64,000 bases of DNA, from assembly GCA_009861545.1 (NCBI GenBank), contig VXME01000040.1, positions 817 through 64,816 of the forward strand, written 5' to 3'. Both the position numbers and the translations under genes were made by a program. Positions 1 to 64,000 of this stretch are shown piece by piece (the first letter of the stretch is position 1; each line of letters starts with the position of its first letter). The notes below the pieces were generated by a model. That model made no database searches and was not told the DNA's origin. It saw only the letters and a program-made list of their open reading frames with translations. This DNA is from Acidobacteriota bacterium. GTDB taxonomy: Bacteria; Acidobacteriota; Vicinamibacteria; Vicinamibacterales; UBA8438.

Positions 1-110
1 GCGGGGGGGGTGCGGGGCCCCGCCGCGCGCGGGTGGCGGGGGGGGGCCGGGGGCGGGGCGCCCGCGGCGGCGGGGGGCCCCCCGGGGGGCCCCGGGGCGG
101 CCGCCGCGGG
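1..110. other. Almost pure G/C low-complexity stretch at the window edge
   Basis: Only two bases out of 110 are A or T (T11 and T34), and the stretch has runs of eight to ten G. The rest of the window is near 68-70% GC with no comparable tract. It could be a real Gly/Ala/Pro-rich linker in the partial gene, or a low-quality contig end. Confidence 0.7.
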
Positions 111-195
111 CGACGCGGAGCCGGCGACGCTGGCGGCGGGTACGACGTTGACCGTCCGCCTTTCGCGGCCGGTCAGCGTGACCGTGGAGCAATAG
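1..195 (+). CDS. 3' end of an unidentified protein gene (partial)
   Basis: This is an open frame running in from the window edge and closed by TAG at 193-195. The last 25 or so residues (about TLAAGTTLTVRLSRPVSVT) read as a beta-rich tail of the 'AGTTLTVRL' type, which I associate with secreted acidobacterial proteins. Upstream of base 110 the frame is only Gly/Ala/Pro/Arg and may not be reliable sequence. The function is unknown because the body of the gene lies outside the window. Confidence 0.45.
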   Translation, partial: AGGVRGPAARGWRGGAGGGAPAAAGGPPGGPGAAAAGDAEPATLAAGTTLTVRLSRPVSVTVEQ

Positions 196-227
196 CCGGC
201 GGGCCCGGAGGCCGTTCATCTCCGTGC

Positions 228-233
228 TATAGT
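228..233 (+). promoter_or_regulatory. -10 box TATAGT for the PlsB-like gene, leaderless arrangement
   Basis: TATAGT ends 7 nt before the GTG at 241, so transcription would begin at or next to the start codon. The GTG at 232 lies inside this box and is therefore a poor start. No clear -35 or Shine-Dalgarno sequence is visible. Confidence 0.5.
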
Positions 234-240
234 GCTGGCC

Positions 241-1380
241 GTGGCGCAGGACGAGATCACGCAAGCCGTGCTCGCCCGCGACGAAGTGGTCCGGTATCTG
301 GAAGGTCGCGGCGGACAGACGCGGGATCAGGCGCGCGCCGCCATTCACGGCTACCTCGAAGAGCTTCGCACCACGCAGCGGTACCGCATATACCGCGCGC
401 TGCAGCATCCGCTCTACCCCCTGCTCCGCAAGATCGATCGCATCAGCGAAGGAATCGACATCGTCCGCGCGGCGACCCGGACCAAGCGGGTCGTCTACGC
501 GTCGAATCACAAGAGCCACACCGACTGGATGGTGCAGCCGCTCGTGATCGACGATGTCGGCATCCGCCCGCCAGTCATTGCGGCCGGCAGCAACCTCTAC
601 GGCGGTGCGCTAGGGCTCATCCAGAAGCACGTCACCGGGGCCATCCCCATTCGCCGGGGGACGAAGGACCCGGCCTATCTCGTCACGCTCAAGGCGTACG
701 TGGCCGAGTTGCTCCGCCGGACCGATCTCCTCCTGTACCTGGAAGGCGGACGCAGCTACAGCGGCGAGATCAAGCCGTTCAAGACCGGGCTGCTGCATGC
801 CGCGGCACAGGCGGACCGGAAAGAGAAGGAGTTGGTCATCGTCCCGACCGCCATCGCCTACGACCTGGTCATCGAGGACTTCGTGCTGTCCCGCCAGCGG
901 GTCAAGCGCGTCCAGCGCCCCTTCCACCAGGAGCTGGCGGAGATGCTGAGATACACCGTCGGCTACCAGTCGCGGAGCATCGTCACCTTCGGACCCCCGA
1001 TTCGCTTCGACGACTACGATCCCGACAATCGTCGTGACATGGTGCGCCTCAAGCGCCGCGTGCGCGACGCGATCGGCCGCCTGTACAAGGTGGTTCCCAC
1101 GGCCCTGCTGGCGGCGGCGATTCGGCCCTCCATCGAACGCGCGGAGCTCGAGGACAGGATCGACGGGCTCATCGAGGTGCTGCGATCCGCGGGCGCGAAC
1201 CTGGACGTCGAGACCGGCTGCGCCGCCGTCGAATCGGCGACGGATCCGCTGGCGGCCCGCGGCATCCTGGTGGTGGAAGGAGCGCGTTTCCGGGTCCGCG
1301 AACGGGTGGTCCTGCGCTATTATGCGCGGTCGCTCGATCACCTGCTCGCCCATCGTGGGGAATCGGCCCTGACCCACTAG
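241..1380 (+). CDS. PlsB-like glycerol-3-phosphate/1-acyl-glycerol-phosphate acyltransferase
   Basis: This is a membrane-associated acyltransferase of phospholipid synthesis, about 379 aa. The family motifs are in order: NHKSHTDW (HX4D, His90-Asp95, the catalytic pair), GAIPIRRG near residue 133 and LEGGRSYSG near 168, which bind the glycerol phosphate. The length and the C-terminal 'RLYKVVPTALLAAA' block resemble the acyltransferase half of PlsB more than the short PlsC proteins, but the long N-terminal domain of E. coli PlsB is absent. I chose GTG 241 because a -10 box sits 7 nt upstream; GTG 232 in the same frame is the alternative. The TAG stop overlaps the GTG of the proline dehydrogenase gene, so the two are probably co-translated. 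Substrate specificity cannot be read from the sequence. Confidence 0.85.
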   Translation: MAQDEITQAVLARDEVVRYLEGRGGQTRDQARAAIHGYLEELRTTQRYRIYRALQHPLYPLLRKIDRISEGIDIVRAATRTKRVVYASNHKSHTDWMVQPLVIDDVGIRPPVIAAGSNLYGGALGLIQKHVTGAIPIRRGTKDPAYLVTLKAYVAELLRRTDLLLYLEGGRSYSGEIKPFKTGLLHAAAQADRKEKELVIVPTAIAYDLVIEDFVLSRQRVKRVQRPFHQELAEMLRYTVGYQSRSIVTFGPPIRFDDYDPDNRRDMVRLKRRVRDAIGRLYKVVPTALLAAAIRPSIERAELEDRIDGLIEVLRSAGANLDVETGCAAVESATDPLAARGILVVEGARFRVRERVVLRYYARSLDHLLAHRGESALTH

Positions 1381-2363
1381 TGGAGTTCACCCCCTCGACC
1401 GTGCTGGATGCCGTCTCGCGCCGGCTGTTTCTCGCGCTGGCGGGAAGTCGTACGCTCAAGGACGCTGCCTCCCGGTACGGCATGCGCGGTCCGCACGGCG
1501 TCGCCCGGCGCTTCATCGGCGGCCGCAACGTCACCGAGGCCATCGAAGCAGCCCGCCGGCTGGAGCGACACGGCCTGCTCCACACGTTCAACTACCTGGG
1601 CGAGCACGTGCGCAGCCCGGAAGCGGCCGAAGCGGCCACCATCGCCTACCTCTGGGTGATCGAGTCGGTCAGCCTGGCCGGCATGACCTGCAACCTGTCC
1701 GTGAAGCTGACGCAACTCGGGCTCGAGCTGGACGCCGGACTGTGCCGCGACAATCTGAAGCGCATCCTGACCCACACCGACGCCCGCCGCTGCTTCGTAC
1801 GGGTCGACATGGAGGGCTCGCCGCTGATCGACCGCACGCTGGACGTCGTGGCGGCGATGCGCACTAGCGGCTACGGGCATCTCGGCGTCGTCCTGCAGTC
1901 GGCTCTCCGCCGTACGCCGGACGATCTGGCCCGCGTCACCGAGCTCGGCCTCCCGGTCCGGCTCGTGAAGGGTGCGTACAAAGAGCCGGCGGACGTGGCC
2001 TTCCAGGACAAGCGGGAGGTCGACAGCGCCTTCGTGCAGTTGACGGAGACGCTGCTCGACACCGGCGTCCATCCTGCGTTCGCCACCCACGATCCCCGCA
2101 TGATCCGCGCCGTCCGCGCGGCCGCCGGCGCGCGTGACATCGGGCGCGACCGGTTCGAGTTCCAGATGCTGTACGGGGTGCGGCGCGACCTGCAGGCGGC
2201 GCTCGAGGCGCAGGGCTACGCCGTGCGGATCTACCTGCCGTTCGGCGGCGACTGGTTCCCTTACTTCATGCGCCGGCTCGCGGAGCGTCCGGCGAACGTG
2301 CTGTTCGTCGTGCGCAGCCTCCTGCACGAGCAGCTCGGCGATCAGCGCGGGTACGGTGCGTAG
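1380..2363 (+). CDS. Proline dehydrogenase (monofunctional)
   Basis: This FAD enzyme oxidises L-proline to pyrroline-5-carboxylate, normally feeding electrons to quinone at the inner membrane. The 327-residue TIM barrel shows the family blocks VRLVKGAYKE, FATHDPRMI, FEFQMLYGVRRDL, and near the C-terminus RIYLPFGGDWFPYFMRRLAERP, where the conserved arginines and tyrosine bind proline. There is no P5C dehydrogenase domain and no such gene in the window, so this is the single-domain form. The GTG start overlaps the stop of the acyltransferase gene (TAGTG). The downstream DUF5916 gene follows after 24 bp, so all three are probably one transcript, though no functional link is obvious. Confidence 0.93.
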   Translation: MEFTPSTVLDAVSRRLFLALAGSRTLKDAASRYGMRGPHGVARRFIGGRNVTEAIEAARRLERHGLLHTFNYLGEHVRSPEAAEAATIAYLWVIESVSLAGMTCNLSVKLTQLGLELDAGLCRDNLKRILTHTDARRCFVRVDMEGSPLIDRTLDVVAAMRTSGYGHLGVVLQSALRRTPDDLARVTELGLPVRLVKGAYKEPADVAFQDKREVDSAFVQLTETLLDTGVHPAFATHDPRMIRAVRAAAGARDIGRDRFEFQMLYGVRRDLQAALEAQGYAVRIYLPFGGDWFPYFMRRLAERPANVLFVVRSLLHEQLGDQRGYGA

Positions 2364-2387
2364 CGGCGCCGCGGCCCAGGACGCGTG

Positions 2388-4736
2388 ATGCGACTCGGCG
2401 AAGCATCGTGGCGGGAGAGGCGCCGTGCTCGTTCGGCCGGCGTCTGTTTCGGTCTCGCCGCCGCCCTCGCGGGGGCCATCCCCTCCCAGGCCGGACAGAC
2501 AACTGCCGGCGCACTCGACGTCCGCGCACTCGATGGACCGCCGCCGCCGAGCCCCCCGGCGATCATCGCCCGCGACGCGGCCGGCCGCGCCACGCTCCGG
2601 GCGGTGCGCCTGGAAGAGTCGCTGGCCATCGACGGCGAGCTCGACGAGCGCATCTACCGCGACACTCCACCGGCCTCCGACTTCATCCAGGTGTTGCCGA
2701 ACGAGGGCGATCTCGCTACGGAGCAGACCGAGATCTGGGTGGCGTTCGACGACGAGAACCTGTACGTGTCGGGCCGCTGTCTCAACGCGGCGCCGGAATC
2801 CGAGTGGGTGGCCAACGACATGCGCCGCGACGGCATGGGGCTGGGACAGTACGTCGGAATCCTGCTCGACACGTTCCACGACCGCCGCAACGCCGTCGAG
2901 CTGGTCATCAACCCGCTCGGCGGACGGCTGGACGGACAGATCACCAACGAGCGCGCCTGGAACGGCGACTGGAATCCCGTCTGGAGCGTGCGGGTCGGCC
3001 GTTTCGACGGCGGCTGGTCGTTCGAGGCGGCCATCCCGTTCAGGTCGCTGCGCTATCGGCCGGGCCGCGCCCAGACCTGGGGCTTCAACGTCGAGCGGCG
3101 CGTCGTCTGGAAGAACGAGCTCTCGGCGCTGGTGCCGCTGCCCGCCTCGTGGGGCTACGGCGCCATCATGCAGGTGTCGCAGGCCGCGACGCTGGTCGGC
3201 CTCGAGGCGCCCGACGCGGGCCTCGACCTGGAGCTCAAGCCCTACGCCATCGGCGAGGCCAGCGGCGTTCGCGCGGCGGGGCCGCGCCTTTCGAACGACC
3301 TGACCGGGGAAATGGGCGTCGACGTCAAGTACGGCGTCACCGAGAACCTGGTGGCCGACCTGACCCTCAATACCGACTTCGCCCAGGTCGAGGCGGACGA
3401 GCAGCAGATCAACCTCACCCGGTTCAGTCTCTTCTTCCCCGAGAAGCGCGAGTTCTTCCTCGAGAACCAGGGCGTGTTCTCCTTCGGCGGCGAGGCCGGC
3501 GCCGGCCAGTTCGCCGGCATCAGCAACACGCCGATCCTCTTCTACAGCCGGCAGATCGGACTGAACCGCGGACGCGAGGTGCCTATCGACGCCGGCGGCC
3601 GTCTCACTGGCAGGATCGGCAGGTACAGCCTCGGGATGCTGAACATCCAGACCGCCGACGCGCCGGCCGCGAGTGCACGCGCCACCAACTTCTCGGTCCT
3701 CCGCGTCAGGCGCGACATCCTCCGGCGCAGCAACATCGGGGCGCTGTTCACCGGCCGCTCGGTGTCGCGGGTCGGCCCCGGATCCAACGCGGCGTACGGC
3801 GTCGACGGCCTCTTCTCCTTCCATCAGAACCTCAACATCAGCACCTACTGGGCCGAGACGCGCACACCGGGGGCGGGTCTCGGCGACGACGAGACGAGCC
3901 ACCGTGCCCAGCTCGACTACACCGGCGACCGCTACGGCCTGCAATTGGAGCGACTCACCGTCGGCGAGGACTTCAACCCGGAGATCGGCTTCCTGCGGCG
4001 CCGCGACTTCGAGCAGAGCTTCGGGCTGTTCCGGTTCAGTCCGCGCCCGCGGTCGATCGAGTCGATCCGGCAGTTCTTCTGGGAAGGACAGCTCGACTAC
4101 ATCACCGACCGGCAGGGCGTGCTCGAGACACGGCAGGCGCGTGGCCGGTTCGCAACGGAGCTGGAGAGCGGCGACCTTTTCGACGTCATCTACAGCCGCA
4201 ACTACGAGTTCCTCGCACACCCGTTTCAGATTGCCCCGGGCGTCGCCATCCCGGTGGGCGGCCACCGTTTCGACGACGTCGAGGTGGGGTACTGGCTGGG
4301 GCAGCAGCACCGCGTCTCCGGCCGCGTCTCCGCCCAGCACGGCGGCTTCTACGGCGGCACGAAGACCAGCCTGAACCTCGGGCTCGGCAGCGCGTTCTCC
4401 GGGACCCGCGTGGAGATTACGCCACAACTGTCGATAGAGCCGAACGTGTCGTTCAACCGGATCGATCTGCCCGTGGGCCGCTTCGATACGACGCTCGTGA
4501 GCACGCGGACGATCTACGCCGTGAACCCGCTGATGTTCGTCAGCGCCCTGGTGCAGTACAACTCCGCCACCGGCAGCGTCGGCACCAACATTCGGCTGCG
4601 CTGGGAGTACCACCCGGGCAGCGAGCTGTTCATCGTCTACAACGAGAATCGCGACGACGCCCTGCGCCCGAACCGGTTCCCACAACTCGAGAACCGCGCC
4701 TTCATCGTCAAGATCAACCGGCTGTTCCGCTTCTGA
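2388..4736 (+). CDS. DUF5916 protein with N-terminal CBM9-like domain, probable outer-membrane barrel
   Basis: This is a secreted protein of about 782 aa of a family common in Acidobacteria and Bacteroidetes, whose function is not established. A signal peptide (GVCFGLAAALAGAIPSQA) is followed by a CBM9-like beta-sandwich at about residues 60-260 (AIDGELDERIY, then EIWVAFDDENLYVSGRC). A long DUF5916 segment of alternating beta strands ends in an aromatic C-terminus (INRLFRF), typical of an outer-membrane barrel. The block DFAQVEADEQQINLTRFSLF followed by FFPEKREFFLENQGVFSF is characteristic of the family. GTG 2385 is an alternative start directly before ATG 2388. It is the last gene of the run and converges on the TolB-like gene. 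Confidence 0.85.
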   Translation: MRLGEASWRERRRARSAGVCFGLAAALAGAIPSQAGQTTAGALDVRALDGPPPPSPPAIIARDAAGRATLRAVRLEESLAIDGELDERIYRDTPPASDFIQVLPNEGDLATEQTEIWVAFDDENLYVSGRCLNAAPESEWVANDMRRDGMGLGQYVGILLDTFHDRRNAVELVINPLGGRLDGQITNERAWNGDWNPVWSVRVGRFDGGWSFEAAIPFRSLRYRPGRAQTWGFNVERRVVWKNELSALVPLPASWGYGAIMQVSQAATLVGLEAPDAGLDLELKPYAIGEASGVRAAGPRLSNDLTGEMGVDVKYGVTENLVADLTLNTDFAQVEADEQQINLTRFSLFFPEKREFFLENQGVFSFGGEAGAGQFAGISNTPILFYSRQIGLNRGREVPIDAGGRLTGRIGRYSLGMLNIQTADAPAASARATNFSVLRVRRDILRRSNIGALFTGRSVSRVGPGSNAAYGVDGLFSFHQNLNISTYWAETRTPGAGLGDDETSHRAQLDYTGDRYGLQLERLTVGEDFNPEIGFLRRRDFEQSFGLFRFSPRPRSIESIRQFFWEGQLDYITDRQGVLETRQARGRFATELESGDLFDVIYSRNYEFLAHPFQIAPGVAIPVGGHRFDDVEVGYWLGQQHRVSGRVSAQHGGFYGGTKTSLNLGLGSAFSGTRVEITPQLSIEPNVSFNRIDLPVGRFDTTLVSTRTIYAVNPLMFVSALVQYNSATGSVGTNIRLRWEYHPGSELFIVYNENRDDALRPNRFPQLENRAFIVKINRLFRF

Positions 4737-4753
4737 GCCCGCTGGCCGCGGGC
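4737..4753. terminator. Short GC hairpin between convergent genes
   Basis: GCCCGC - tggcc - GCGGGC forms a 6-bp stem directly after the DUF5916 stop codon, in the 42-bp gap before the end of the TolB-like gene. No U-run follows on either strand, so it is at best a weak or Rho-assisted terminator. Confidence 0.3.
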
Positions 4754-4778
4754 TCTCCGCGTGGACCCGAGCCGCCCG

Positions 4779-5888
4779 TCAGTCCACCCAGTCGGCGATG
4801 AAGACGTTCGTGTCCCCCTCGGCCGCGGCGTTGCGGTTGGACGCGAAGATCAGCTTCGTCCCGTCGGGCGAGAACATCGGGAAGCCGTCGAACACGTCGG
4901 TGAACGTGATCTGCTCCAGCCCGGTGCCGTCGAGGTTGATCATGAAGAGGTCGAAGTTGCGGCCGTCCGGGTTGTGCATGTTCGACGAGAAGATGATGCG
5001 CTCGCCGTCGGGGTGCCAGTACGGGGCGAAGCTGGCCCCCCCGGAGTCGGTAACCTGCCGCACGTTGCTCCCGTCGGCGTCCATCACGAAGACCTCGACC
5101 GCGGTGGGCCGCCAGAGGCCCTGGTCGAGCAGCCGCTTGAAGTCGTCGTACTCCGGGCCGTCGGGAATCTCGCGTCCGCGGAAGATGATCTTCGAGCCGT
5201 CGGGCGAGAAGAACGCACCGCCGTCGGGTCCCTGCCGGTGGGTCAGCCGGCGCACGTCCGAGCCGTCGCCGTTCATGGAGTAGATCTCCATGTCGCCGTC
5301 GCGCACGCTCGTGAACACGACGCGGCCGTCCGGCCCGACGGTCGGCTCGGCGTCGTAGCCCGGCTCGTCGGTCAGCCTGGTCAGCCCCGTGCCGTCCGGA
5401 TTCGCACGGAAGATGTCGTAGCTGTCGTAGATGGCCCACACGTAGCCCATCCGGAAGCTCGGCGGCGGCGGGCACTCGGCGCCGCCCAGGTGCGTCGACG
5501 CGTAGATGATCGACTTGCCGTCCGGAAAGAAGTAGCCGCAGGTGGTGCGCCCGCTGCTGGTGCTCACCATCCGCTGGTCCGAGCCGTCCAGGTTCATCGT
5601 GAAGATCTGGTCGCACGGCACCCCTTCGCGGGTGGACTGGAAGATGATCTTCTGCCCGTCGAACGAGAAGTAGGCCTCGGCATTCTCGCCGCCGAAGGTG
5701 AGCTGGCGGATGTTGGCCAGGTGGACCTCGCCGCCGGAGCCTGCCGCCGCCTGCGCGGCACTCTCGACCGCTGGCCGGCTCTCCCCGACCGACTCCCCGG
5801 CGGGCGCGCCGCCCGCGAGCGGGACCGCCAAGCCCGCGGCCAGCGCTACGGCGATCAACAGCGAACGAACGTGGAGATGGTTCTGCAC
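4779..5888 (-). CDS. TolB-like PD40 beta-propeller protein, secreted
   Basis: This is an exported protein of about 369 aa made of repeated WD40-like PD40 blades. The motif 'NxDGSx...LT...PxFSPDGxxIxF' recurs at least six times (for example TGLTRLTDEP, SDVRRLTHRQ, SNVRQVTDSG and TGLEQITFTD). The N-terminus carries a signal peptide ending near PLAGGAPA. I chose GTG 5888 because GGAGAG lies 6 nt upstream and the signal peptide follows directly; an earlier ATG at 5990 would put a non-signal segment in front. It is the last gene of the TRAP operon, 52 bp after the permease, so it may act as a periplasmic accessory or partner-binding protein. It lacks the N-terminal TolB domain, so I would not call it TolB itself. 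Confidence 0.85.
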   Translation of the reverse strand: MQNHLHVRSLLIAVALAAGLAVPLAGGAPAGESVGESRPAVESAAQAAAGSGGEVHLANIRQLTFGGENAEAYFSFDGQKIIFQSTREGVPCDQIFTMNLDGSDQRMVSTSSGRTTCGYFFPDGKSIIYASTHLGGAECPPPPSFRMGYVWAIYDSYDIFRANPDGTGLTRLTDEPGYDAEPTVGPDGRVVFTSVRDGDMEIYSMNGDGSDVRRLTHRQGPDGGAFFSPDGSKIIFRGREIPDGPEYDDFKRLLDQGLWRPTAVEVFVMDADGSNVRQVTDSGGASFAPYWHPDGERIIFSSNMHNPDGRNFDLFMINLDGTGLEQITFTDVFDGFPMFSPDGTKLIFASNRNAAAEGDTNVFIADWVD

Positions 5889-5940
5889 AACGCACTCTCC
5901 CGGAGGAAGCAACCGCGCTCCGGAACAATCCGGATGCGCG

Positions 5941-7836
5941 CTATTGCCGGCCCACGAGCTCCAGCAGCCCGAGGGTGAGCCATGGTACATAAGTGATCAC
6001 GAGCACGCCAATGCCGAGGATCACGAGCAGCGGCACCGACGCGCGGTAGACCTCCAGCAGCGGGCGGTCGAAGCGGTAGGAGGCGAGGAACAGGTTCAGC
6101 CCGACCGGCGGGGTCAGGTAGCCCAGCTCCAGGTTCGCGATGAAGATGATGCCGAGGTGCACCGGATCGATGCCGTACGCGGCCCCGATCGTGCTGATGA
6201 GCGGCACCACGACCACGATGGCCGAGAAGATGTCCATCACGCAGCCGACGATCAGCAGGAACACGTTGAGCGCGAGCAGGAACAGCAGCGGCGACTCGAT
6301 GCGCGCCTGCGTCCACTCCAGCAGCCGGAACGGGATGTCGACATCGACCATGTAGGCGGTGAAGCCCTTGGCCACGCCGAGGATGATCAGCACGCCGCCG
6401 ATCAGCACCACGCACTCGCGGAAGGCCTGCCGCAGGCCCGGCCCGAGCCGGAAGTCGCGGTGGACCAGGCCGGTGACGATCGCGGCGTACAGGGCAGTCA
6501 GGGCGGAGGTCTCGACCAGGGTCGCGCGCCCGCTGAAGAGCGCGCCCAGCACGACCAGCGGCAGAGCCAGCTCCCACTTCGCCGTCCACAGCGCCTCGCG
6601 CGCCTCTCTCCAGGCGAAGTCGTGGCGGCCGGCGCCGGTGACGATCCCCTCGCGCATGCCCCAGGCGGCCACCAGCGCGATGAGCAGCACGCCGGGGAGG
6701 ATGCCCCCGATGAACAGGTTCTCCGGCGCGGTCTGCGCGACGATGGCGTAGAGGATGAGCGGCATCGCCGGCGGCAGCAACAGCCCGAGCGAGCCGGAGG
6801 CGGTGAGCAGGCCGACCGAGAAGCGGTCGCGGTAGCCGTCGGCCAGCAGCGCCGGCAGCAGCAGTCCGCCCAGCGCCAGGATCGTCACCCCGGAGCCGCC
6901 GGTGAAGATAGTGAAGAACGCGCAGACCACAGCGCAGACCACAGCGGTACCGCCCGGCATCCAGCCGACCAGCGCCCGGAACACCTGCAGCAGCCGCCCG
7001 GACGACTGCCCCTGGGCCAGGATGAAACCGGCCAGGGTGAAGAGCGGAATGGCCGGCAGGTGCGGCTCGGTCGCCAGGTCGTAGGCGTACAGCGGCACCG
7101 CCGCCGGGTCGAACGCGTCGACCATGTAGAGGAACACCGCCGCCCCGGCCAGCACCGTGAAGATCGGCGCCCCGGCCAGCGCCGCGAGCACTACGAGGAG
7201 CACCCAGGGCCAACCGGCGCCTCCGGCGAGCACGCACGACGCCTCGTCCACATTCGCACAGGCCGCCCCGGTCCCGCTCAGCCAGATGCCGATCAGCATG
7301 CCGGCCGCCGCGACGGCGCGGGCGCCCCAGCCTCCGGCCCGCCATCCCAACCGCACAGCGATGACGCCGAAGGCGAACGGCAGCACCAACTGGAAGACCC
7401 ACGACGGAATCCCGAGCGCTATCTCGCCACCTATCTCCATCTCGATGACGACGATGTCGATCGCGGACCAGGCGAGCAGCGCCGAGACCGCCGCGCCCAC
7501 CGTCGCGGCGAATCCCTGCGCGACCTGCCGCGCCGCCCCCTCCGGGATGAACGTGGCGGTGGCCAGCGCGATCAGCTTGTTCTGCCGCGCGGCGAGGCCG
7601 GCCCCCAGGAAGCCGACCCACAACGTGAGGTGTTGGACGAAGGGAATCGACCCGGGGATGCCTCCGGTGACAATGGGTCGGACGACGATCTCGGCCAGCG
7701 GCAGGATCGCCATCGCGGCCAGCGCGCCGGCGGCGAGCAGCTCTTCCGACCTGTGGAGGAACCCGAGCGCGGGCGCCGCACGGCGCGCAACGGAAGCAGT
7801 GATCGCGCTCATCCTCACGGTCACACCCGGCATCAT
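5941..7836 (-). CDS. dctQM: TRAP transporter permease, fused small (DctQ) and large (DctM) subunits
   Basis: This inner-membrane permease of a tripartite ATP-independent periplasmic transporter, about 631 aa, works by solute/Na+ or H+ symport. The first 200 or so residues are the DctQ-type four-helix part (LTLWVGFLGAGLAARQNKLI). The rest is the DctM-type part, with landmarks such as FTIFTGGSGVTILALGGLLLP, GLLTASGSLGLLLPPAMPLI and ELGYLTPPVGLNLFLASYRF. The start ATG 7836 overlaps the Fic stop codon (ATGA), which implies translational coupling. ATG 7812 (MSAITAS) is a possible alternative and would remove the overlap. The substrate is unknown; TRAP systems usually import organic acids, and the TatT partner suggests a TPAT-type, possibly hydrophobic, ligand. 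Confidence 0.92.
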   Translation of the reverse strand: MMPGVTVRMSAITASVARRAAPALGFLHRSEELLAAGALAAMAILPLAEIVVRPIVTGGIPGSIPFVQHLTLWVGFLGAGLAARQNKLIALATATFIPEGAARQVAQGFAATVGAAVSALLAWSAIDIVVIEMEIGGEIALGIPSWVFQLVLPFAFGVIAVRLGWRAGGWGARAVAAAGMLIGIWLSGTGAACANVDEASCVLAGGAGWPWVLLVVLAALAGAPIFTVLAGAAVFLYMVDAFDPAAVPLYAYDLATEPHLPAIPLFTLAGFILAQGQSSGRLLQVFRALVGWMPGGTAVVCAVVCAFFTIFTGGSGVTILALGGLLLPALLADGYRDRFSVGLLTASGSLGLLLPPAMPLILYAIVAQTAPENLFIGGILPGVLLIALVAAWGMREGIVTGAGRHDFAWREAREALWTAKWELALPLVVLGALFSGRATLVETSALTALYAAIVTGLVHRDFRLGPGLRQAFRECVVLIGGVLIILGVAKGFTAYMVDVDIPFRLLEWTQARIESPLLFLLALNVFLLIVGCVMDIFSAIVVVVPLISTIGAAYGIDPVHLGIIFIANLELGYLTPPVGLNLFLASYRFDRPLLEVYRASVPLLVILGIGVLVITYVPWLTLGLLELVGRQ

Positions 7837-9296
7837 AGGTCCGCGGTTCGCCACTCGCTCAGCCCGGCGACGATGCACTCCTCGAGCCACGCGCGGAATC
7901 GATCCTCGATGGACTGCGGATCTTCCCGGTAGTTGATCTGAAACACGGCCCGCGCCAGTGCCTTGGCAGGACTGGACTCCCTGTCGTCTCCATCTGTCTG
8001 CACTCGCTGGAAGAAGACGGCGCAACAGGCGAGCACGCCCCGAAACTCGTGACCGATGCCGTGAAACGCAATCAGCAACTGGCTCTGATTCGCGTTCTGA
8101 ATCACGAGTCGGACCCACGCCCGATGCGTTTCCATGTTGGCGAAGTATTCGAGGGCCTTCGCTCCGGCGACGACTTGCTGCCGGAAGTAGTGACTGCGCG
8201 CGTCGTGATCGCTCGTCCCGTCGACGAACACCGTAACGTGATCGAGCAGGGGTTTGACCTCCCTCTCGAAAGTCACCGTCACCTGTCTCAGCCGCTCCCC
8301 CGCGATTCGCCTGAGCTCTTCGGCCCGATCCTTCGCGGTGTTCCACTCCGCGAGCAGTGCGTCGCGTCGATGCTCCAGTTCCCTCCGGGTCGAACGGATC
8401 AGGTCCTCCGCAATGACCAACCTTCCAACGTCGCGAGACAATCCCAGGGCGCGCACGAACTCCCGGCGCTGAATCTCCGAAAAAAAGACGATCAGAGGCT
8501 TCAACTCTCCTTGGTCAGCCGCTTCCAGAGCGTCGAGGTACGTGCCCTTGCTGGCGCTTCGCACCACCAGCGGAAAACGGACCGCCCTCACCAACACCAT
8601 GGTCGCCAGCGATCGAGCCACCCGCCCATTGCCATCCTGAAAGGGATGGATCTGCGTGAAGCGATGATGGAGCCACGCCGCCTCGACTTCCGGCGCAACG
8701 CCGACGTGCTTCCGGTGCATTTCGATCAGGGCATCCATTTCTGATGCAACCTGCTCAGGTGGACAGTACTCGTGGACCTCGCCCGACCGCCCGGTCGGAT
8801 TGTTGGGCCTCTTCTTGTAGGCGCCTCTCAGCAGCGGAATCTGCACCCGGTTACCGAATTGGTCTCTCCCTTCGGCCGTTTCCTGATTCTGCGTCAGCAG
8901 CGCGTGCAGCTCCTTGACATAGCTGGTCGACAACTGTCGCTCGTCCTTGACGAAGGCGAATACATGATCTATCGCAGCCTCGTGATCGCGGATCATGGAT
9001 GCGACCGTCTCCGGCGTCGCACCCGCCCCGTGGGGAATCAGCGCCGCGTCGATGCCGTGCTCGATGAGGACTTCGGTGACGCCCCTGTCGAACTCGTACA
9101 CGCGCTCGATCAGGCCGGTCTCGATCGCCCACTCTCTGCGCAGTTTCTCGTTGAACTTCGGCAGTGCCTCGGAGTCCGCAAGACGTTCACGCTCTTCCTG
9201 CCAGACCTTGGCCAACGCCGCCAGCTCGCCCTGTTCCGGCGACGTCGGTTCGACCTCGTAGTCGCGAATCGGATGCCACTTGTGCCCGCCGCTCAT
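7833..9296 (-). CDS. Fic-domain protein (predicted AMPylase or related nucleotidyl-transferase) inside the TRAP operon
   Basis: This is a 487-aa cytoplasmic Fic protein. The catalytic loop HPFQDGNGRVAR at residues 217-228 matches the active consensus HPFx[DE]GNGRxxR, so transfer of AMP from ATP to a target protein is expected. An N-terminal helix contains TGLIER at 60-65, placed like the inhibitory [S/T]xxxE[G/N] motif but with Arg in place of the final Gly/Asn. Residues 330-487 form a C-terminal domain (FANMETHRAW, FHGIGHEFRGVL) of unknown role. The start ATG 9296 lies 32 bp after dctP; the stop overlaps the permease start (ATGA). Three 60-base rows I counted (from 8041, 8701 and 8881) are 53%, 55% and 58% GC, against 68-70% in rows from the flanking TRAP genes (6361, 9661), which suggests acquisition by transfer. 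No antitoxin gene is adjacent. The target is unknown. Confidence 0.9.
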   Translation of the reverse strand: MSGGHKWHPIRDYEVEPTSPEQGELAALAKVWQEERERLADSEALPKFNEKLRREWAIETGLIERVYEFDRGVTEVLIEHGIDAALIPHGAGATPETVASMIRDHEAAIDHVFAFVKDERQLSTSYVKELHALLTQNQETAEGRDQFGNRVQIPLLRGAYKKRPNNPTGRSGEVHEYCPPEQVASEMDALIEMHRKHVGVAPEVEAAWLHHRFTQIHPFQDGNGRVARSLATMVLVRAVRFPLVVRSASKGTYLDALEAADQGELKPLIVFFSEIQRREFVRALGLSRDVGRLVIAEDLIRSTRRELEHRRDALLAEWNTAKDRAEELRRIAGERLRQVTVTFEREVKPLLDHVTVFVDGTSDHDARSHYFRQQVVAGAKALEYFANMETHRAWVRLVIQNANQSQLLIAFHGIGHEFRGVLACCAVFFQRVQTDGDDRESSPAKALARAVFQINYREDPQSIEDRFRAWLEECIVAGLSEWRTADL

Positions 9297-9328
9297 CTTC
9301 GATCCCCGACGAGGCGCGATCGAATCTT

Positions 9329-10318
9329 TCAGTTGGCCCGGAACTCCGCGCGGGCGGCGACGGCCGCGTCGTAGATGTCCCCCGGCACGCGGCTGCCCCG
9401 CCAGGTCGCGGTCAACCGGTCGGCCACGACGCGGAACTCGGCCGCCTCGGCCTCGCTGACCGCCGACACGGTCAGGCCCCGCTTCTGCATCTCGGCCACC
9501 GCGTCCCGGTCCTGCCGCGGCACCTCGTCGAACAGGAAGTCCTGCATCGCGGCCGCGCCGTCGAGCAGCGCCTCGCGGTCGGCCTCGCCGATTCGGGCCC
9601 AGGCCCGCTCGGTCATCACGGTGGCGCCGAAGACCGGGCTGAGGGGGATGTCGAGCATGTGGGAGGTCTGCCGGTACCACTGGAACACCAGCGCTCCGTA
9701 CGGCGGGCTCGGGTAGGCGTCGATGAGCCCGGTGTTCAGCCCCATGAGGACGTCGGTCAGCTCCAGCGGCACCGGCTCGAAGCCGTTCTCGCGATACCAG
9801 CGCACCATGTCGTCGTCGCCGGCCGACGTAAAGAGCTTCGCCCTCTGCAGGTCGCGCATGTCGCGTATCGGCTGCGCCGAGAAGATGTGCGCCCACCCGC
9901 CGTGCCCCCAGTTGAGCAGGACGAGTCCGCTGTCCGCGAGCGAATCGCGCAGCCGCGGCGTGAGCGCCTCGAGCACGTGCAGCGCCTCTTCGTCGGACTC
10001 GAAGAAGAACGGAATGCCGAACACGTTGAAGTTCTCGTCGACCTCGGTCAGTCCGGGCAGCGTCAGCGCCGCGACCTGCGGGTTGTTCAGCCGCATCCGC
10101 CGGATGATGGTCGATTCGTCGCCGGTGGTCCCCCGCACCTGCAGCCGCACGCGGCCGTCGGTGGACCGCTGCCACGCCGACGCCATCTGCCGCAGCGACC
10201 GGTCCCAGACCGAGTTGGCGGGCAGGATCGTGCCGAGCCGGAGGTTGGTGCGCTGCGCCTCGAGCAGGACGGGGCTCAGCAGCAGCACGACCGCGACGGC
10301 AAGACGGAACGCTCTCAT
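9329..10318 (-). CDS. dctP: TRAP transporter solute-binding protein (DctP family)
   Basis: This periplasmic substrate-binding protein of 329 aa delivers the solute to the DctQM permease. It has a signal peptide (LAVAVVLLLSPVLLEAQ), then the DctP fold starting at RLGTILPANSVWDRSLRQMA. Family features include GVTGDES-like 'GTTGDESTIIRRMR', the central 'MGLNTGLIDAYPSPPYGALVFQWY' region and the arginine-containing strand around PIRDMRDLQRAKLFT. Its ATG overlaps the stop of tatT (ATGA), so TatT and DctP are made together. This matches the TPAT (TPR-associated TRAP) arrangement, in which a TPR lipoprotein binds the solute-binding protein. Confidence 0.92.
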   Translation of the reverse strand: MRAFRLAVAVVLLLSPVLLEAQRTNLRLGTILPANSVWDRSLRQMASAWQRSTDGRVRLQVRGTTGDESTIIRRMRLNNPQVAALTLPGLTEVDENFNVFGIPFFFESDEEALHVLEALTPRLRDSLADSGLVLLNWGHGGWAHIFSAQPIRDMRDLQRAKLFTSAGDDDMVRWYRENGFEPVPLELTDVLMGLNTGLIDAYPSPPYGALVFQWYRQTSHMLDIPLSPVFGATVMTERAWARIGEADREALLDGAAAMQDFLFDEVPRQDRDAVAEMQKRGLTVSAVSEAEAAEFRVVADRLTATWRGSRVPGDIYDAAVAARAEFRAN

Positions 10319-11274
10319 GGTCGGTTCTCCAACTCCTCGTCGAGCTCGTCGAACGGCTCGAAGAACAGATCGTCGATATGATCCAGCAGCACCCGGGCCC
10401 GCTTCTGCGCGATCAGGTTCAGCAGCCGGTTCGCCGGCGCCTCGTCCGGATCGATTGCAATCGCGGTCTCCAGCAGCTCGTGAAACTCCTCCCGGTCCTC
10501 CTCGGCCACCGAGACGCCGGTAGCGAGCGCGACGTAGGGGCCGGCATCCTGTCCGTCGGACAGCTCGACGGCCCGGGCGAAGTGCTCGCGCGCCCGCGCG
10601 TACGATCCGCCCATCGCCTCGCCCACCGACTCGAGCGTGATGAACGCGGAGTGCAGCGCGCCGCGCTCGAAGCCTTCATCGAGTTCGATCGCCCGATCGA
10701 GCAGGGCGCGGGCCGCCGGCAGGTCGGCAACGAGGGCGGGCCGATCCAGTCCGACCGAGATGGCCAGCATCCAGGCGCCGCCGAGGTAGTACAGACTCTC
10801 GACTTCCTCGCGTCCGAAAACCTCTACCGCCGCTTCGGGATCGGTTCGGAGCCGCGCGGTGATGCCGGGATGATCGACCTCGACGTTGCGCAGCCCGTAG
10901 TCCCGCGCCCGCAGGTACATCCGGCGCGCCCGGTCGTTGAGCTCCAGCGCCAGGTCGTAGTCGTCCCACTCCGCAATGGCCGCGTCCGCCTGGAGAAAGG
11001 CGTTGGCGTAGAGCACGAACCCGGTGTTCGCGAACAGCAGCACGTCCTGCCGCGCGGGATCGGCGTCGATGATCGATTCGATCGTCTTGAGCAGGAACGG
11101 GAGCGAGTCGCGGACCAGCTCCGGGTCTTCCTCCGAGAGGTAGACGGCGGGATTGACCAGCGTCGGCAGCACCGCGTTGACCGCCATGGTGCGGAGCGAG
11201 CAACCGGCGAAGACCAGCGCCGCCACGGCGGCGAAGACGATGCGGGCGCCCGATCCGAGTGCTTGTCTCGACAC
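10315..11274 (-). CDS. tatT: TatT-like TPR lipoprotein of a TPAT (TRAP) transporter
   Basis: This is a periplasmic, membrane-anchored helical-repeat protein of 319 aa. A lipobox (VFAGC) ends the signal peptide, followed by an all-helical body that resembles the TatT family known from Treponema pallidum (LVNPAVYLSEEDPELVRDSLPFLLKTIE, then AFLQADAAIAEWDDYDLALELNDRA). In that family a homotrimer of TPR-like subunits docks the TRAP binding protein and may pass hydrophobic ligands. It is the first gene of the operon; the start is GTG 11274, and a TATGAT -10 candidate lies at 11289-11294. Assignment to the TatT component family is by recognition of the sequence pattern plus context; the helical repeats are too divergent to count by eye. 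Confidence 0.85.
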   Translation of the reverse strand: MSRQALGSGARIVFAAVAALVFAGCSLRTMAVNAVLPTLVNPAVYLSEEDPELVRDSLPFLLKTIESIIDADPARQDVLLFANTGFVLYANAFLQADAAIAEWDDYDLALELNDRARRMYLRARDYGLRNVEVDHPGITARLRTDPEAAVEVFGREEVESLYYLGGAWMLAISVGLDRPALVADLPAARALLDRAIELDEGFERGALHSAFITLESVGEAMGGSYARAREHFARAVELSDGQDAGPYVALATGVSVAEEDREEFHELLETAIAIDPDEAPANRLLNLIAQKRARVLLDHIDDLFFEPFDELDEELENRP

Positions 11275-11398
11275 CTGTTCAACCGCCGATCATATCAGGC
11301 CGGTTTGTTTCGGGCTCGCCCGGCAGCATGCGCCGCAGCCGGCGTCCGCAGGGAACGGGTGCCCGATCGCGTCGCCAATCCCGTGTCATCATTTCCGG
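11275..11398. promoter_or_regulatory. Divergent promoter region between tatT and the FGE-fold gene
   Basis: On the - strand TATGAT (11294-11289) stands 14 nt before the tatT GTG. On the + strand a weaker CATCAT (11387-11392) stands 6 nt before the GTG at 11399. No Shine-Dalgarno sequence precedes either start. Nothing else is visible in this interval. Confidence 0.35.
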
Positions 11399-12082
11399 GT
11401 GGGCGCCTTCGAGTGCATTCCCGCCGGCTGGTTCGTCATGGGCAGCCCCGATGGTCAGCGCGACGAGGCGCCGGTGCACCGGGTCTGGGTCGATGCTTTC
11501 GAGCTGGCCGTCGATCCGGTGACCCGCGCCGAGTATGCCCGCTTCCGGGAGACGACCGGGCGGGCGGCGCCTCGCGAGTGGGACAACCCGCGGTTCGCCG
11601 ACCCCGAGCTGCCGGTGGTGGGCGTGAGCTGGAACGACGCCGTCGTCTACTGTATCTGGCGGTCGTCCCTGGGGGCGACTCCGGTGCGCCTCCCGACCGA
11701 GGCGGAGTGGGAGCGGGCGGCGCGGGGCGGACGCCAGGATGGAGACTATCCCTGGGGCGACGCTATCCCCGCCTGGATTCCGAACGGCGGCCGGGGGCCG
11801 CTCGACGGGCCTTGGCCGGTCGGCCTCGGTCCGCCCAACGCCTTCGGCATCCGCGGCATCGCCGCCAACATCCACGAATGGTGCGCCGACTGGCACGCGA
11901 GGGACTACTACGCAGACTCGCCGTCGCGCAATCCCGCCGGACCCGCGAGCGGGCGGCGGCGTGCCTCGCGCGGCGGATCCTGGCGTCACGCGGTGACCAT
12001 CAGCCGGGTCGCCGCGCGCAGCAAGCTCGACCCGTCGTTCCGCTACACCGACTACGGCTTCCGGATCGCCCGCGATGTCTGA
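11399..12082 (+). CDS. FGE/SUMF1-fold protein lacking the catalytic cysteines
   Basis: This is a 227-aa single-domain protein of the formylglycine-generating-enzyme superfamily. Fold motifs run from residue 1: ECIPAGWFVMGS, then VVGVSWNDAVVYCIW, RLPTEAEWERAARGG, YPWGD, NIHEWCADW and RASRGGSW. In true FGE enzymes two cysteines follow the RGGSW motif and bind copper; here the segment is RHAVTISRVAAR, with neither cysteine, and no sulfatase gene lies in the window. It is therefore unlikely to make formylglycine. I chose GTG 11399 because the domain begins immediately; no ribosome-binding site is seen. It overlaps the next gene by 8 bp (ATGTCTGA), so the two are co-translated. The biological role is unknown. 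Confidence 0.8.
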   Translation: MGAFECIPAGWFVMGSPDGQRDEAPVHRVWVDAFELAVDPVTRAEYARFRETTGRAAPREWDNPRFADPELPVVGVSWNDAVVYCIWRSSLGATPVRLPTEAEWERAARGGRQDGDYPWGDAIPAWIPNGGRGPLDGPWPVGLGPPNAFGIRGIAANIHEWCADWHARDYYADSPSRNPAGPASGRRRASRGGSWRHAVTISRVAARSKLDPSFRYTDYGFRIARDV

Positions 12083-13490
12083 GGAGCTGGATCTCGCGCA
12101 CCGCGTCGCCCGCGCGGTGCACGACGCAGGGGGACGCGCGTTCATCGTCGGCGGCTGGGTGCGCGACGATCTGCTGGGCGGCGCGTCGAAGGCCGGTTCA
12201 GCGGGGGACGGCGCAGCGCGGGACGGCTCTCCCCAGGACATCGATATCGAGGTCTTCGGACTCCCCGCGGACCGGCTGCGGGCGGTGCTGGCGGCACTCG
12301 GTCGGGTCAACGCCGTCGGGGCCAGCTTCGCGGTCTTCAAGCTCGGTCCGCTCGACGTCTCGCTCCCCCGCACCGAATCGAAGGCGGGCCGCGGCCACCG
12401 CGGCTTCGTCGTCACCGGCGCTCCGGAGCTGCCGCTGGCGGAGGCGGCGCGCCGCCGCGACTTCACCGTCAACGCCATCGCCTGGGACCCCTTGACCCGG
12501 CAGCACGTCGACCCGCACGGGGGCCGCGACGATCTGCGCCGCAAACGCCTGCGCATGGTCGACCCGGCAACCTTCGGCGACGACAGCCTGCGGGTGTTGC
12601 GCGCGATACAGCTCGCGGCGCGCCTCGAATTCGAGGTCGACGAGCCGACCCGGGCCGTCTGCCGCACCATCGCCCTCGACGATCTGCCGGCAGAACGCGT
12701 GTGGGGCGAGATGGAGAAGCTGCTGCTCCAGGCCGAACGGCCGTCGCTCGGCTTCACCCTGGCGCGTGAGCTGGGCGTCGTCGATCGGCTCTTCCCGGAG
12801 CTCGCGGCGCTCGTCGACTGCCCGCAGGAGCCGGAGTGGCACCCGGAGGGCGATGTCTGGATCCACACCCTGATGGTGATCGACAAGGCCCGCGGCCGGC
12901 TCGACGGTCTCGCGCGCCCGCGGCAGCTCGCGGTGATGCTCGGCGCCGTCTGCCACGACTTCGGCAAGCCGGCGACCACGGCGTACCTCGACGGCCGCAT
13001 CCGGTCGCTGAACCACGAGGAGATGGGGGTCCCGCCGGCCACGGCATTCCTGGACCGGCTCAACATCCACACGCTCGACGGCTACGACGTCCGGGGCCAG
13101 GTGCTCGGCCTGGTGGCGCACCACCTGAAGCCGGGGATGTGGCGGGCCGCCCCCAAGGTGGGCGACGGTGCGTTCCGGCGGCTGGCGCGCAAGGTGGACC
13201 TGGAATTGCTGGCCCGCCTCGCGAAGGCCGACTGCGAGGGTCGCACCGGCCGCTTCGACTGCTCGGCGATGGATTGGTTCCTGCAGCGTGCGCAGTCGCT
13301 CGGGGTCGAACATGCCCCGCCGGCGCCGATCCTGATGGGCCGCCACCTGTTGGCTCTCGGGGTTCCGCCCGGGCCCGCGGTCGGGTCCATCCTGAAGCGG
13401 GTCTACGAGCGCCAGCTCGACGGCGGGGTCACGACGCTGGAGGAAGCGACCGACGCGGCCAGGGCGCTGCTGAAGGAGCAGCGGGGCTGA
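12075..13490 (+). CDS. cca: tRNA nucleotidyltransferase (CCA-adding/poly(A) polymerase family) with HD domain
   Basis: This 471-aa class II nucleotidyltransferase adds or repairs the 3' CCA of tRNA. The N-terminal head has GGWVRDDLLG and the metal-binding carboxylates in DIDIEVFG, then RRRDFTVNAIAWDP and the neck segment FGDDSLRVLRAIQLAARLEF. A C-terminal HD domain shows HPEGDVWIHTLMVID, then AVCHDFGKP and HHLKPG, as in E. coli Cca, where it gives phosphohydrolase activity. An insert of about 15 residues (Gly/Ala/Ser) between the GGWVRD loop and DIDIE is unusual. The start overlaps the previous stop. A poly(A) polymerase or an A-adding-only specificity cannot be excluded by eye. Confidence 0.92.
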   Translation: MSEELDLAHRVARAVHDAGGRAFIVGGWVRDDLLGGASKAGSAGDGAARDGSPQDIDIEVFGLPADRLRAVLAALGRVNAVGASFAVFKLGPLDVSLPRTESKAGRGHRGFVVTGAPELPLAEAARRRDFTVNAIAWDPLTRQHVDPHGGRDDLRRKRLRMVDPATFGDDSLRVLRAIQLAARLEFEVDEPTRAVCRTIALDDLPAERVWGEMEKLLLQAERPSLGFTLARELGVVDRLFPELAALVDCPQEPEWHPEGDVWIHTLMVIDKARGRLDGLARPRQLAVMLGAVCHDFGKPATTAYLDGRIRSLNHEEMGVPPATAFLDRLNIHTLDGYDVRGQVLGLVAHHLKPGMWRAAPKVGDGAFRRLARKVDLELLARLAKADCEGRTGRFDCSAMDWFLQRAQSLGVEHAPPAPILMGRHLLALGVPPGPAVGSILKRVYERQLDGGVTTLEEATDAARALLKEQRG

Positions 13491-13560
13491 CGCTGCCGCG
13501 CCCCGTACACCGGGTCAGGCGAAGTCGAAGCTGGCGACCTCCGCGCAGGCGGCGGCGACA

Positions 13561-15864
13561 CTATGGCCCTTCGCGCAGCCGGCGGAGCTGGATCTCGTTG
13601 GCCATCCGCTGCGCGGCAGGCGAACCCGGGTCCACCGCGATCAGTTGCCGGGCGTAGTCCTGCGCCCGCTCCAGCTCCCCCTGCCGCAGGAGGATCCGGG
13701 CCAGCGCGAGCAGCACGTCGGCATCCCGGGAGTCGCGCCGGCTCGCCTCCAGAAACGCCGTTTCCGCCGCGGCGAGGCGTCCGAGGGTCTCGAGCGCCAG
13801 CCCGTGGTTGTAGGCGACGCGCACCCGGTCCGGGATCAGCGCGGCCGCGCGCCCGAGACTGTCCGCGGCCTCGTCGAGACGCCCCTCCTCGGCCAGCAGC
13901 AGGCCCAGCGAGTAGTGCAGCTCCCCGTCGCCGGGCGCCCGTTCGATACCGTCGCGCAGGACCGTCTCGGCCTCGGCGTTCCGTCCCTGCCGGTTGAGCA
14001 GCGTGGCGAGGTTGAAGCGGGCCGGCACGAAGAACGGGTCGAGCCGCAGCGCCGTGCGGTAGGCGGCCTCGGCCTCCTCCCGGCGGCCCGCGCCGGCGGC
14101 CAGGACGCCGAGGTTGAGGTGCGAGGCGGGCCGATCGGCCGCCGCCATCTGCACGTCGACGAGCTCGGCCCGCGCGGCGTCGAATGCCGACCGTTGCGCC
14201 TGCGTGAGGACCGAACGGGGCACCGCGGCAAGCCCGCGGGCCGCCGCTACGCGGACCGCCCGGATCGGGTCCGCGAGCAGCGGCGCGAGCACGGCCGCCC
14301 GCCGCGGCGGCGGCAACCGGTCGAGCCCGCCCGCCGCGGAAGCGCGCACCAGCGGATCGGGATCGGCGGCGGCGGCCGCGATGGCCCGCAGCGCCGCCGG
14401 CCCGTAGCCGCGCAGCGCCTCGATCGCCGTCGCCCGCACGATGGCCGGGAGGGCGCCGTCGCCGGCGACCGCCAGCAGCGGCGCCTCCGCGTCCCGATCG
14501 CCGGCGCGGGCCGCCGCGAGCGCCGCGGCGAAGTGCGGCTCGGCCGGCGCCCCCCACCACTCGGCGGCCCGGTCAGCCGCCCACGCGGCCGGCCGATCGT
14601 CGTGGCACCGCGTGCAGGCGTTCGGCGTACCCAGGGTGGCCGACAGGTCCGGGCGCGGGATGCGAAAGCCGTGATCGCGGCGGGGGTCGACCTGCATGTA
14701 GGTCTGCGCCGGCATGTGGCAGCTCGCGCAGCGCGCCGCGGCCGAGTCCGGCGGGTGGAAGTGGTGGTCGGGCGTATCGTAGCGACCGGGCGAGAGCATC
14801 GGAAACCGCTCTACCGGCGCCTCCCGGTGGCACTGGAGACAGACCGCGTCGCCGTCGGCGCGCAACCCGAGCCGGTGCGGGTCGTGGCAGTCCGAGCAGC
14901 GGACCCCCGCGGCGTGCATTCGGCTCTGGACGAACGATCCCCAGACGTACACCTCGTCCTGAATCTGCCCGTCGGGGTAGTACAGCCCCTCGTCCAGCTT
15001 CGCCGGCAGGAAGTCGTCGAGGAACGGGCGCGCGTGACGATCGACCGCGGCGAGGCGCTGGCGCCGCGAATGGCAGCCGGCGCAGGCCCGGATCTCGGTA
15101 TCGGCGGCACCGGCCGGAAAGTCGACGACCAGCCCGGCCGGCGCCGACGCCCGATCCGGCGGCGCGGCGCGCGCCCGGTCGACGTGCGCCGCGCCGGGAC
15201 CGTGACACGCCTGGCAGCCGACGTCCATCGCCGCCCAGGTGGTGCGGTACGTATCGCTCTCGACGTCGTAGTCGGGGCGCAGGTGGGTCGAGTGGCACTC
15301 CGCGCACATGAGGTTCCAGCGCTGGTAGCGACCGGTCCAGTGCAGCGGGTCGTCCGGCGGGATCTCCTGGTCGGGGTACAGGTGGAACCACTCGCCGCGT
15401 TCCGTATCCCACGCGATCGTCAGGCTCTGGAGGCGGCCGCCGGGAAACGCCGCCAGGTACTGCTGGAGCGGCTCGACGCCGAAGGTATAGACCAGCTCGA
15501 AGTCGGCGAGCCGCCCGTCGGGCCCCTCCGTGTTGACGAAGAACCGGCCGTCCCGCACGAAGAAGCGGGAGGTCAGGCCGAAGTGGGTGAACGTCGCGCC
15601 GTCGAAGTCGCCGAGCACGGTCTCGGCCGTGGCCTCCTGCATGGCGAGGTCGTGATGCGAGCCGGACCAGGCCTCGTGCTCCCGCGCGTGGCAGTCGGCG
15701 CACGACGCGTCGTCGACGTAGGCGACGCCGCTCTCGCCGGCGCCCGGGTCGCGGCGCGGAGGCGCGCCGCCGCTTCCGGGCCCGATTGCGCACGCGGCGA
15801 GGACCGCGCCGCACGCGGCAGCCGACGCAATCGAGGCGATGGGCACGGATCTAACGTCGGCCAT
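13561..15864 (-). CDS. Octaheme c-type cytochrome lipoprotein with HEAT and TPR repeats
   Basis: This exported protein of about 767 aa has eight CxxCH heme-binding motifs, at residues 55, 187, 217, 261, 323, 342, 379 and 417. They are followed by HEAT-like helical repeats (about 440-560) and at least four TPR units (about 590-750, for example HLNLGVLAAGAGRREEAEAA). The signal peptide ends in LAAC (Cys25), so it is probably a lipoprotein. The heme part resembles the multiheme cytochromes often annotated as 'tetratricopeptide repeat/cytochrome c family', presumably electron carriers or redox enzymes in the periplasm or on the cell surface. ATG 15864 is preceded by GAGGGAG. It is divergent from the GT-C/TPR gene, whose TPR tail is similar in style. 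The substrate is unknown. Confidence 0.87.
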   Translation of the reverse strand: MADVRSVPIASIASAAACGAVLAACAIGPGSGGAPPRRDPGAGESGVAYVDDASCADCHAREHEAWSGSHHDLAMQEATAETVLGDFDGATFTHFGLTSRFFVRDGRFFVNTEGPDGRLADFELVYTFGVEPLQQYLAAFPGGRLQSLTIAWDTERGEWFHLYPDQEIPPDDPLHWTGRYQRWNLMCAECHSTHLRPDYDVESDTYRTTWAAMDVGCQACHGPGAAHVDRARAAPPDRASAPAGLVVDFPAGAADTEIRACAGCHSRRQRLAAVDRHARPFLDDFLPAKLDEGLYYPDGQIQDEVYVWGSFVQSRMHAAGVRCSDCHDPHRLGLRADGDAVCLQCHREAPVERFPMLSPGRYDTPDHHFHPPDSAAARCASCHMPAQTYMQVDPRRDHGFRIPRPDLSATLGTPNACTRCHDDRPAAWAADRAAEWWGAPAEPHFAAALAAARAGDRDAEAPLLAVAGDGALPAIVRATAIEALRGYGPAALRAIAAAAADPDPLVRASAAGGLDRLPPPRRAAVLAPLLADPIRAVRVAAARGLAAVPRSVLTQAQRSAFDAARAELVDVQMAAADRPASHLNLGVLAAGAGRREEAEAAYRTALRLDPFFVPARFNLATLLNRQGRNAEAETVLRDGIERAPGDGELHYSLGLLLAEEGRLDEAADSLGRAAALIPDRVRVAYNHGLALETLGRLAAAETAFLEASRRDSRDADVLLALARILLRQGELERAQDYARQLIAVDPGSPAAQRMANEIQLRRLREGP

Positions 15865-15950
15865 GGTCGGTACTCCCTCACGAGTCTGCCACAGGACGAG
15901 AGAGACGGCTCGACACGGAAAGCGGGCACCGAGCCGACCGTCGCTGTCGC

Positions 15951-15956
15951 TATAGT
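15951..15956 (+). promoter_or_regulatory. -10 candidate TATAGT for the GT-C/TPR gene
   Basis: TATAGT lies 15 nt before ATG 15972 in the 107-bp divergent interval, leaving a leader of about 8 nt. The stretch GGCGGAAG between them could serve as a weak ribosome-binding site. Confidence 0.4.
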
Positions 15957-15971
15957 TACGGGCGGAAGAAC

Positions 15972-17927
15972 ATGGGACGACGTACAGCCCGGCGGCGCCG
16001 GGCCCGCCAGGAGCGCGGCGCTCACGTTGCTGCGAGCCGCGCGGCGGCAGCCGGCGCGCCGGGCGTCGCAACGCCGGCGCTGGCCGCGATCTTCGCGACG
16101 GCCCTGCTCGTCCGCCTCGTTCACGTCTGGCAGCTCGGCGCCTCCCCGTTCGGCGACCTCCTGCTCGGCGACTCCGCGGGGTACGATCGCTGGGCGCGGG
16201 AGCTCGCGGCCGGCGACTGGCTTGGCGCCGAGGTCTTCTACCAGGCCCCGCTCTATCCCTACCTCCTCGGCGTGATCTATTCCGCGCTCGGATCGGACGT
16301 CACCCTCGTGCGCGTCTGCCAGGCGGCGCTGGGCTCGGCCTCGGCGGTCCTGCTCGCGGCGGCCGGGGGACGCTTCCTCTCGCCGCGGGTGGGCATCGTC
16401 GCCGGGGCGGCGCTGGCTCTCTATGCGCCGGCAATCTTCGTCGACGCGACCCTGCAGAAGTCGGTGGTCGACGTCTTCCTGCTGACGGGACTCCTCTGGA
16501 TGCTGAGCCGAACCCTGGACGGCGCACCTCCCGCCCGTCGCTGGGTCGGCGTCGGCGCCATCCTCGGTGCGCTGTGCCTGACCCGCGAGAACGCGCTGAT
16601 CCTGGTGGCGGCCCTGGGCGCCTGGCTCTGGCTGGGACGGCGCGAGCGGCGCGACTGGCTGCGACAGGCCGCGCTCATGGCCGCCGGGGTCGCCATCGTG
16701 CTGGTTCCGGTCGCCTTGCGCAACGGCGCCGTCGGCGGCGAATGGCACCTGACGACATCGCAGTTCGGACCGAACTTCTACATCGGCAACAGTGCGGACG
16801 CGGACGGCGCCTATCGTCCGTTGCGGTACGGCCGGGGCGATGCGGCGTTCGAGCGCGACGACGCGACCGCCCTGGCCGAGGCGGCGGTTGGACGCGACCT
16901 CACACCGGCCGGCGTGTCGCGCTACTGGGTCGGCCAGGCGTTCGACGACATCGCGGCGGCGCCGGGACGCTGGCTGCAGTTGCTGGTCCGCAAGACGGCG
17001 CTCACCTTCAATGCGGTCGAGGTGATCGACACCGAGAGCCAGTACGCCCACGCGGAGCACTCCGTGCCGCTGGCCGCAACCGGCTGGTTCACCCACTTCG
17101 GGCTGCTCGTGCCTCTCGCCGTAGTCGGCATCGCGGTCACCTGGCCGCAGCGCCGACGACTCCTCCCGCTGTACCTGATGCTCGGGCTGTACGCGGCGAG
17201 CGTGATCGCGTTCTACGTCTTCGCCCGCTACCGCTATCCCCTGGCGCCGCTCCTCGTGCTGTTCGCGGCGGCTGGAGGAGAGCATCTGGTGCGCGTCGCA
17301 CGGCGCACCGCCACCGTCGCGCACGCGCCCCTCGTCGCGGGGATCGTCCTCGCCTGCATCGTCGGCGCCAACTGGCCGCTGCTGTCGAAGGACCACATGC
17401 GCGCCGCGTCCTACAACAACCTGGCCACCGCGTATCGCGAGCGGGGAGATCTGGAGCGGGCCATCGGGCTCTACGAGACCGCCCTCACCCTGGACGCCGA
17501 CTACGCGCAGGCCCACAGCAACATCGGGAGCGCTCTCGCGGCCAGCGGCGAGACCGACCGCGCCATCGAGCACTATCGGCAGGCGATCGCCGCCGACCCC
17601 GCCACCGGCGACCTGCGCTACAACTTCGGAAACGCGCTGCTCGCCGCGAACCTGTACGCGGAGGCGGCCGAGCAGTTCCGTTTCGCGGTGGACGCGTGGC
17701 CGGAGGACGCCGAGGCGTACAACAACCTCGGGATAGCCCTTGCCTCGGGAACTCGCATGGCGGAAGCGGCGGAGGCCTTCCGGGAGGCGGTTCGACTCGA
17801 TCCGGCGGGGGTACGCGCACACCGCAACCTGGGGATCGCGCTCGAGGAGCTGGGCGATGCCGACGGGGCTCGACGCCACTACGCCGAGGCCGAACGGCTC
17901 GAGACGGCGGCGCCACCCGCGCCATGA
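15972..17927 (+). CDS. GT-C-type membrane glycosyltransferase with C-terminal TPR domain
   Basis: This is a 651-aa polytopic membrane protein. After a basic N-terminus, about ten hydrophobic helices (residues 35-460) contain the GT-C (ArnT/PMT-like) hallmarks: an acidic residue in the first periplasmic loop (LLLGDSAGYDRWARELAAGDW), then FYQAPLYPYLLGVIY, and a positive second half (NPNFYIGNS-like 'FGPNFYIGN'). These enzymes transfer sugars from polyprenyl-phosphate donors at the periplasmic face. The C-terminal 190 residues are four or five TPR units (ASYNNLATAYRERGDLERAI, then AHSNIGSALAASGETDRAIE), presumably a protein-protein interface. The acceptor is unknown. It faces the octaheme cytochrome, which also ends in TPRs. 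Confidence 0.82.
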   Translation: MGRRTARRRRARQERGAHVAASRAAAAGAPGVATPALAAIFATALLVRLVHVWQLGASPFGDLLLGDSAGYDRWARELAAGDWLGAEVFYQAPLYPYLLGVIYSALGSDVTLVRVCQAALGSASAVLLAAAGGRFLSPRVGIVAGAALALYAPAIFVDATLQKSVVDVFLLTGLLWMLSRTLDGAPPARRWVGVGAILGALCLTRENALILVAALGAWLWLGRRERRDWLRQAALMAAGVAIVLVPVALRNGAVGGEWHLTTSQFGPNFYIGNSADADGAYRPLRYGRGDAAFERDDATALAEAAVGRDLTPAGVSRYWVGQAFDDIAAAPGRWLQLLVRKTALTFNAVEVIDTESQYAHAEHSVPLAATGWFTHFGLLVPLAVVGIAVTWPQRRRLLPLYLMLGLYAASVIAFYVFARYRYPLAPLLVLFAAAGGEHLVRVARRTATVAHAPLVAGIVLACIVGANWPLLSKDHMRAASYNNLATAYRERGDLERAIGLYETALTLDADYAQAHSNIGSALAASGETDRAIEHYRQAIAADPATGDLRYNFGNALLAANLYAEAAEQFRFAVDAWPEDAEAYNNLGIALASGTRMAEAAEAFREAVRLDPAGVRAHRNLGIALEELGDADGARRHYAEAERLETAAPPAP

Positions 17928-17997
17928 CGGGACGTGCGCCGATCGGCTGCCGCCGCGCGAAGCGACCCCGCGGCCGGCGCGGCACCCTGGCCGACGG

Positions 17998-19401
17998 CTA
18001 TTGTCCCTGGCCGTCGGTCACCGCAACCGCGGTCAGGTCCTGGCTGTCGATCGAGTACTTGATCCAGCCCTCGAACATCTCGTCCCAGCTCTGCTCGCCC
18101 CAGTAGACCTCCTTCTGCGGAGCCGGGTTGTAGCGGTTGCGGTACGAGTTGTCGTAGTGGCCCTCGACGATCAGGGTGCTCCCGCCGGGAATCCGCAGCG
18201 GCTCCACCAGCTCGAACTCGGTCTGCCAGTTGAAGTCGTAGCGGGGCACGTCCAGCAGCACCTGCTCGCGGCCGTCCGGCCACTGCAGGACGAACCGCAT
18301 GTCCTTCCCTCGCAAGTGCATGTGGGGCGATATCGCGTAGAACGTGATCGGCTCGGCCACGTCCGTGCGCATCACGATCTCCCAGTCGTCGGCATGGGGC
18401 GGAATCGGCGGCACGGCGCGCCGGGGCACTTCCTCGCCGTTGACCGTCACCGGCAGGGTCCGGTCGGGCGTCGTCGGCAGCGGGCTCCCGATGGTGCGCG
18501 AGAGGATCTCGTGCGTGACCCTGTCGCGCGCCTTCCAGATGCCGATGCGCGAGTGGTCCGTCTCGGGCCGGCCGGTCACGTTGTAGTGCAGGCTCCAGCG
18601 CAGGAACCTGCCGGCCGGGACCCGCTTGGCGACCCCGGCGTGGAACATCTCGAACCCGCGGCCGGGCACGAAGCAGATGAGCTTGGCGGCCCCGGCCCCG
18701 AGGACGTTCGAGTCGCGGTCGCTCGCCGCCCGGATCTCGCCGGCGGTCAGCGGCCGGCCGTCCTGGTGCGGCACGCCCTCGACGATGGTCGTTCCCGCCG
18801 GCAGCGTCGTGACGTGCGCGCTCATGTGGTGCACGACGGATCGGTTGCCCGGCAGCATCTCGACCGCCTCGGCGAAGACGTCCTCCGCGAACGGGATCTC
18901 GGAGTAGATGTTGTAGTACGGCAACTCGCCGTCGGCCGGGATCTCCATGACCACCGGCAGGTCCAGGACGATGTCCGGCGGACGGCCGCTCGGGTGGTGC
19001 CACTCGTTCGCCGTGAACACCGGCAACGGCGGCAGGTCGGCGGGATTCCCCAACGGCGCGCCGCCGTCCGCCCACGCGGCGACCGTGTCGATCTGCGTCT
19101 GGCTGAGCGACCGCACGTTGCGGATCGGGACGCCTCCCGGCGCGGCGTGCCAGGGCGGCATCTCGCGCGAGACCACCTTGTCCCGGATGGCGCGCGCCCA
19201 CGGCCGCACCTCGCGGTACGAAAGGAACGACATCGGGGCGATGTCGCCCGGCCGGTGACAGCTCGCGCAGTGGTCGAAGACGATCGGGGCAACGTCGCGG
19301 GCGAATGTCGGGACCGGGGCCGCCGGCGGCTGAGCCGCGGCCCCGCCAGCCCCCGTGGTCAAGACCATTGCGACCCCGAAAACGAGACGCGCGTCACGCA
19401 T
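17998..19401 (-). CDS. Secreted c-type cytochrome fused to a copper type II monooxygenase-like domain
   Basis: This exported 467-aa protein has a signal peptide (ending AAAQ) and one heme motif CASCH at 45-49, with a likely axial Met in REMPPW (Met81). The second part resembles the peptidylglycine-hydroxylating monooxygenase (PHM) copper fold: VVHHMSAHV at about 189-197 and LHYN at 271 for one copper, SPHMHLRGKDM at 359-368 (His-X-His) and a late Met in WDEMF (Met442) for the other. Such planctomycete/acidobacterial proteins are annotated as 'ascorbate-dependent monooxygenase' without a known substrate. Here the heme may supply the electrons. ATG 19401 is chosen because GGAGGAGAG stands upstream. 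It lies 143 bp downstream of the VWA gene in the same direction. Confidence 0.8.
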   Translation of the reverse strand: MRDARLVFGVAMVLTTGAGGAAAQPPAAPVPTFARDVAPIVFDHCASCHRPGDIAPMSFLSYREVRPWARAIRDKVVSREMPPWHAAPGGVPIRNVRSLSQTQIDTVAAWADGGAPLGNPADLPPLPVFTANEWHHPSGRPPDIVLDLPVVMEIPADGELPYYNIYSEIPFAEDVFAEAVEMLPGNRSVVHHMSAHVTTLPAGTTIVEGVPHQDGRPLTAGEIRAASDRDSNVLGAGAAKLICFVPGRGFEMFHAGVAKRVPAGRFLRWSLHYNVTGRPETDHSRIGIWKARDRVTHEILSRTIGSPLPTTPDRTLPVTVNGEEVPRRAVPPIPPHADDWEIVMRTDVAEPITFYAISPHMHLRGKDMRFVLQWPDGREQVLLDVPRYDFNWQTEFELVEPLRIPGGSTLIVEGHYDNSYRNRYNPAPQKEVYWGEQSWDEMFEGWIKYSIDSQDLTAVAVTDGQGQ

Positions 19402-19544
19402 GACCGAACTCTCCTCCAGCAGTCCGTTGTGGAAACCCGCGCCGCGCCGCGAGCGGCGAGGCGCCCGCGCGGCAAGGCGCGACAAAGGAACACAGCGGGC
19501 GGCTGACGGTCACCGGCCGGCCCGTTCCGAAGCGGCCCTCATCC

Positions 19545-20534
19545 TCATCGAGCGTTGGAGATCCGGGCTGCTCCACGTCCGGCAGACTCTGCCAGCTTGC
19601 CGTTCGCCGACACCATGTAGCGGACCCCGAGGCGGAGGACGTCGACCTGAATCTGCCCGCGCGGAAGGTCTTCGGGGCGCTCGTAGCGGACCTCGTGCTG
19701 ACTCGACAGCTCCCGGTTCCGCTGCACGATGCGACTCGCGATGTCGCCCAGCGGGTCCTCGAGGCGCGACCCGAGGAAGATGGTCGCCTGGGACCCGCCG
19801 GTGAAGTTCTCCAGGTCACGGCCGACCGCCTCGGCTACCGACACGCGCCGCTGCAGCGAGCCCGGCGCCGGCGGCAGCATCAACAACGAATGCACGGTGA
19901 CGCCGCGCCGCAGCAACTCCTGGGCGGTATCCAGGAACCTCTCGGTGCGATCCGCGCTCCGGTCGCGCCCGGACGACGCAACGATCACGATCACGGGCCG
20001 GTGTGGTCCCGTATCCTCGGCTATCCACTCGTTGGCCTCCGCCAGACCGTCGATGAGCCGCATCGAGCGCCCCCCGACCTCCATCCGGCGCAGCCCGGCG
20101 TCGATCTCTTCCTGGCCGATCGCGCCCTGGACCCACCAGCGAGGCTGCGGCGACAGGGAGAGCAGCGACACTTCCTGGTTCGGAAGGCGGTCGAAGAAGC
20201 CGCGCAGTCCGTCGCGGACGCGATCGAACGCGCGCGCGGCGGTACGGCTGTTGTCCACCAGGACCACGAGCTTGGTCGGCAGGTTCGCCGGCCGCACGTC
20301 GGTCACCGGCAGGACGACGCCGTCCTCCCGCACGATCACCTCCGGCACTCCGAGATCGGTGACGATGGAGCCTGTGCCCCGTTCGAACGCCTGCACGTAG
20401 AGCCGCCGCGACTGGGCGTCCGCCGGTGTCGGAGGGAGTCCCCAGAGGGCGAGCAGGACGGCCAGAACGGTGAAGCGACGGGCACGCGGAGCCGAACGCA
20501 ACGAGGCGGCGCACGGCGGCATCATGAAAGCCAT
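19545..20534 (-). CDS. VWFA-related protein of the acidobacterial type, secreted
   Basis: This 329-aa exported protein has a signal peptide (LAVLLALWGLPPTPADA) and then the short N-terminal beta domain typical of the 'VWFA-related Acidobacterial domain' family (VPEVIVREDGVVLPVTDVRP). A von Willebrand A fold follows: LVVLVDNSRTA has a degenerate MIDAS (DNS in place of DxSxS), then PVIVIVASSGRD and GVTVHSLLML. The members of this family are widespread in Acidobacteria and have no established function. The cytochrome/monooxygenase gene follows on the same strand. ATG 20534 is used; internal ATGs a few codons later are possible. Confidence 0.82.
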   Translation of the reverse strand: MAFMMPPCAASLRSAPRARRFTVLAVLLALWGLPPTPADAQSRRLYVQAFERGTGSIVTDLGVPEVIVREDGVVLPVTDVRPANLPTKLVVLVDNSRTAARAFDRVRDGLRGFFDRLPNQEVSLLSLSPQPRWWVQGAIGQEEIDAGLRRMEVGGRSMRLIDGLAEANEWIAEDTGPHRPVIVIVASSGRDRSADRTERFLDTAQELLRRGVTVHSLLMLPPAPGSLQRRVSVAEAVGRDLENFTGGSQATIFLGSRLEDPLGDIASRIVQRNRELSSQHEVRYERPEDLPRGQIQVDVLRLGVRYMVSANGKLAESAGRGAARISNAR

Positions 20535-20572
20535 CGCCCCATCCTACTCCCATCACGGACCGTTGTCTCTCT

Positions 20573-20610
20573 CTTGTGCGACACCACGTCCCTTGTGCAA
20601 CACCACGTCC
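20573..20610. repeat. Tandem duplication of a 19-bp unit
   Basis: Two adjacent copies, cttgtgcgacaccacgtcc and cttgtgcaacaccacgtcc, differ at one base. They lie in the 77-bp gap between the end of the HAD gene and the start of the VWA gene, both read leftward, so they could lie in the VWA leader or promoter. Confidence 0.85.
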
Positions 20611-20611
20611 C

Positions 20612-21397
20612 TCAGTTCCCGTCAGCCTGCGCGGGGCGACGCCCGCCGCAGCCCTCGGCGAGCAGGGCCGGGAGCTCGGCGAGCGTCCGGATCACCGGCA
20701 CGCCGTCCACGTTCTCCGGCGTTTGCCCGGATCGGACGAGCAGCACCGCCGCCATGCCTACCCGGCGGGCCCCCGCGATGTCGTGGGTCATGCTGTCGCC
20801 CACCATGACCCCGTCCGCCGCGGAGGTCCCGATGCGGTCGAGAGCGGCGCGAAAAATGCTCGGGTGCGGCTTCAGGTAGCCGTGGTCCGACGACGACACC
20901 GCGGCGGTGATGAACGGCTCCAACGCGAAGTGGGACTGGAACGCGTCCAGGCAGCGGTGCGTGTTGGAGATCAGGCCGATGCGATAGCCGGCCGCGTGCA
21001 GGGCCGCGAGCGTCGGCGACACGTCGTCGTAGAGCGTGAAGTGGTGACACAGGGCCCACTCGTCGTAAATCTGGAGTGAGCAGGCCTCGATGCCCTCGCC
21101 GACCGCGCCCATCCGGATCAGAACGCGCGACACGTAGCGCAGAAACGGCTCGGGCCGGTAGGCGCCGTCCTGCAGCCGCTCGAGCTCCACGGCGGCGTCG
21201 CGCACCGCCTCCTCGAAACGGGACGCGTCGACCTCGAGACCGTGGCGCGCGGCGAAGTCCCGGTAGCCCTCGCCGTCGAAGGCGGGTCCGGGATGGATGA
21301 GGGTGAAGTCGACGTCGAAGAAGACGGCGTTGACGCGTCGCGCGGGGCCGGTGCGGGAGCGTGCGGCGTGCGGCGCGGGGGGCGTCCCGACCGGCAT
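20612..21397 (-). CDS. HAD-superfamily hydrolase (phosphatase)
   Basis: This cytosolic phosphatase of 261 aa has the four HAD motifs: [11 protein letters not shown] (nucleophile Asp and acid/base Asp), LISNTH (Ser/Thr), the Lys in [10 protein letters not shown], and [13 protein letters not shown] (metal-binding Asp). A helical cap lies between motifs I and II (about residues 45-115). The closest recognisable group is the YjjG/GS1-like subfamily, but the substrate cannot be predicted. ATG 21397 is preferred to ATG 21406 because a perfect TATAAT overlaps the latter and ends 7 nt before the former. The gene is divergent from ileS with only 34 bp or so between the starts. Confidence 0.88.
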
Positions 21398-21431
21398 GAG
21401 GACCATTATATTTGCACTACAATTGAAGCGA
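21398..21431. promoter_or_regulatory. Back-to-back -10 boxes between the HAD gene and ileS
   Basis: On the - strand TATAAT (21410-21405) sits 7 nt before the HAD ATG. On the + strand TACAAT (21418-21423) sits 8 nt before an in-frame GTG at 21432 that could start ileS. Neither start has a Shine-Dalgarno sequence, so both mRNAs are probably leaderless or nearly so. Confidence 0.55.
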
Positions 21432-21473
21432 GTGGCGCCGCCCGCCCGCGTCGGCACCGCGCGCCGCCTCGCC

Positions 21474-24329
21474 ATGCCCGACTGGAAAGAGACTCTGAAC
21501 CTGCCGCGGACCGGCTTTCGGATGAAGGCCGGGCTGCCCGCCACCGAGCCGGACGCGATCGCCCGCTGGGAGGAGAAGGATCTGTACGGCCGGATCCGGG
21601 AGCGGCGGCGCGGCGCGCCCCGTTACGTGCTCCACGATGGGCCCCCGTACGCCAACGGCGAGATCCACGTCGGCACCGCGCTGAACAAGATCCTGAAGGA
21701 CTTCATCGTCCGGGCCCGCACGATGGCCGGCTTCGACGCGCCCTACGTGCCCGGCTGGGACTGCCACGGGCTGCCGATAGAGCTGCGGGTGGACCGCGAG
21801 CTGGGCAAGCGCAAGCGGGACATGAGCGTGGCCGACGTGCGCCGGGAGTGCCGGCGGTACGCGGAGCGCTACATCGACATTCAGCGCGCCGGCTTCAAGC
21901 GTCTCGGCGTGCTCGGCGACTGGGCCGCGCCGTACCAGACGATGCGCTATGCCTACCAGGCGACCATCGTCCGCGCGCTGGGCCGGTTCGTCGAGCAGGG
22001 CCTCGTCTACCGCGGCAAGAAACCGGTGCACTGGTGCATAGGGTGCCGCACGGCGCTGGCCGAAGCCGAAGTCGAGTACGAACCCCACCGGTCGCCGTCG
22101 ATCTTCGTGGAGTTCCCGCTCTCCACCGGGAGCGAGCCGGCGCGGCGCGCACTGGCGCCGGCCCTGGCCGACCGCGCCGCGGGGGTGCTGATCTGGACGA
22201 CGACGCCGTGGACCATTCCGTCGAACCTCGCCGTCGCCTTTCACCCCGAGGTGACCTACGGGGCATACGCGACCACGACGCAGGACGGAAGGGCGGGCGC
22301 CATCATTCTGGCCGAGCCGCTGGCCGACCGCGTCGCCGAGCAGATCGGCCGGGTGCTGGGAGCTCCGCTCGCGACGTTCCGGGGAGCCGACCTGGAGGGA
22401 CTGCGGTTCCGGCATCCGCTGTACGACCGCGACTCGATCGCGGTACTGGCCGACTACGTGACCCTCGAGCAGGGCACGGGAGCCGTGCACACCGCGCCGG
22501 GGCACGGGGCCGACGACTTCCATACGGGTGTCAAGTACGGCCTGGACGTCTACGCGCCGGTCGGACCGGGAGGTCGTTTCGCGGACGATGTGGGTCTATT
22601 CGGCGGAATGGGCGTCTTCGAGTCCAACCCGCGGGTGGAAGCCGCCCTCGCCGAGCGGGGCCGGCTCTGGGGCCGCTCCGATGTGGAGCACTCGTACCCC
22701 CACTGCTGGCGCTGCCACAAACCGGTCATCTTCCTCGCCACCTCGCAGTGGTTCATCGCGCTCGACCGGGGCCGACTGCGGCAGCGGGCGCTCGACGCCA
22801 TCGCGCGAGTCAGGTGGTTTCCCGCCTGGGGAGAAGAGCGGATCCGCAACATGGTGGCCAACCGACCCGACTGGTGCATCTCGCGGCAGCGGTCGTGGGG
22901 CGTGCCGATTCCGGCCCTCTACTGCACGTCGTGCGGCGAGGCGATGCTGACGACGGCCCTGACCGAGCAGGCGGCCACGATCTTCGAGAAGCACGGCGCC
23001 GACGCCTGGTACGAGCGGGACCTCGACGAGTTCCTGCCGCCGGACTTCGCCTGCCCGTCGTGCGAGAGCCGGAACTTCGAGCGCGAGCGCGACATTCTCG
23101 ACGTCTGGTTCGACTCGGGTTCGAGCCACGAGGCCGTGCTCGACCAGAGACCGGATCTTGAGTGGCCCGCCACCCTCTACCTGGAGGGTTCGGACCAGCA
23201 CCGGGGCTGGTTCCACAGCTCGCTGCTCGTCGGGCTCGGCACGCGCGGCGCGGCGCCCTTCCGGGAGGTCCTGACCCACGGCTTCGTCGTCGACGCGGCA
23301 GGGCACAAGATGTCGAAGTCGATCGGCAACATCATCGATCCCAAGACCATCATCAAGCGCTACGGCGCGGAGATCCTTCGACTCTGGGTGGCGATGGTCG
23401 ACTACCGCGAGGAGGTGCGCCTCGGGAACGAGATCCTGGCGCGCGTAGTCGAGGCGTACCGCAAGATCCGGAACACGCTGCGGATTCTGGTGGCCAACCT
23501 GTTCGACTTCGACCCGGTCGCCGACCGCGTGCCGGTCGCCGACCTCGAAGAGGTGGACCGTTACGCCCTGGCGCGCTACGGGGAGATCGGCTGCACCGTC
23601 CTCGCCGCCTACGAGCGCTACGAGTTCCAGCCGATCGCGCACGCCGTGAACCATTTCCTCACCGTCGACCTGAGTGCGTTCTACGTCGACATCTCCAAGG
23701 ATCGGCTCTACACGTTCGCGCGGCGGTCGAAGGCGCGGCGGTCGGCGCAGACGGCGATCTACACGATGACCGACGGGCTCGCGCGACTGCTCGCTCCCAT
23801 CCTGCCGGTGACCACCGACGACCTCTGGCGTTTCTTGCCCGGCGCGCGCGAGGACAGCGTGCACCTGGCGGATCTGCCGGCGGACTGCGAAGCGCTGGTG
23901 GACCGCGAGCTGCTCGCCCGCTGGCAACGGCTGCTGGCCCTGCGCGACGCCGTCAACGTCGAGCTCGAGCGGCTCCGCCAGGAGAAGACGGTCGGCACTT
24001 CGCTGGAGGCCGGCGTCTCGGTGCGCGCGAACGGGTCGACGGCCGAGCTCGCCGAACGGTACGCCGCCGACCTGGCTACCTTGTTCATCACGTCCGACGT
24101 CTCGGTTGCGCCGGATCCGGATCTCCCGCTCGACGCGGACGCGGCAACCGCCGCCGGCACCCGGTTCACCGAGCCGGGGGGCGCGGCGATCATCGAGGCG
24201 CAGCGCGCCGGAGGCGTCAGGTGCGACCGCTGCTGGCGCTACGTGCCGTCGGTGAGCCACGGCGACCCGGCCGGCCTGTGCACCCGTTGCGTCGATGCGT
24301 TGTCGGAGGCCATGGAAAGTGTCGGCTGA
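21474..24329 (+). CDS. ileS: Isoleucyl-tRNA synthetase
   Basis: This class Ia synthetase of about 951 aa charges tRNA-Ile. The HIGH-type signature is [11 protein letters not shown] near residue 60, the CP1 editing domain follows ([15 protein letters not shown]), then the [11 protein letters not shown] block and KMSKSIGN, the anticodon-binding domain, and a C-terminal zinc finger (CDRCWRY...CTRC). [15 protein letters not shown] at ATG 21474 is the usual bacterial N-terminus. An in-frame GTG at 21432, 8 nt after a TACAAT box, would add 14 residues and fits a leaderless transcript, so the true start is uncertain. No T-box leader is present and there is no room for one. The stop overlaps lspA by 11 bp, a common ileS-lspA arrangement. 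Confidence 0.97.
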
Positions 24330-24891
24330 ACCGCCGCCCGCCGGCCCGTCGACCGCCGATCGGCGGCCGCCCTCCGAGGCGGGGACGCCTGCGCCGGCCT
24401 TCCCGTCGCGCGGGCTGATGCTGAGCATCGTCGTCGGGATCGTGCTTCTCGATCAGGTCTCGAAGGCCATGGTGCACGCCTGGCTGCCGTTGTACTCGAG
24501 CGTGACCATCATCCCCGGACTTCTCGACTTCAGCTACGTCCGCAACACGGGCGCCGCCTTCGGATTGCTCAACACGGTCGACATCCCGTTCAAGCGGGCG
24601 CTGATGACCGCGATCGGCCTCTTCGCCCTGATCGCCATCACCCTGTACGCGAGCCGTCTTCCGCCGGGTCAGCCGCTGGCCCGACTCGGACTGGCCGCGA
24701 TCATCGGCGGCGCGATCGGCAACCTCATAGACCGCATCGCGTCGGGCTACGTCGTCGACTTCGTGGACGTCTACTGGGGAAGCTGGCACTTCTGGGCCTT
24801 CAACGTCGCCGACGCCGCGATCACGGTGGGGGCCTGCTGCCTGATCCTCGACATGGTCTTCCTGAACTCCCATGTATCCGAAACTGCTTGA
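24319..24891 (+). CDS. lspA: Lipoprotein signal peptidase (signal peptidase II)
   Basis: This inner-membrane aspartyl protease cuts the signal peptide from diacylglyceryl-prolipoproteins. It has about 190 aa, four transmembrane helices and the two catalytic-Asp blocks [19 protein letters not shown] and FNVADAAI. The conserved [10 protein letters not shown] motif is also present. An N-terminal Pro/Ala-rich extension of about 30 residues precedes the first helix. I chose GTG 24319, which overlaps the end of ileS; an ATG at 24418 directly before the first helix is possible. The 3' end overlaps lgt by 20 bp, so the two lipoprotein-processing enzymes are coupled. Confidence 0.95.
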
Positions 24892-25681
24892 ACTCGGTCC
24901 GATCAGCATCTACTCGTACGGCCTGCTGCTGGTGTCGGCGTACCTGATCGGGCTGCAGGTGGCGGTGGTCCGCGGCCGGGCGCGCGGACTTGACGGACAG
25001 CGGATCATGGACCTGGGGATCGCGATCATCGTCAGCGCCCTGGTCGGCGCCAAGCTGCTGCTGTTCGTGGTGGAGTTCGACCACTTCACGCGCAATCCGG
25101 CGGAGCTGTGGACCCTGGTCCGTTCCGGCGGCGTCTTCTACGGGGGCATGCTGCTCGCGGTGGCGGTGGCGTTCTGGTACATGCAGCGGAGCGGCCTGCC
25201 CCTGTGGGCGACCTGCGACGCGTTCGCCCCCGGCATCGCGGCCGGTCAGGCGGTGGGCCGCCTCGGCTGTCTCCTCGCGGGGTGCTGCTACGGTCACCCG
25301 ACGGATCTGCCCTGGGGAGTCACGTTCACCGACCCACTGGCGGCGGCCAACGTCGGCACGCCGCTCGACGTCAGTCTGCACCCGACACAGCTCTACGAAT
25401 CGGTCGCCGCGCTGGTCATCCTCGGCGTCCTGCTCGCCTTCGAGCGCCGGGGGCGTCCGTTCCCGGGCCGCACCTTCTGGGCCTATCTGCTGCTCTATCC
25501 CGCGGTGCGCTTCGTGATCGAGTTCTACCGCGGCGACCCGCGCGGCACGGTCCTCGACACGCTCTCGACCTCGCAGTTCGTCTCCGTGCTGCTGGTTCCG
25601 CTGAGCATCGTGATGCTCGTGCTGCTGGCGCGCGCCGGCGGATCGAGTCCGGGGCCCGCGCCGGCGCGGAGCGGCGCCTGA
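24872..25681 (+). CDS. lgt: Prolipoprotein diacylglyceryl transferase
   Basis: This 269-aa polytopic membrane enzyme moves diacylglycerol from phosphatidylglycerol to the lipobox cysteine. Motifs are GPISIYSYGLLLV at the N-terminus, SGGVFYGGMLL, and the Lgt signature GRLGCLLAGCCYG with LHPTQLYES; FVIEFYRGDPRG follows. It acts before LspA, whose gene it overlaps. This window encodes several substrates with clear lipoboxes (the TatT-like, octaheme, TPR and HEAT-cyclophilin proteins). Confidence 0.97.
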   Translation: MYPKLLELGPISIYSYGLLLVSAYLIGLQVAVVRGRARGLDGQRIMDLGIAIIVSALVGAKLLLFVVEFDHFTRNPAELWTLVRSGGVFYGGMLLAVAVAFWYMQRSGLPLWATCDAFAPGIAAGQAVGRLGCLLAGCCYGHPTDLPWGVTFTDPLAAANVGTPLDVSLHPTQLYESVAALVILGVLLAFERRGRPFPGRTFWAYLLLYPAVRFVIEFYRGDPRGTVLDTLSTSQFVSVLLVPLSIVMLVLLARAGGSSPGPAPARSGA

Positions 25682-25707
25682 CCACAGCCGGGCGCGGCGC
25701 ACAAGTC

Positions 25708-26742
25708 ATGGCCACCCGCGACAGCGGCGAGCCGCCACCGTCCGAGCGCATCGACCTCGACGTGCCGGCCGATGACGCCGGATCCCGCCTCGATCAGTTC
25801 ATCGCTTCCCGCCTCGCAGACCGGACACGTTCACAGATCCAGCGGCTGATCCGGGAGGGTCGGGTCGAGATCGACCGCACCGCGGCGCGCCCGGGCACCG
25901 CGGTCCGCAGCGGCGACGTCGTGCGCATCGTGATCCCGGCGCCCGCCCCGGCGGCGCCGCGACCCGAGGCACTTCCACTCGCGGTCCTCTACGACGACGC
26001 GGATCTCGTCGTCGTCGACAAGCCGGCGGGCATGGTCGTGCATCCCGCCGCGGGCCACGCCGACGGCACCCTCGTCAATGCGCTACTGCACCACGTGCGG
26101 GATCTGAGCGGCATCGGCGGCGAGCTGCGCCCCGGCATCGTGCATCGCCTCGATCGCGGCACGTCCGGGGTAATGGTCGTCGCCAAGCACGATGGGGCGC
26201 ACGCCGAGCTCGCCCGGCAGTTCGCGGACCGGGAGGTAGAGAAGGAGTACGTCGCGCTCGTGTGGGGCCTGGTGCGGCAGGGGCGACGGATCGACCTGCC
26301 GATCGGCCGCGACCCGGTGGACAGGAAGCGCATCTCAACGCGTTCGCGGCGCGCCCGCGAGGCGGTCACGCGGGTGGTCATGGCCGAGCGGCTCGACGGC
26401 GTCACGCTCGCGCGGTTGGCGATCGCCACCGGCCGTACGCATCAGATCCGGGTTCACCTGAGCGCCATCGGGCACCCGGTGGTCGGGGACGCCGCCTACG
26501 GTGGCCGCAGGCGCCACCCGCCGCCGCATCTGCGCGTGGTTCAGCGGCTGGACCGCCCCTTTCTCCACGCCGCGCGGCTCGCGTTCACGCACCCGCGCGA
26601 CGGGCGGCGTATCGCGGTCTCCTGCGCGTTGCCCGACGACCTGGACAGACTTGGCGCCGAGATCCGCGACGTCACGCGGCGACGGGCCGGCGATTGGAGC
26701 CACGCCGCCGTGCCCCCATCGGAATCGGAGGAACACGCGTGA
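25708..26742 (+). CDS. rluD: RluD-family 23S rRNA pseudouridine synthase
   Basis: This is a pseudouridine synthase of about 344 aa. An N-terminal S4 RNA-binding domain (SRLDQFIASRL, then SQIQRLIREGRVEI) is followed by the RluA/RluD catalytic domain with the aspartate in HRLDRGTSGVMVVAK and the GRTHQIRVHLSAIGHPVVGD block. The S4 domain and length fit RluD (23S helix 69) rather than RluA or RluC, but the exact target is inferred. The start ATG 25708 is 26 bp after lgt. Its stop overlaps the NUDIX start (GTGA). Confidence 0.93.
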   Translation: MATRDSGEPPPSERIDLDVPADDAGSRLDQFIASRLADRTRSQIQRLIREGRVEIDRTAARPGTAVRSGDVVRIVIPAPAPAAPRPEALPLAVLYDDADLVVVDKPAGMVVHPAAGHADGTLVNALLHHVRDLSGIGGELRPGIVHRLDRGTSGVMVVAKHDGAHAELARQFADREVEKEYVALVWGLVRQGRRIDLPIGRDPVDRKRISTRSRRAREAVTRVVMAERLDGVTLARLAIATGRTHQIRVHLSAIGHPVVGDAAYGGRRRHPPPHLRVVQRLDRPFLHAARLAFTHPRDGRRIAVSCALPDDLDRLGAEIRDVTRRRAGDWSHAAVPPSESEEHA

Positions 26743-27263
26743 AGGAAAGCTCTGCCTCCACGCTCGACAGCCGCGCCGTCCACCGGGGGCGGGCCTTCAG
26801 GACCTACCAGGACCGCGTACGGCTGCCGAACGGCCGCGAGGCAGCGATGGACGTCGTCAGGCACCCGGCGTCGGCGATCCTCGTGCCGCAGCCCGACCCC
26901 GGGAGGGTGATCCTGGTCCGCCAGTACCGCTATGCCGTCGACCGCTGGATCTGGGAGCTGCCGGCCGGCAACGTCGAGCCCGGCGAGGATCCGGAGGCGG
27001 CGGCCCGGCGGGAATGCGCGGAGGAGACGGGCTGGACCGCCCGGCGCGTCGAGCGGATCGGCGCTTTCTATCCGAGCCCCGGCTACTGCGACGAGGTGAT
27101 GATCTTCTACCGCCTGACCGGGCTCACCGCCACGTCCCGGCTGGCGCTCGATGCGGACGAGGTACTCAAGCCGCGGATCTTCACTCTGGACGAGGCGCGG
27201 GAGGCTGTCGCCGAGGGACCGGTGGCCGACATGAAGACGGCGCTGGGGTTTAGTCTAATCTAG
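26739..27263 (+). CDS. NUDIX hydrolase, ADP-ribose pyrophosphatase type
   Basis: This 174-aa enzyme has a full Nudix box, GNVEPGEDPEAAARREC followed by AEETGW, preceded by the substrate-loop segment RQYRYAVDRWIWELPAG that is typical of ADP-ribose/ADP-sugar pyrophosphatases (NudF-like). It would hydrolyse ADP-ribose to AMP and ribose 5-phosphate. The GTG start overlaps the rluD stop and is preceded by GGAGG 8 nt upstream. It is the last gene of the ileS-lspA-lgt-rluD run. The following 134 bp to the end of lon hold no clear terminator. Confidence 0.93.
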   Translation: MKESSASTLDSRAVHRGRAFRTYQDRVRLPNGREAAMDVVRHPASAILVPQPDPGRVILVRQYRYAVDRWIWELPAGNVEPGEDPEAAARRECAEETGWTARRVERIGAFYPSPGYCDEVMIFYRLTGLTATSRLALDADEVLKPRIFTLDEAREAVAEGPVADMKTALGFSLI

Positions 27264-27397
27264 TCCAATCGTGTCCCGCCCCGGCAAGAGTCGGGATGAA
27301 CATACGGAAAGCCCTGGAACCGCTCTGGCTACGCCAATGGACGATATCGCGGACCGGCCATGGCGCCCGCGGAGTCCTCCATCCGGGGCCGGACCGG

Positions 27398-29845
27398 CTA
27401 CTGGACGGTTCCGTGCACCTGCTCGGCGCCGGCAGGGTCTTCCGCGCGGGGCGGCGCCGGCGGGGCGGGCAGCAACGCCAAGTCCAGAACCTCGTCGATC
27501 ATCGACACGTAGTGCACGTCGATCTCGCGGCGCAGGTCTTCGCTGAGATCCTCGTTGACGTGCTTCTCGTTCTGCCTCGGCAGGACGACCTCGACGATCC
27601 CGAGCCGGCGCGCGGCCAGCACCTTCTCCTTGATGCCGCCGACGGGAAGCACGTTTCCGGAAAGGGTGATCTCGCCGGTCATGGCCAGGTCGCCCCGCAC
27701 CGGGCGCCCGGTCAGCTCGGAAACCAGCGCGGCGACCATCGTGACCCCGGCTGAAGGCCCGTCCTTCGGGATGGCGCCCGACGGCACGTGCAGGTGCACC
27801 TCGGCCTCGCCGTAGAAAGCCGGATCGACATCGTAGCGGGACGCATTGGCCCGCAGCCACGAAAGCGCGGCGCGCGCCGACTCCTTCATCACGTCGCCCA
27901 GGTGTCCGGTCAGGGTGAGGGTGCCGCTGCCGCTCATCCGGCGCGACTCGACGAACAGCACGTCGCCGCCTACCGGCGTCCACGCCAGTCCGATGGCCAC
28001 GCCGGGTCGTTTCGTGCGCTGCGCCACCTCCTCATCGAGATGCTTCGGCGCACCCAGCATCTCGACGACGACTTCGGCGCTGATCTCGACCGGCGTCTCG
28101 TCCCCCTCGGCCCGCCGCCGCGCCACCTTGCGGCAGAGAGCGCCGATCTCGCGCTCGAGGTTGCGCACGCCAGCCTCGCGCGTATAGCCGCGAATGACGG
28201 CGCGCAAGGCCTCCTCGGTGAAACGCACCTGCTCGGACGTCAGGCCGTGGTTCTCGACTTGCCGGCCGAGGAGATGCTCGGTCGCTATGAGCAGCTTCTC
28301 CTCTTCCGTGTAGCCGGGCAACTCGAGGACCTCCATCCGGTCGCGCAGCGCCGGCGGGATCGGATCGAGGACGTTCGCGGTCGTGATGAAGAGCACTTCC
28401 GAGAGATCGAACGGCAGGTCGACGTAGTGGTCGCGGAAAGTCGAGTTCTGCTCGGGATCGAGCACCTCCAGTAGCGCGGAGGCCGGGTCGCCCCGGAAGT
28501 CCATCCCCAGCTTGTCGATCTCGTCGAGGATGAACACCGGGTTCTTCGACTCGGCGCGGCGGAGCCCCTGCATGATCTGCCCCGGCAACGCGCCGATGTA
28601 GGTCCGCCGATGGCCGCGGATCTCGGCTTCGTCCCGCATGCCTCCCAGCGAGACGCGCACGAACTTGCGGTCCATGGACGCGGCGATGCCCTTGGCCAGC
28701 GACGTCTTCCCGACTCCGGGCGGGCCGACGAAGCAGAGAATCGGTCCCTTCACGTCGGGATTCAGCTTCCGCACGGCGAGGTACTCCAGGATGCGGTCCT
28801 TCGCCTTCTCGAGTCCGGAGTGGTCGCCGTCCAATGTCTCCCGCGTCCGCGCGAGATCGATCTTCTCCTCGGTCCGCTGATTCCAGGGCAGGGCGATCAA
28901 CCAGTCGATGTAGGTGCGCGACACGGTGTACTCGGCCGCCGCGACCGGCATGCGCGAGAGGCGGTCGAGCTCGCGCAGCGCCTCCTTCAGCGAGGCGTCC
29001 GGCATGCCTGCCGCTTCGACCTTCTGCCGCAGCTCCTCGATCTCCTTGGCCTGGTCGTCGTTCTCGCCCAGCTCCTTCCTTATCGCCTTGAGCTGCTCGC
29101 GCAGCAGGTACTCGCGCTGGCTCTTGCCCATCTCCGACTGCACCTCCGACTGGATCTTCGAGCCGAGCTCCAGCACCTCGATCTCCTTGACCAGGATGCG
29201 GTTCAGATGATCCATTCGGGCTCGGACATCGAGCGTTTCCAGGACCTGCTGCCGGGCGGCCGTGGCCAGCGTCGCCAGACTGGCCGCGATGAAGTCGGCC
29301 AGCTTGCCCGGTTCCGAGATGTTCCCGGACAACGCCTGCAGCTCGTCGGAGAGCAGGGGAGAAAGGGACACCACCTGCTGGAAGTTGTTCTTGATGTTCC
29401 GCTGCAACGCGTCGACCTCGAGGCGATCGTCGTCGGACACGACCTCCTCCGCGGCGCGCACGGCCGCACGCAGGAAGGGCTCCGAAGCCGTGATTCCGTC
29501 CAGGGTGACGCGGGCCAGCCCCTGCACGATGAGCCGCAAGCTGCCATCCGGCAGCTTGAACATCTTGTGAATGTGCGTGATGGTGCCGATGTCGTAGAGA
29601 TCAGCCTGACCGGGCTCTTCGACCGACGCTTCGCGTTGCGTGAAGACCCCGACGAGCTGCTCGCCCTCGACGGCCGCCTCGACGAGCCGCACGGAACTCT
29701 CCCGCGCAACCGCCAGCGGCATGAATGCGCCGGGAAACAACACCGTGTCGCGGAGCGGCAGGATCGGCAGCTCCGCCGGAACCGACAGCTCAGGCTCGTC
29801 CGGCGGAGACGCCGGCGCGTCCGGACGCGTGGGTTCGTCGTTCAT
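27398..29845 (-). CDS. lon: Lon ATP-dependent protease
   Basis: This is an 815-aa cytosolic AAA+ protease for misfolded and regulatory proteins. The N-terminal LonN substrate domain spans about 20-210 ([19 protein letters not shown]), then come a coiled coil, Walker [10 protein letters not shown] at 374-382, Walker B FILDEID near 438-444, and the catalytic Ser698-Lys741 dyad in PKDGPSAG and GGIKEK, spaced 43 residues as in E. coli Lon. The length is normal for LonA. It lies 54 bp downstream of the dksA-like gene on the same strand and may share its transcript. Confidence 0.98.
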
Positions 29846-29899
29846 CGTGCACCGCCCGGGCGAGGCGACGCTCCGGGCAACGAGCTCCGAAGCGCTGCG

Positions 29900-30346
29900 T
29901 CAGCCGACGACATCGGCAAACAATGATACCGCCCCGCGCCGGGCGACATGCACCTCGCGCTCCAGCTCGACCTCCCGGATCGCTTCGCAATCCGTGCACC
30001 GCACGGCGAACGGCAATGCACGCAGCCGCCCGCTGGAGATCTCCTTCCCGCACTCGTAGCAGTAGCCGAACGTCCCCTCGTCGAGGCGCGACAGCGCCTC
30101 GGTCATCTTGTTCAGGGTCTCCGCCTTCATCTGCAGCAGGGCGAACTCGATATCGTCCTGGATGTCGGCCTCGGAGGTCTCGGCGTCGTCGCGAACGTCA
30201 TGCAGCGGCGCCGCGGCTCCCTCGGCCCGTACATCCCGCATCTTGTGCTGGACCTCTCCGATGATCTCGAGGCGTCGGGCCTCCAGAATGCACCTGAGCT
30301 CGTCGTAGCGGGCCTTGTCCATACGGTTCTTCGTCTTCGTGCTCAT
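29900..30346 (-). CDS. DksA/TraR-family zinc-finger protein
   Basis: This 148-aa protein is a likely RNA polymerase secondary-channel regulator. A long N-terminal coiled coil carries an acidic tip (DDAETSEADIQDD, residues 53-65), where DksA uses two aspartates. It ends in a C4 zinc finger (Cys96-x2-Cys99, Cys117-x2-Cys120; CYECGKEISSGRLRALPF). Family proteins act with ppGpp, and the RSH enzyme that makes ppGpp is encoded 1.6 kb away. The start ATG 30346 has AAGGAG upstream. Whether it behaves as DksA or as a paralogue without ppGpp synergy cannot be told from the sequence. Confidence 0.88.
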   Translation of the reverse strand: MSTKTKNRMDKARYDELRCILEARRLEIIGEVQHKMRDVRAEGAAAPLHDVRDDAETSEADIQDDIEFALLQMKAETLNKMTEALSRLDEGTFGYCYECGKEISSGRLRALPFAVRCTDCEAIREVELEREVHVARRGAVSLFADVVG

Positions 30347-30568
30347 GATGACGGCTCCTTCCGCCACACCGAAAAGCAAACTGCGTGCCGGCATCGAACC
30401 GGCCACAATCACTTAGACGACGATGACCGCTCTTCGGTTTCCCGCAATCGGTCGCCCTCTCCAGTGGACAGGCGTCCGCTGGAGATCCGCCAGGCGAAGG
30501 CGCCACCATGCCCCAACGTTGATCCGGACTGCGCGTTGTGCCAAGCTGAGCCTCCGCGACGAGAAGCC

Positions 30569-31243
30569 ATGGGCAAGCCCGTCTGTTCGCTCTGCGGTCG
30601 CCGCCGTGCGCGCCGATCCTGCCCCGCCCTCGGGGAGCAGATTTGCTCCGCGTGTTGCGGCGCCAAGCGACGCAAGCAGATCGCGTGCCCGCCGGACTGC
30701 GTGTACCTGGAGTCGGCGACGACGCATCCCCCCGCCGTCATCCAGCGGCAGCGCGAGCGCGACGGCGGGTTCCTCGTCGCCCTGCTGCACGGCCTGACGG
30801 GTCGCCAGCAGCGGCTGACCGCAATGCTGCTCGAGTATCTCGCCGGCGATCGGCCGGACGCCCCCGGCCTCGTCGACGCGGACGTCGAGCAGGCCGCGAC
30901 AGCCCTCGCCCGGACCTACGAGACCGCGAGCCGCGGCATCGTGTACGAGCACGCCGCCGGCACGGCGGCCGGGCAGAGGCTGGCCCTGGAACTGAAGCGA
31001 CTCATCGAAACCGACCGCACCAACGGCGCCCACCTGTCCGATCACGATACCGCTGGCGTCCTGCGGCGCGTGGAAGCCGGGGCCCATGAGGCTCGACGCG
31101 CACTCGACGACGGCGACAACGAGCGCGCCTGGCTGGCGATGCTCAAGCGGGTCTGGACATCGGCGGCCGACGGCGCGGAACGCGGTCCGTCCGGCGACGC
31201 CGCGGGCCCAACGACGCCGGCCGGACTGATCCTGCCACCGTGA
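30569..31243 (+). CDS. Unknown protein with an N-terminal eight-cysteine zinc-ribbon-like motif
   Basis: This is a 224-aa protein of unknown function. The first 45 residues hold eight cysteines at 6, 9, 18, 26, 29, 30, 40 and 44 (CSLCGRRRARRSCPALGEQI, then CSACCGAKRR and CPPDC), with many basic residues, suggesting one or two metal sites and possibly nucleic-acid contact. The remaining 180 residues look entirely helical and contain no motif I recognise. ATG 30569 begins right at the cysteine block; the frame is open further upstream but reads as antisense of the dksA-like gene. It is divergent from that gene and 67 bp upstream of rpmB. Confidence 0.75.
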   Translation: MGKPVCSLCGRRRARRSCPALGEQICSACCGAKRRKQIACPPDCVYLESATTHPPAVIQRQRERDGGFLVALLHGLTGRQQRLTAMLLEYLAGDRPDAPGLVDADVEQAATALARTYETASRGIVYEHAAGTAAGQRLALELKRLIETDRTNGAHLSDHDTAGVLRRVEAGAHEARRALDDGDNERAWLAMLKRVWTSAADGAERGPSGDAAGPTTPAGLILPP

Positions 31244-31251
31244 CGTTCGCG

Positions 31252-31279
31252 GTGACGAAGCGGCTCCGTGGTATACAAT
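31252..31279 (+). promoter_or_regulatory. Sigma-70-like promoter for rpmB
   Basis: GTGACG (31252-31257) and TACAAT (31274-31279) are 16 bp apart, giving a leader of about 25 nt before the rpmB ATG, with GGGAGAGAG as ribosome-binding site. Confidence 0.5.
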
Positions 31280-31310
31280 TCCCGTTTCGGCTCCGGGAGA
31301 GAGTCAGTCC

Positions 31311-31502
31311 ATGGCGAAACGCTGCGAATTCTGTGTAAAGGGACCCGCCGTAGGGCGCAACGTCAGTCACGCCCACAACGTCACGCGGCGGCGGTTCCAG
31401 GCCAACATCCAGTCGGTTCGCGCCGTCGTCGGCGGCCGGGTCAAGCGCGTGCGCGTCTGCACCCGCTGCATCCGCTCGAATCGGATCACGAAGCCCGCCT
31501 GA
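31311..31502 (+). CDS. rpmB: Ribosomal protein bL28, zinc-ribbon (C+) form
   Basis: This 63-aa large-subunit ribosomal protein begins [20 protein letters not shown] and has the family core [14 protein letters not shown]. Two CxxC pairs (Cys5/Cys8 and Cys50/Cys53) make it the zinc-binding C+ type; genomes with two L28 genes often carry a second, cysteine-free copy for zinc starvation. A ribosome-binding site GGGAGAGAG precedes the ATG and a good promoter lies 30 bp upstream. ridA follows after 11 bp. Confidence 0.97.
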
Positions 31503-31513
31503 CCGGACCTCAC

Positions 31514-31900
31514 GTGGCGCGGACCGCAATCACGTCCACCGGCGCACCGGCCGCGATCGGCCCCTACTCGCAGGCCGTAAGGGCCGGCGACCTTCTGTTC
31601 GTCTCCGGACAGGTACCGATCGATCCCGAAACGGGGCAGTTGATCGACGGCGACGTGGCGGCGCAGACCCACCGCGTGCTGCGGAGTCTCGACGCCATCG
31701 TCCGCGCGGCCGGCGCGACGTTCGACGACGTCGTGAAGACGACCGTCTATCTCGCCGACATGAACGACTTCGTGACCATGAATCGCGCGTACGCCACCTG
31801 GTTCGCAGAACCGGCGCCGGCACGCGCCGCCGTCGAAGTCGCGCGTCTCCCGAAGGACGCGCGGATCGAGATCGACGCCATCGTCCGGCTTCCCGCCTGA
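31514..31900 (+). CDS. ridA: RidA family reactive imine/enamine deaminase
   Basis: This 128-aa cytosolic trimeric enzyme hydrolyses 2-aminoacrylate and related enamines formed by PLP enzymes. Signature blocks are [43 protein letters not shown] and the C-terminal [20 protein letters not shown], including the substrate-binding Arg. GTG 31514 is the first start after rpmB and gives the normal family length. It converges on the RSH gene across a 53-bp gap. Confidence 0.95.
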
Positions 31901-31953
31901 ACCTGCTGCTGCCCGCCCGCGACCGGCCCTTGTCGGAGCAGGAGTCGCTGGCT

Positions 31954-34116
31954 CTACGGCTTTCGGTGAACGCGCTCGACGTCGAGCACGCCGGCCACGG
32001 CCCGCACGACCTTGATGACGCGCTGCAGGTGCTGCATGTCGCTGATGTCGAACGTCACGCTGATATGGCCGTGCCGGTCCTTGTTGGCGGACGCTTCCAC
32101 CTTGAGGATGTTGATTCTCCGGTCCGCGAGGCGTGACGTCACGTCGGCTATCATGCCGCGGCGATCCTCGACCTGAATGGTGAGGCAGACCGTGAACGTC
32201 GACTCGTCGTTCGCCTTGTCCCAGGCAACGTCGATCCGCCGCTCCGGGTCGTAGAAGAGGTTCACGACGTTCGGACAGCTCGCGGCGTGCACCGAGACGC
32301 CCTTCCCGCGGGTGACGTAACCGACGATCTTCTCCCCGCGGATCGGATTGCAGCAGCCGGCCCGGAACACCATCAGGTCGTCGAATCCCCGTACCTTGAT
32401 CGTCTCCTGGTTCGGACGAAGCACGCGGCGAACCACGGACGCAATGGACGCTTCCGCTTTCGGATGCTCGCGCTGCTCACGGGGAATCAGGACGTCCAGC
32501 ACGGCGCGGGACGAGACCTTGCCGTATCCGACGGACGCATAGAGGTCGTCCGGCTTCGACGCCCCGAGCGTGGAGCAGACCCTGGCGACCGCGTCCGGAT
32601 CCAGCACCGTCCTGGGCTTGAGATCGAATCGGCGGACCTCCTTCTCGATCAGCTTGCGTCCCAGCTCCACGGCCCGCAGCTTCTCCTCGACGTGGATGAA
32701 GTGCTTGATCTTGTTGCGCGCGCGCGTGGTCGCCACGATGTTCAGCCAGTCGCGGTTCGGCCGGTTGCCGGTCCGGGTGACCACCTCGACGATGTCTCCG
32801 CTCTGCAGCGGCGTCCGCAACGGAACCATCCGGCCGTTGACGCGCGCGCCGACGCACGTATGGCCGACGTCGGTGTGAATCGCGTAGGCGAAATCGATGG
32901 GGGTCGCTCCGCGGGGCAGCGCCTTGACCTCGCCCTTCGGCGTGAAGGTGTACACCTCCTCCGGATAGAGATCGAGCTTGAGGCTGTGAATGAACTCGCT
33001 CGGGTCCGGCACCTCCTGCTGCCACTCCAGGAGTTGCCGCAGCCAGAGGAAGTACTTCTCGTCCGGTTCGGCGCCGACTCGGCCTTCCTTGTACTTCCAG
33101 TGCGCGGCGATGCCGTGCTCGGCGATCCGGTGCATGTCCTCCGAGCGGATCTGCACCTCGAACGGCAGCCCGACATCGCTGATGACCGCCGTGTGCAGCG
33201 ACTGATAGCCGTTCGGACGCGGCATGGCCACGAAGTCCTTGAACCGGCCGTGCACCGGCGCCCAGATCTGATGGATGATGCCGAGCGCTGCGTAGCAGTC
33301 GCGCTCCGACTGGGTGATGACGCGGACAGCGAGGAGATCGTACACCTCGTCCAGGGAGATCTTCTGCCGCCTGATCTTCTTCCAGATGCTGAAGATGCTC
33401 TTGATCCGCGCTTCCAGAGAGACGATCGGCACGCCGGCGTCCCGCAACTTCTCCGCAAGCGTGCTCTTGAGACTGTCGACGGTCCGCTCGGTCGCGCGGC
33501 GGCGTGCTTCCACGCGCTCCAGCAGCGACTCGTAGCCCGGCGGATCGAGATGGCGGAACGCAAGCTCCTCGAGCTCGTTCTTCACCTTGTTCATCCCGAG
33601 GCGGTGCGCGATGGGTGCGTAGATGTCGATGGTCTCCTGCGAGATCTTCAGTCTGCGGTCTTCGCGAAGATGACCGAGGGTGCGCATGTTGTGAAGGCGG
33701 TCCGCCAGCTTGACGAGGATGACGCGCGCGTCGTCCACCATCGCCAGCAGCATCTTCCGGAAGTTCTCCGCCTGCCGCTCCTCGCTCGACGAGAATGGAA
33801 TCGTGCTTATCTTCGTGACGCCTTCGACGACGTGGGCGATCTCCGCACCGAAGAGTCCGCGAACGTTCTCGATGGTGGTCAGCGTGTCCTCGACAACGTC
33901 GTGCAGCAGGCTGGCCGCGATCGTCACGTCGTCGAGATGCATCTCGGCTACGAGGTGCGCAACCTCCAGCGGGTGCGTGATGTACTGCTCTCCGGACCGG
34001 CGGATCTGGCCCGCATGCTCCAGGGCCGAAAACTCGTAGGCCCGGTGCAGCAGATCCGCATCCGTGTCCGGGTTGTACGAGCGGACCGAGCCGAGCAGAT
34101 TCTCGAAGCTGAGCAT
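31954..34116 (-). CDS. Bifunctional (p)ppGpp synthetase/hydrolase (RSH)
   Basis: This is a 720-aa stringent-response enzyme. Domains in order: an HD hydrolase (HAGQIRRSGEQYITHPLEVA, LLHDVVEDT, KLADRLHNMRTL), the synthetase domain (YDLLAVRVI, GRFKDFVAMPRPNGYQSLHT), TGS (VYTFTPKGEVKALPRGATPID), the helical/zinc-finger region with GCCNPI, and a C-terminal ACT domain (IQVEDRRGMIADVTSRLADR). The intact HD motif and the basic RFKD segment favour a bifunctional Rel/SpoT enzyme rather than a synthetase-only RelA. It is the only RSH gene in the window. ATG 34116 (MLSFENLL) is preferred to the upstream ATG 34152, which would overlap the promoter. Confidence 0.97.
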   Translation of the reverse strand: MLSFENLLGSVRSYNPDTDADLLHRAYEFSALEHAGQIRRSGEQYITHPLEVAHLVAEMHLDDVTIAASLLHDVVEDTLTTIENVRGLFGAEIAHVVEGVTKISTIPFSSSEERQAENFRKMLLAMVDDARVILVKLADRLHNMRTLGHLREDRRLKISQETIDIYAPIAHRLGMNKVKNELEELAFRHLDPPGYESLLERVEARRRATERTVDSLKSTLAEKLRDAGVPIVSLEARIKSIFSIWKKIRRQKISLDEVYDLLAVRVITQSERDCYAALGIIHQIWAPVHGRFKDFVAMPRPNGYQSLHTAVISDVGLPFEVQIRSEDMHRIAEHGIAAHWKYKEGRVGAEPDEKYFLWLRQLLEWQQEVPDPSEFIHSLKLDLYPEEVYTFTPKGEVKALPRGATPIDFAYAIHTDVGHTCVGARVNGRMVPLRTPLQSGDIVEVVTRTGNRPNRDWLNIVATTRARNKIKHFIHVEEKLRAVELGRKLIEKEVRRFDLKPRTVLDPDAVARVCSTLGASKPDDLYASVGYGKVSSRAVLDVLIPREQREHPKAEASIASVVRRVLRPNQETIKVRGFDDLMVFRAGCCNPIRGEKIVGYVTRGKGVSVHAASCPNVVNLFYDPERRIDVAWDKANDESTFTVCLTIQVEDRRGMIADVTSRLADRRINILKVEASANKDRHGHISVTFDISDMQHLQRVIKVVRAVAGVLDVERVHRKP

Positions 34117-34136
34117 GGAAACCGCCGTCCGAAACG

Positions 34137-34165
34137 ACGATACGGGGAGCACGCAGGAGGGTCAA
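34137..34165 (-). promoter_or_regulatory. Sigma-70-like promoter for the RSH gene
   Basis: TTGACC (34165-34160), a 17-bp spacer and TATCGT (34142-34137) direct leftward transcription. The -10 ends 20 nt before ATG 34116. This excludes the upstream ATG at 34152 as the translational start on this promoter. Confidence 0.65.
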
Positions 34166-34183
34166 GAACGCCCTTCCCGGCTG

Positions 34184-34215
34184 TTGACTTGCTATTCCTT
34201 TTGCTTCACTATAGC
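34184..34215 (+). promoter_or_regulatory. Possible promoter for the TPR lipoprotein gene
   Basis: TTGACT (34184-34189) is followed by CACTAT at 34207 (17-bp spacer) or TATAGC at 34210 (20-bp spacer). The remaining leader to ATG 34362 would be about 145 nt with a GGGAGAGG ribosome-binding site. Confidence 0.4.
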
Positions 34216-34361
34216 CATTCGCTTGGGGAGGGAACAGGTCGCCGGCGCCTGCCGCCGCGCGAGAGCGTATCGTGTGCGCCCGCTTGGCGGCGCGCCGCCC
34301 GCCGGGTGGCGGGGCGAAGCGGCCGCGGCCGGGAGTTTCGCACTTGATGAGGGAGAGGATC

Positions 34362-35348
34362 ATGCAGACGGGACGGACCTTGTTGAGACTGGGCCTCGTT
34401 GTGGCGATGGTGATGCCGTTGGTCTCGTGTGGCTTCTTCGACCAGCTCGGCGCCATGCGCACGTTCAAGGAAGCCAACCTCTTCTACGGACGCGGGGACT
34501 ACGAGGCGGCGATCGAAGAGTACCAGCATGTGGTCGACGTGGTCAGCGAAGACCCGAACAGCGAATTGTCGCAGGCGATGAGCGTGGCCTACTTCTACAT
34601 CGCCAACTGCTACGACAATCTCTACACGCCGGCGTTCCGGGGCGAGCCGGAGAACGACGCGTTGCTGGACCAGGCGGTGGAGTACTACCGGTTGGCTGCC
34701 GACAACATCCCGAACCGGGAGTTCCGGACGCTGTCGATGCAGTACCTCGTGGCCGCCTACGGCCCCGACAAGATGAACGACCCCACGAACCGGGCGATGC
34801 TGCTGCAGGAGATGATCCAGCTCGACCCCGGCAATCCGGACAACTACTTCGTGCTGGCGCAGCTCTTCGAGGAATCCGGGCTGTTCGAGGACGCCGAGAC
34901 GATCTATCTCGAGGTCCGCAACATGCTTTCCGACGATCCGACGGTCTACCTCCAGCTCGCCGGGTTCTACAACCGTGCGGGCGATTTCGATCAGACCATC
35001 GACGCGCTGCGCCAGCGGGCCGACATCGAGCCGGACAACCCCGAGGCGTTCTACACCATCTCCACCTTCTACTGGGAAAAGGCGTTCCGCGATTTCCGAA
35101 TCACCCAGGAAGAGAAGGCCGAGTACGTGTTGGCCGGCATCGAAGCGGCCGACCAGGCGATCGCACTGAACGAGCGGTACGTCGACGCGCTGGTCTACAA
35201 GAACATCCTGCTCCGGATGCAGGCGAACATGAGCGATGACCAGGACGAGCAGGACGCGCTCATCGCCGAGGCCGACGAGTTGCGTGACCGCGCGCAGGAG
35301 ATTCAGGACGAGGCGCGGGGCGGCGGCGCGGCGGGCGCCGGTCAGTAG
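34362..35348 (+). CDS. TPR-repeat lipoprotein of unknown function
   Basis: This is a 328-aa periplasmic lipoprotein: the signal peptide ends in LVSC (Cys23), followed by TPR-like helical pairs (TFKEANLFYGRGDYEAAIEE, then AQLFEESGLFEDAETIYLEV and LAGFYNRAGDFDQTIDALRQ). A Gly/Ala-rich tail closes it. TPR lipoproteins of this kind often act as scaffolds in envelope complexes, but no partner is evident; the nearest neighbours are the TonB/Exb genes, which converge on it. I chose ATG 34362 because GGAGAGG sits just upstream; ATG 34347 in the same frame is an alternative. A strong terminator follows 40 bp after the stop. Confidence 0.82.
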   Translation: MQTGRTLLRLGLVVAMVMPLVSCGFFDQLGAMRTFKEANLFYGRGDYEAAIEEYQHVVDVVSEDPNSELSQAMSVAYFYIANCYDNLYTPAFRGEPENDALLDQAVEYYRLAADNIPNREFRTLSMQYLVAAYGPDKMNDPTNRAMLLQEMIQLDPGNPDNYFVLAQLFEESGLFEDAETIYLEVRNMLSDDPTVYLQLAGFYNRAGDFDQTIDALRQRADIEPDNPEAFYTISTFYWEKAFRDFRITQEEKAEYVLAGIEAADQAIALNERYVDALVYKNILLRMQANMSDDQDEQDALIAEADELRDRAQEIQDEARGGGAAGAGQ

Positions 35349-35387
35349 GCGCGGCGGCGCATTCCACTTCCGGTCCGAGATACTCGT

Positions 35388-35423
35388 GGCCGGGCGCCTC
35401 CACGATGGCGCCCGGCCTTTTTT
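35388..35423 (+). terminator. Rho-independent terminator after the TPR lipoprotein gene
   Basis: An 11-bp perfect stem GGCCGGGCGCC/GGCGCCCGGCC (35388-35398 and 35407-35417) with an 8-nt loop is followed by six T. It is the only clear intrinsic terminator in the window. Confidence 0.95.
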
Positions 35424-35459
35424 CTTGCCTGCGCCGCCCGGCCGCCCTCTACTCCTGGA

Positions 35460-35890
35460 CTGCTTCTCCCCCCAGCGCGGCCCAGGGAACCACACCTGCT
35501 GGCGCCGTCCCTGGTGGACAGGCCGGTTGCGCCGGCGGGGTTGTCCGCCTGTTCTGAAATCTCGGGGAAACCGCCGGTGCGACGGCGCCCGCGCGGAGGC
35601 CGACCCAGGGGACGAGGCGTCGCCGAGCAGAGCAGGGTCGCTGGACAGGCGTTGCCGGGAGGCAAGCGAGGCAAGTGGGGGGACGGAACCCAACGACCCC
35701 CTCCCGGTCTTGCCCAAGTCCGGGGCGAGGCTCTCCCCAGGAAACCTCCGTACAGAAGAAGAGGGCCAGGAACCACACGTGGTGGTCCGGGCCCTCCTGC
35801 TACTGTCCTGGTGGTATCTGCGAAGCAGGAGCCCTCGCGCGAGCGAACGCTCCCACCCGACCCGCCAGCAGGGTCGCACCGCGACCCAAA
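35460..35890 (+). ncRNA. Candidate structured RNA in a 551-bp gene-free interval
   Basis: No convincing coding sequence lies between the TPR lipoprotein gene and exbD. Several helices are visible on the + strand. There is a 13-bp stem (35526-35538 with 35571-35583) whose two non-Watson-Crick pairs are U-G and G-U only if the + strand is the RNA. UUGCC-GGGA-GGCAA (35652-35665) has a GNRA loop. GGCAAG/CUUGCC (35670-35675 with 35709-35714) encloses G5/C5. GAGGGCC/GGCCCUC (35761-35767 with 35790-35796) and GGGUCGC/GCGACCC (35871-35887) complete the set. The motif ggaaccacac...cctggtgg occurs twice (35486-35517 and 35769-35814). The conserved cores I know for RNase P RNA, tmRNA, SRP RNA or 6S RNA are absent. 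No promoter is clear. It may instead be a degenerate repeat. Confidence 0.35.
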
Positions 35891-35899
35891 AGATCGCGT

Positions 35900-36367
35900 C
35901 TAGCCGACGGGCGCCGCGCCAGCCGCGCGCCGCATGCCCTCGGTGACGATACCGACCTTCTCGACACCAGCGCCCCGGGCCGCGTCGATCACGTCGATGA
36001 TCTCGCCGTAGGTCAAGGACCCGGCGCCAGCGATGAACATGGTCTTCTCGCGGCGCGTCTCGAAGATCGAGCGGAGCTCGGACTCGAGCGTCGCCATCTG
36101 CATCGGCTGCTGATTCACGGAGATACGCCGATCCGCCGTGTACTCGAGCAGGATCTGGCTGCTGTCGGTCGCAGCCTGCTGCGCACCCTGGGTCTCGAGC
36201 GGCAGGTTGATGTCCAACCCCCGCTGCCCGAGCGGAAGGGCCGCCAGGAAGATGACGATCAGAACCAGCAGCACGTCGATGAACGGCGTGATGTTGATCT
36301 CCGAATTCGCGTGGGGGTTCGTCGCTTGCGCGACGGCGTCCGCACCGTGGTGCTTCTTCTTCGCCAT
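35900..36367 (-). CDS. exbD: ExbD/TolR-family protein, second copy
   Basis: This 155-aa inner-membrane protein has one N-terminal transmembrane helix and a periplasmic domain. The family motif SEINITPFIDVLLVLIVIF contains the proton-translocating Asp in the helix. It works with ExbB and TonB to couple the proton gradient to outer-membrane receptors. It is the last gene of the tonB-exbB-exbD-exbD cluster, 2 bp after the other exbD, with a GGAGGGG ribosome-binding site. The two ExbD copies differ greatly in their periplasmic parts (this one has QGAQQAATDSSQILLEYTAD), so they are not a recent duplication. Confidence 0.93.
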   Translation of the reverse strand: MAKKKHHGADAVAQATNPHANSEINITPFIDVLLVLIVIFLAALPLGQRGLDINLPLETQGAQQAATDSSQILLEYTADRRISVNQQPMQMATLESELRSIFETRREKTMFIAGAGSLTYGEIIDVIDAARGAGVEKVGIVTEGMRRAAGAAPVG

Positions 36368-36369
36368 GT

Positions 36370-36801
36370 CTATTCCCCTCCCCCGCCACCGACCTCACGC
36401 TCGGTGATGAGCCCGACGTTCTCGATGCCGGCCCGCTGCAACTGGTCCATCAACTCCATCACCGACGAGTACTGCGCGTTGACGTCGGCCTTGACGAGAA
36501 GGATCCGTTCCAGCTTGCGATCCAGCGCGCTGTTGATCGAGTTGAGCAGCTCCTGCGGCGTCGTCTGCACGTTGTCCACGAAGTACCGGCCGTCGGAGGT
36601 CACCGCGACGGTGGTGTTGTTGTCGTTGTCGGGCTTGTCGCCCGTGTTGGAAGCCTCAGGCAGGGTCAGCGTCACGCCGGCCGTCAACAGAGGCGCGATG
36701 AGCATGACGATGATGAGCAGCACCAGCATCACGTCGGCCAGCGGCGTGATGTTGATCTCCGAGTTCAAGCCGCCGCTTTTCTCGCCGACTGACATTCCCA
36801 T
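36370..36801 (-). CDS. exbD: ExbD/TolR-family protein, first copy
   Basis: This is a 143-aa ExbD: a short cytoplasmic tail, one transmembrane helix with SEINITPLADVMLVLLIIVM (conserved Asp), then a periplasmic domain with an Asp/Asn-rich stretch (NTGDKPDNDNN) and a Gly-rich C-terminus. AAGGAG precedes the start. It follows exbB by 85 bp. Two adjacent exbD genes behind one exbB are frequent in Acidobacteria and related phyla, presumably forming a mixed ExbB-ExbD complex. Confidence 0.93.
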   Translation of the reverse strand: MGMSVGEKSGGLNSEINITPLADVMLVLLIIVMLIAPLLTAGVTLTLPEASNTGDKPDNDNNTTVAVTSDGRYFVDNVQTTPQELLNSINSALDRKLERILLVKADVNAQYSSVMELMDQLQRAGIENVGLITEREVGGGGGE

Positions 36802-36886
36802 GATGAACGCTCCTTGAGCAGAAATGCCGCCGGGCGCGCAGGGCGCCCGGCGGCGAGCCCGATCGGATCCCGGAACAGGAACCCGT

Positions 36887-37579
36887 CTAGGACTTCTTGA
36901 TGAAGTAGTCGACGAGCTCCGACGACGAATTGTCCATCTCGACGGCGAAGTACTCGAGGCGGCCGGTCAGGTAATTGAAGAACCAGACGGCCGGAATCGC
37001 CACGAAGAGGCCGATCGCGGTGCCGACCAGCGCCTCGGAAATGCCGCCCGACACGGCGCCCAGACCACCGGAGCCCGTGGCCGCGATGCCCTGGAACGCG
37101 TTGATGACGCCGAGCGTCGTCGCGAGCAGGCCGACGAACACGGCCGTGGAGCCGATGGTAGCCAGAATGCCCATGCCTCGCTTCAGGTCGGAGGAAGTGA
37201 GCGCCGCCGCGCGCTGAATCGCGCGGTGGACGCTGTCGACCACGTCGTCCTTGTGCAGGTCGACGCCGCTGTCCTGCTGGAACTGGTACTCCTGGAGACC
37301 GGCCAGCACGACCTTGCCGAGGTGGCTGTACCGGTAGTCCTTGGACTGCGAGACGCTGATGGCCTCCTTGAGCTTCCCGTCCTTGAGATGCTTCGCCACC
37401 TGCGGCGCGAACAGCTTCGACTGGTTCGTCGCCTGGATGAAGGTGAACAACCGCTCGAAGAAGACGCCGACCGACGCCATCGACATGACCACGAGCACAC
37501 CCATCAGGATCTTGACGGATATCCCCATCTGCTCCCACAACTCGAGAAAGTCCATCTGTGCGACAAAGAAGAAGTCCAT
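36887..37579 (-). CDS. exbB: ExbB/TolQ/MotA-family proton channel subunit
   Basis: This is a 230-aa inner-membrane protein with three transmembrane helices. The conserved C-terminal block GMGILATIGSTAVFVGLLATTLGVINAF and the segment GGISEALVGTAIGLFVAIPAVWFFNYL are the family signature. GGAGGAACAG precedes ATG 37579. It sits between tonB and the exbD genes and forms the motor pentamer with ExbD. ExbB is more likely than TolQ because tonB precedes it and no tol-pal gene is nearby. Confidence 0.95.
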   Translation of the reverse strand: MDFFFVAQMDFLELWEQMGISVKILMGVLVVMSMASVGVFFERLFTFIQATNQSKLFAPQVAKHLKDGKLKEAISVSQSKDYRYSHLGKVVLAGLQEYQFQQDSGVDLHKDDVVDSVHRAIQRAAALTSSDLKRGMGILATIGSTAVFVGLLATTLGVINAFQGIAATGSGGLGAVSGGISEALVGTAIGLFVAIPAVWFFNYLTGRLEYFAVEMDNSSSELVDYFIKKS

Positions 37580-37651
37580 CTGTTCCTCCCGCGGCGAGAC
37601 GTACTGGCCGCCCAGTCTCTTCTATCGGTTTCAGAATCCCCGAGGCGTACG

Positions 37652-38425
37652 TTACGACAACTGGAAGTTGACAGTCACGGTCATGATGACCGGAACCGGC
37701 ACGCCGTTCAGCAGCGTCGGCGTGTACTGCCACTGCCTCACGGCCGTGATTGCAGCCTCGTCGAGCAACGGAACGGAGCGCAGCACCTTGACGTCGGTGA
37801 CCGCACCGGTGGGACCGATCACCGCTTCGAGAATCACGACGCCCTGCACGCGCGCCTGCTGCGCCACGGGCGGATACACCGGAGGAACGTCCCGAATCTT
37901 GGTGGGCGGACTGATGTTGCCGCCGACGCGAACCGGCTCCGGCGGAGGCGGCGGAGGCGGAGGCGCGGTCGGCAGCCCGCCGACGATGCCGGCCACCACA
38001 CCGCCAGCCACGCCGCCCTCGACGCCTTGCACCCGGTTGATGTCGAAACCGGTTTCCTCGACGATCTGCTCCGGCGCGACGATCGGGGCCGCGTTCGGGT
38101 TGACGTCGAGAACCGGCGGAGGCGCGGCCTCGGCGGCGGCCGGCGGCGGAGGCGGCGGAGGCGGCGGAGGCGGCGGAGGCGGGGCCGCGACGAACGCCAT
38201 CATGGACGCCGGCGTCGGCAGCGCGTCCATGGCCATCAGCGGGACGATCACGACCGCGCCGATCGCGACCACGTGCGCGATGATGGACAGCGGCAGCGTG
38301 TACCACTTCCGCGCACCGACCGTGATGGACGGGTTCGAGATCTCCCCGAACATCGCCGGCTCGACCTTCTTGGCCGGTGCCGGTGCCCCCTTCGCCGGGT
38401 TGCTCTTCTTTCTCGTGTCAGCCAC
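37652..38425 (-). CDS. tonB: Energy transducer TonB
   Basis: This 257-aa periplasm-spanning protein has a cytoplasmic N-terminus of about 40 residues, one transmembrane helix (LPLSIIAHVVAIGAVVIVPL), a proline-rich spacer with runs of 14 and 8 prolines, and a TonB C-terminal domain (PPVYPPVAQQARVQGVVILE, then RQWQYTPTLLNGVPVPV). It transmits force to TonB-dependent receptors. The 14-Pro run is encoded by repeated GGAGGCGGC units (complement), a potential slippage site. The start is GTG 38425 with AGGAGG 8 nt upstream. A perfect -35/-10 promoter lies 52 nt before it. Confidence 0.95.
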   Translation of the reverse strand: MADTRKKSNPAKGAPAPAKKVEPAMFGEISNPSITVGARKWYTLPLSIIAHVVAIGAVVIVPLMAMDALPTPASMMAFVAAPPPPPPPPPPPPPPAAAEAAPPPVLDVNPNAAPIVAPEQIVEETGFDINRVQGVEGGVAGGVVAGIVGGLPTAPPPPPPPPEPVRVGGNISPPTKIRDVPPVYPPVAQQARVQGVVILEAVIGPTGAVTDVKVLRSVPLLDEAAITAVRQWQYTPTLLNGVPVPVIMTVTVNFQLS

Positions 38426-38476
38426 AGCACGCCTCCTGGCCTGCTCGATTCCTCGGACGCCGCTTCGGAAGCGCCG

Positions 38477-38504
38477 ATTATAGCAGGCCGCTCCTCCGTG
38501 TCAA
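38477..38504 (-). promoter_or_regulatory. Consensus sigma-70 promoter of the tonB-exbBD operon
   Basis: TTGACA (38504-38499), a 16-bp spacer and TATAAT (38482-38477) are a perfect match in both hexamers. The expected transcript has a leader of about 45 nt. I see no Fur-box-like palindrome over it. Confidence 0.85.
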
Positions 38505-38646
38505 CGAGCCGAACGACATCGCCTTCACCGGATGTTAGACACCGGACAGAGAGAAACGGACTATCGGATTTCGCTCGCGCTGCCATCTCGCAACGCGTGC
38601 GCCCGGCCCACTTGCCGTTCCCCTGGCGGGCCGCGCAGGGTGGGGC

Positions 38647-38675
38647 ATCTTAACCGCCCGGCAACGGAGCGTCAA
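38647..38675 (-). promoter_or_regulatory. Second, upstream promoter candidate for tonB
   Basis: TTGACG (38675-38670), a 17-bp spacer and TAAGAT (38652-38647) lie immediately after the hppA stop codon and would give a leader of about 215 nt for tonB. The interval 38505-38646 otherwise shows nothing recognisable. Confidence 0.4.
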
Positions 38676-38682
38676 CCCGGAG

Positions 38683-40791
38683 CTATTGCATCCACACGAC
38701 CACGAGCGGCGCGAAGATCACCGCGACGATGGTCATCAACTTGATGAGAATGTTGAGACTCGGCCCCGACGTGTCCTTGAAGGGGTCCCCGACGGTATCG
38801 CCGATGACCGCGGCCTTGTGCGGCTCCGACCCCTTGCCGCCGTGATGCCCCTCCTCGATGTACTTCTTCGCGTTGTCCCACACCCCGCCCGCGTTCGCCA
38901 TCATCAGGGCCATCAGCACCCCGGCGACGAGGGCGCCGGCCAGCAACCCTCCGAGTCCGGACACGCCCAGGAGGAAGCCGGTCAGCACGGGCGCCAGCAC
39001 GGCGATGAGCCCGGGCGCGACCATCTCCCGGATCGCGGAGCGGGTGGAGATCTCTACGCACCGCGCCGAATCGGGTTCGGCCTCGCCCTCGAGCAGCCCG
39101 GTAATCTCACGGAACTGCCGGCGGACTTCCTCGATCATGTCGTTGGCCGAACGTCCGACCGCGTTCATCGTGAGCGCGGAGAAGAGGAACGGCAGCATGC
39201 CGCCGAGCAGCATGCCGATCAGAACGTTCGGATTGTCGAGCGCGAGGCTCAGGAGACGCGGGTCGAAGGCGGACGCCCCGCCCGCCTCGAGAACCGCGGC
39301 GTCGGCCGTCGTCCGGAACGTGCTGAACAGCGCCAGGGCGGTCAGCGCCGCGGACCCGATGGCGAAGCCCTTCCCCATGGCGGCGGTCGTGTTTCCGACC
39401 GCGTCGAGGGCGTCCGTTCGCTCGCGCACGAAAGCCTCCTGCCCGCTCATCTCCGCGATGCCCCCGGCATTGTCCGCCACCGGCCCGTAGGCGTCGACGC
39501 CCAGACTGATTCCCAGCGTCGAGAGCATCCCGACCGCGGCGATCGCAATCCCGTAGAGCGCCGCCAGCGAGAAGCTGACGTAGATGGCCAGACAGATGAT
39601 CAGGATGGGGATCGCGCACGACATCATTCCCACGCCCAGCCCCGCGATGATGTTGGTGGCCGGCCCCGTCTCGGACTGCTGCGCGATCCTGTGGGCCGGC
39701 GGCTTGTCCTTGCCCGTGTAGTACTCCGTCACGTGGCCGATCGCCACGCCGGAGACGACGCCGGCCACCACGCACCACAGCACCGCCAGCGGAACATCGA
39801 GGATCGAGACGAGTCCGCCTGCCCCCAGGAAGACGAGCACCGACGCCACGAGCAAGCCCCTCTGCAGGGCGCTGCCGATCTTCGTCTCGTCGTCGGTGTT
39901 CACCACGAACGTGCCGAGCATGGAGGAGAGGATGCCGACGCCGGCCAGCAGGATCGGGAAGACGACGAGCGTCGACTGCAGGGTGCCGAACCCGGCCTCG
40001 TCCACGCCCCACAGCGCGCTCGCGGACGGCGCCGTGAGCGCCCAGGCGAGCGCTATCGAGGAGATGATGCTGCCCACGTACGACTCGAACAGGTCCGCTC
40101 CCATGCCGGCGACGTCGCCGACGTTGTCGCCGACGTTGTCGGCGATCGTGGCCGGGTTGCGGGGGTCGTCCTCGGGAATCCCCGCTTCCACCTTGCCGGA
40201 CAGATCGCCCGCCACGTCCGCCGCCTTCGTATAGATGCCGCCACCCACGCGGGCGAACAGCGCGATCGACGAGGCGCCCAGAGAGAACCCGAACAGCGAT
40301 TCGACGGCGCTGGCTCCCGCCCCGCTCAAGCCCCCGTAGAGGTAGTAGAGGAGGGCGATGCCGAGCGTGCCGAGCGCGACGACGGTCAGCCCCATCACGG
40401 CGCCGCTCGAGAACGCGACGCGCAACGCGCTCGAAAGGCTCGTCGTGGCCGCGTGCGTCGTGCGAACCGCGGCGCTGGTGGCGGTCTGCATGCCGATCCA
40501 CCCCGCCGTCGCCGAGAGCACGGCGCCGGCGAGAAACGCCACCCCGGTCAAGAGCGCGTTGCCCGGCAGCAGCAGAACGAGCGCCACGAACATGACGCCC
40601 ACGAAGCCGGCCAACACGGTGTACTCCGTCTTCAAAAAGGCCATCGCACCGTTGCGAATCAGCGCCGCGATGCGCTGCATCCGCTCGGTTCCCGGCTCCA
40701 GGCGATTGATCCGGCCGATCAGAAAGAACGCGAAGGCCGCCGCCGCGACCGGCATCCCGAACCCGAGCACGTAGTACAGTTGCTGCTCCAT
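38683..40791 (-). CDS. hppA: Membrane-bound pyrophosphatase, K+-dependent and probably Na+-pumping
   Basis: This 702-aa, about 16-helix pump hydrolyses PPi to move H+ or Na+ across the inner membrane. PPi-binding motifs are [35 protein letters not shown] and, at the C-terminus, NAKKYIEEG with [14 protein letters not shown]. Ala470 in [10 protein letters not shown] (Lys in K+-independent enzymes) indicates the K+-dependent class. The gate Glu is at position 236 in [10 protein letters not shown], the place it has in the Na+-pumping Thermotoga enzyme; plant-type H+ pumps have it further along the helix. Na+ transport, alone or with H+, is therefore my inference. It lies downstream of the sec/uppP/DUF502 genes on the same strand. 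Confidence 0.96.
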
Positions 40792-40809
40792 TCAACCCTC
40801 TGCCGCACG

Positions 40810-40824
40810 GTGGCGCTCCGCCAC
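40810..40824. other. Small inverted repeat upstream of hppA
   Basis: GTGGCG-ctc-CGCCAC, a 6-bp stem with a 3-nt loop, lies 19 bp before the hppA start, in the 73-bp gap after the DUF502 gene. It has no T-run. It could attenuate read-through or shape the hppA leader. Confidence 0.3.
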
Positions 40825-40864
40825 ACTTGAAAACCCTCGACCAGGCAGGCCCGCGACCGACGCG

Positions 40865-41470
40865 TCAGGCCTGCCGCTTCTCCTGCTCGATCTGCAGGCG
40901 CCCGGCCAGCGCCATGCCGCCCGTGAGAAACACCTGCAACCCTTCCTGCACCGTCAGCGACGGGTACGAAACGACCGTCCGCGGATAGATGTGGACGTCC
41001 CCGAAGTAGACGTGGTTGGTGGGCACGTACACGGCGACGTGCGCGCCCGCCTCGTCCTGTCCCTCGATGGTGAACTCCTTCGTCAGGAAGCCGAGCACCA
41101 GCCCCCGCTTGGGATCGTCCACCAGCACGACCCGCTTGAAGCCGAGCTGATTGTCCGGCGAGAACGCCTCGACGAGCTGCTTGACCGGCGAGTAGATCCC
41201 GCGGAACACGGGCAGCTTCATCAGATAGGCTTCCCCCCGGCGAAGCAGCCGCTCCCCGAGCACGTTGGTCGCGAACGCCCCGACGGCGACCACCAGCAGC
41301 AGGAGCGTCGCCAGGCCGAAGCCCGGAATCTCCCGGCCGATCAACCGCACGTACACCGGTCCCATCACGCCGTCGATGAACTGGAACAACCAGACGAACG
41401 CCGCCACGCTGATCACCAGCGGCACAATCACGACGAAACCCGCGATCAGACTGCGGCGCAGCCACTGCAT
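40865..41470 (-). CDS. DUF502 family membrane protein
   Basis: This 201-aa protein has two N-terminal transmembrane helices (LIAGFVVIVPLVISVAAFVW and GLATLLLLVVAVGAFATNV) and a soluble domain with the DUF502 landmarks: VPVFRGIYSPVKQLVEAF-like 'LPVFRGIYSPVKQ', VVLVDDPKRGLVLGFLT and VPTNHVYFGDVHIYP. The family is widely conserved in bacteria and plants; the plant members are called LIKE COV, and the bacterial role is unknown. It lies 21 bp downstream of uppP in the same direction. Confidence 0.9.
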   Translation of the reverse strand: MQWLRRSLIAGFVVIVPLVISVAAFVWLFQFIDGVMGPVYVRLIGREIPGFGLATLLLLVVAVGAFATNVLGERLLRRGEAYLMKLPVFRGIYSPVKQLVEAFSPDNQLGFKRVVLVDDPKRGLVLGFLTKEFTIEGQDEAGAHVAVYVPTNHVYFGDVHIYPRTVVSYPSLTVQEGLQVFLTGGMALAGRLQIEQEKRQA

Positions 41471-41491
41471 CGGTCTATGGCTCGACGTCGA

Positions 41492-42310
41492 TCACGACCC
41501 GAGGACCCAGGCCAGGGCCAGACACCCGAGCACCAGGCGATAAACGGCGAACGGGTCGAGTGAATGACGCGCGACGTACTGCATGAAGTACTTCACTGCG
41601 GCGTATCCCACTCCCGCCGACGAAACCAAGCCCACCGCCAGCAGAACCAGATCGCCGGACGGCACCCCCTGCCCCGCCAGGTCGAGCGCCGCCTTGGCAC
41701 CCGCCGCGAGGATGGCCGGCATGCCGAGAAGAAAGGCGAACCGGGCCGCCCGCTCGCGGCGTAGACCGAGCAGCATGGCCACGATCAGGACCGCGCCCGA
41801 CCGGGAGACCCCCGGGATCAAGGCCGACGCCTGGGCGCAACCCAGCCCGAGCGCCTCCAGCGGCCGGAGTGTCGTCTCGTCGCGGCCTCGCGACCCGACG
41901 CGTTCGGCGGCCAACATCATCACCGCACCGACCGCCAGACTCACTCCCGCAACCGTAACGGTGCGCAGAGCGCCCGTCACCAGGTCGGCCAGCGCCAGGC
42001 CGACGACGGCAATCGGCACGGTGCCGATGGCGATCGAACGGACGAGAGCAGCCGAGTCGCCCGGCCCGCCCAGCCATGTCCGCGGCATCGCCGCGGCGCG
42101 GGTCAGTTCCACCACGTCCCGGCGATAGTAGGCGGCCACGGCGAGCAACGTACCGATGTGGCATGCGACGTCGAACGCCAGACCGAACCGGGCCCCGGTC
42201 TCCCAGCCGAAGAAAGCCCGGGCGAGCAGCAGGTGCGCCGAACTCGATATCGGCAGGAACTCCGTCAGCCCCTGAACCGTCCCGAGCAACGCAGCTTCCA
42301 GCGCGGTCAC
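41492..42310 (-). CDS. uppP: Undecaprenyl-diphosphatase
   Basis: This inner-membrane BacA/UppP-type phosphatase of about 272 aa recycles undecaprenyl diphosphate for peptidoglycan and other cell-wall polymers. Motifs: GTVQGLTEFLPISSSAHL at the N-terminus, with the catalytic Glu, and ALIPGVSRSGAVL in the middle, with the catalytic Ser/Arg. Several hydrophobic helices follow. I chose GTG 42310 because the family N-terminus begins right there. The gene follows secF by 34 bp. Confidence 0.96.
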   Translation of the reverse strand: MTALEAALLGTVQGLTEFLPISSSAHLLLARAFFGWETGARFGLAFDVACHIGTLLAVAAYYRRDVVELTRAAAMPRTWLGGPGDSAALVRSIAIGTVPIAVVGLALADLVTGALRTVTVAGVSLAVGAVMMLAAERVGSRGRDETTLRPLEALGLGCAQASALIPGVSRSGAVLIVAMLLGLRRERAARFAFLLGMPAILAAGAKAALDLAGQGVPSGDLVLLAVGLVSSAGVGYAAVKYFMQYVARHSLDPFAVYRLVLGCLALAWVLGS

Positions 42311-42344
42311 GGATCGCAGCGCCCGAACATCCGGTCGCGTTCTT

Positions 42345-43352
42345 CTACGAAGCCCGGGCGCGCCGCGAGCGCCGTCTGGATCGCTGCGGAGTCTCCTGCT
42401 GCGGCGGCTGCGGCTTTTCCTCCGCCACCGCGCGCACGGTCCGCTGCACCCGCGCGCCGCGCCGTTCCGTAATCGCAAGGGCGATCATCGCAGCCACGAA
42501 AATCGTCGAGTACGTGCCGCTCAGAACGCCCACCAGCATCGTGAAGGCGAAACCGCGCAGCACCTCGCCGCCGAGCACGTACAGCGCCAGCACCGCGAAC
42601 CCGGTCGTGCCCGACGTGATGACGGTGCGCGCCAGGGTCTGGTTGATGCTGGTGTTCACGAGATGGCCGAACGTGTCGCGCCGCATCACGCGGAGGTTCT
42701 CCCGCACGCGGTCGAAGACCACGATCGAGTCGTTGACCGAATAACCCGTGATCGTCAGCATCGCCGCCACGACGTTCAGCGACAGCTCGTAGCCGAAGAA
42801 CGTCAGCAGCGAGAGCGTGACGGCGATGTCGTGGACGACCGCGACGACCGCACCCACCCCAAAGCTGAAGCGGAACCGCAGACCGATGTAGACGAGAATG
42901 CCGGCCATCGCGAAGACGAACGCGCTGATGCCCCGGCGCTGCAACTCCTGTCCGATGACCGGACCGACCAGCTCCTGGCTGATGACCTCGAACTCGCCGA
43001 GGCTGCTGGCGCGTAACGCGTCGACGACCTCGTTCGCACCGGCCTCCAGACTCGCGCCGACCTCCGGCCCGGACAGGGGAAGGCGCACGAGCACCTCGTT
43101 GTCCCCCGCATCCCCGTACTGCTGAACGACCTTCTCCTCCACGCTCGCGAGCGCGTCGCGGACCGCCCCCTCGCCGGTCGGCTCCTCGAACTGCAACACG
43201 ATGAGGGATCCGCCGGAGAAGTCGATCCCGAGGGGCAGGCCGCCCCGCGTGAACAGCACGACGATGCCCGCCACGATCACCAGCGCGGACAGGCCGAACG
43301 CCTGCCAGCGGCGCGCCACGAAATCGATGCGGGGCTGTTTGAACAACGCCAT
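42345..43352 (-). CDS. secF: SecF, protein translocase subunit
   Basis: This 335-aa inner-membrane protein has six transmembrane helices and a periplasmic P1 domain. It works with SecD to pull translocating proteins with the proton motive force. Signatures: LGIDFSGGSLIVLQF, LTITGYSVNDSIVVFDRVREN and the C-terminal helix pair ending in LAITERRGARVQ. The tail after residue 300 is very rich in Arg/Gln/Pro. It starts 1 bp after the secD stop, so expression is coupled. Confidence 0.97.
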   Translation of the reverse strand: MALFKQPRIDFVARRWQAFGLSALVIVAGIVVLFTRGGLPLGIDFSGGSLIVLQFEEPTGEGAVRDALASVEEKVVQQYGDAGDNEVLVRLPLSGPEVGASLEAGANEVVDALRASSLGEFEVISQELVGPVIGQELQRRGISAFVFAMAGILVYIGLRFRFSFGVGAVVAVVHDIAVTLSLLTFFGYELSLNVVAAMLTITGYSVNDSIVVFDRVRENLRVMRRDTFGHLVNTSINQTLARTVITSGTTGFAVLALYVLGGEVLRGFAFTMLVGVLSGTYSTIFVAAMIALAITERRGARVQRTVRAVAEEKPQPPQQETPQRSRRRSRRARAS

Positions 43353-43353
43353 C

Positions 43354-44904
43354 TCAGATGCTCAGCGTCGCGACGCGGCGACGGGACAGCACGGCCTCGA
43401 ACATCGATCGCGAAACGAAAACGGCCGTGAACACGTTCGACACGAGACCGAAGAACAACGTGGTCGCGAAGCCCTTGATCGGCCCGGACCCGAACTGGAA
43501 CAGGAAGGCCGCCGCGATCAGCGACGCGACGTGGGTGTCGATGATCGTCAGCAGCACGCGGTCGAACCCTGCCGCCACCGCCGACCGGACGCTCCTCGCG
43601 GAGCGCAACTCTTCCTTGATGCGCTCGAAGATCAGCACGTTGGAATCGACCCCGATGCCGATGGTCAGGATCAACCCGGCAATACCGGGCAGCGTCAGCA
43701 CGGCCTCGACGTAGGCCATGCACGCCATCAGGATGAGCAGGTTCAGCACCACCGCGACCACGGCGTTGATGCCGGCCAGCTTGTAGTACGCGAGCATGAA
43801 GAACGCCACGAGCACGAGCCCGGCGATGGAAGCGGCGACCCCCGCCCGAATCGAATCGGCGCCGAGAGTCGGGCCGACGGTCCGCTCCTCCAGGTACGTG
43901 AGCGACGCGGGCAGCGCGCCGGACCGCAACGTGATCTGCAGATCCTCGGCCTCCTGCTGGGAAACGCCCGTGATCTGGCCGCTGTCGGTGATTCGGCCCT
44001 GGATGGTCGGCGCCGATCGAACCTGCCCGTCGAGGATGATCGCCAGCCCGCGGCCGAGGTTGGCGCTGGTGATCTCGCCCATCTTGACGGCGCCTTCGCG
44101 GTTGAGAGTGAAGCTCACCGCGGGCTGGTTGAACTCGTCGAGCGACGGCCGCGCGTTGCGGAGGTCGCGGCCGGTCACCGCGGCCACCCGCCGCACCAGG
44201 TAGTAGAACGGCTCGGTACCGGCGGCGGACGGCTGGGTCGCTATCTCCATGTCCGGCGGCACGACCCCGTTCCGCGCCTGCAACAGCGCCTCGCGGCTCG
44301 GTGAGGGTCCCTCCTCCACTAGCTTGAGCTCGAGCAGCGAGGTGGATCGGATGAGCGCCTTCGCCCGAGCCACGTCGGAAACGCCCGGCAGTTGCACGAG
44401 GATCTGGTCGCCCCCGATTCCGTGCGGCGCGACGATGGGCTCGGAGACCCCCAGCTCGTTGACGCGGCGCTCGATGGTCTGAAGCGCCTGGCGGACGGCC
44501 TCCTCGCGCAGGGAGGCGGTCACCGGACCCCGCATCCGGAAGGTGTACGCGCCGCCCGCCCCCGGCTCTCGATCGTAGGACGCAGCCAGCCGTTCGTCCG
44601 ACAACTGGCGGAATGCCCCGTCCCGTTCGCCCGGCACGCCCTCGACCCGGATGGTCGTGGCATCGACCGGAATCACGGTCGCGGCCTCCATTCCCTGAAG
44701 GGACATCTGCTCGCCGAGCTGCTCGGCGGCCGTCTCCGTCTCCACCTGCAACGCGTCGCTCGTTTCCACGCGCAGCACCAGGTGCGCGCCACCGCTCAGA
44801 TCGAGGCCGAGACGAATCTGGTCGCCCGGCGGGTAGACGCCCCAGACGGCCAGCGCGGTCACCGCCACGATTGCGAGCAGCTTCCACTGCAGGTTCTTCT
44901 GCAT
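43354..44904 (-). CDS. secD: SecD, protein translocase subunit
   Basis: This is a 516-aa partner of SecF. After the first transmembrane helix comes LGLDLSGGAHLVLRVE, then a periplasmic P1 head/base region (ERRVNELGVSEPIVAPHG, IILDGQVRSAPTIQGRI), and five helices with the proton-path region (GIGVDSNVLIFERIKEELR). The length is short but normal for bacterial SecD. yajC, its usual partner, ends 8 bp upstream of its start. Confidence 0.97.
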   Translation of the reverse strand: MQKNLQWKLLAIVAVTALAVWGVYPPGDQIRLGLDLSGGAHLVLRVETSDALQVETETAAEQLGEQMSLQGMEAATVIPVDATTIRVEGVPGERDGAFRQLSDERLAASYDREPGAGGAYTFRMRGPVTASLREEAVRQALQTIERRVNELGVSEPIVAPHGIGGDQILVQLPGVSDVARAKALIRSTSLLELKLVEEGPSPSREALLQARNGVVPPDMEIATQPSAAGTEPFYYLVRRVAAVTGRDLRNARPSLDEFNQPAVSFTLNREGAVKMGEITSANLGRGLAIILDGQVRSAPTIQGRITDSGQITGVSQQEAEDLQITLRSGALPASLTYLEERTVGPTLGADSIRAGVAASIAGLVLVAFFMLAYYKLAGINAVVAVVLNLLILMACMAYVEAVLTLPGIAGLILTIGIGVDSNVLIFERIKEELRSARSVRSAVAAGFDRVLLTIIDTHVASLIAAAFLFQFGSGPIKGFATTLFFGLVSNVFTAVFVSRSMFEAVLSRRRVATLSI

Positions 44905-44912
44905 GGCGTCCC

Positions 44913-47728
<2,816 letters not shown>

Positions 47729-49846
47729 TCAACGCTGGCCGGCGCCCGCGAGCGGCTGGACGCCGTCCCACACGAGGACCCGGTCGATCCGGTCCCCCGT
47801 CTGCAACGCATCCGCGGCTTCCATCCCCGCGACGACACGACCGAAAGCCGTGTAGCGACCGTCGAGCCTGGGCTGCGGCGCGAGCGTGATGAAGAAGCGG
47901 CTGCCACCCGTATCCGGCCGATCGCGCGCCAGCCCCACCGTGCCCCGGAGAAACGGTAGCTGGCTCGGCTCGTCGCGGAGCGTGAACCCGGCTCCTCCCT
48001 TGTCGTCGCTCCGGGGATCCCCGCTGTACGCCGCTTCCCCCGGTACGACCCGGTAGAACGTCAACCCGTCGAAGAAGCCCTGGCGTGCGAGAGTGGTGAA
48101 ACTCTCCGCGGTCAACGGCGCGTCCAGCACGGCGAGCTCGATCTCGATGGTGCCGCGAGCCGTCTCGATGTAGACGTGCGGCGATACCTGCGGATTCGTC
48201 AGATGCGGAGCGGCGTGGTCCACACGTCGCAGCCCCTGCGCCGGCCGGATCGCCGCGGCGGGATCCGACTCGGGATCCAGGCGGGCGAGATGCTCCGCTG
48301 CGCGGACGCGAACCGGCCAATCCCGGTCTGCCAGCGCCACACCGAGCGTCTCCTGCGCCGTATCGCCGCCGTACGCGGCCAGCGCATCGACGATCGCGCC
48401 ACGGGCCAGGAACGATGCGTCCGGCTCGGCCGCTTCATAGGCGGCGGCGAGCGCAGCCTCGGCGTCCGGCGGCTGCAGCTCCCCAAGCAGGCGCGCTACG
48501 GTCGCGCGAACGACGACGTCCGGCGTCTCCAGCCGGTCGAGCAGCAGGCTCGCGATCCCGGTCGGCTCTCCGGCGGCCAGCGCGTCGAGCACGGCTGGCA
48601 GAACCCGCTGATCGTCGTCGTTCAGCATCGCTTCCAGCGTGGCTCTGGCTGCCTCCGGGCTGGCGTGGCCGAGGCCTTCGGCGGCGGCCGCCCGGACCCG
48701 CCAGTCGGGATCCGAGCCGAGGCCGGACAGGACGAGCAGGAACCGTTCCGGGTCCACCCGCGAAAGCGCCCGGATCGAAGCGGCTCGCAGCGGCGCCCAC
48801 GGGTGTCCGAGCAATTCGACGAAGACCTCGATCGAAGCCCGGCTCGCGTGATTCGCCAGCGCGTCCACCGCCGCCCGCCGGAGCTGCCGGTCCAGCCCCG
48901 CGATGCGGACGAAGCGGTCGAGCTCCTCGGCGGCGCGCGGATCGTCCGTCTCACCGAGCGCCCGGAGGGCGCTGAGCACCACTGCCCGGCCCCGTCGCTC
49001 CAGGCTGAGAAGGTCTGTGAGCGCTTCTGTTCCATCCGGATCGGCCAGCCTGCCGAGCCCCTCTCCGGCAAGCGCCACCCCGACGCTGCCCCGAACGCCC
49101 GCGAGGGTCACGAGCGCGGGCAGGGCCCGCTCGTCTGCCGTTCTCCCCAATGCGTAGGCGACCGGCCACCACCAGAGGATCGGCCGCGAATCCTCGCCGA
49201 GCACCGCTTCGGCCAGCGGCTCGAACGCCTGCAGCTCGCCGAGCGCGTAGAGGCCGAGCCTGAAGGCCTCGACCGAGGCGCTCTGCGGGTAGGTCATGTC
49301 GTCCGGGTCGAGGTCGTACGCCGACGTCACATGGCGTCGGACCATGGCTCCGATTGCCGGGGCGGCGGAGTCCGCGCCGAGTCGGGCCAGCGCCTGCGCC
49401 GCGCGGCCCTGGACGGGAGGCGCGGGATCGTCGAGGGCGGCGACCAGGACGTCCACCGCTCCCGGGTCGCCGATCAGGCCGAGGCCGAACGCCGCCATCT
49501 GGCGCACCTCCGGCTCCGGGTCCGCCAACAACCCGGCCAGCGCGTCGACACCGGCCGAGAGCCCGACGCGCCCGACGGCCAGCGCCGCCCTGCGGCGCAG
49601 GTGCGCTTCCGGCACCTCGAGCAGGGCCAGCAGATCCGCGCGAGGCGGAACGGGACCGGTCGCCCGCGGCGGCGAAACGGCGGCGCCGGGAGCGGGCGCC
49701 GGATCGGCGAGCCGGCGCTCATCCTCGAGCCTCAGGATCCAGGACATGAGATCCGCGGGCTCGGGAGAACGCGGGGCGGCAACGGGCGGCGAGGACGCGC
49801 ACCCCGCGACGAAAACGAGACAGGCGGCCAGCGATGCGCGCTGCAT
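47729..49846 (-). CDS. Lipoprotein fusing HEAT repeats to a cyclophilin-type peptidyl-prolyl isomerase
   Basis: This is a protein of about 705 aa. A short signal peptide with lipobox VAGC is followed by about 500 residues of HEAT/PBS-lyase-like repeats (LRRRAALAVGRVGLSAGVDA, then VRQMAAFGLGLIGDPGAVDV). The last 160 residues are a cyclophilin domain (YIETARGTIEIELAV, then TFYRVVPG, FLRGTVGLAR, SRFFITLAPQPRLDGRYTAF). The catalytic-site GSQFFIT motif is GSRFFIT here. The likely role is periplasmic protein folding, with the repeats binding clients. ATG 49846 gives a clean lipoprotein signal; ATG 49876 in frame would add MMAALADIVP. It is divergent from the deoxynucleoside kinase gene. Confidence 0.85.
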   Translation of the reverse strand: MQRASLAACLVFVAGCASSPPVAAPRSPEPADLMSWILRLEDERRLADPAPAPGAAVSPPRATGPVPPRADLLALLEVPEAHLRRRAALAVGRVGLSAGVDALAGLLADPEPEVRQMAAFGLGLIGDPGAVDVLVAALDDPAPPVQGRAAQALARLGADSAAPAIGAMVRRHVTSAYDLDPDDMTYPQSASVEAFRLGLYALGELQAFEPLAEAVLGEDSRPILWWWPVAYALGRTADERALPALVTLAGVRGSVGVALAGEGLGRLADPDGTEALTDLLSLERRGRAVVLSALRALGETDDPRAAEELDRFVRIAGLDRQLRRAAVDALANHASRASIEVFVELLGHPWAPLRAASIRALSRVDPERFLLVLSGLGSDPDWRVRAAAAEGLGHASPEAARATLEAMLNDDDQRVLPAVLDALAAGEPTGIASLLLDRLETPDVVVRATVARLLGELQPPDAEAALAAAYEAAEPDASFLARGAIVDALAAYGGDTAQETLGVALADRDWPVRVRAAEHLARLDPESDPAAAIRPAQGLRRVDHAAPHLTNPQVSPHVYIETARGTIEIELAVLDAPLTAESFTTLARQGFFDGLTFYRVVPGEAAYSGDPRSDDKGGAGFTLRDEPSQLPFLRGTVGLARDRPDTGGSRFFITLAPQPRLDGRYTAFGRVVAGMEAADALQTGDRIDRVLVWDGVQPLAGAGQR

Positions 49847-49891
49847 GGGAACGATGTCGGCGAGCGCCGCCATCATAGCACGCGCATTGTC

Positions 49892-49897
49892 TATACT
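49892..49897 (+). promoter_or_regulatory. -10 box TATACT for the deoxynucleoside kinase gene
   Basis: TATACT ends 8 nt before GTG 49906, so the mRNA is probably leaderless. On the opposite strand TATGAT (49877-49872) could serve the HEAT-cyclophilin gene. The interval to the opposite gene is 59 bp or less. Confidence 0.5.
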
Positions 49898-49905
49898 CGC
49901 GTGAG

Positions 49906-50547
49906 GTGGACTTTCGGCACATCGCGATCGAGGGCCCGATAGCCGTCGGCAAGGGAGCCCTCACCGAGCGTCTCGCGGCGCGGCTCGACGCCGGAGTGAT
50001 TCTGGACGACACGGAGAACCCGTTTCTCGCCGACTTCTATGCGGGCCGAGCCGGCGCGGCCTTCCAGGCCCAGCTCTTCTCCCTGCTGGCGCGCCATCGG
50101 CAGCAGATCGGGCTGCGGCAGTCCGATCTCTTCAACCGCCTGACCATCTCCGACTACCTGTTCGACAAGGACAAGATCTACGCGCACCTCAACCTCGACG
50201 ACAACGAGCTCTTCATCTATCAGCGGCTCTACGACCTGCTGGCGCCGGATATCGTCGCGCCGGACCTCGTGATCTACCTCCAAACCCCCACCGACCTCCT
50301 GCGGCAGCGGGCGCGCGCCCGGGGAGGGGGCGGCGAAATCGAAGCCGCGCCGGGTGACCGCTATCTCGGCGAGCTGAACGAGGCCTACCATCACTTCTTC
50401 TTTCACTACACCGCTACACCCTTGCTGGTAGTGGAGATGTCCGATTCAGATCGCGCGTGGGGCGAGCCGGCGCTCGACGATCTGCTGAAGCAGATCGAGG
50501 GCATGGGCGGCCGCACGCGGTACTACGTGCCGCGCATGGCCGTGTAG
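49906..50547 (+). CDS. Deoxynucleoside kinase
   Basis: This is a 213-aa dNK-family kinase that phosphorylates salvaged deoxynucleosides. It has the P-loop EGPIAVGKGALTERLA (the usual GKS is GKG here), the conserved ENPFLADFY block, the LRQSDLFNRLTISDYLFDKD segment that carries the DRS-like region, and the lid LRQRARARG. Family relatives are deoxyguanosine and deoxyadenosine kinases, but the base preference is not evident. It leads an operon with folC and lptD (33 and 13 bp gaps). Confidence 0.92.
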   Translation: MDFRHIAIEGPIAVGKGALTERLAARLDAGVILDDTENPFLADFYAGRAGAAFQAQLFSLLARHRQQIGLRQSDLFNRLTISDYLFDKDKIYAHLNLDDNELFIYQRLYDLLAPDIVAPDLVIYLQTPTDLLRQRARARGGGGEIEAAPGDRYLGELNEAYHHFFFHYTATPLLVVEMSDSDRAWGEPALDDLLKQIEGMGGRTRYYVPRMAV

Positions 50548-50580
50548 CCGCGCCGTCTGCCACGGAAGCGGATCCGTCGC

Positions 50581-51936
50581 ATGGTCATCCGGTCGCCCGC
50601 CTGCCCGCAGCCCGAGGATCCGCTCTCCTATCTGTTCGGCCTGCAGCGGTTCGGCATCAAGCTCGGCCTCGGGAACATGCACGCGCTCACCGCGGCGCTC
50701 GCGCATCCGGAACGGCACTTCCGATCGGTGCTGATCGCGGGCACCAACGGCAAGGGCTCGGTTGCCGCGATGGTGGAGCGGGGGCTGCGCGCGGCGGGAT
50801 ACTCCACCGGTCTCTACACTTCGCCGCACCTGATCAATCTCAGCGAACGGTTCGCCCTCGACGGCCGTGCCGTGGACGACGCCGTCCTCCTGAAGGAAGC
50901 GGAGCATCTCCGGGCGACGATCGAGCGGCTCCGCGCATCCGGACGGCTCGCCCACCCACCCACGTTCTTCGAAGCGACCACGGCTCTGGCGCTCTCCCTC
51001 TTCCGGCGTCGGGAGATCGACATCGCGGTCCTCGAGGTGGGCATGGGCGGCCGCTTCGACGCCACGAACGTGGTGCACCCGCAGGCCGTCGGCATCCCGT
51101 CCATCGATCTCGATCATCAACAGCACCTGGGTGCGACGCTTGCCGAGATCGCCTTCGAGAAGGCGGGCGTCATCAAGCCGCGCACCGTGGTCGTGAGCGC
51201 GGAGGAGAAGGCGGAGGCGCGCGACGTGCTGCTGCGGGCGGCGGCCGCGCGGGGCGCCCGGTTCATCGACGCCGGGGCGGAGGTGGACGCGCGCTGGCAC
51301 ATCGACGCCGGGGTCACCCGGATCGAGAAGCTGAGAACGCCCCGTGCGAGCTACGGTCCCCTGCGCTTCGCGCTGCGAGGACGGCACCAGCTCCGGAACG
51401 CGGCGGTGGCGGTGCGACTGCTGGAAGAGCTGTCGCCTGTCGGGGGACCATCGACCCGCGCCGCGATCGAGGAGGCCCTCGCGAGCGTGCGGTGGCGTGG
51501 ACGCCTGGAATGGGTCGACTGCGCCGCCGGACGGCGCATCCTCGTCGACCCGGCCCACAACGTGGCCGCCGCCGAGGCCCTCGGCGCCTACGTGACCGAG
51601 ATCTGCCCCACCGGCCTGCCTTTCGTGTTCGGCACGCTCTCCGACAAGGACGGGGCCGGCATGCTGGCCGCGCTCGGCAACGCCGTGAGCCGGATCATCT
51701 GCTCACCGATCGCCAACCCGCGAGGGAGGCCCGCGCGGGATCTCGCCGCTGCGGCTCGCTCCACCCGGCCCGACGTGCCGGTCGAGTTCGCCGCCTCGCC
51801 GGTCGCCGCGCTCGCTTCCGCCTGGCGGACCGGGCCCCTGGCGGTGGTCGCCGGCTCGATGTATCTCGTGGGCGAGGTCCTGCACGAGTTCGACCGGGGC
51901 CGCCTCGGCCCGCGAGCCGGTCCCGAGCAGGAGTAG
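50581..51936 (+). CDS. folC: Bifunctional folylpolyglutamate synthase/dihydrofolate synthase
   Basis: This 451-aa Mur-ligase-type enzyme adds glutamate to dihydropteroate and folates. Motifs: YLFGLQRFGIKLGLGNM, the P-loop AGTNGKGSVAAMVERGL, TSPHLINLSERF, FFEATTALAL, EVGMGGRFDATNV, then IGIDLDHQ-like 'IPSIDLDHQQHLG' and VDPAHN in the C-terminal domain. ATG 50581 follows the kinase gene by 33 bp. Its TAG stop is only 13 bp before lptD. Confidence 0.96.
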   Translation: MVIRSPACPQPEDPLSYLFGLQRFGIKLGLGNMHALTAALAHPERHFRSVLIAGTNGKGSVAAMVERGLRAAGYSTGLYTSPHLINLSERFALDGRAVDDAVLLKEAEHLRATIERLRASGRLAHPPTFFEATTALALSLFRRREIDIAVLEVGMGGRFDATNVVHPQAVGIPSIDLDHQQHLGATLAEIAFEKAGVIKPRTVVVSAEEKAEARDVLLRAAAARGARFIDAGAEVDARWHIDAGVTRIEKLRTPRASYGPLRFALRGRHQLRNAAVAVRLLEELSPVGGPSTRAAIEEALASVRWRGRLEWVDCAAGRRILVDPAHNVAAAEALGAYVTEICPTGLPFVFGTLSDKDGAGMLAALGNAVSRIICSPIANPRGRPARDLAAAARSTRPDVPVEFAASPVAALASAWRTGPLAVVAGSMYLVGEVLHEFDRGRLGPRAGPEQE

Positions 51937-51949
51937 AATCAGTTGCTGG

Positions 51950-54478
51950 ATGCGCGCAGTGCCGGGAACCCGCGATCACCCCCCCTTTTCCGCCGGCCGC
52001 GCGCGACCGTCGTCCGGGGTACGATTCTCTCTGGCCGGCCTGCTGGCGATCGTGCTGCTCCCCGATGCAGCGGCGGCGCAGTTCTTTGCGAGTCTGCCTT
52101 TCGACCACAAGCAGTTCAATCTGCAGATGATCAGCGCCGACCACCTGCGCCTGACCGGAGAGGTGGAGCTCGAGGGCGACACTTTCGACTTCTACGCCGA
52201 CCAGGTCGACATCTACCTGGACGACCCGGAAGAAGCGCCGGAGGACTCCGCGAGCGAAACGCCACCCGCCGACGGCGCCGTTCCGGACAACGAAGATCCG
52301 GACGGCGACAACGCGAGCGACGACGATGCTCCCGCGCTCCGGCTGGTCGCCTCCGGCAACGTCGTCTTCTCGGCGCCCGAGGTCCGTCTCTCCGCAGATC
52401 GGGTGGAGTACTGGACCGACGATCAGCGAGCCGTGTTCCACGAGGCGCACGGCTGGATCGACCTGGGCGAGGAGGTCGATCGGAGCATGTTCGGGACCCA
52501 GGAGCCGGACCTGCTCTTCCATGGTCAGATGATCGAGCGGATCGGTCCGCGGAGCTACCGGATCACCAAGGGCGCGTTCACGAGCTGTCTCCAGCCGACG
52601 CCGCGATGGCAGCTCGTCGCGACGTCGCTGACCCTCAACCTCGACAGCTACGCCTGGATCCTGCACCCGGTGCTCAAGGTGAAGGGCGTGCCGGTGTTCT
52701 ACATGCCGGGCCTGCTCTACCCGATCCAGGAGGACGGCCGCGCCACCGGATTCCTCATGCCGACGTTCGGGGCCTCGACCTACCAGGGATCGAGCTTCAG
52801 CAACGCCTTCTTCTGGGCGATCGACCGGAGCCAGGACGCGACGTTCTATCACGACTGGTTCACGCAGCACGGCGGCGACGGGCGCGGCGCCGAGTACCGC
52901 TACACGAGGGGCGGTGGGTCGCAGGGCGACTTTCGAATGTATCGCCTCAACGAGCCGGAAGCCGATATCGCGTCCCGCGGCCGGACGCGCACACGTCCGG
53001 AGCGGCGGAGCTACGAGTTCAGGGGAAACGCGCGTCACGGGCTTCCGGGCGACTGGACCGCGCGGGCCCAGGTGGACTATTTCACCGACATCACCGTCCG
53101 CCAGACCTATCACACGAACGTCTTCGACGCCTCGAACTCACGGCGCACCGCGTCGGGCAACGTCAGCGGGCCGGTAGGGGAATACGAGCTGAGCGGCACC
53201 TACGACCTCAACGAGACCTTCTTCGGCGGCACCGACTCGGCGCTCAACGGCGCCGGTCCGCGCATCGGGTTCGGCCGCGGCAAGACCGAGCTCTTCGGAA
53301 CCCCGATGTACGTTTCCTTCGACGCCGAGTACGCCCGTCTGCTCAGACAGTCTCGCCGGGTGCGGAACGAGGTGGCCCAGGAGGTCGATTCCGGACTCAG
53401 CCGCTTCGATCTGTACCCCGTGCTGCAGATTCCCTTCAACCGCTGGCCGTTCCTGAAGATCGACTCCACTGCGGCCTGGCGAGCCACCTACTGGGACGAG
53501 AGCCTCGTCGACATGCCCGAAACCGCCGCCTCGACAGGCGGCAGGGAACAGGTCGCGGTCGGCGTGGGCCGTCAGTTCTACGAGCTGTCGACGCGCGCGA
53601 CCGGTCCCTCGTTCGTCAAGATATGGGACACGCCGGACAGCGGGTACTCCGAACGGATGAAGCACCTCATCGAGCCGTGGACGGGCATCTCGCGCGTCAG
53701 CGCCATCGACGACTTCGATCGCATCGTCCGCATCGAGGGCATCGATTCCATCGTCGGCAACGTCTGGCGGGTCGAGTACGGGCTCGACACCCGCCTCTAC
53801 GCCAGGGTCTTCGAGGGCGGGCCGGAATCGGTCGCGAGGGAGATCCTCTCCGCGTCCGTGACCCAGAGCTACTACACCGACGAGAACGCCGCGCAATACG
53901 ACCGCAGCTTCCGGACGAGCTTCAGCGGTACGCCGCCGAGCAACTTTTCGCCGATGTCGGTGATCGTGCGCGCCGAGCCCACGCGCGAGATCGGCGGCAC
54001 GTTGCGCATGGAGTTCGACCCGGACTTCGCACGCCGCGCTTACGTGCCTCTGTTGCGCGCCGGAGCGATGCGGACCATTTCCGCGGAGGGAAGCTACGAG
54101 GTCGGCGGCTGGCTCTCGACGAACGGAGGTTGGAGCCAGCGCCGCTTCATCGAAGGCCTCCCCGGATTCGACAACCCTGCCCGACTGGACAACTACATCA
54201 ACTCCTCGACGTCGTTCCGCACGTCGGACAACGGGTTCGGCGGCCTGTACAACTTCAATTACGACATCCGGCGCGGGCGGTTCCTGGCCCAGATGATCCG
54301 CCTCTACTACAACGCACAGTGCTGCGGCCTGCGCGTGGACTACCAGGTGTTCAACTTCGAGGGACTCGGAAGCCGGGCACTCGTCGAGCGGGACCGGCGC
54401 GTCACCGTGTCGTTCACGCTGGCCGGCCTGGGAACGTTCACCAACAACTTCGGCGGCACCGGAGGCCGCTACCGGTAG
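51950..54478 (+). CDS. lptD: LPS-assembly outer-membrane protein LptD
   Basis: This 842-aa outer-membrane barrel inserts LPS in the outer leaflet. After a signal peptide ending near AAAAQ, an N-terminal OstA/LptA-like beta-jellyroll (about 50-215) precedes the barrel, with the landmarks VFYMPGLLYPIQEDGRATGF and, near the end, NAQCCGLRVDY. Cys213 and the Cys791-Cys792 pair match the disulfide arrangement used for LptD maturation. An unusual acidic, disordered insert (residues 88-126; mostly Asp, Glu, Pro, Ala) interrupts the jellyroll. TAGAAT stands 10 nt before ATG 51950, so a promoter inside the end of folC is possible. Its presence implies an LPS-bearing outer membrane. Confidence 0.93.
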   Translation: MRAVPGTRDHPPFSAGRARPSSGVRFSLAGLLAIVLLPDAAAAQFFASLPFDHKQFNLQMISADHLRLTGEVELEGDTFDFYADQVDIYLDDPEEAPEDSASETPPADGAVPDNEDPDGDNASDDDAPALRLVASGNVVFSAPEVRLSADRVEYWTDDQRAVFHEAHGWIDLGEEVDRSMFGTQEPDLLFHGQMIERIGPRSYRITKGAFTSCLQPTPRWQLVATSLTLNLDSYAWILHPVLKVKGVPVFYMPGLLYPIQEDGRATGFLMPTFGASTYQGSSFSNAFFWAIDRSQDATFYHDWFTQHGGDGRGAEYRYTRGGGSQGDFRMYRLNEPEADIASRGRTRTRPERRSYEFRGNARHGLPGDWTARAQVDYFTDITVRQTYHTNVFDASNSRRTASGNVSGPVGEYELSGTYDLNETFFGGTDSALNGAGPRIGFGRGKTELFGTPMYVSFDAEYARLLRQSRRVRNEVAQEVDSGLSRFDLYPVLQIPFNRWPFLKIDSTAAWRATYWDESLVDMPETAASTGGREQVAVGVGRQFYELSTRATGPSFVKIWDTPDSGYSERMKHLIEPWTGISRVSAIDDFDRIVRIEGIDSIVGNVWRVEYGLDTRLYARVFEGGPESVAREILSASVTQSYYTDENAAQYDRSFRTSFSGTPPSNFSPMSVIVRAEPTREIGGTLRMEFDPDFARRAYVPLLRAGAMRTISAEGSYEVGGWLSTNGGWSQRRFIEGLPGFDNPARLDNYINSSTSFRTSDNGFGGLYNFNYDIRRGRFLAQMIRLYYNAQCCGLRVDYQVFNFEGLGSRALVERDRRVTVSFTLAGLGTFTNNFGGTGGRYR

Positions 54479-54515
54479 CGTACCGTCCGGCCCCGCCGGG
54501 CATCGCGAGGCGCCG

Positions 54516-55481
54516 ATGACTCAGCGCGTGCTGGTGACCGGGGCGGCCGGCTTCGTCGGCAGCCATCTCGTCGCGTTGCTCGGCGCCGAACAGCCGGCGC
54601 CGCACGTGGTCGGTTGGCGGCGCCCGAACCCGGACGGCGACAAGGCGCGGCGCCCCGCTTCGGACAGTCCGGCGCGGCGCTCCCTCAGGGCGGTCGACGT
54701 CCTCGATGCCGACGCCGTGCACCGCGCCGTCGAAGAGCTGGAGCCCGACCAGGTCTACCACTGCGCCGGAGCCGCCGCCGTTGCCGGGTCCTGGAACGCC
54801 CGTGTCTCGACGCTGCGGACCAACGTCATCGGAACCGAGCATCTGCTCGCGGCGATCGAACGCGCCGCTCCGTCGGCCCGGGTCCTCATCCCCGGCTCGG
54901 CGCTCGTCTATCGCCCGGGGCGCGGCGCGCTCGCCGAGGACGCGGACATCGGTCCCGCGAGCCCCTACGGCCTGAGCAAGCTGGCGCAGGAGATGCTGGC
55001 CGCACGCTACGCCGCCGAAGGCCTCGGCGTCATTCGGACACGCTCCTTCACGCATATCGGCCCCGGCCAGAACCCGTCGTACGCCGCCTCGAGCTTCGCG
55101 CGACAGATCGCGCGCGTCGAAGCCGGCCTCGCAGAACCCGCCTTGCGGGTAGGGGACCTGGACCCTCGACGCGATCTGCTCGACGTTCGCGACACGGTCC
55201 GCGCCTACCGTGACCTCATGGAGCGCGGCACGCCGGGCGCCGTCTACAACGTCTGCTCGGGCACTGCTCACCCCATGCGCGAGGTTCTCGATAGGCTCGT
55301 CTCCCTGACGGCCATCCCGATCGAAGTGCGCGTCGACCCCGCACGGCTTCGCCCGAGCGACTACCCGGTACTCTGCGGCGACCGCACGCGAATCACGGCG
55401 GACGTCGGCTGGGCGCCGCGGATTCCCCTGTCCGAGACCCTCCGCGACCTCCTGGACCACTGGCGCGCCGCGGTCGGCTGA
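54516..55481 (+). CDS. NAD(P)-dependent sugar-nucleotide reductase, RMD-like
   Basis: This 321-aa extended short-chain dehydrogenase has the Rossmann motif GAAGFVGSHL, the active site Ser with YGLSK (Tyr/Lys), and the block SFTHIGPGQNPSYAASSFARQIARVEAG, which closely resembles GDP-4-dehydro-6-deoxy-D-mannose reductase (RMD, GDP-D-rhamnose formation). This would supply a deoxysugar for LPS or exopolysaccharide, fitting its position 37 bp after lptD. No GDP-mannose 4,6-dehydratase is in the window, so the assignment of substrate is tentative. Confidence 0.85.
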   Translation: MTQRVLVTGAAGFVGSHLVALLGAEQPAPHVVGWRRPNPDGDKARRPASDSPARRSLRAVDVLDADAVHRAVEELEPDQVYHCAGAAAVAGSWNARVSTLRTNVIGTEHLLAAIERAAPSARVLIPGSALVYRPGRGALAEDADIGPASPYGLSKLAQEMLAARYAAEGLGVIRTRSFTHIGPGQNPSYAASSFARQIARVEAGLAEPALRVGDLDPRRDLLDVRDTVRAYRDLMERGTPGAVYNVCSGTAHPMREVLDRLVSLTAIPIEVRVDPARLRPSDYPVLCGDRTRITADVGWAPRIPLSETLRDLLDHWRAAVG

Positions 55482-55568
55482 CTCCGAGGGAAGGGTCGTC
55501 CCGCCGGCAGTTGACGGCCGCAGGCTCTTCGTGCGAGGATGCAGGCGAACAAACAACGAAAGTGACGC

Positions 55569-56666
55569 ATGATGAACCAGCCGAGACTCTTCGAGCTCGC
55601 GGGGCGACCGACGACGCGGGCGGTGGCCCGCGCCGTCCGCGAGGCCGGGGTCGGCGGCCTCCCCGACGGCGTGCGCCGGGGGGACAACACCGTCTACCAG
55701 GAGATCGTCTGCCGCTCGGCCCTCAACCGGGTGGAGGGCATGCCGTTCCGCTGGACGCTCAACCCGTACCGCGGATGCACGCACGGCTGCCACTATTGTT
55801 TCGCCCGCCGCTACCAGTCGCAGTTGGAGCTCGACGCGGGCGACGACTTCTCCTCGGTGGTGCTCGTCAAGAGCAATTTTCCGGACGTGCTGGCGCGCGA
55901 GTTGTCCAGACGGCCGCTCGACGGCCAGATGGTCGCCCTCGGCACCGCCACCGATCCTTATCAGCCCATAGAAGGCCGGCACCGGCTCACGCGAAGAACC
56001 CTGTCGGTCCTGATCCCCCACGCGACGCCGGTCGGACTGATCACGAAGGGAACGCTGGTCGTGCGCGACACCGACCTGTTGGTGGAGCTGTCGCGCCGCA
56101 CTCGCTGCACCGTGACGTTCAGCCTCCCGACGGTGGACGTCGACGCCTGGCGGTCTCTCGAGCCGGGCACGGCGCATCCGCTACAACGACTCCGCGCCCT
56201 GCGCCGGCTGCGCGACGCGGGAGTCGACGCCGGCGTGCTGATGGCGCCGATCGTCCCCGGCATCAGCTCGAAGCCGGCCGGAATCGAGCGGACGCTGAAG
56301 GCGATCGCAGACAGCGGCGCGAGCCATGTCGGTGCGCTCCTGCTGCATCTGGAGGGGGACACGCGCCGGCACTTTCTCCGGTTCCTCTCGCGCGAATACC
56401 CGCAACTCGTCGCGGGGTACGGCCGCCTCTACGCCGGCAAGCACGCGTCGGCGTCCTACGCGACGCGCTTCCGGACCGTCATGGGAGCCCTGATGGCGAA
56501 GTACGGGCTGGAGAGTAAAGACCGGCCGGGTCCCGAGCAGCGCACCTCCCGCCCATCGATCTCCGACCGGAGCCGGCCGCACCAGTACGGCCTCGGTTTC
56601 CCGGAATCCCTCAGACCGTTCCCAGCAGCGCGCGGATACGCTGCTCCGTCGGCGGGTGGGTGCTGA
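55569..56666 (+). CDS. Radical SAM protein, Rv2578c/SplB-like
   Basis: This 365-aa radical SAM enzyme has the 4Fe-4S signature in NPYRGCTHGCHYCFAR (Cys-x3-Cys-x2-Cys) and the SAM-binding strand GTATDPYQPIE, as in the Rv2578c family related to spore photoproduct lyase. Its reaction is not known. The C-terminal 40 residues are low-complexity and read across the 3' end of htpX, which is encoded on the other strand; the two genes overlap by 56 bp tail to tail. An ATG doublet at 55569/55572 starts it; no ribosome-binding site is visible. Confidence 0.88.
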   Translation: MMNQPRLFELAGRPTTRAVARAVREAGVGGLPDGVRRGDNTVYQEIVCRSALNRVEGMPFRWTLNPYRGCTHGCHYCFARRYQSQLELDAGDDFSSVVLVKSNFPDVLARELSRRPLDGQMVALGTATDPYQPIEGRHRLTRRTLSVLIPHATPVGLITKGTLVVRDTDLLVELSRRTRCTVTFSLPTVDVDAWRSLEPGTAHPLQRLRALRRLRDAGVDAGVLMAPIVPGISSKPAGIERTLKAIADSGASHVGALLLHLEGDTRRHFLRFLSREYPQLVAGYGRLYAGKHASASYATRFRTVMGALMAKYGLESKDRPGPEQRTSRPSISDRSRPHQYGLGFPESLRPFPAARGYAAPSAGGC

Positions 56667-57447
56667 AGAGCGACATGATGCCGCGGCCCGACAGCGGCAT
56701 CATGATGAACATGTGCGCCGTAGCCGGATTCGCGTCGAGCGGAATCCGCTGCTGGGCCGCGTCGATCTTCTTCAGCGCGCCGGCCAGACCGTAGGGATTG
56801 CCGGCGATGGCGACCGCGCCCCGGTCGGCCGCGAACTCCCGGGAACGGGAAATCGCCGCCTGGATCAGCATCGCGGCGAGCGGCGCGACGATGATCGTCG
56901 CCAGCAGGGCAAGCGGATTGGAGCCCTCCTCGTCATCTCGCCCGAACCCGCCGAAAATCGCGGCGAACTGGGCCATGCGAGCCACCATCATGATCGTGGC
57001 GGCCACGGTGGCGGCAATCGAGCTGATCAGTATGTCGCGGTGCTTCACGTGAGCGAGCTCGTGCGCGATCACCCCCTCGATCTCCGGCTCGTCGAGAAAC
57101 CGGAGCAATCCCGTGGTCGCCGCCACCGCCGCGTGCCGCGGATTCCGCCCGGTGGCGAACGCGTTGGGAGAGTCGTCCGGGATGACGTAGACCTTCGGCA
57201 TCGGCAGGTTGGCGCTCTGCGCCAGGCGCGCCGTGATCCGATACAGCGGGTGCTCCGGACCGACCGGCTCCGCGCGGTACATCCTGAGCACGATCCGGTC
57301 GGAGAACCAGTACGAGCCGAAGTTCATCGCCACGGCGATGACGAAAGCGAACATCAAGCCGCTCGAGCCGCCCAACCACTCGCCGAGCGCGAGCAGCAGG
57401 CCGCTGAGCAGACCGAGCAGCAGAACGGTCTTGACGGTGTTTCCCAT
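56611..57447 (-). CDS. htpX: Heat-shock membrane zinc protease HtpX
   Basis: This is a 278-aa inner-membrane M48 metalloprotease for misfolded membrane proteins. It has two N-terminal helices, the zinc motif HELAH (in GVIAHELAHVKHRDIL), two more helices and the third zinc-ligand region SRSREFAADRGAVAIAG. MSLFSTHPPTEQRIRAL is the family C-terminus. AGGAGG precedes ATG 57447. It overlaps the end of the radical SAM gene by 56 bp. Confidence 0.96.
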   Translation of the reverse strand: MGNTVKTVLLLGLLSGLLLALGEWLGGSSGLMFAFVIAVAMNFGSYWFSDRIVLRMYRAEPVGPEHPLYRITARLAQSANLPMPKVYVIPDDSPNAFATGRNPRHAAVAATTGLLRFLDEPEIEGVIAHELAHVKHRDILISSIAATVAATIMMVARMAQFAAIFGGFGRDDEEGSNPLALLATIIVAPLAAMLIQAAISRSREFAADRGAVAIAGNPYGLAGALKKIDAAQQRIPLDANPATAHMFIMMPLSGRGIMSLFSTHPPTEQRIRALLGTV

Positions 57448-57468
57448 CCGATCCTCCTGAATGCCATT

Positions 57469-58605
57469 CTAGCCGGAGTGTGCGATGAGTCCGGCCAGCA
57501 GCGCGGCGCGCCAGGTGAGGTCGGCGGTGACGACGTGCTCGTCGAGCGCGTGCGCCCCGTCGCCCACCGCACCCAGCCCATCGAGAGTAGGGACGCCGAG
57601 CGCGCCGGTGAAGTTCCCGTCGGAGCCGCCGCCGGTAACGCCTTCACCCAACTCCCGACCCATTTCGGCAGCAACCGTCCGGGCGACTTCATACAGGCCG
57701 GCCACCTGCTCCGTCCTCTCGAACGGCGGCCGCGAGAATCCTCCGCCCACCTCGAGGCTCGTCCCTTCCAGCACCGGCCGCAGCGCCTGCATGCTGCGCT
57801 CGAGTCGGCGCGCGTCCTCCATCGTCGCCGCGCGGGCGTCGATGACCGCCCGGGCGTGCTCGGCCACGACGTTGGGCCGGTCTCCCCCTTCGATGACACC
57901 GACGTTCAACGTCACTCCGCGCCCGTGATCGCGGAGCGCCCCGACCGCCCGGATCTGGGCGGCCAGCTCGTCTATGGCGCTCGCGCCCCGCGTCGGATCG
58001 ATGCCGGCGTGCGCCGGGACGCCGCGTACCCGCAACTCGAACTCTCCGCACCCCTTGCGGCCGGTCTTCACCGCCCCGCCCGGCAGCGCAGGCTCCAGCA
58101 CGAAGACGGCGCTGCTCCCGCGGGCCTCCTCTTCGACCAGGCCGCGGGAAGAACGGCTGCCGCGCTCCTCGTCCGCCGTCCACAGCATGACCACCCGGAG
58201 ATCGTCCAGGCGGCCGGCCGCGGCCAGCGCCCGGACGGCCAGCATCCCGATGGCGATGCCCGCCTTCATGTCGAACACGCCGGGTCCGTACAGGCGGCCG
58301 TCGGACTCGCGCAGCGGCATGCGCTCGAGCTGCCCGACCGGCCACACCGTGTCGAAGTGCCCGAGCAGCATGACCTGCCGCGCCGCCGACGCGGAGCCGA
58401 AGGTCGCCCGCAGATGGGCGCCGCTGGTGGGCGATGGAATGCGCTCGACCGCACCCCCCATCTCGCCCAGGTGCTGCGCCAGCCGCTCTCCGCAGCGATC
58501 GACCGCGGCCGGCTCGGTGGTGGGCGACTCCAGTCGCACCAGCTCGGTCAGCACGCCGATCAGCCACTCGCGACGACTGTTGCAGAACTCACGCAGGGTC
58601 GGCAT
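57469..58605 (-). CDS. M20-family zinc metallopeptidase (CPG2-like)
   Basis: This 378-aa di-zinc peptidase has the metal-binding motifs GHFDTVWPVG (His, Asp), GVFDMKAGI, WTADEERGS (catalytic Glu) and, at the C-terminus, GGGSDGNF. The internal dimerisation domain follows near 180-290. The closest group is glutamate carboxypeptidase (CPG2-like), which removes glutamate from folates or peptides. There is no signal peptide, so it is cytosolic. Its start is 16 bp from that of the divergent secreted-protein gene, with TATTAT 5 nt upstream. Confidence 0.9.
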   Translation of the reverse strand: MPTLREFCNSRREWLIGVLTELVRLESPTTEPAAVDRCGERLAQHLGEMGGAVERIPSPTSGAHLRATFGSASAARQVMLLGHFDTVWPVGQLERMPLRESDGRLYGPGVFDMKAGIAIGMLAVRALAAAGRLDDLRVVMLWTADEERGSRSSRGLVEEEARGSSAVFVLEPALPGGAVKTGRKGCGEFELRVRGVPAHAGIDPTRGASAIDELAAQIRAVGALRDHGRGVTLNVGVIEGGDRPNVVAEHARAVIDARAATMEDARRLERSMQALRPVLEGTSLEVGGGFSRPPFERTEQVAGLYEVARTVAAEMGRELGEGVTGGGSDGNFTGALGVPTLDGLGAVGDGAHALDEHVVTADLTWRAALLAGLIAHSG

Positions 58606-58621
58606 GCGTCATAATACGACC
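58606..58621. promoter_or_regulatory. 16-bp divergent intergenic region with overlapping -10 boxes
   Basis: Only 16 bp (gcgtcataatacgacc) separate the ATG of the M20 gene and the GTG of the secreted protein. CATAAT on the + strand ends 6 nt before the GTG and TATTAT on the - strand ends 5 nt before the ATG. Both mRNAs must be leaderless, or one of the starts lies further in. Confidence 0.5.
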
Positions 58622-59176
58622 GTGAGGTACAGAAGCGCTCTGAGCGTCACGTTGGCGCTGGTGCTGGTCACCGCGGCGGCCGTTCCGCTGCAGGCGCAGC
58701 GCCGGCCCGTTCCACGGCCGTTTCCCACCCCGGAGACAGCGCCCGCGCGAGCTCCGTCCACCCCGGAGATCGACGTGGCGGGGCCGGCCGCGGCGCCCCG
58801 GGTCGCGGTTCCGACCGAGGCGACCCTCGGCGTGCCCATCTATCCGAACGCGCGGTACATCACGTCGTACGACGCCGGCCGCGGACAACGCTTCCACTTG
58901 TTCGGGACGGGCGCCCGGTTCGACGACATGGTGCGGTACTACTCGGCGCGGCTGCGCAACCGCGGGCGGCGGCTGTACGACGCCCCGCCGATCCACCAGT
59001 TCGAGACGGCGCGGTTCCGCGACCGAGAGATGGACTTCCGGCCGAGCGTCACGATCAAGGACTACACCTGGGGCGGAGCCACCGGCTACATCGACCCGAC
59101 GGCCGGCGGGGAGCCGGCGATCTTCCCGACGATCATCCAGATCACGACCCTGCCGGAGGGCGCGGCGAACCGCTAG
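58622..59176 (+). CDS. Small secreted protein of unknown function
   Basis: This is a 184-aa exported protein: signal peptide (LSVTLALVLVTAAAVPLQAQ), a Pro/Ala-rich linker to about residue 60, then a compact alpha/beta domain (LGVPIYPNARYITSYDAG, then FHLFGTGARFDDMVRYYSAR). The pattern 'vPiYPnA...y...fDDMVrYY' recalls small periplasmic domains found in many Acidobacteria and Proteobacteria, with no known function. The GTG start has no Shine-Dalgarno sequence but a -10 box 6 nt upstream. Confidence 0.72.
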   Translation: MRYRSALSVTLALVLVTAAAVPLQAQRRPVPRPFPTPETAPARAPSTPEIDVAGPAAAPRVAVPTEATLGVPIYPNARYITSYDAGRGQRFHLFGTGARFDDMVRYYSARLRNRGRRLYDAPPIHQFETARFRDREMDFRPSVTIKDYTWGGATGYIDPTAGGEPAIFPTIIQITTLPEGAANR

Positions 59177-59306
59177 GAGGTCGCGGCGCCGGCTCTCACC
59201 GTCCGAGCCTGGTCGGAGTTCGGAGCCGCAGGAGACGATTGCCGACCGGGCTGGCGCGGCGACGTCCCGGCGCGGCCGTAGCGGCCGGTAAGAGCACGGC
59301 GGCCAC

Positions 59307-61097
<1,791 letters not shown>

Positions 61098-62516
61098 CTA
61101 CATCCTGCGCAGCACGACGGACTTCAGATACGAGGTTTCGGGCACGGTCGCCAGCACGGGATGGTCGCGGCTCTGCAGCCGCCTCTCCACGACGCGGACA
61201 TCCGCCCGAGCGTCGGCCGCGGCTTCCGCGATCATGCGTGTGAAAGCCGGCTCGTCGACGTGGTAGGAGCAGCTCGACGTGATCAGCGCCCCGCCCGGCG
61301 ACAGGATCCGGAGCGCGCGCAGGTTGATCTCCTTGTAGCCGGCCAGCGCCCGCGTCGTGGCCCCGCGGTTCTTTGCGAACGCCGGGGGATCCAGCACGAT
61401 CGTATCGAACCGCTCGCCCGCCCTGTCGTGGTCGCGCAGCACGTCGAAGACGTTGCCCACTCGGGCCCGTACGTTGGCGACGCCGTTGATCTCGGCGTTC
61501 CGCTCGACGGAGGCCGCCGCGCTCTCGGACACGTCGACCGTCTCCACCTCATCGCAGGCCGGAGCCATCTGCAGCGCGAACCCGCCGGTGTAGCTGAAGC
61601 CGTCGAACGCCCTCCCGCGCGCATAGCGGGCCGCGGCAAGGCGATTTTCGCGTTGATCGAGAAACAGACCGGTCTTCTGGCCCTGCCAGGGATCGACGAC
61701 GTATCGGACGGCTCCTTCCCGCACCTCGATCTCCTGCGGAACGCTGCCGTGGCGCAGCTCGACGCCGCGGTCCAGCCCTTCGAGCGCCCGTACCTGCGGA
61801 TCGTTGCGGGCCAGGATGCCGGCCGGCTGCAGGAGTTCCACCAGCAGTTCGCCGATCAGCGGCAGCAGGCGGTCGGTGGCCTGGGACAGGGCCTGCACCA
61901 CCAGCGCCTCGCCGTAGCGATCCACGACCAGTCCGGGTAGTCGATCACCCTCGCCGTGGACCAGCCGATACGCCGTGGAGTCGATGTCCAGCGATTCGCG
62001 GTACCGGATGGCGGCCTCGAGCCGGGCGCGCCAGAACGCGGCGCCGGGGCGCACGTCGCGCCGGGTCAGCATCCTGAGGGCGATCACCGAGCGACTGCTG
62101 TAGAGCGCGTAGCCGAGGGGCCGGCGGTCGCCGCCGCTCACTCGCACGACGTCACCCGGGGCGGCGGCCACCCGCCGCAGATCCGAGCGATAGATCCAGG
62201 GATGTCCGGTCCGCAGGCGGCGCTCCCCCCGCGCGGTTACCGCAACCGCCGGCTCCCGCTTCGGTTCCCGAACCGTCGAGCGACCACGGGGCGGACGTCC
62301 CGCGGCGTCGGGCGGAGGCTGCGACTCCGCGACCTTCCTCGCCGGCCCGGCGCGGCGGGACCGCGTGCGGGAGGCAACGCCCTCCACACTCGACGCCGGG
62401 CGGCGCGCCCGTCCGCCCGAGCCGGCCGTACCGGCTGCGTCACCGCTCGATCGTCGTTCGTCCAGAAATCGTTCTCCTCGGCCGCCCCGGAGCCGGCCCC
62501 CGGCGGGCGGGACCAC
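61098..62516 (-). CDS. RlmI-like 23S rRNA (cytosine-C5) methyltransferase with an N-terminal extension
   Basis: This SAM-dependent class I methyltransferase of up to 472 aa has a PUA domain ([21 protein letters not shown]), an EEHEAD-like linker, and the catalytic domain with [26 protein letters not shown] (SAM loop), DPPAFAKN and the late [12 protein letters not shown] that holds the cysteine of RlmI/PUA-MTase enzymes. The first 80 residues are Arg/Gly/Pro-rich and not part of the family. GTG 62516 is chosen because it follows a TACTAT box by 9 nt. A later start nearer the PUA domain is possible. It is divergent from rpiB with 25 bp between starts. Confidence 0.87.
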
Positions 62517-62541
62517 CAGACTCGTATAGTACAATTGCGAC
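62517..62541. promoter_or_regulatory. 25-bp divergent promoter of the RlmI-like gene and rpiB
   Basis: On the + strand TACAAT (62530-62535) ends 6 nt before the rpiB ATG. On the - strand TACTAT (62531-62526) ends 9 nt before GTG 62516. The boxes overlap, and no Shine-Dalgarno sequence is seen, which implies leaderless mRNAs. Confidence 0.55.
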
Positions 62542-63021
62542 ATGCGGATCGCGCTGGGCGCCGACCACGCCGGCGTCGCCCTGAAGGCGTTCATTCGTCG
62601 TGCTTTCGACGAGGCGGCGCGGGAGAGTCCCACCGGGCCGCCCAACACGTATGTCGACTTCGGCACCCATTCGGAGGAACCCGCGGACTATCCCGACTTC
62701 GCGCGGCCTGTCGCCGAGGGAGTCGCGGCGGGCGCTTTCGACCGCGGCGTGCTGGTCTGCGGAACCGGCATAGGCATGTCGATCGCCGCCAACAAGGTGC
62801 CCGGCGTGCGGGCCGCCCTCGTGCACGATCCAGTCGGCGCCGGGCTCTGCCGCGAGCACAACGACGCCAACGTCGTCACCCTCGCCGGCCGGTCCGTGGC
62901 TCCGGAAACCGCCATGGCCATCATCGAGAAGTTCCTCGGCACGCCGTTCGGCGGCGGCCGGCACGGGCCGCGGGTGCGCAAGATCGCGGACTTGGAGCGT
63001 TGCCTGGAAGGGGTCACGTGA
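62542..63021 (+). CDS. rpiB: Ribose-5-phosphate isomerase B
   Basis: This 159-aa cytosolic enzyme interconverts ribose 5-phosphate and ribulose 5-phosphate. Signatures are [13 protein letters not shown] at the N-terminus, the catalytic Cys in [16 protein letters not shown], and [15 protein letters not shown]. The stop codon overlaps the glyA start (GTGA), a pairing seen in many genomes. Confidence 0.96.
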
Positions 63022-64000
63022 CGCAGACCCTCGACGCCGACCGAGCCAACGAGATCGCCGGCCTCACCGATCGAATGCAGCCGCTCGCCACGAGCGACCC
63101 GGAGATTTCCAGGGCCGTCCGCCAGGAGATCGAGCGGCAGAACGACGGGCTCGAGCTGATCGCCTCCGAGAACTTCACGAGCGCCGCCGTGCTCGAGGCC
63201 ATGGGCTCGCCGCTGACCAACAAGTACGCGGAGGGCTATCCGGGGCGGCGGTACTACGGAGGCTGCGAGTACGTCGACGTGGCCGAGTCGCTCGCCATCG
63301 ACCGCGCGAAGACCCTGTTCGGAGCCGAGCACGCCAACGTGCAGCCGCACTCGGGCGCTCAGGCGAACATGGCGGCGTACTTCGCCCTGCTCAAGCCGGG
63401 CCAGACGGTGTTGGGCATGAATCTCGCCCACGGCGGGCATCTGACCCACGGGCATCCGCTGAACTTCTCCGGGCAGCTCTACGAGATCGTCCCCTACGGC
63501 GTGCGCCGCGACGACGAGCGAATCGACTACGACGCGCTCGAACGGCTCGCTCACCAGCACCGGCCCGAGTTGATCATGGTCGGCGCGAGCGCCTATTCCC
63601 GCGTGATCGACTTCGCGCGCATCGCCGGCGTGGCCGAGGCCGTCGGCGCCGCGGTGGTCACGGACATGGCGCATATCGCCGGTCTCGTCGCCACCGGGCA
63701 GCATCCGAGCCCGGTACCGCATTCCGACGTCGTGACCACTACGACCCACAAGACGCTGCGGGGGCCCCGCGGCGGCCTGATTCTCTGCCGGGAATCGCAC
63801 CGCAAGGCCATCAACCGCTCGCTGTTCCCGGGCGTGCAGGGCGGACCGCTCATGCACGTCGTCGCCGCCAAGGCAGTCTGCTTCAGGGAAGCCGCAACCC
63901 CCGGCTTCGCCGACTACCAGCGGCAGGTGGTCCGCAACGCGCGCCGCCTGGCCGGCGCGCTGGCGGATCAGGGCTTTCGCATCGTGAGCGGGGGGACCGA
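63018..64000 (+). CDS. glyA: Serine hydroxymethyltransferase (3' end outside the window)
   Basis: This PLP enzyme interconverts serine and glycine with tetrahydrofolate. The 327 residues present include [24 protein letters not shown], the PLP-facing blocks [11 protein letters not shown] and [10 protein letters not shown], and the Schiff-base Lys in [16 protein letters not shown]. The reading frame is open to base 64000; the rest lies beyond. The GTG start overlaps rpiB and is preceded by GAAGGGG; it gives an N-terminus about 20 residues longer than usual, so an in-frame ATG at 63075 is an alternative. Confidence 0.95.

Follow-up and report, generated by a model that had tools for sequence, protein, structure and literature searches.

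A probable insertion and turnover hotspot between the binding-protein and permease genes of an acidobacterial TRAP transporter operon

Introduction

In the TPAT-type TRAP transporter of Treponema pallidum, tatT, tatP and a fused tatQM are encoded together, and the DctP and TatT homologues of this described system are periplasmic lipoproteins (PMC5812351). Fic proteins of class II, such as SoFic and FICD, are AMP-transferases whose published inhibitory signature places a Gly or Asn after the glutamate (Goepfert et al. 2013, PMC3667792). Gene turnover between conserved genes has also been described: some hotspots lack mobile elements and are fed by recombination at the core genes on either side (Oliveira et al. 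2017, PMC5635113), and in E. coli there are hotspots in which variable defence cargo, PsyrTA included, lies between conserved flanks (PMC10121019).

Here we describe an operon in a 64,000-nucleotide stretch of acidobacterial DNA (the window) that touches on all of these systems. Our results indicate that, within a single clade of one acidobacterial family, the junction between dctP and dctQM in this TPAT-type TRAP operon is probably a hotspot at which genes are repeatedly inserted and turned over. Its occupant in the window is likely to be a class II Fic AMP-transferase that stands alone and was acquired horizontally.

Results

A fic gene separates dctP from dctQM

The window sequence and Pfam profile matches gave the gene order tatT-dctP-fic-dctQM-tolB, minus strand throughout, which agrees with the order and single strand of the original prediction, as does the tatT/dctP ATGA overlap, present at 10315/10318. 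The features are as follows.

10315..11274, minus strand: tatT, TPR component of the TPAT-type TRAP transporter (PF16811 TAtT, E 2.5e-76)
9329..10318, minus strand: dctP (tatP), solute-binding protein, with an ATGA overlap with tatT (PF03480, E 2.4e-33; sequence)
9297..9328, minus strand: spacer of 32 nt from the dctP stop to the fic start, holding a TTCGATC/GATCGAA hairpin
7833..9296, minus strand: fic, 487 aa, cargo gene (PF02661, E 3.7e-18; aligned motifs; GC3 and CAI)
7813..7832, minus strand: spacer of 20 nt from the fic stop to the conserved dctQM start (clade A dctQM N-terminal comparison)
5941..7812, minus strand: dctQM, fused permease, with the conserved start at 7812 and an in-frame upstream ATG at 7836 (PF06808, E 2.6e-70; PF04290, E 7.2e-14)
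4779..5990, minus strand: TolB-like PD40 beta-propeller protein, end of the operon (PF07676, E 7e-46)

With tatT, dctP and a fused dctQM all present, the operon is of the TPAT type and resembles that of T. pallidum (PMC5812351), from which it differs by the cargo gene between binding protein and permease and by the TolB-like gene that follows; dctP and dctQM are adjacent in most relatives and separated by fic here. The spacer hairpin, just upstream of the fic start, was absent upstream of the two fic homologues examined.

The composition and distribution of fic support horizontal acquisition

The GC content of fic is 0.621, as compared with 0.705-0.709 in dctQM and dctP, and, of its 24 rows of 60 nt, five do not exceed 58% GC, whereas each neighbour has one such row, in line with the low-GC rows noted originally. 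When fic was referenced to the 162 predicted genes of its 228-kb contig, its GC3 (0.772) lay at the 8th percentile and its CAI (0.554) at the 7th, so that the codon check confirmed an atypical gene in the tail of the distribution, though not an extreme one. In G002, a member of the same genus with a 94% identical dctP, the dctP|dctQM junction is empty and without fic. Close Fic homologues were found in only 6/100 relatives (E<=1e-30) and 4/396 genomes of the phylum (E<=1e-80), the window's own genome being counted in both; no close relatives were found on viral contigs, and matches in plasmids and phages were partial only, with less than 60% identity. The atypical composition, the empty G002 junction and the scarcity of close homologues support the proposal, already made in the original prediction, that fic was acquired horizontally and inserted between the binding-protein and permease genes.

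Filled junctions are confined to one clade

We located dctP and dctQM in 162 genomes of the order and measured the gap between them, to a point just inside dctQM, in the 78 pairs that lay on one contig. The two genes were separated by at most 325 bp in 74/78 pairs, and the four exceptions (1.5-3.3 kb, all above 800 bp) all fell in clade A, defined by dctP at least about 75% identical (genera g1, g3, g6 and g9). One more clade A genome, G023, carries an insert of at least 2.7 kb that runs into the contig end. The junction was thus filled in 5/10 clade A species and empty in the other five (G002, G005, G008, G011 and G015). With G023 excluded, filled junctions occurred in 4/9 clade A pairs and 0/69 others (p = 9e-5, Fisher; relatives are not independent). 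The ten clade A genomes are all draft or metagenome-assembled, that of G023 ending inside the slot, and contigs end at or near the operon in three relatives (L142 in G003, L068 in G018 and L041 in G023), which may hide more cargo.

As a control we compared one pair of genomes, the 228-kb contig and its 203-kb G005 counterpart, for ortholog pairs that share a strand and lie tightly together in one or both genomes: a single pair of 52 was interrupted, namely dctP|dctQM. The locus therefore combines a gene content that differs from relative to relative within constant, conserved flanks with an enrichment over other junctions (1/52 tight pairs in one genome pair, and a small clade sample), as expected of a transfer hotspot. 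Elsewhere on the same contig, beyond the window (C40 of G000, about 126877-142467 in window-based coordinates), two genes that only 35 bp separate in G005 lie 15.6 kb apart, and the intervening stretch is probably a genomic island.

The slot holds different cargo, and relics of it, in different species

Whereas the slot of the window's genome (G000) holds fic, that of G001 retains the terminal 108 bp of fic (95% identity), followed by PsyrT and PsyrA (PADLOC, E 7e-282 and 7e-134, respectively), with the final cargo gene overlapping the conserved dctQM start by GTGA. In G021 a VapBC-type pair, composed of PIN and Phd/YefM genes, shares the strand of the operon, and an ArsR/DUF2087 regulator lies with small ORFs on the opposite strand; in G023, the slot contains carbamoyltransferase, SxtJ-like and DUF5989 genes. 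In G026, dctP is adjoined by a carbamoyltransferase relic of 76 bp (97% identical to the G023 gene) and dctQM by a fused PsyrT/PsyrA remnant, and the opposite strand carries a GDSL-like ORF with a weak match below the cut-off (E 0.016). At L042:6000-7930, an internal deletion joins PsyrT residues 670-705 to PsyrA residues 288-329, leaving a clear PsyrTA relic. The GC content was below that of the flanking genes in 5/5 inserts, and the cargo consists mostly of toxin-antitoxin or anti-phage genes.

The order tatT-dctP-X-dctQM, for which a search in related genomes had been suggested, does recur, X being present in five clade species, but X is Fic only here: among the 78 pairs, dctP-fic adjacency is unique to this genome, and the sole trace of fic at this position in any other TRAP operon of the order is the G001 relic. 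An empty junction such as that of G002 could have marked fic as a one-off insertion, but the slot has been filled repeatedly, with different genes.

Insertion leaves no recognisable mobile element

The cargo ORFs that we examined include neither an integrase nor a transposase, the window contains no tRNA, and Rfam gave no match. Nor was there a convincing flanking direct repeat; the only candidate, an imperfect match of 11 nt located at both start codons, does not clearly surpass the other repeats listed for this region, which look like chance matches. Within what was examined, the locus thus lacks the marks of an integrase-mediated genomic island. Flank identity profiles showed no visible recombination tract, and insertion by recombination at the flanking core genes is unproven.

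We suggest that the junction is tolerant because an insertion at this point disrupts no gene and spares both neighbours, and that the cargo, lacking an integrase of its own, would enter through end-joining or through recombination within the genes on either side. Where it lies on the operon strand, it would be co-transcribed with the transporter. A bolder version, in which the operon serves as a docking slot that repeatedly receives co-directional toxin-antitoxin or defence cargo borrowing its transcription, with linkage to a useful transporter helping to keep that cargo, is conceivable and, in our judgement, doubtful.

The history of the slot points to several gains

In a tree of the operon, G002 groups with G000 and leaves G001 outside (FastTree 0.996, IQ-TREE 86). 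Because fic or its relic occurs in G000 and G001, while G002 groups with G000, the simplest reading is that fic was gained before the G000/G001 split, lost in G002 and almost wholly deleted in G001. The PsyrTA genes adjoining dctQM in two genera may similarly represent an older shared insertion. These observations could be extended to a history in which PsyrTA, and later fic, entered the junction once, long ago, in the ancestor of the clade, with many subsequent deletions at a site that was not repeatedly invaded: PsyrTA or its relic adjoins dctQM in both G001 and G026, fic is common to G000 and G001, and the position of the empty G002 beside G000 implies a loss. Such a history is unlikely, since VapBC and the carbamoyltransferase cluster are unrelated to PsyrTA and fic and need separate gains, so that at least two or three gains would be required anyway.

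The Fic protein resembles class II AMP-transferases

The fic product matches the PF02661 Fic domain with 66.6 bits (curated cut-off, 24), and its active-site loop (HPFx(D/E)GNGRxxR) is intact, as had been noted, reading HPFQDGNGRVAR at residues 217-228 of the aligned protein. A class II-like inhibitory motif, TGLIER, occurs at residues 60-65 within the N-terminal segment REWAIETGLIER; Thr60 and Glu64 are invariant across five aligned Fic sequences and have the spacing of the class II motif (S/T)xxxE(G/N). The protein resembles class II enzymes such as SoFic and FICD in its canonical loop and N-terminal S/TxxxE-type motif, and differs from them in about 200 extra C-terminal residues and in the residue after the glutamate (PMC3667792), which is Arg65 here and Gly in three homologues with TGxIEG (TGIIEG, TGLIEG and TGQIEG). 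With Arg in place of Gly or Asn after Glu64, auto-inhibition is not certain. By sequence, 3cuc and FICD are the closest relatives with a solved structure, the match being limited to the Fic core. AlphaFold2 modelled Fic alone with a pLDDT of 40.5, too low for the model to be of use.

We ruled out a class I Fic toxin with its antitoxin: no class I antitoxin gene was found immediately upstream of fic, where the 32 nt that separate it from dctP leave no room for one. Matches to the PADLOC SoFic and PDC-S04 models are at domain level only, and were rejected as proof of a defence role. The whole genome contains ten Fic-domain matches, on ten contigs. Four Fic homologues (40-56% identity) are encoded in unrelated contexts that include neither dctP nor dctQM, as stand-alone genes that are not associated with TRAP operons. 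Judged by its motifs, Fic is best read as cargo, a stand-alone AMP-transferase of class II that inhibits itself. The protein's N-terminal inhibitory helix, with Glu64, would keep it inactive; once released, it would AMPylate a cellular target as a stress or defence module, and would not act on the transporter.

Fic is probably a passenger of the operon

It had been proposed originally that Fic modifies the transporter or its clients, or that fic translation gates permease synthesis through the fic/dctQM ATGA overlap. The shared strand, the tight spacing and the in-frame ATG of dctQM at 7836, which overlaps the fic stop, all fit such a tie. However, in 7/7 other clade A genomes with a readable start, there are exactly 16 residues from the start of dctQM to its first conserved block, which places the start here at the ATG at 7812, 20 nt past the fic stop. 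Because the relatives point to 7812, the overlap is probably fortuitous, and we do not retain it as a signal of translational coupling. A functional tie, whether by AMPylation of a transporter component or client or by gating of the permease, is moreover at odds with the restriction of dctP-fic adjacency to this genome and the G001 relic, with the stand-alone homologues elsewhere, and with the presence of PsyrTA, VapBC or carbamoyltransferase in the same slot of relatives. The DctP and TatT homologues of the described system (PMC5812351) are periplasmic lipoproteins, whereas no obvious signal peptide was seen by eye in Fic, and we found no link between Fic and TRAP transporters in the literature. 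We consider the tie very unlikely, and Fic probably a passenger that is not part of the transporter.

An assembly or binning artefact that wrongly joined cargo to the operon is scarcely credible: all genomes are drafts and several clade contigs (G003, G018, G023) end near the operon, but the inserts come from five separate genomes, in four of which a single contig spans the cargo and its two flanks, and the relics seen in one genome correspond to cargo that is still intact at this junction in another, which argues against assembly error and for turnover.

Discussion

A gene that lies within a conserved operon need not belong to its pathway, and guilt by association would wrongly link Fic, PsyrTA or VapBC to TRAP transport. 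The junction described here appears to be a small, well-bounded hotspot for defence and toxin-antitoxin genes inside an operon, with no evident mobile element, and related species present it in empty, filled and decayed states.

The dctP|dctQM hotspot adds to the already known integrase-less transfer hotspots (Oliveira et al. 2017, PMC5635113), with which it shares a concentration of gene turnover between conserved genes and the lack of a recognisable mobile element. It differs from them in lying within one operon, between two subunit genes of a single transporter, and in holding just one to a few genes. The E. coli defence hotspots (PMC10121019) likewise carry variable defence cargo between conserved flanks; those, however, are islands of at least 10 genes, nearly always on mobile elements, with a median occupancy of 8%, whereas the slot described here spans 1.5-3.3 kb, shows no mobile element and is filled in 5/10 species.
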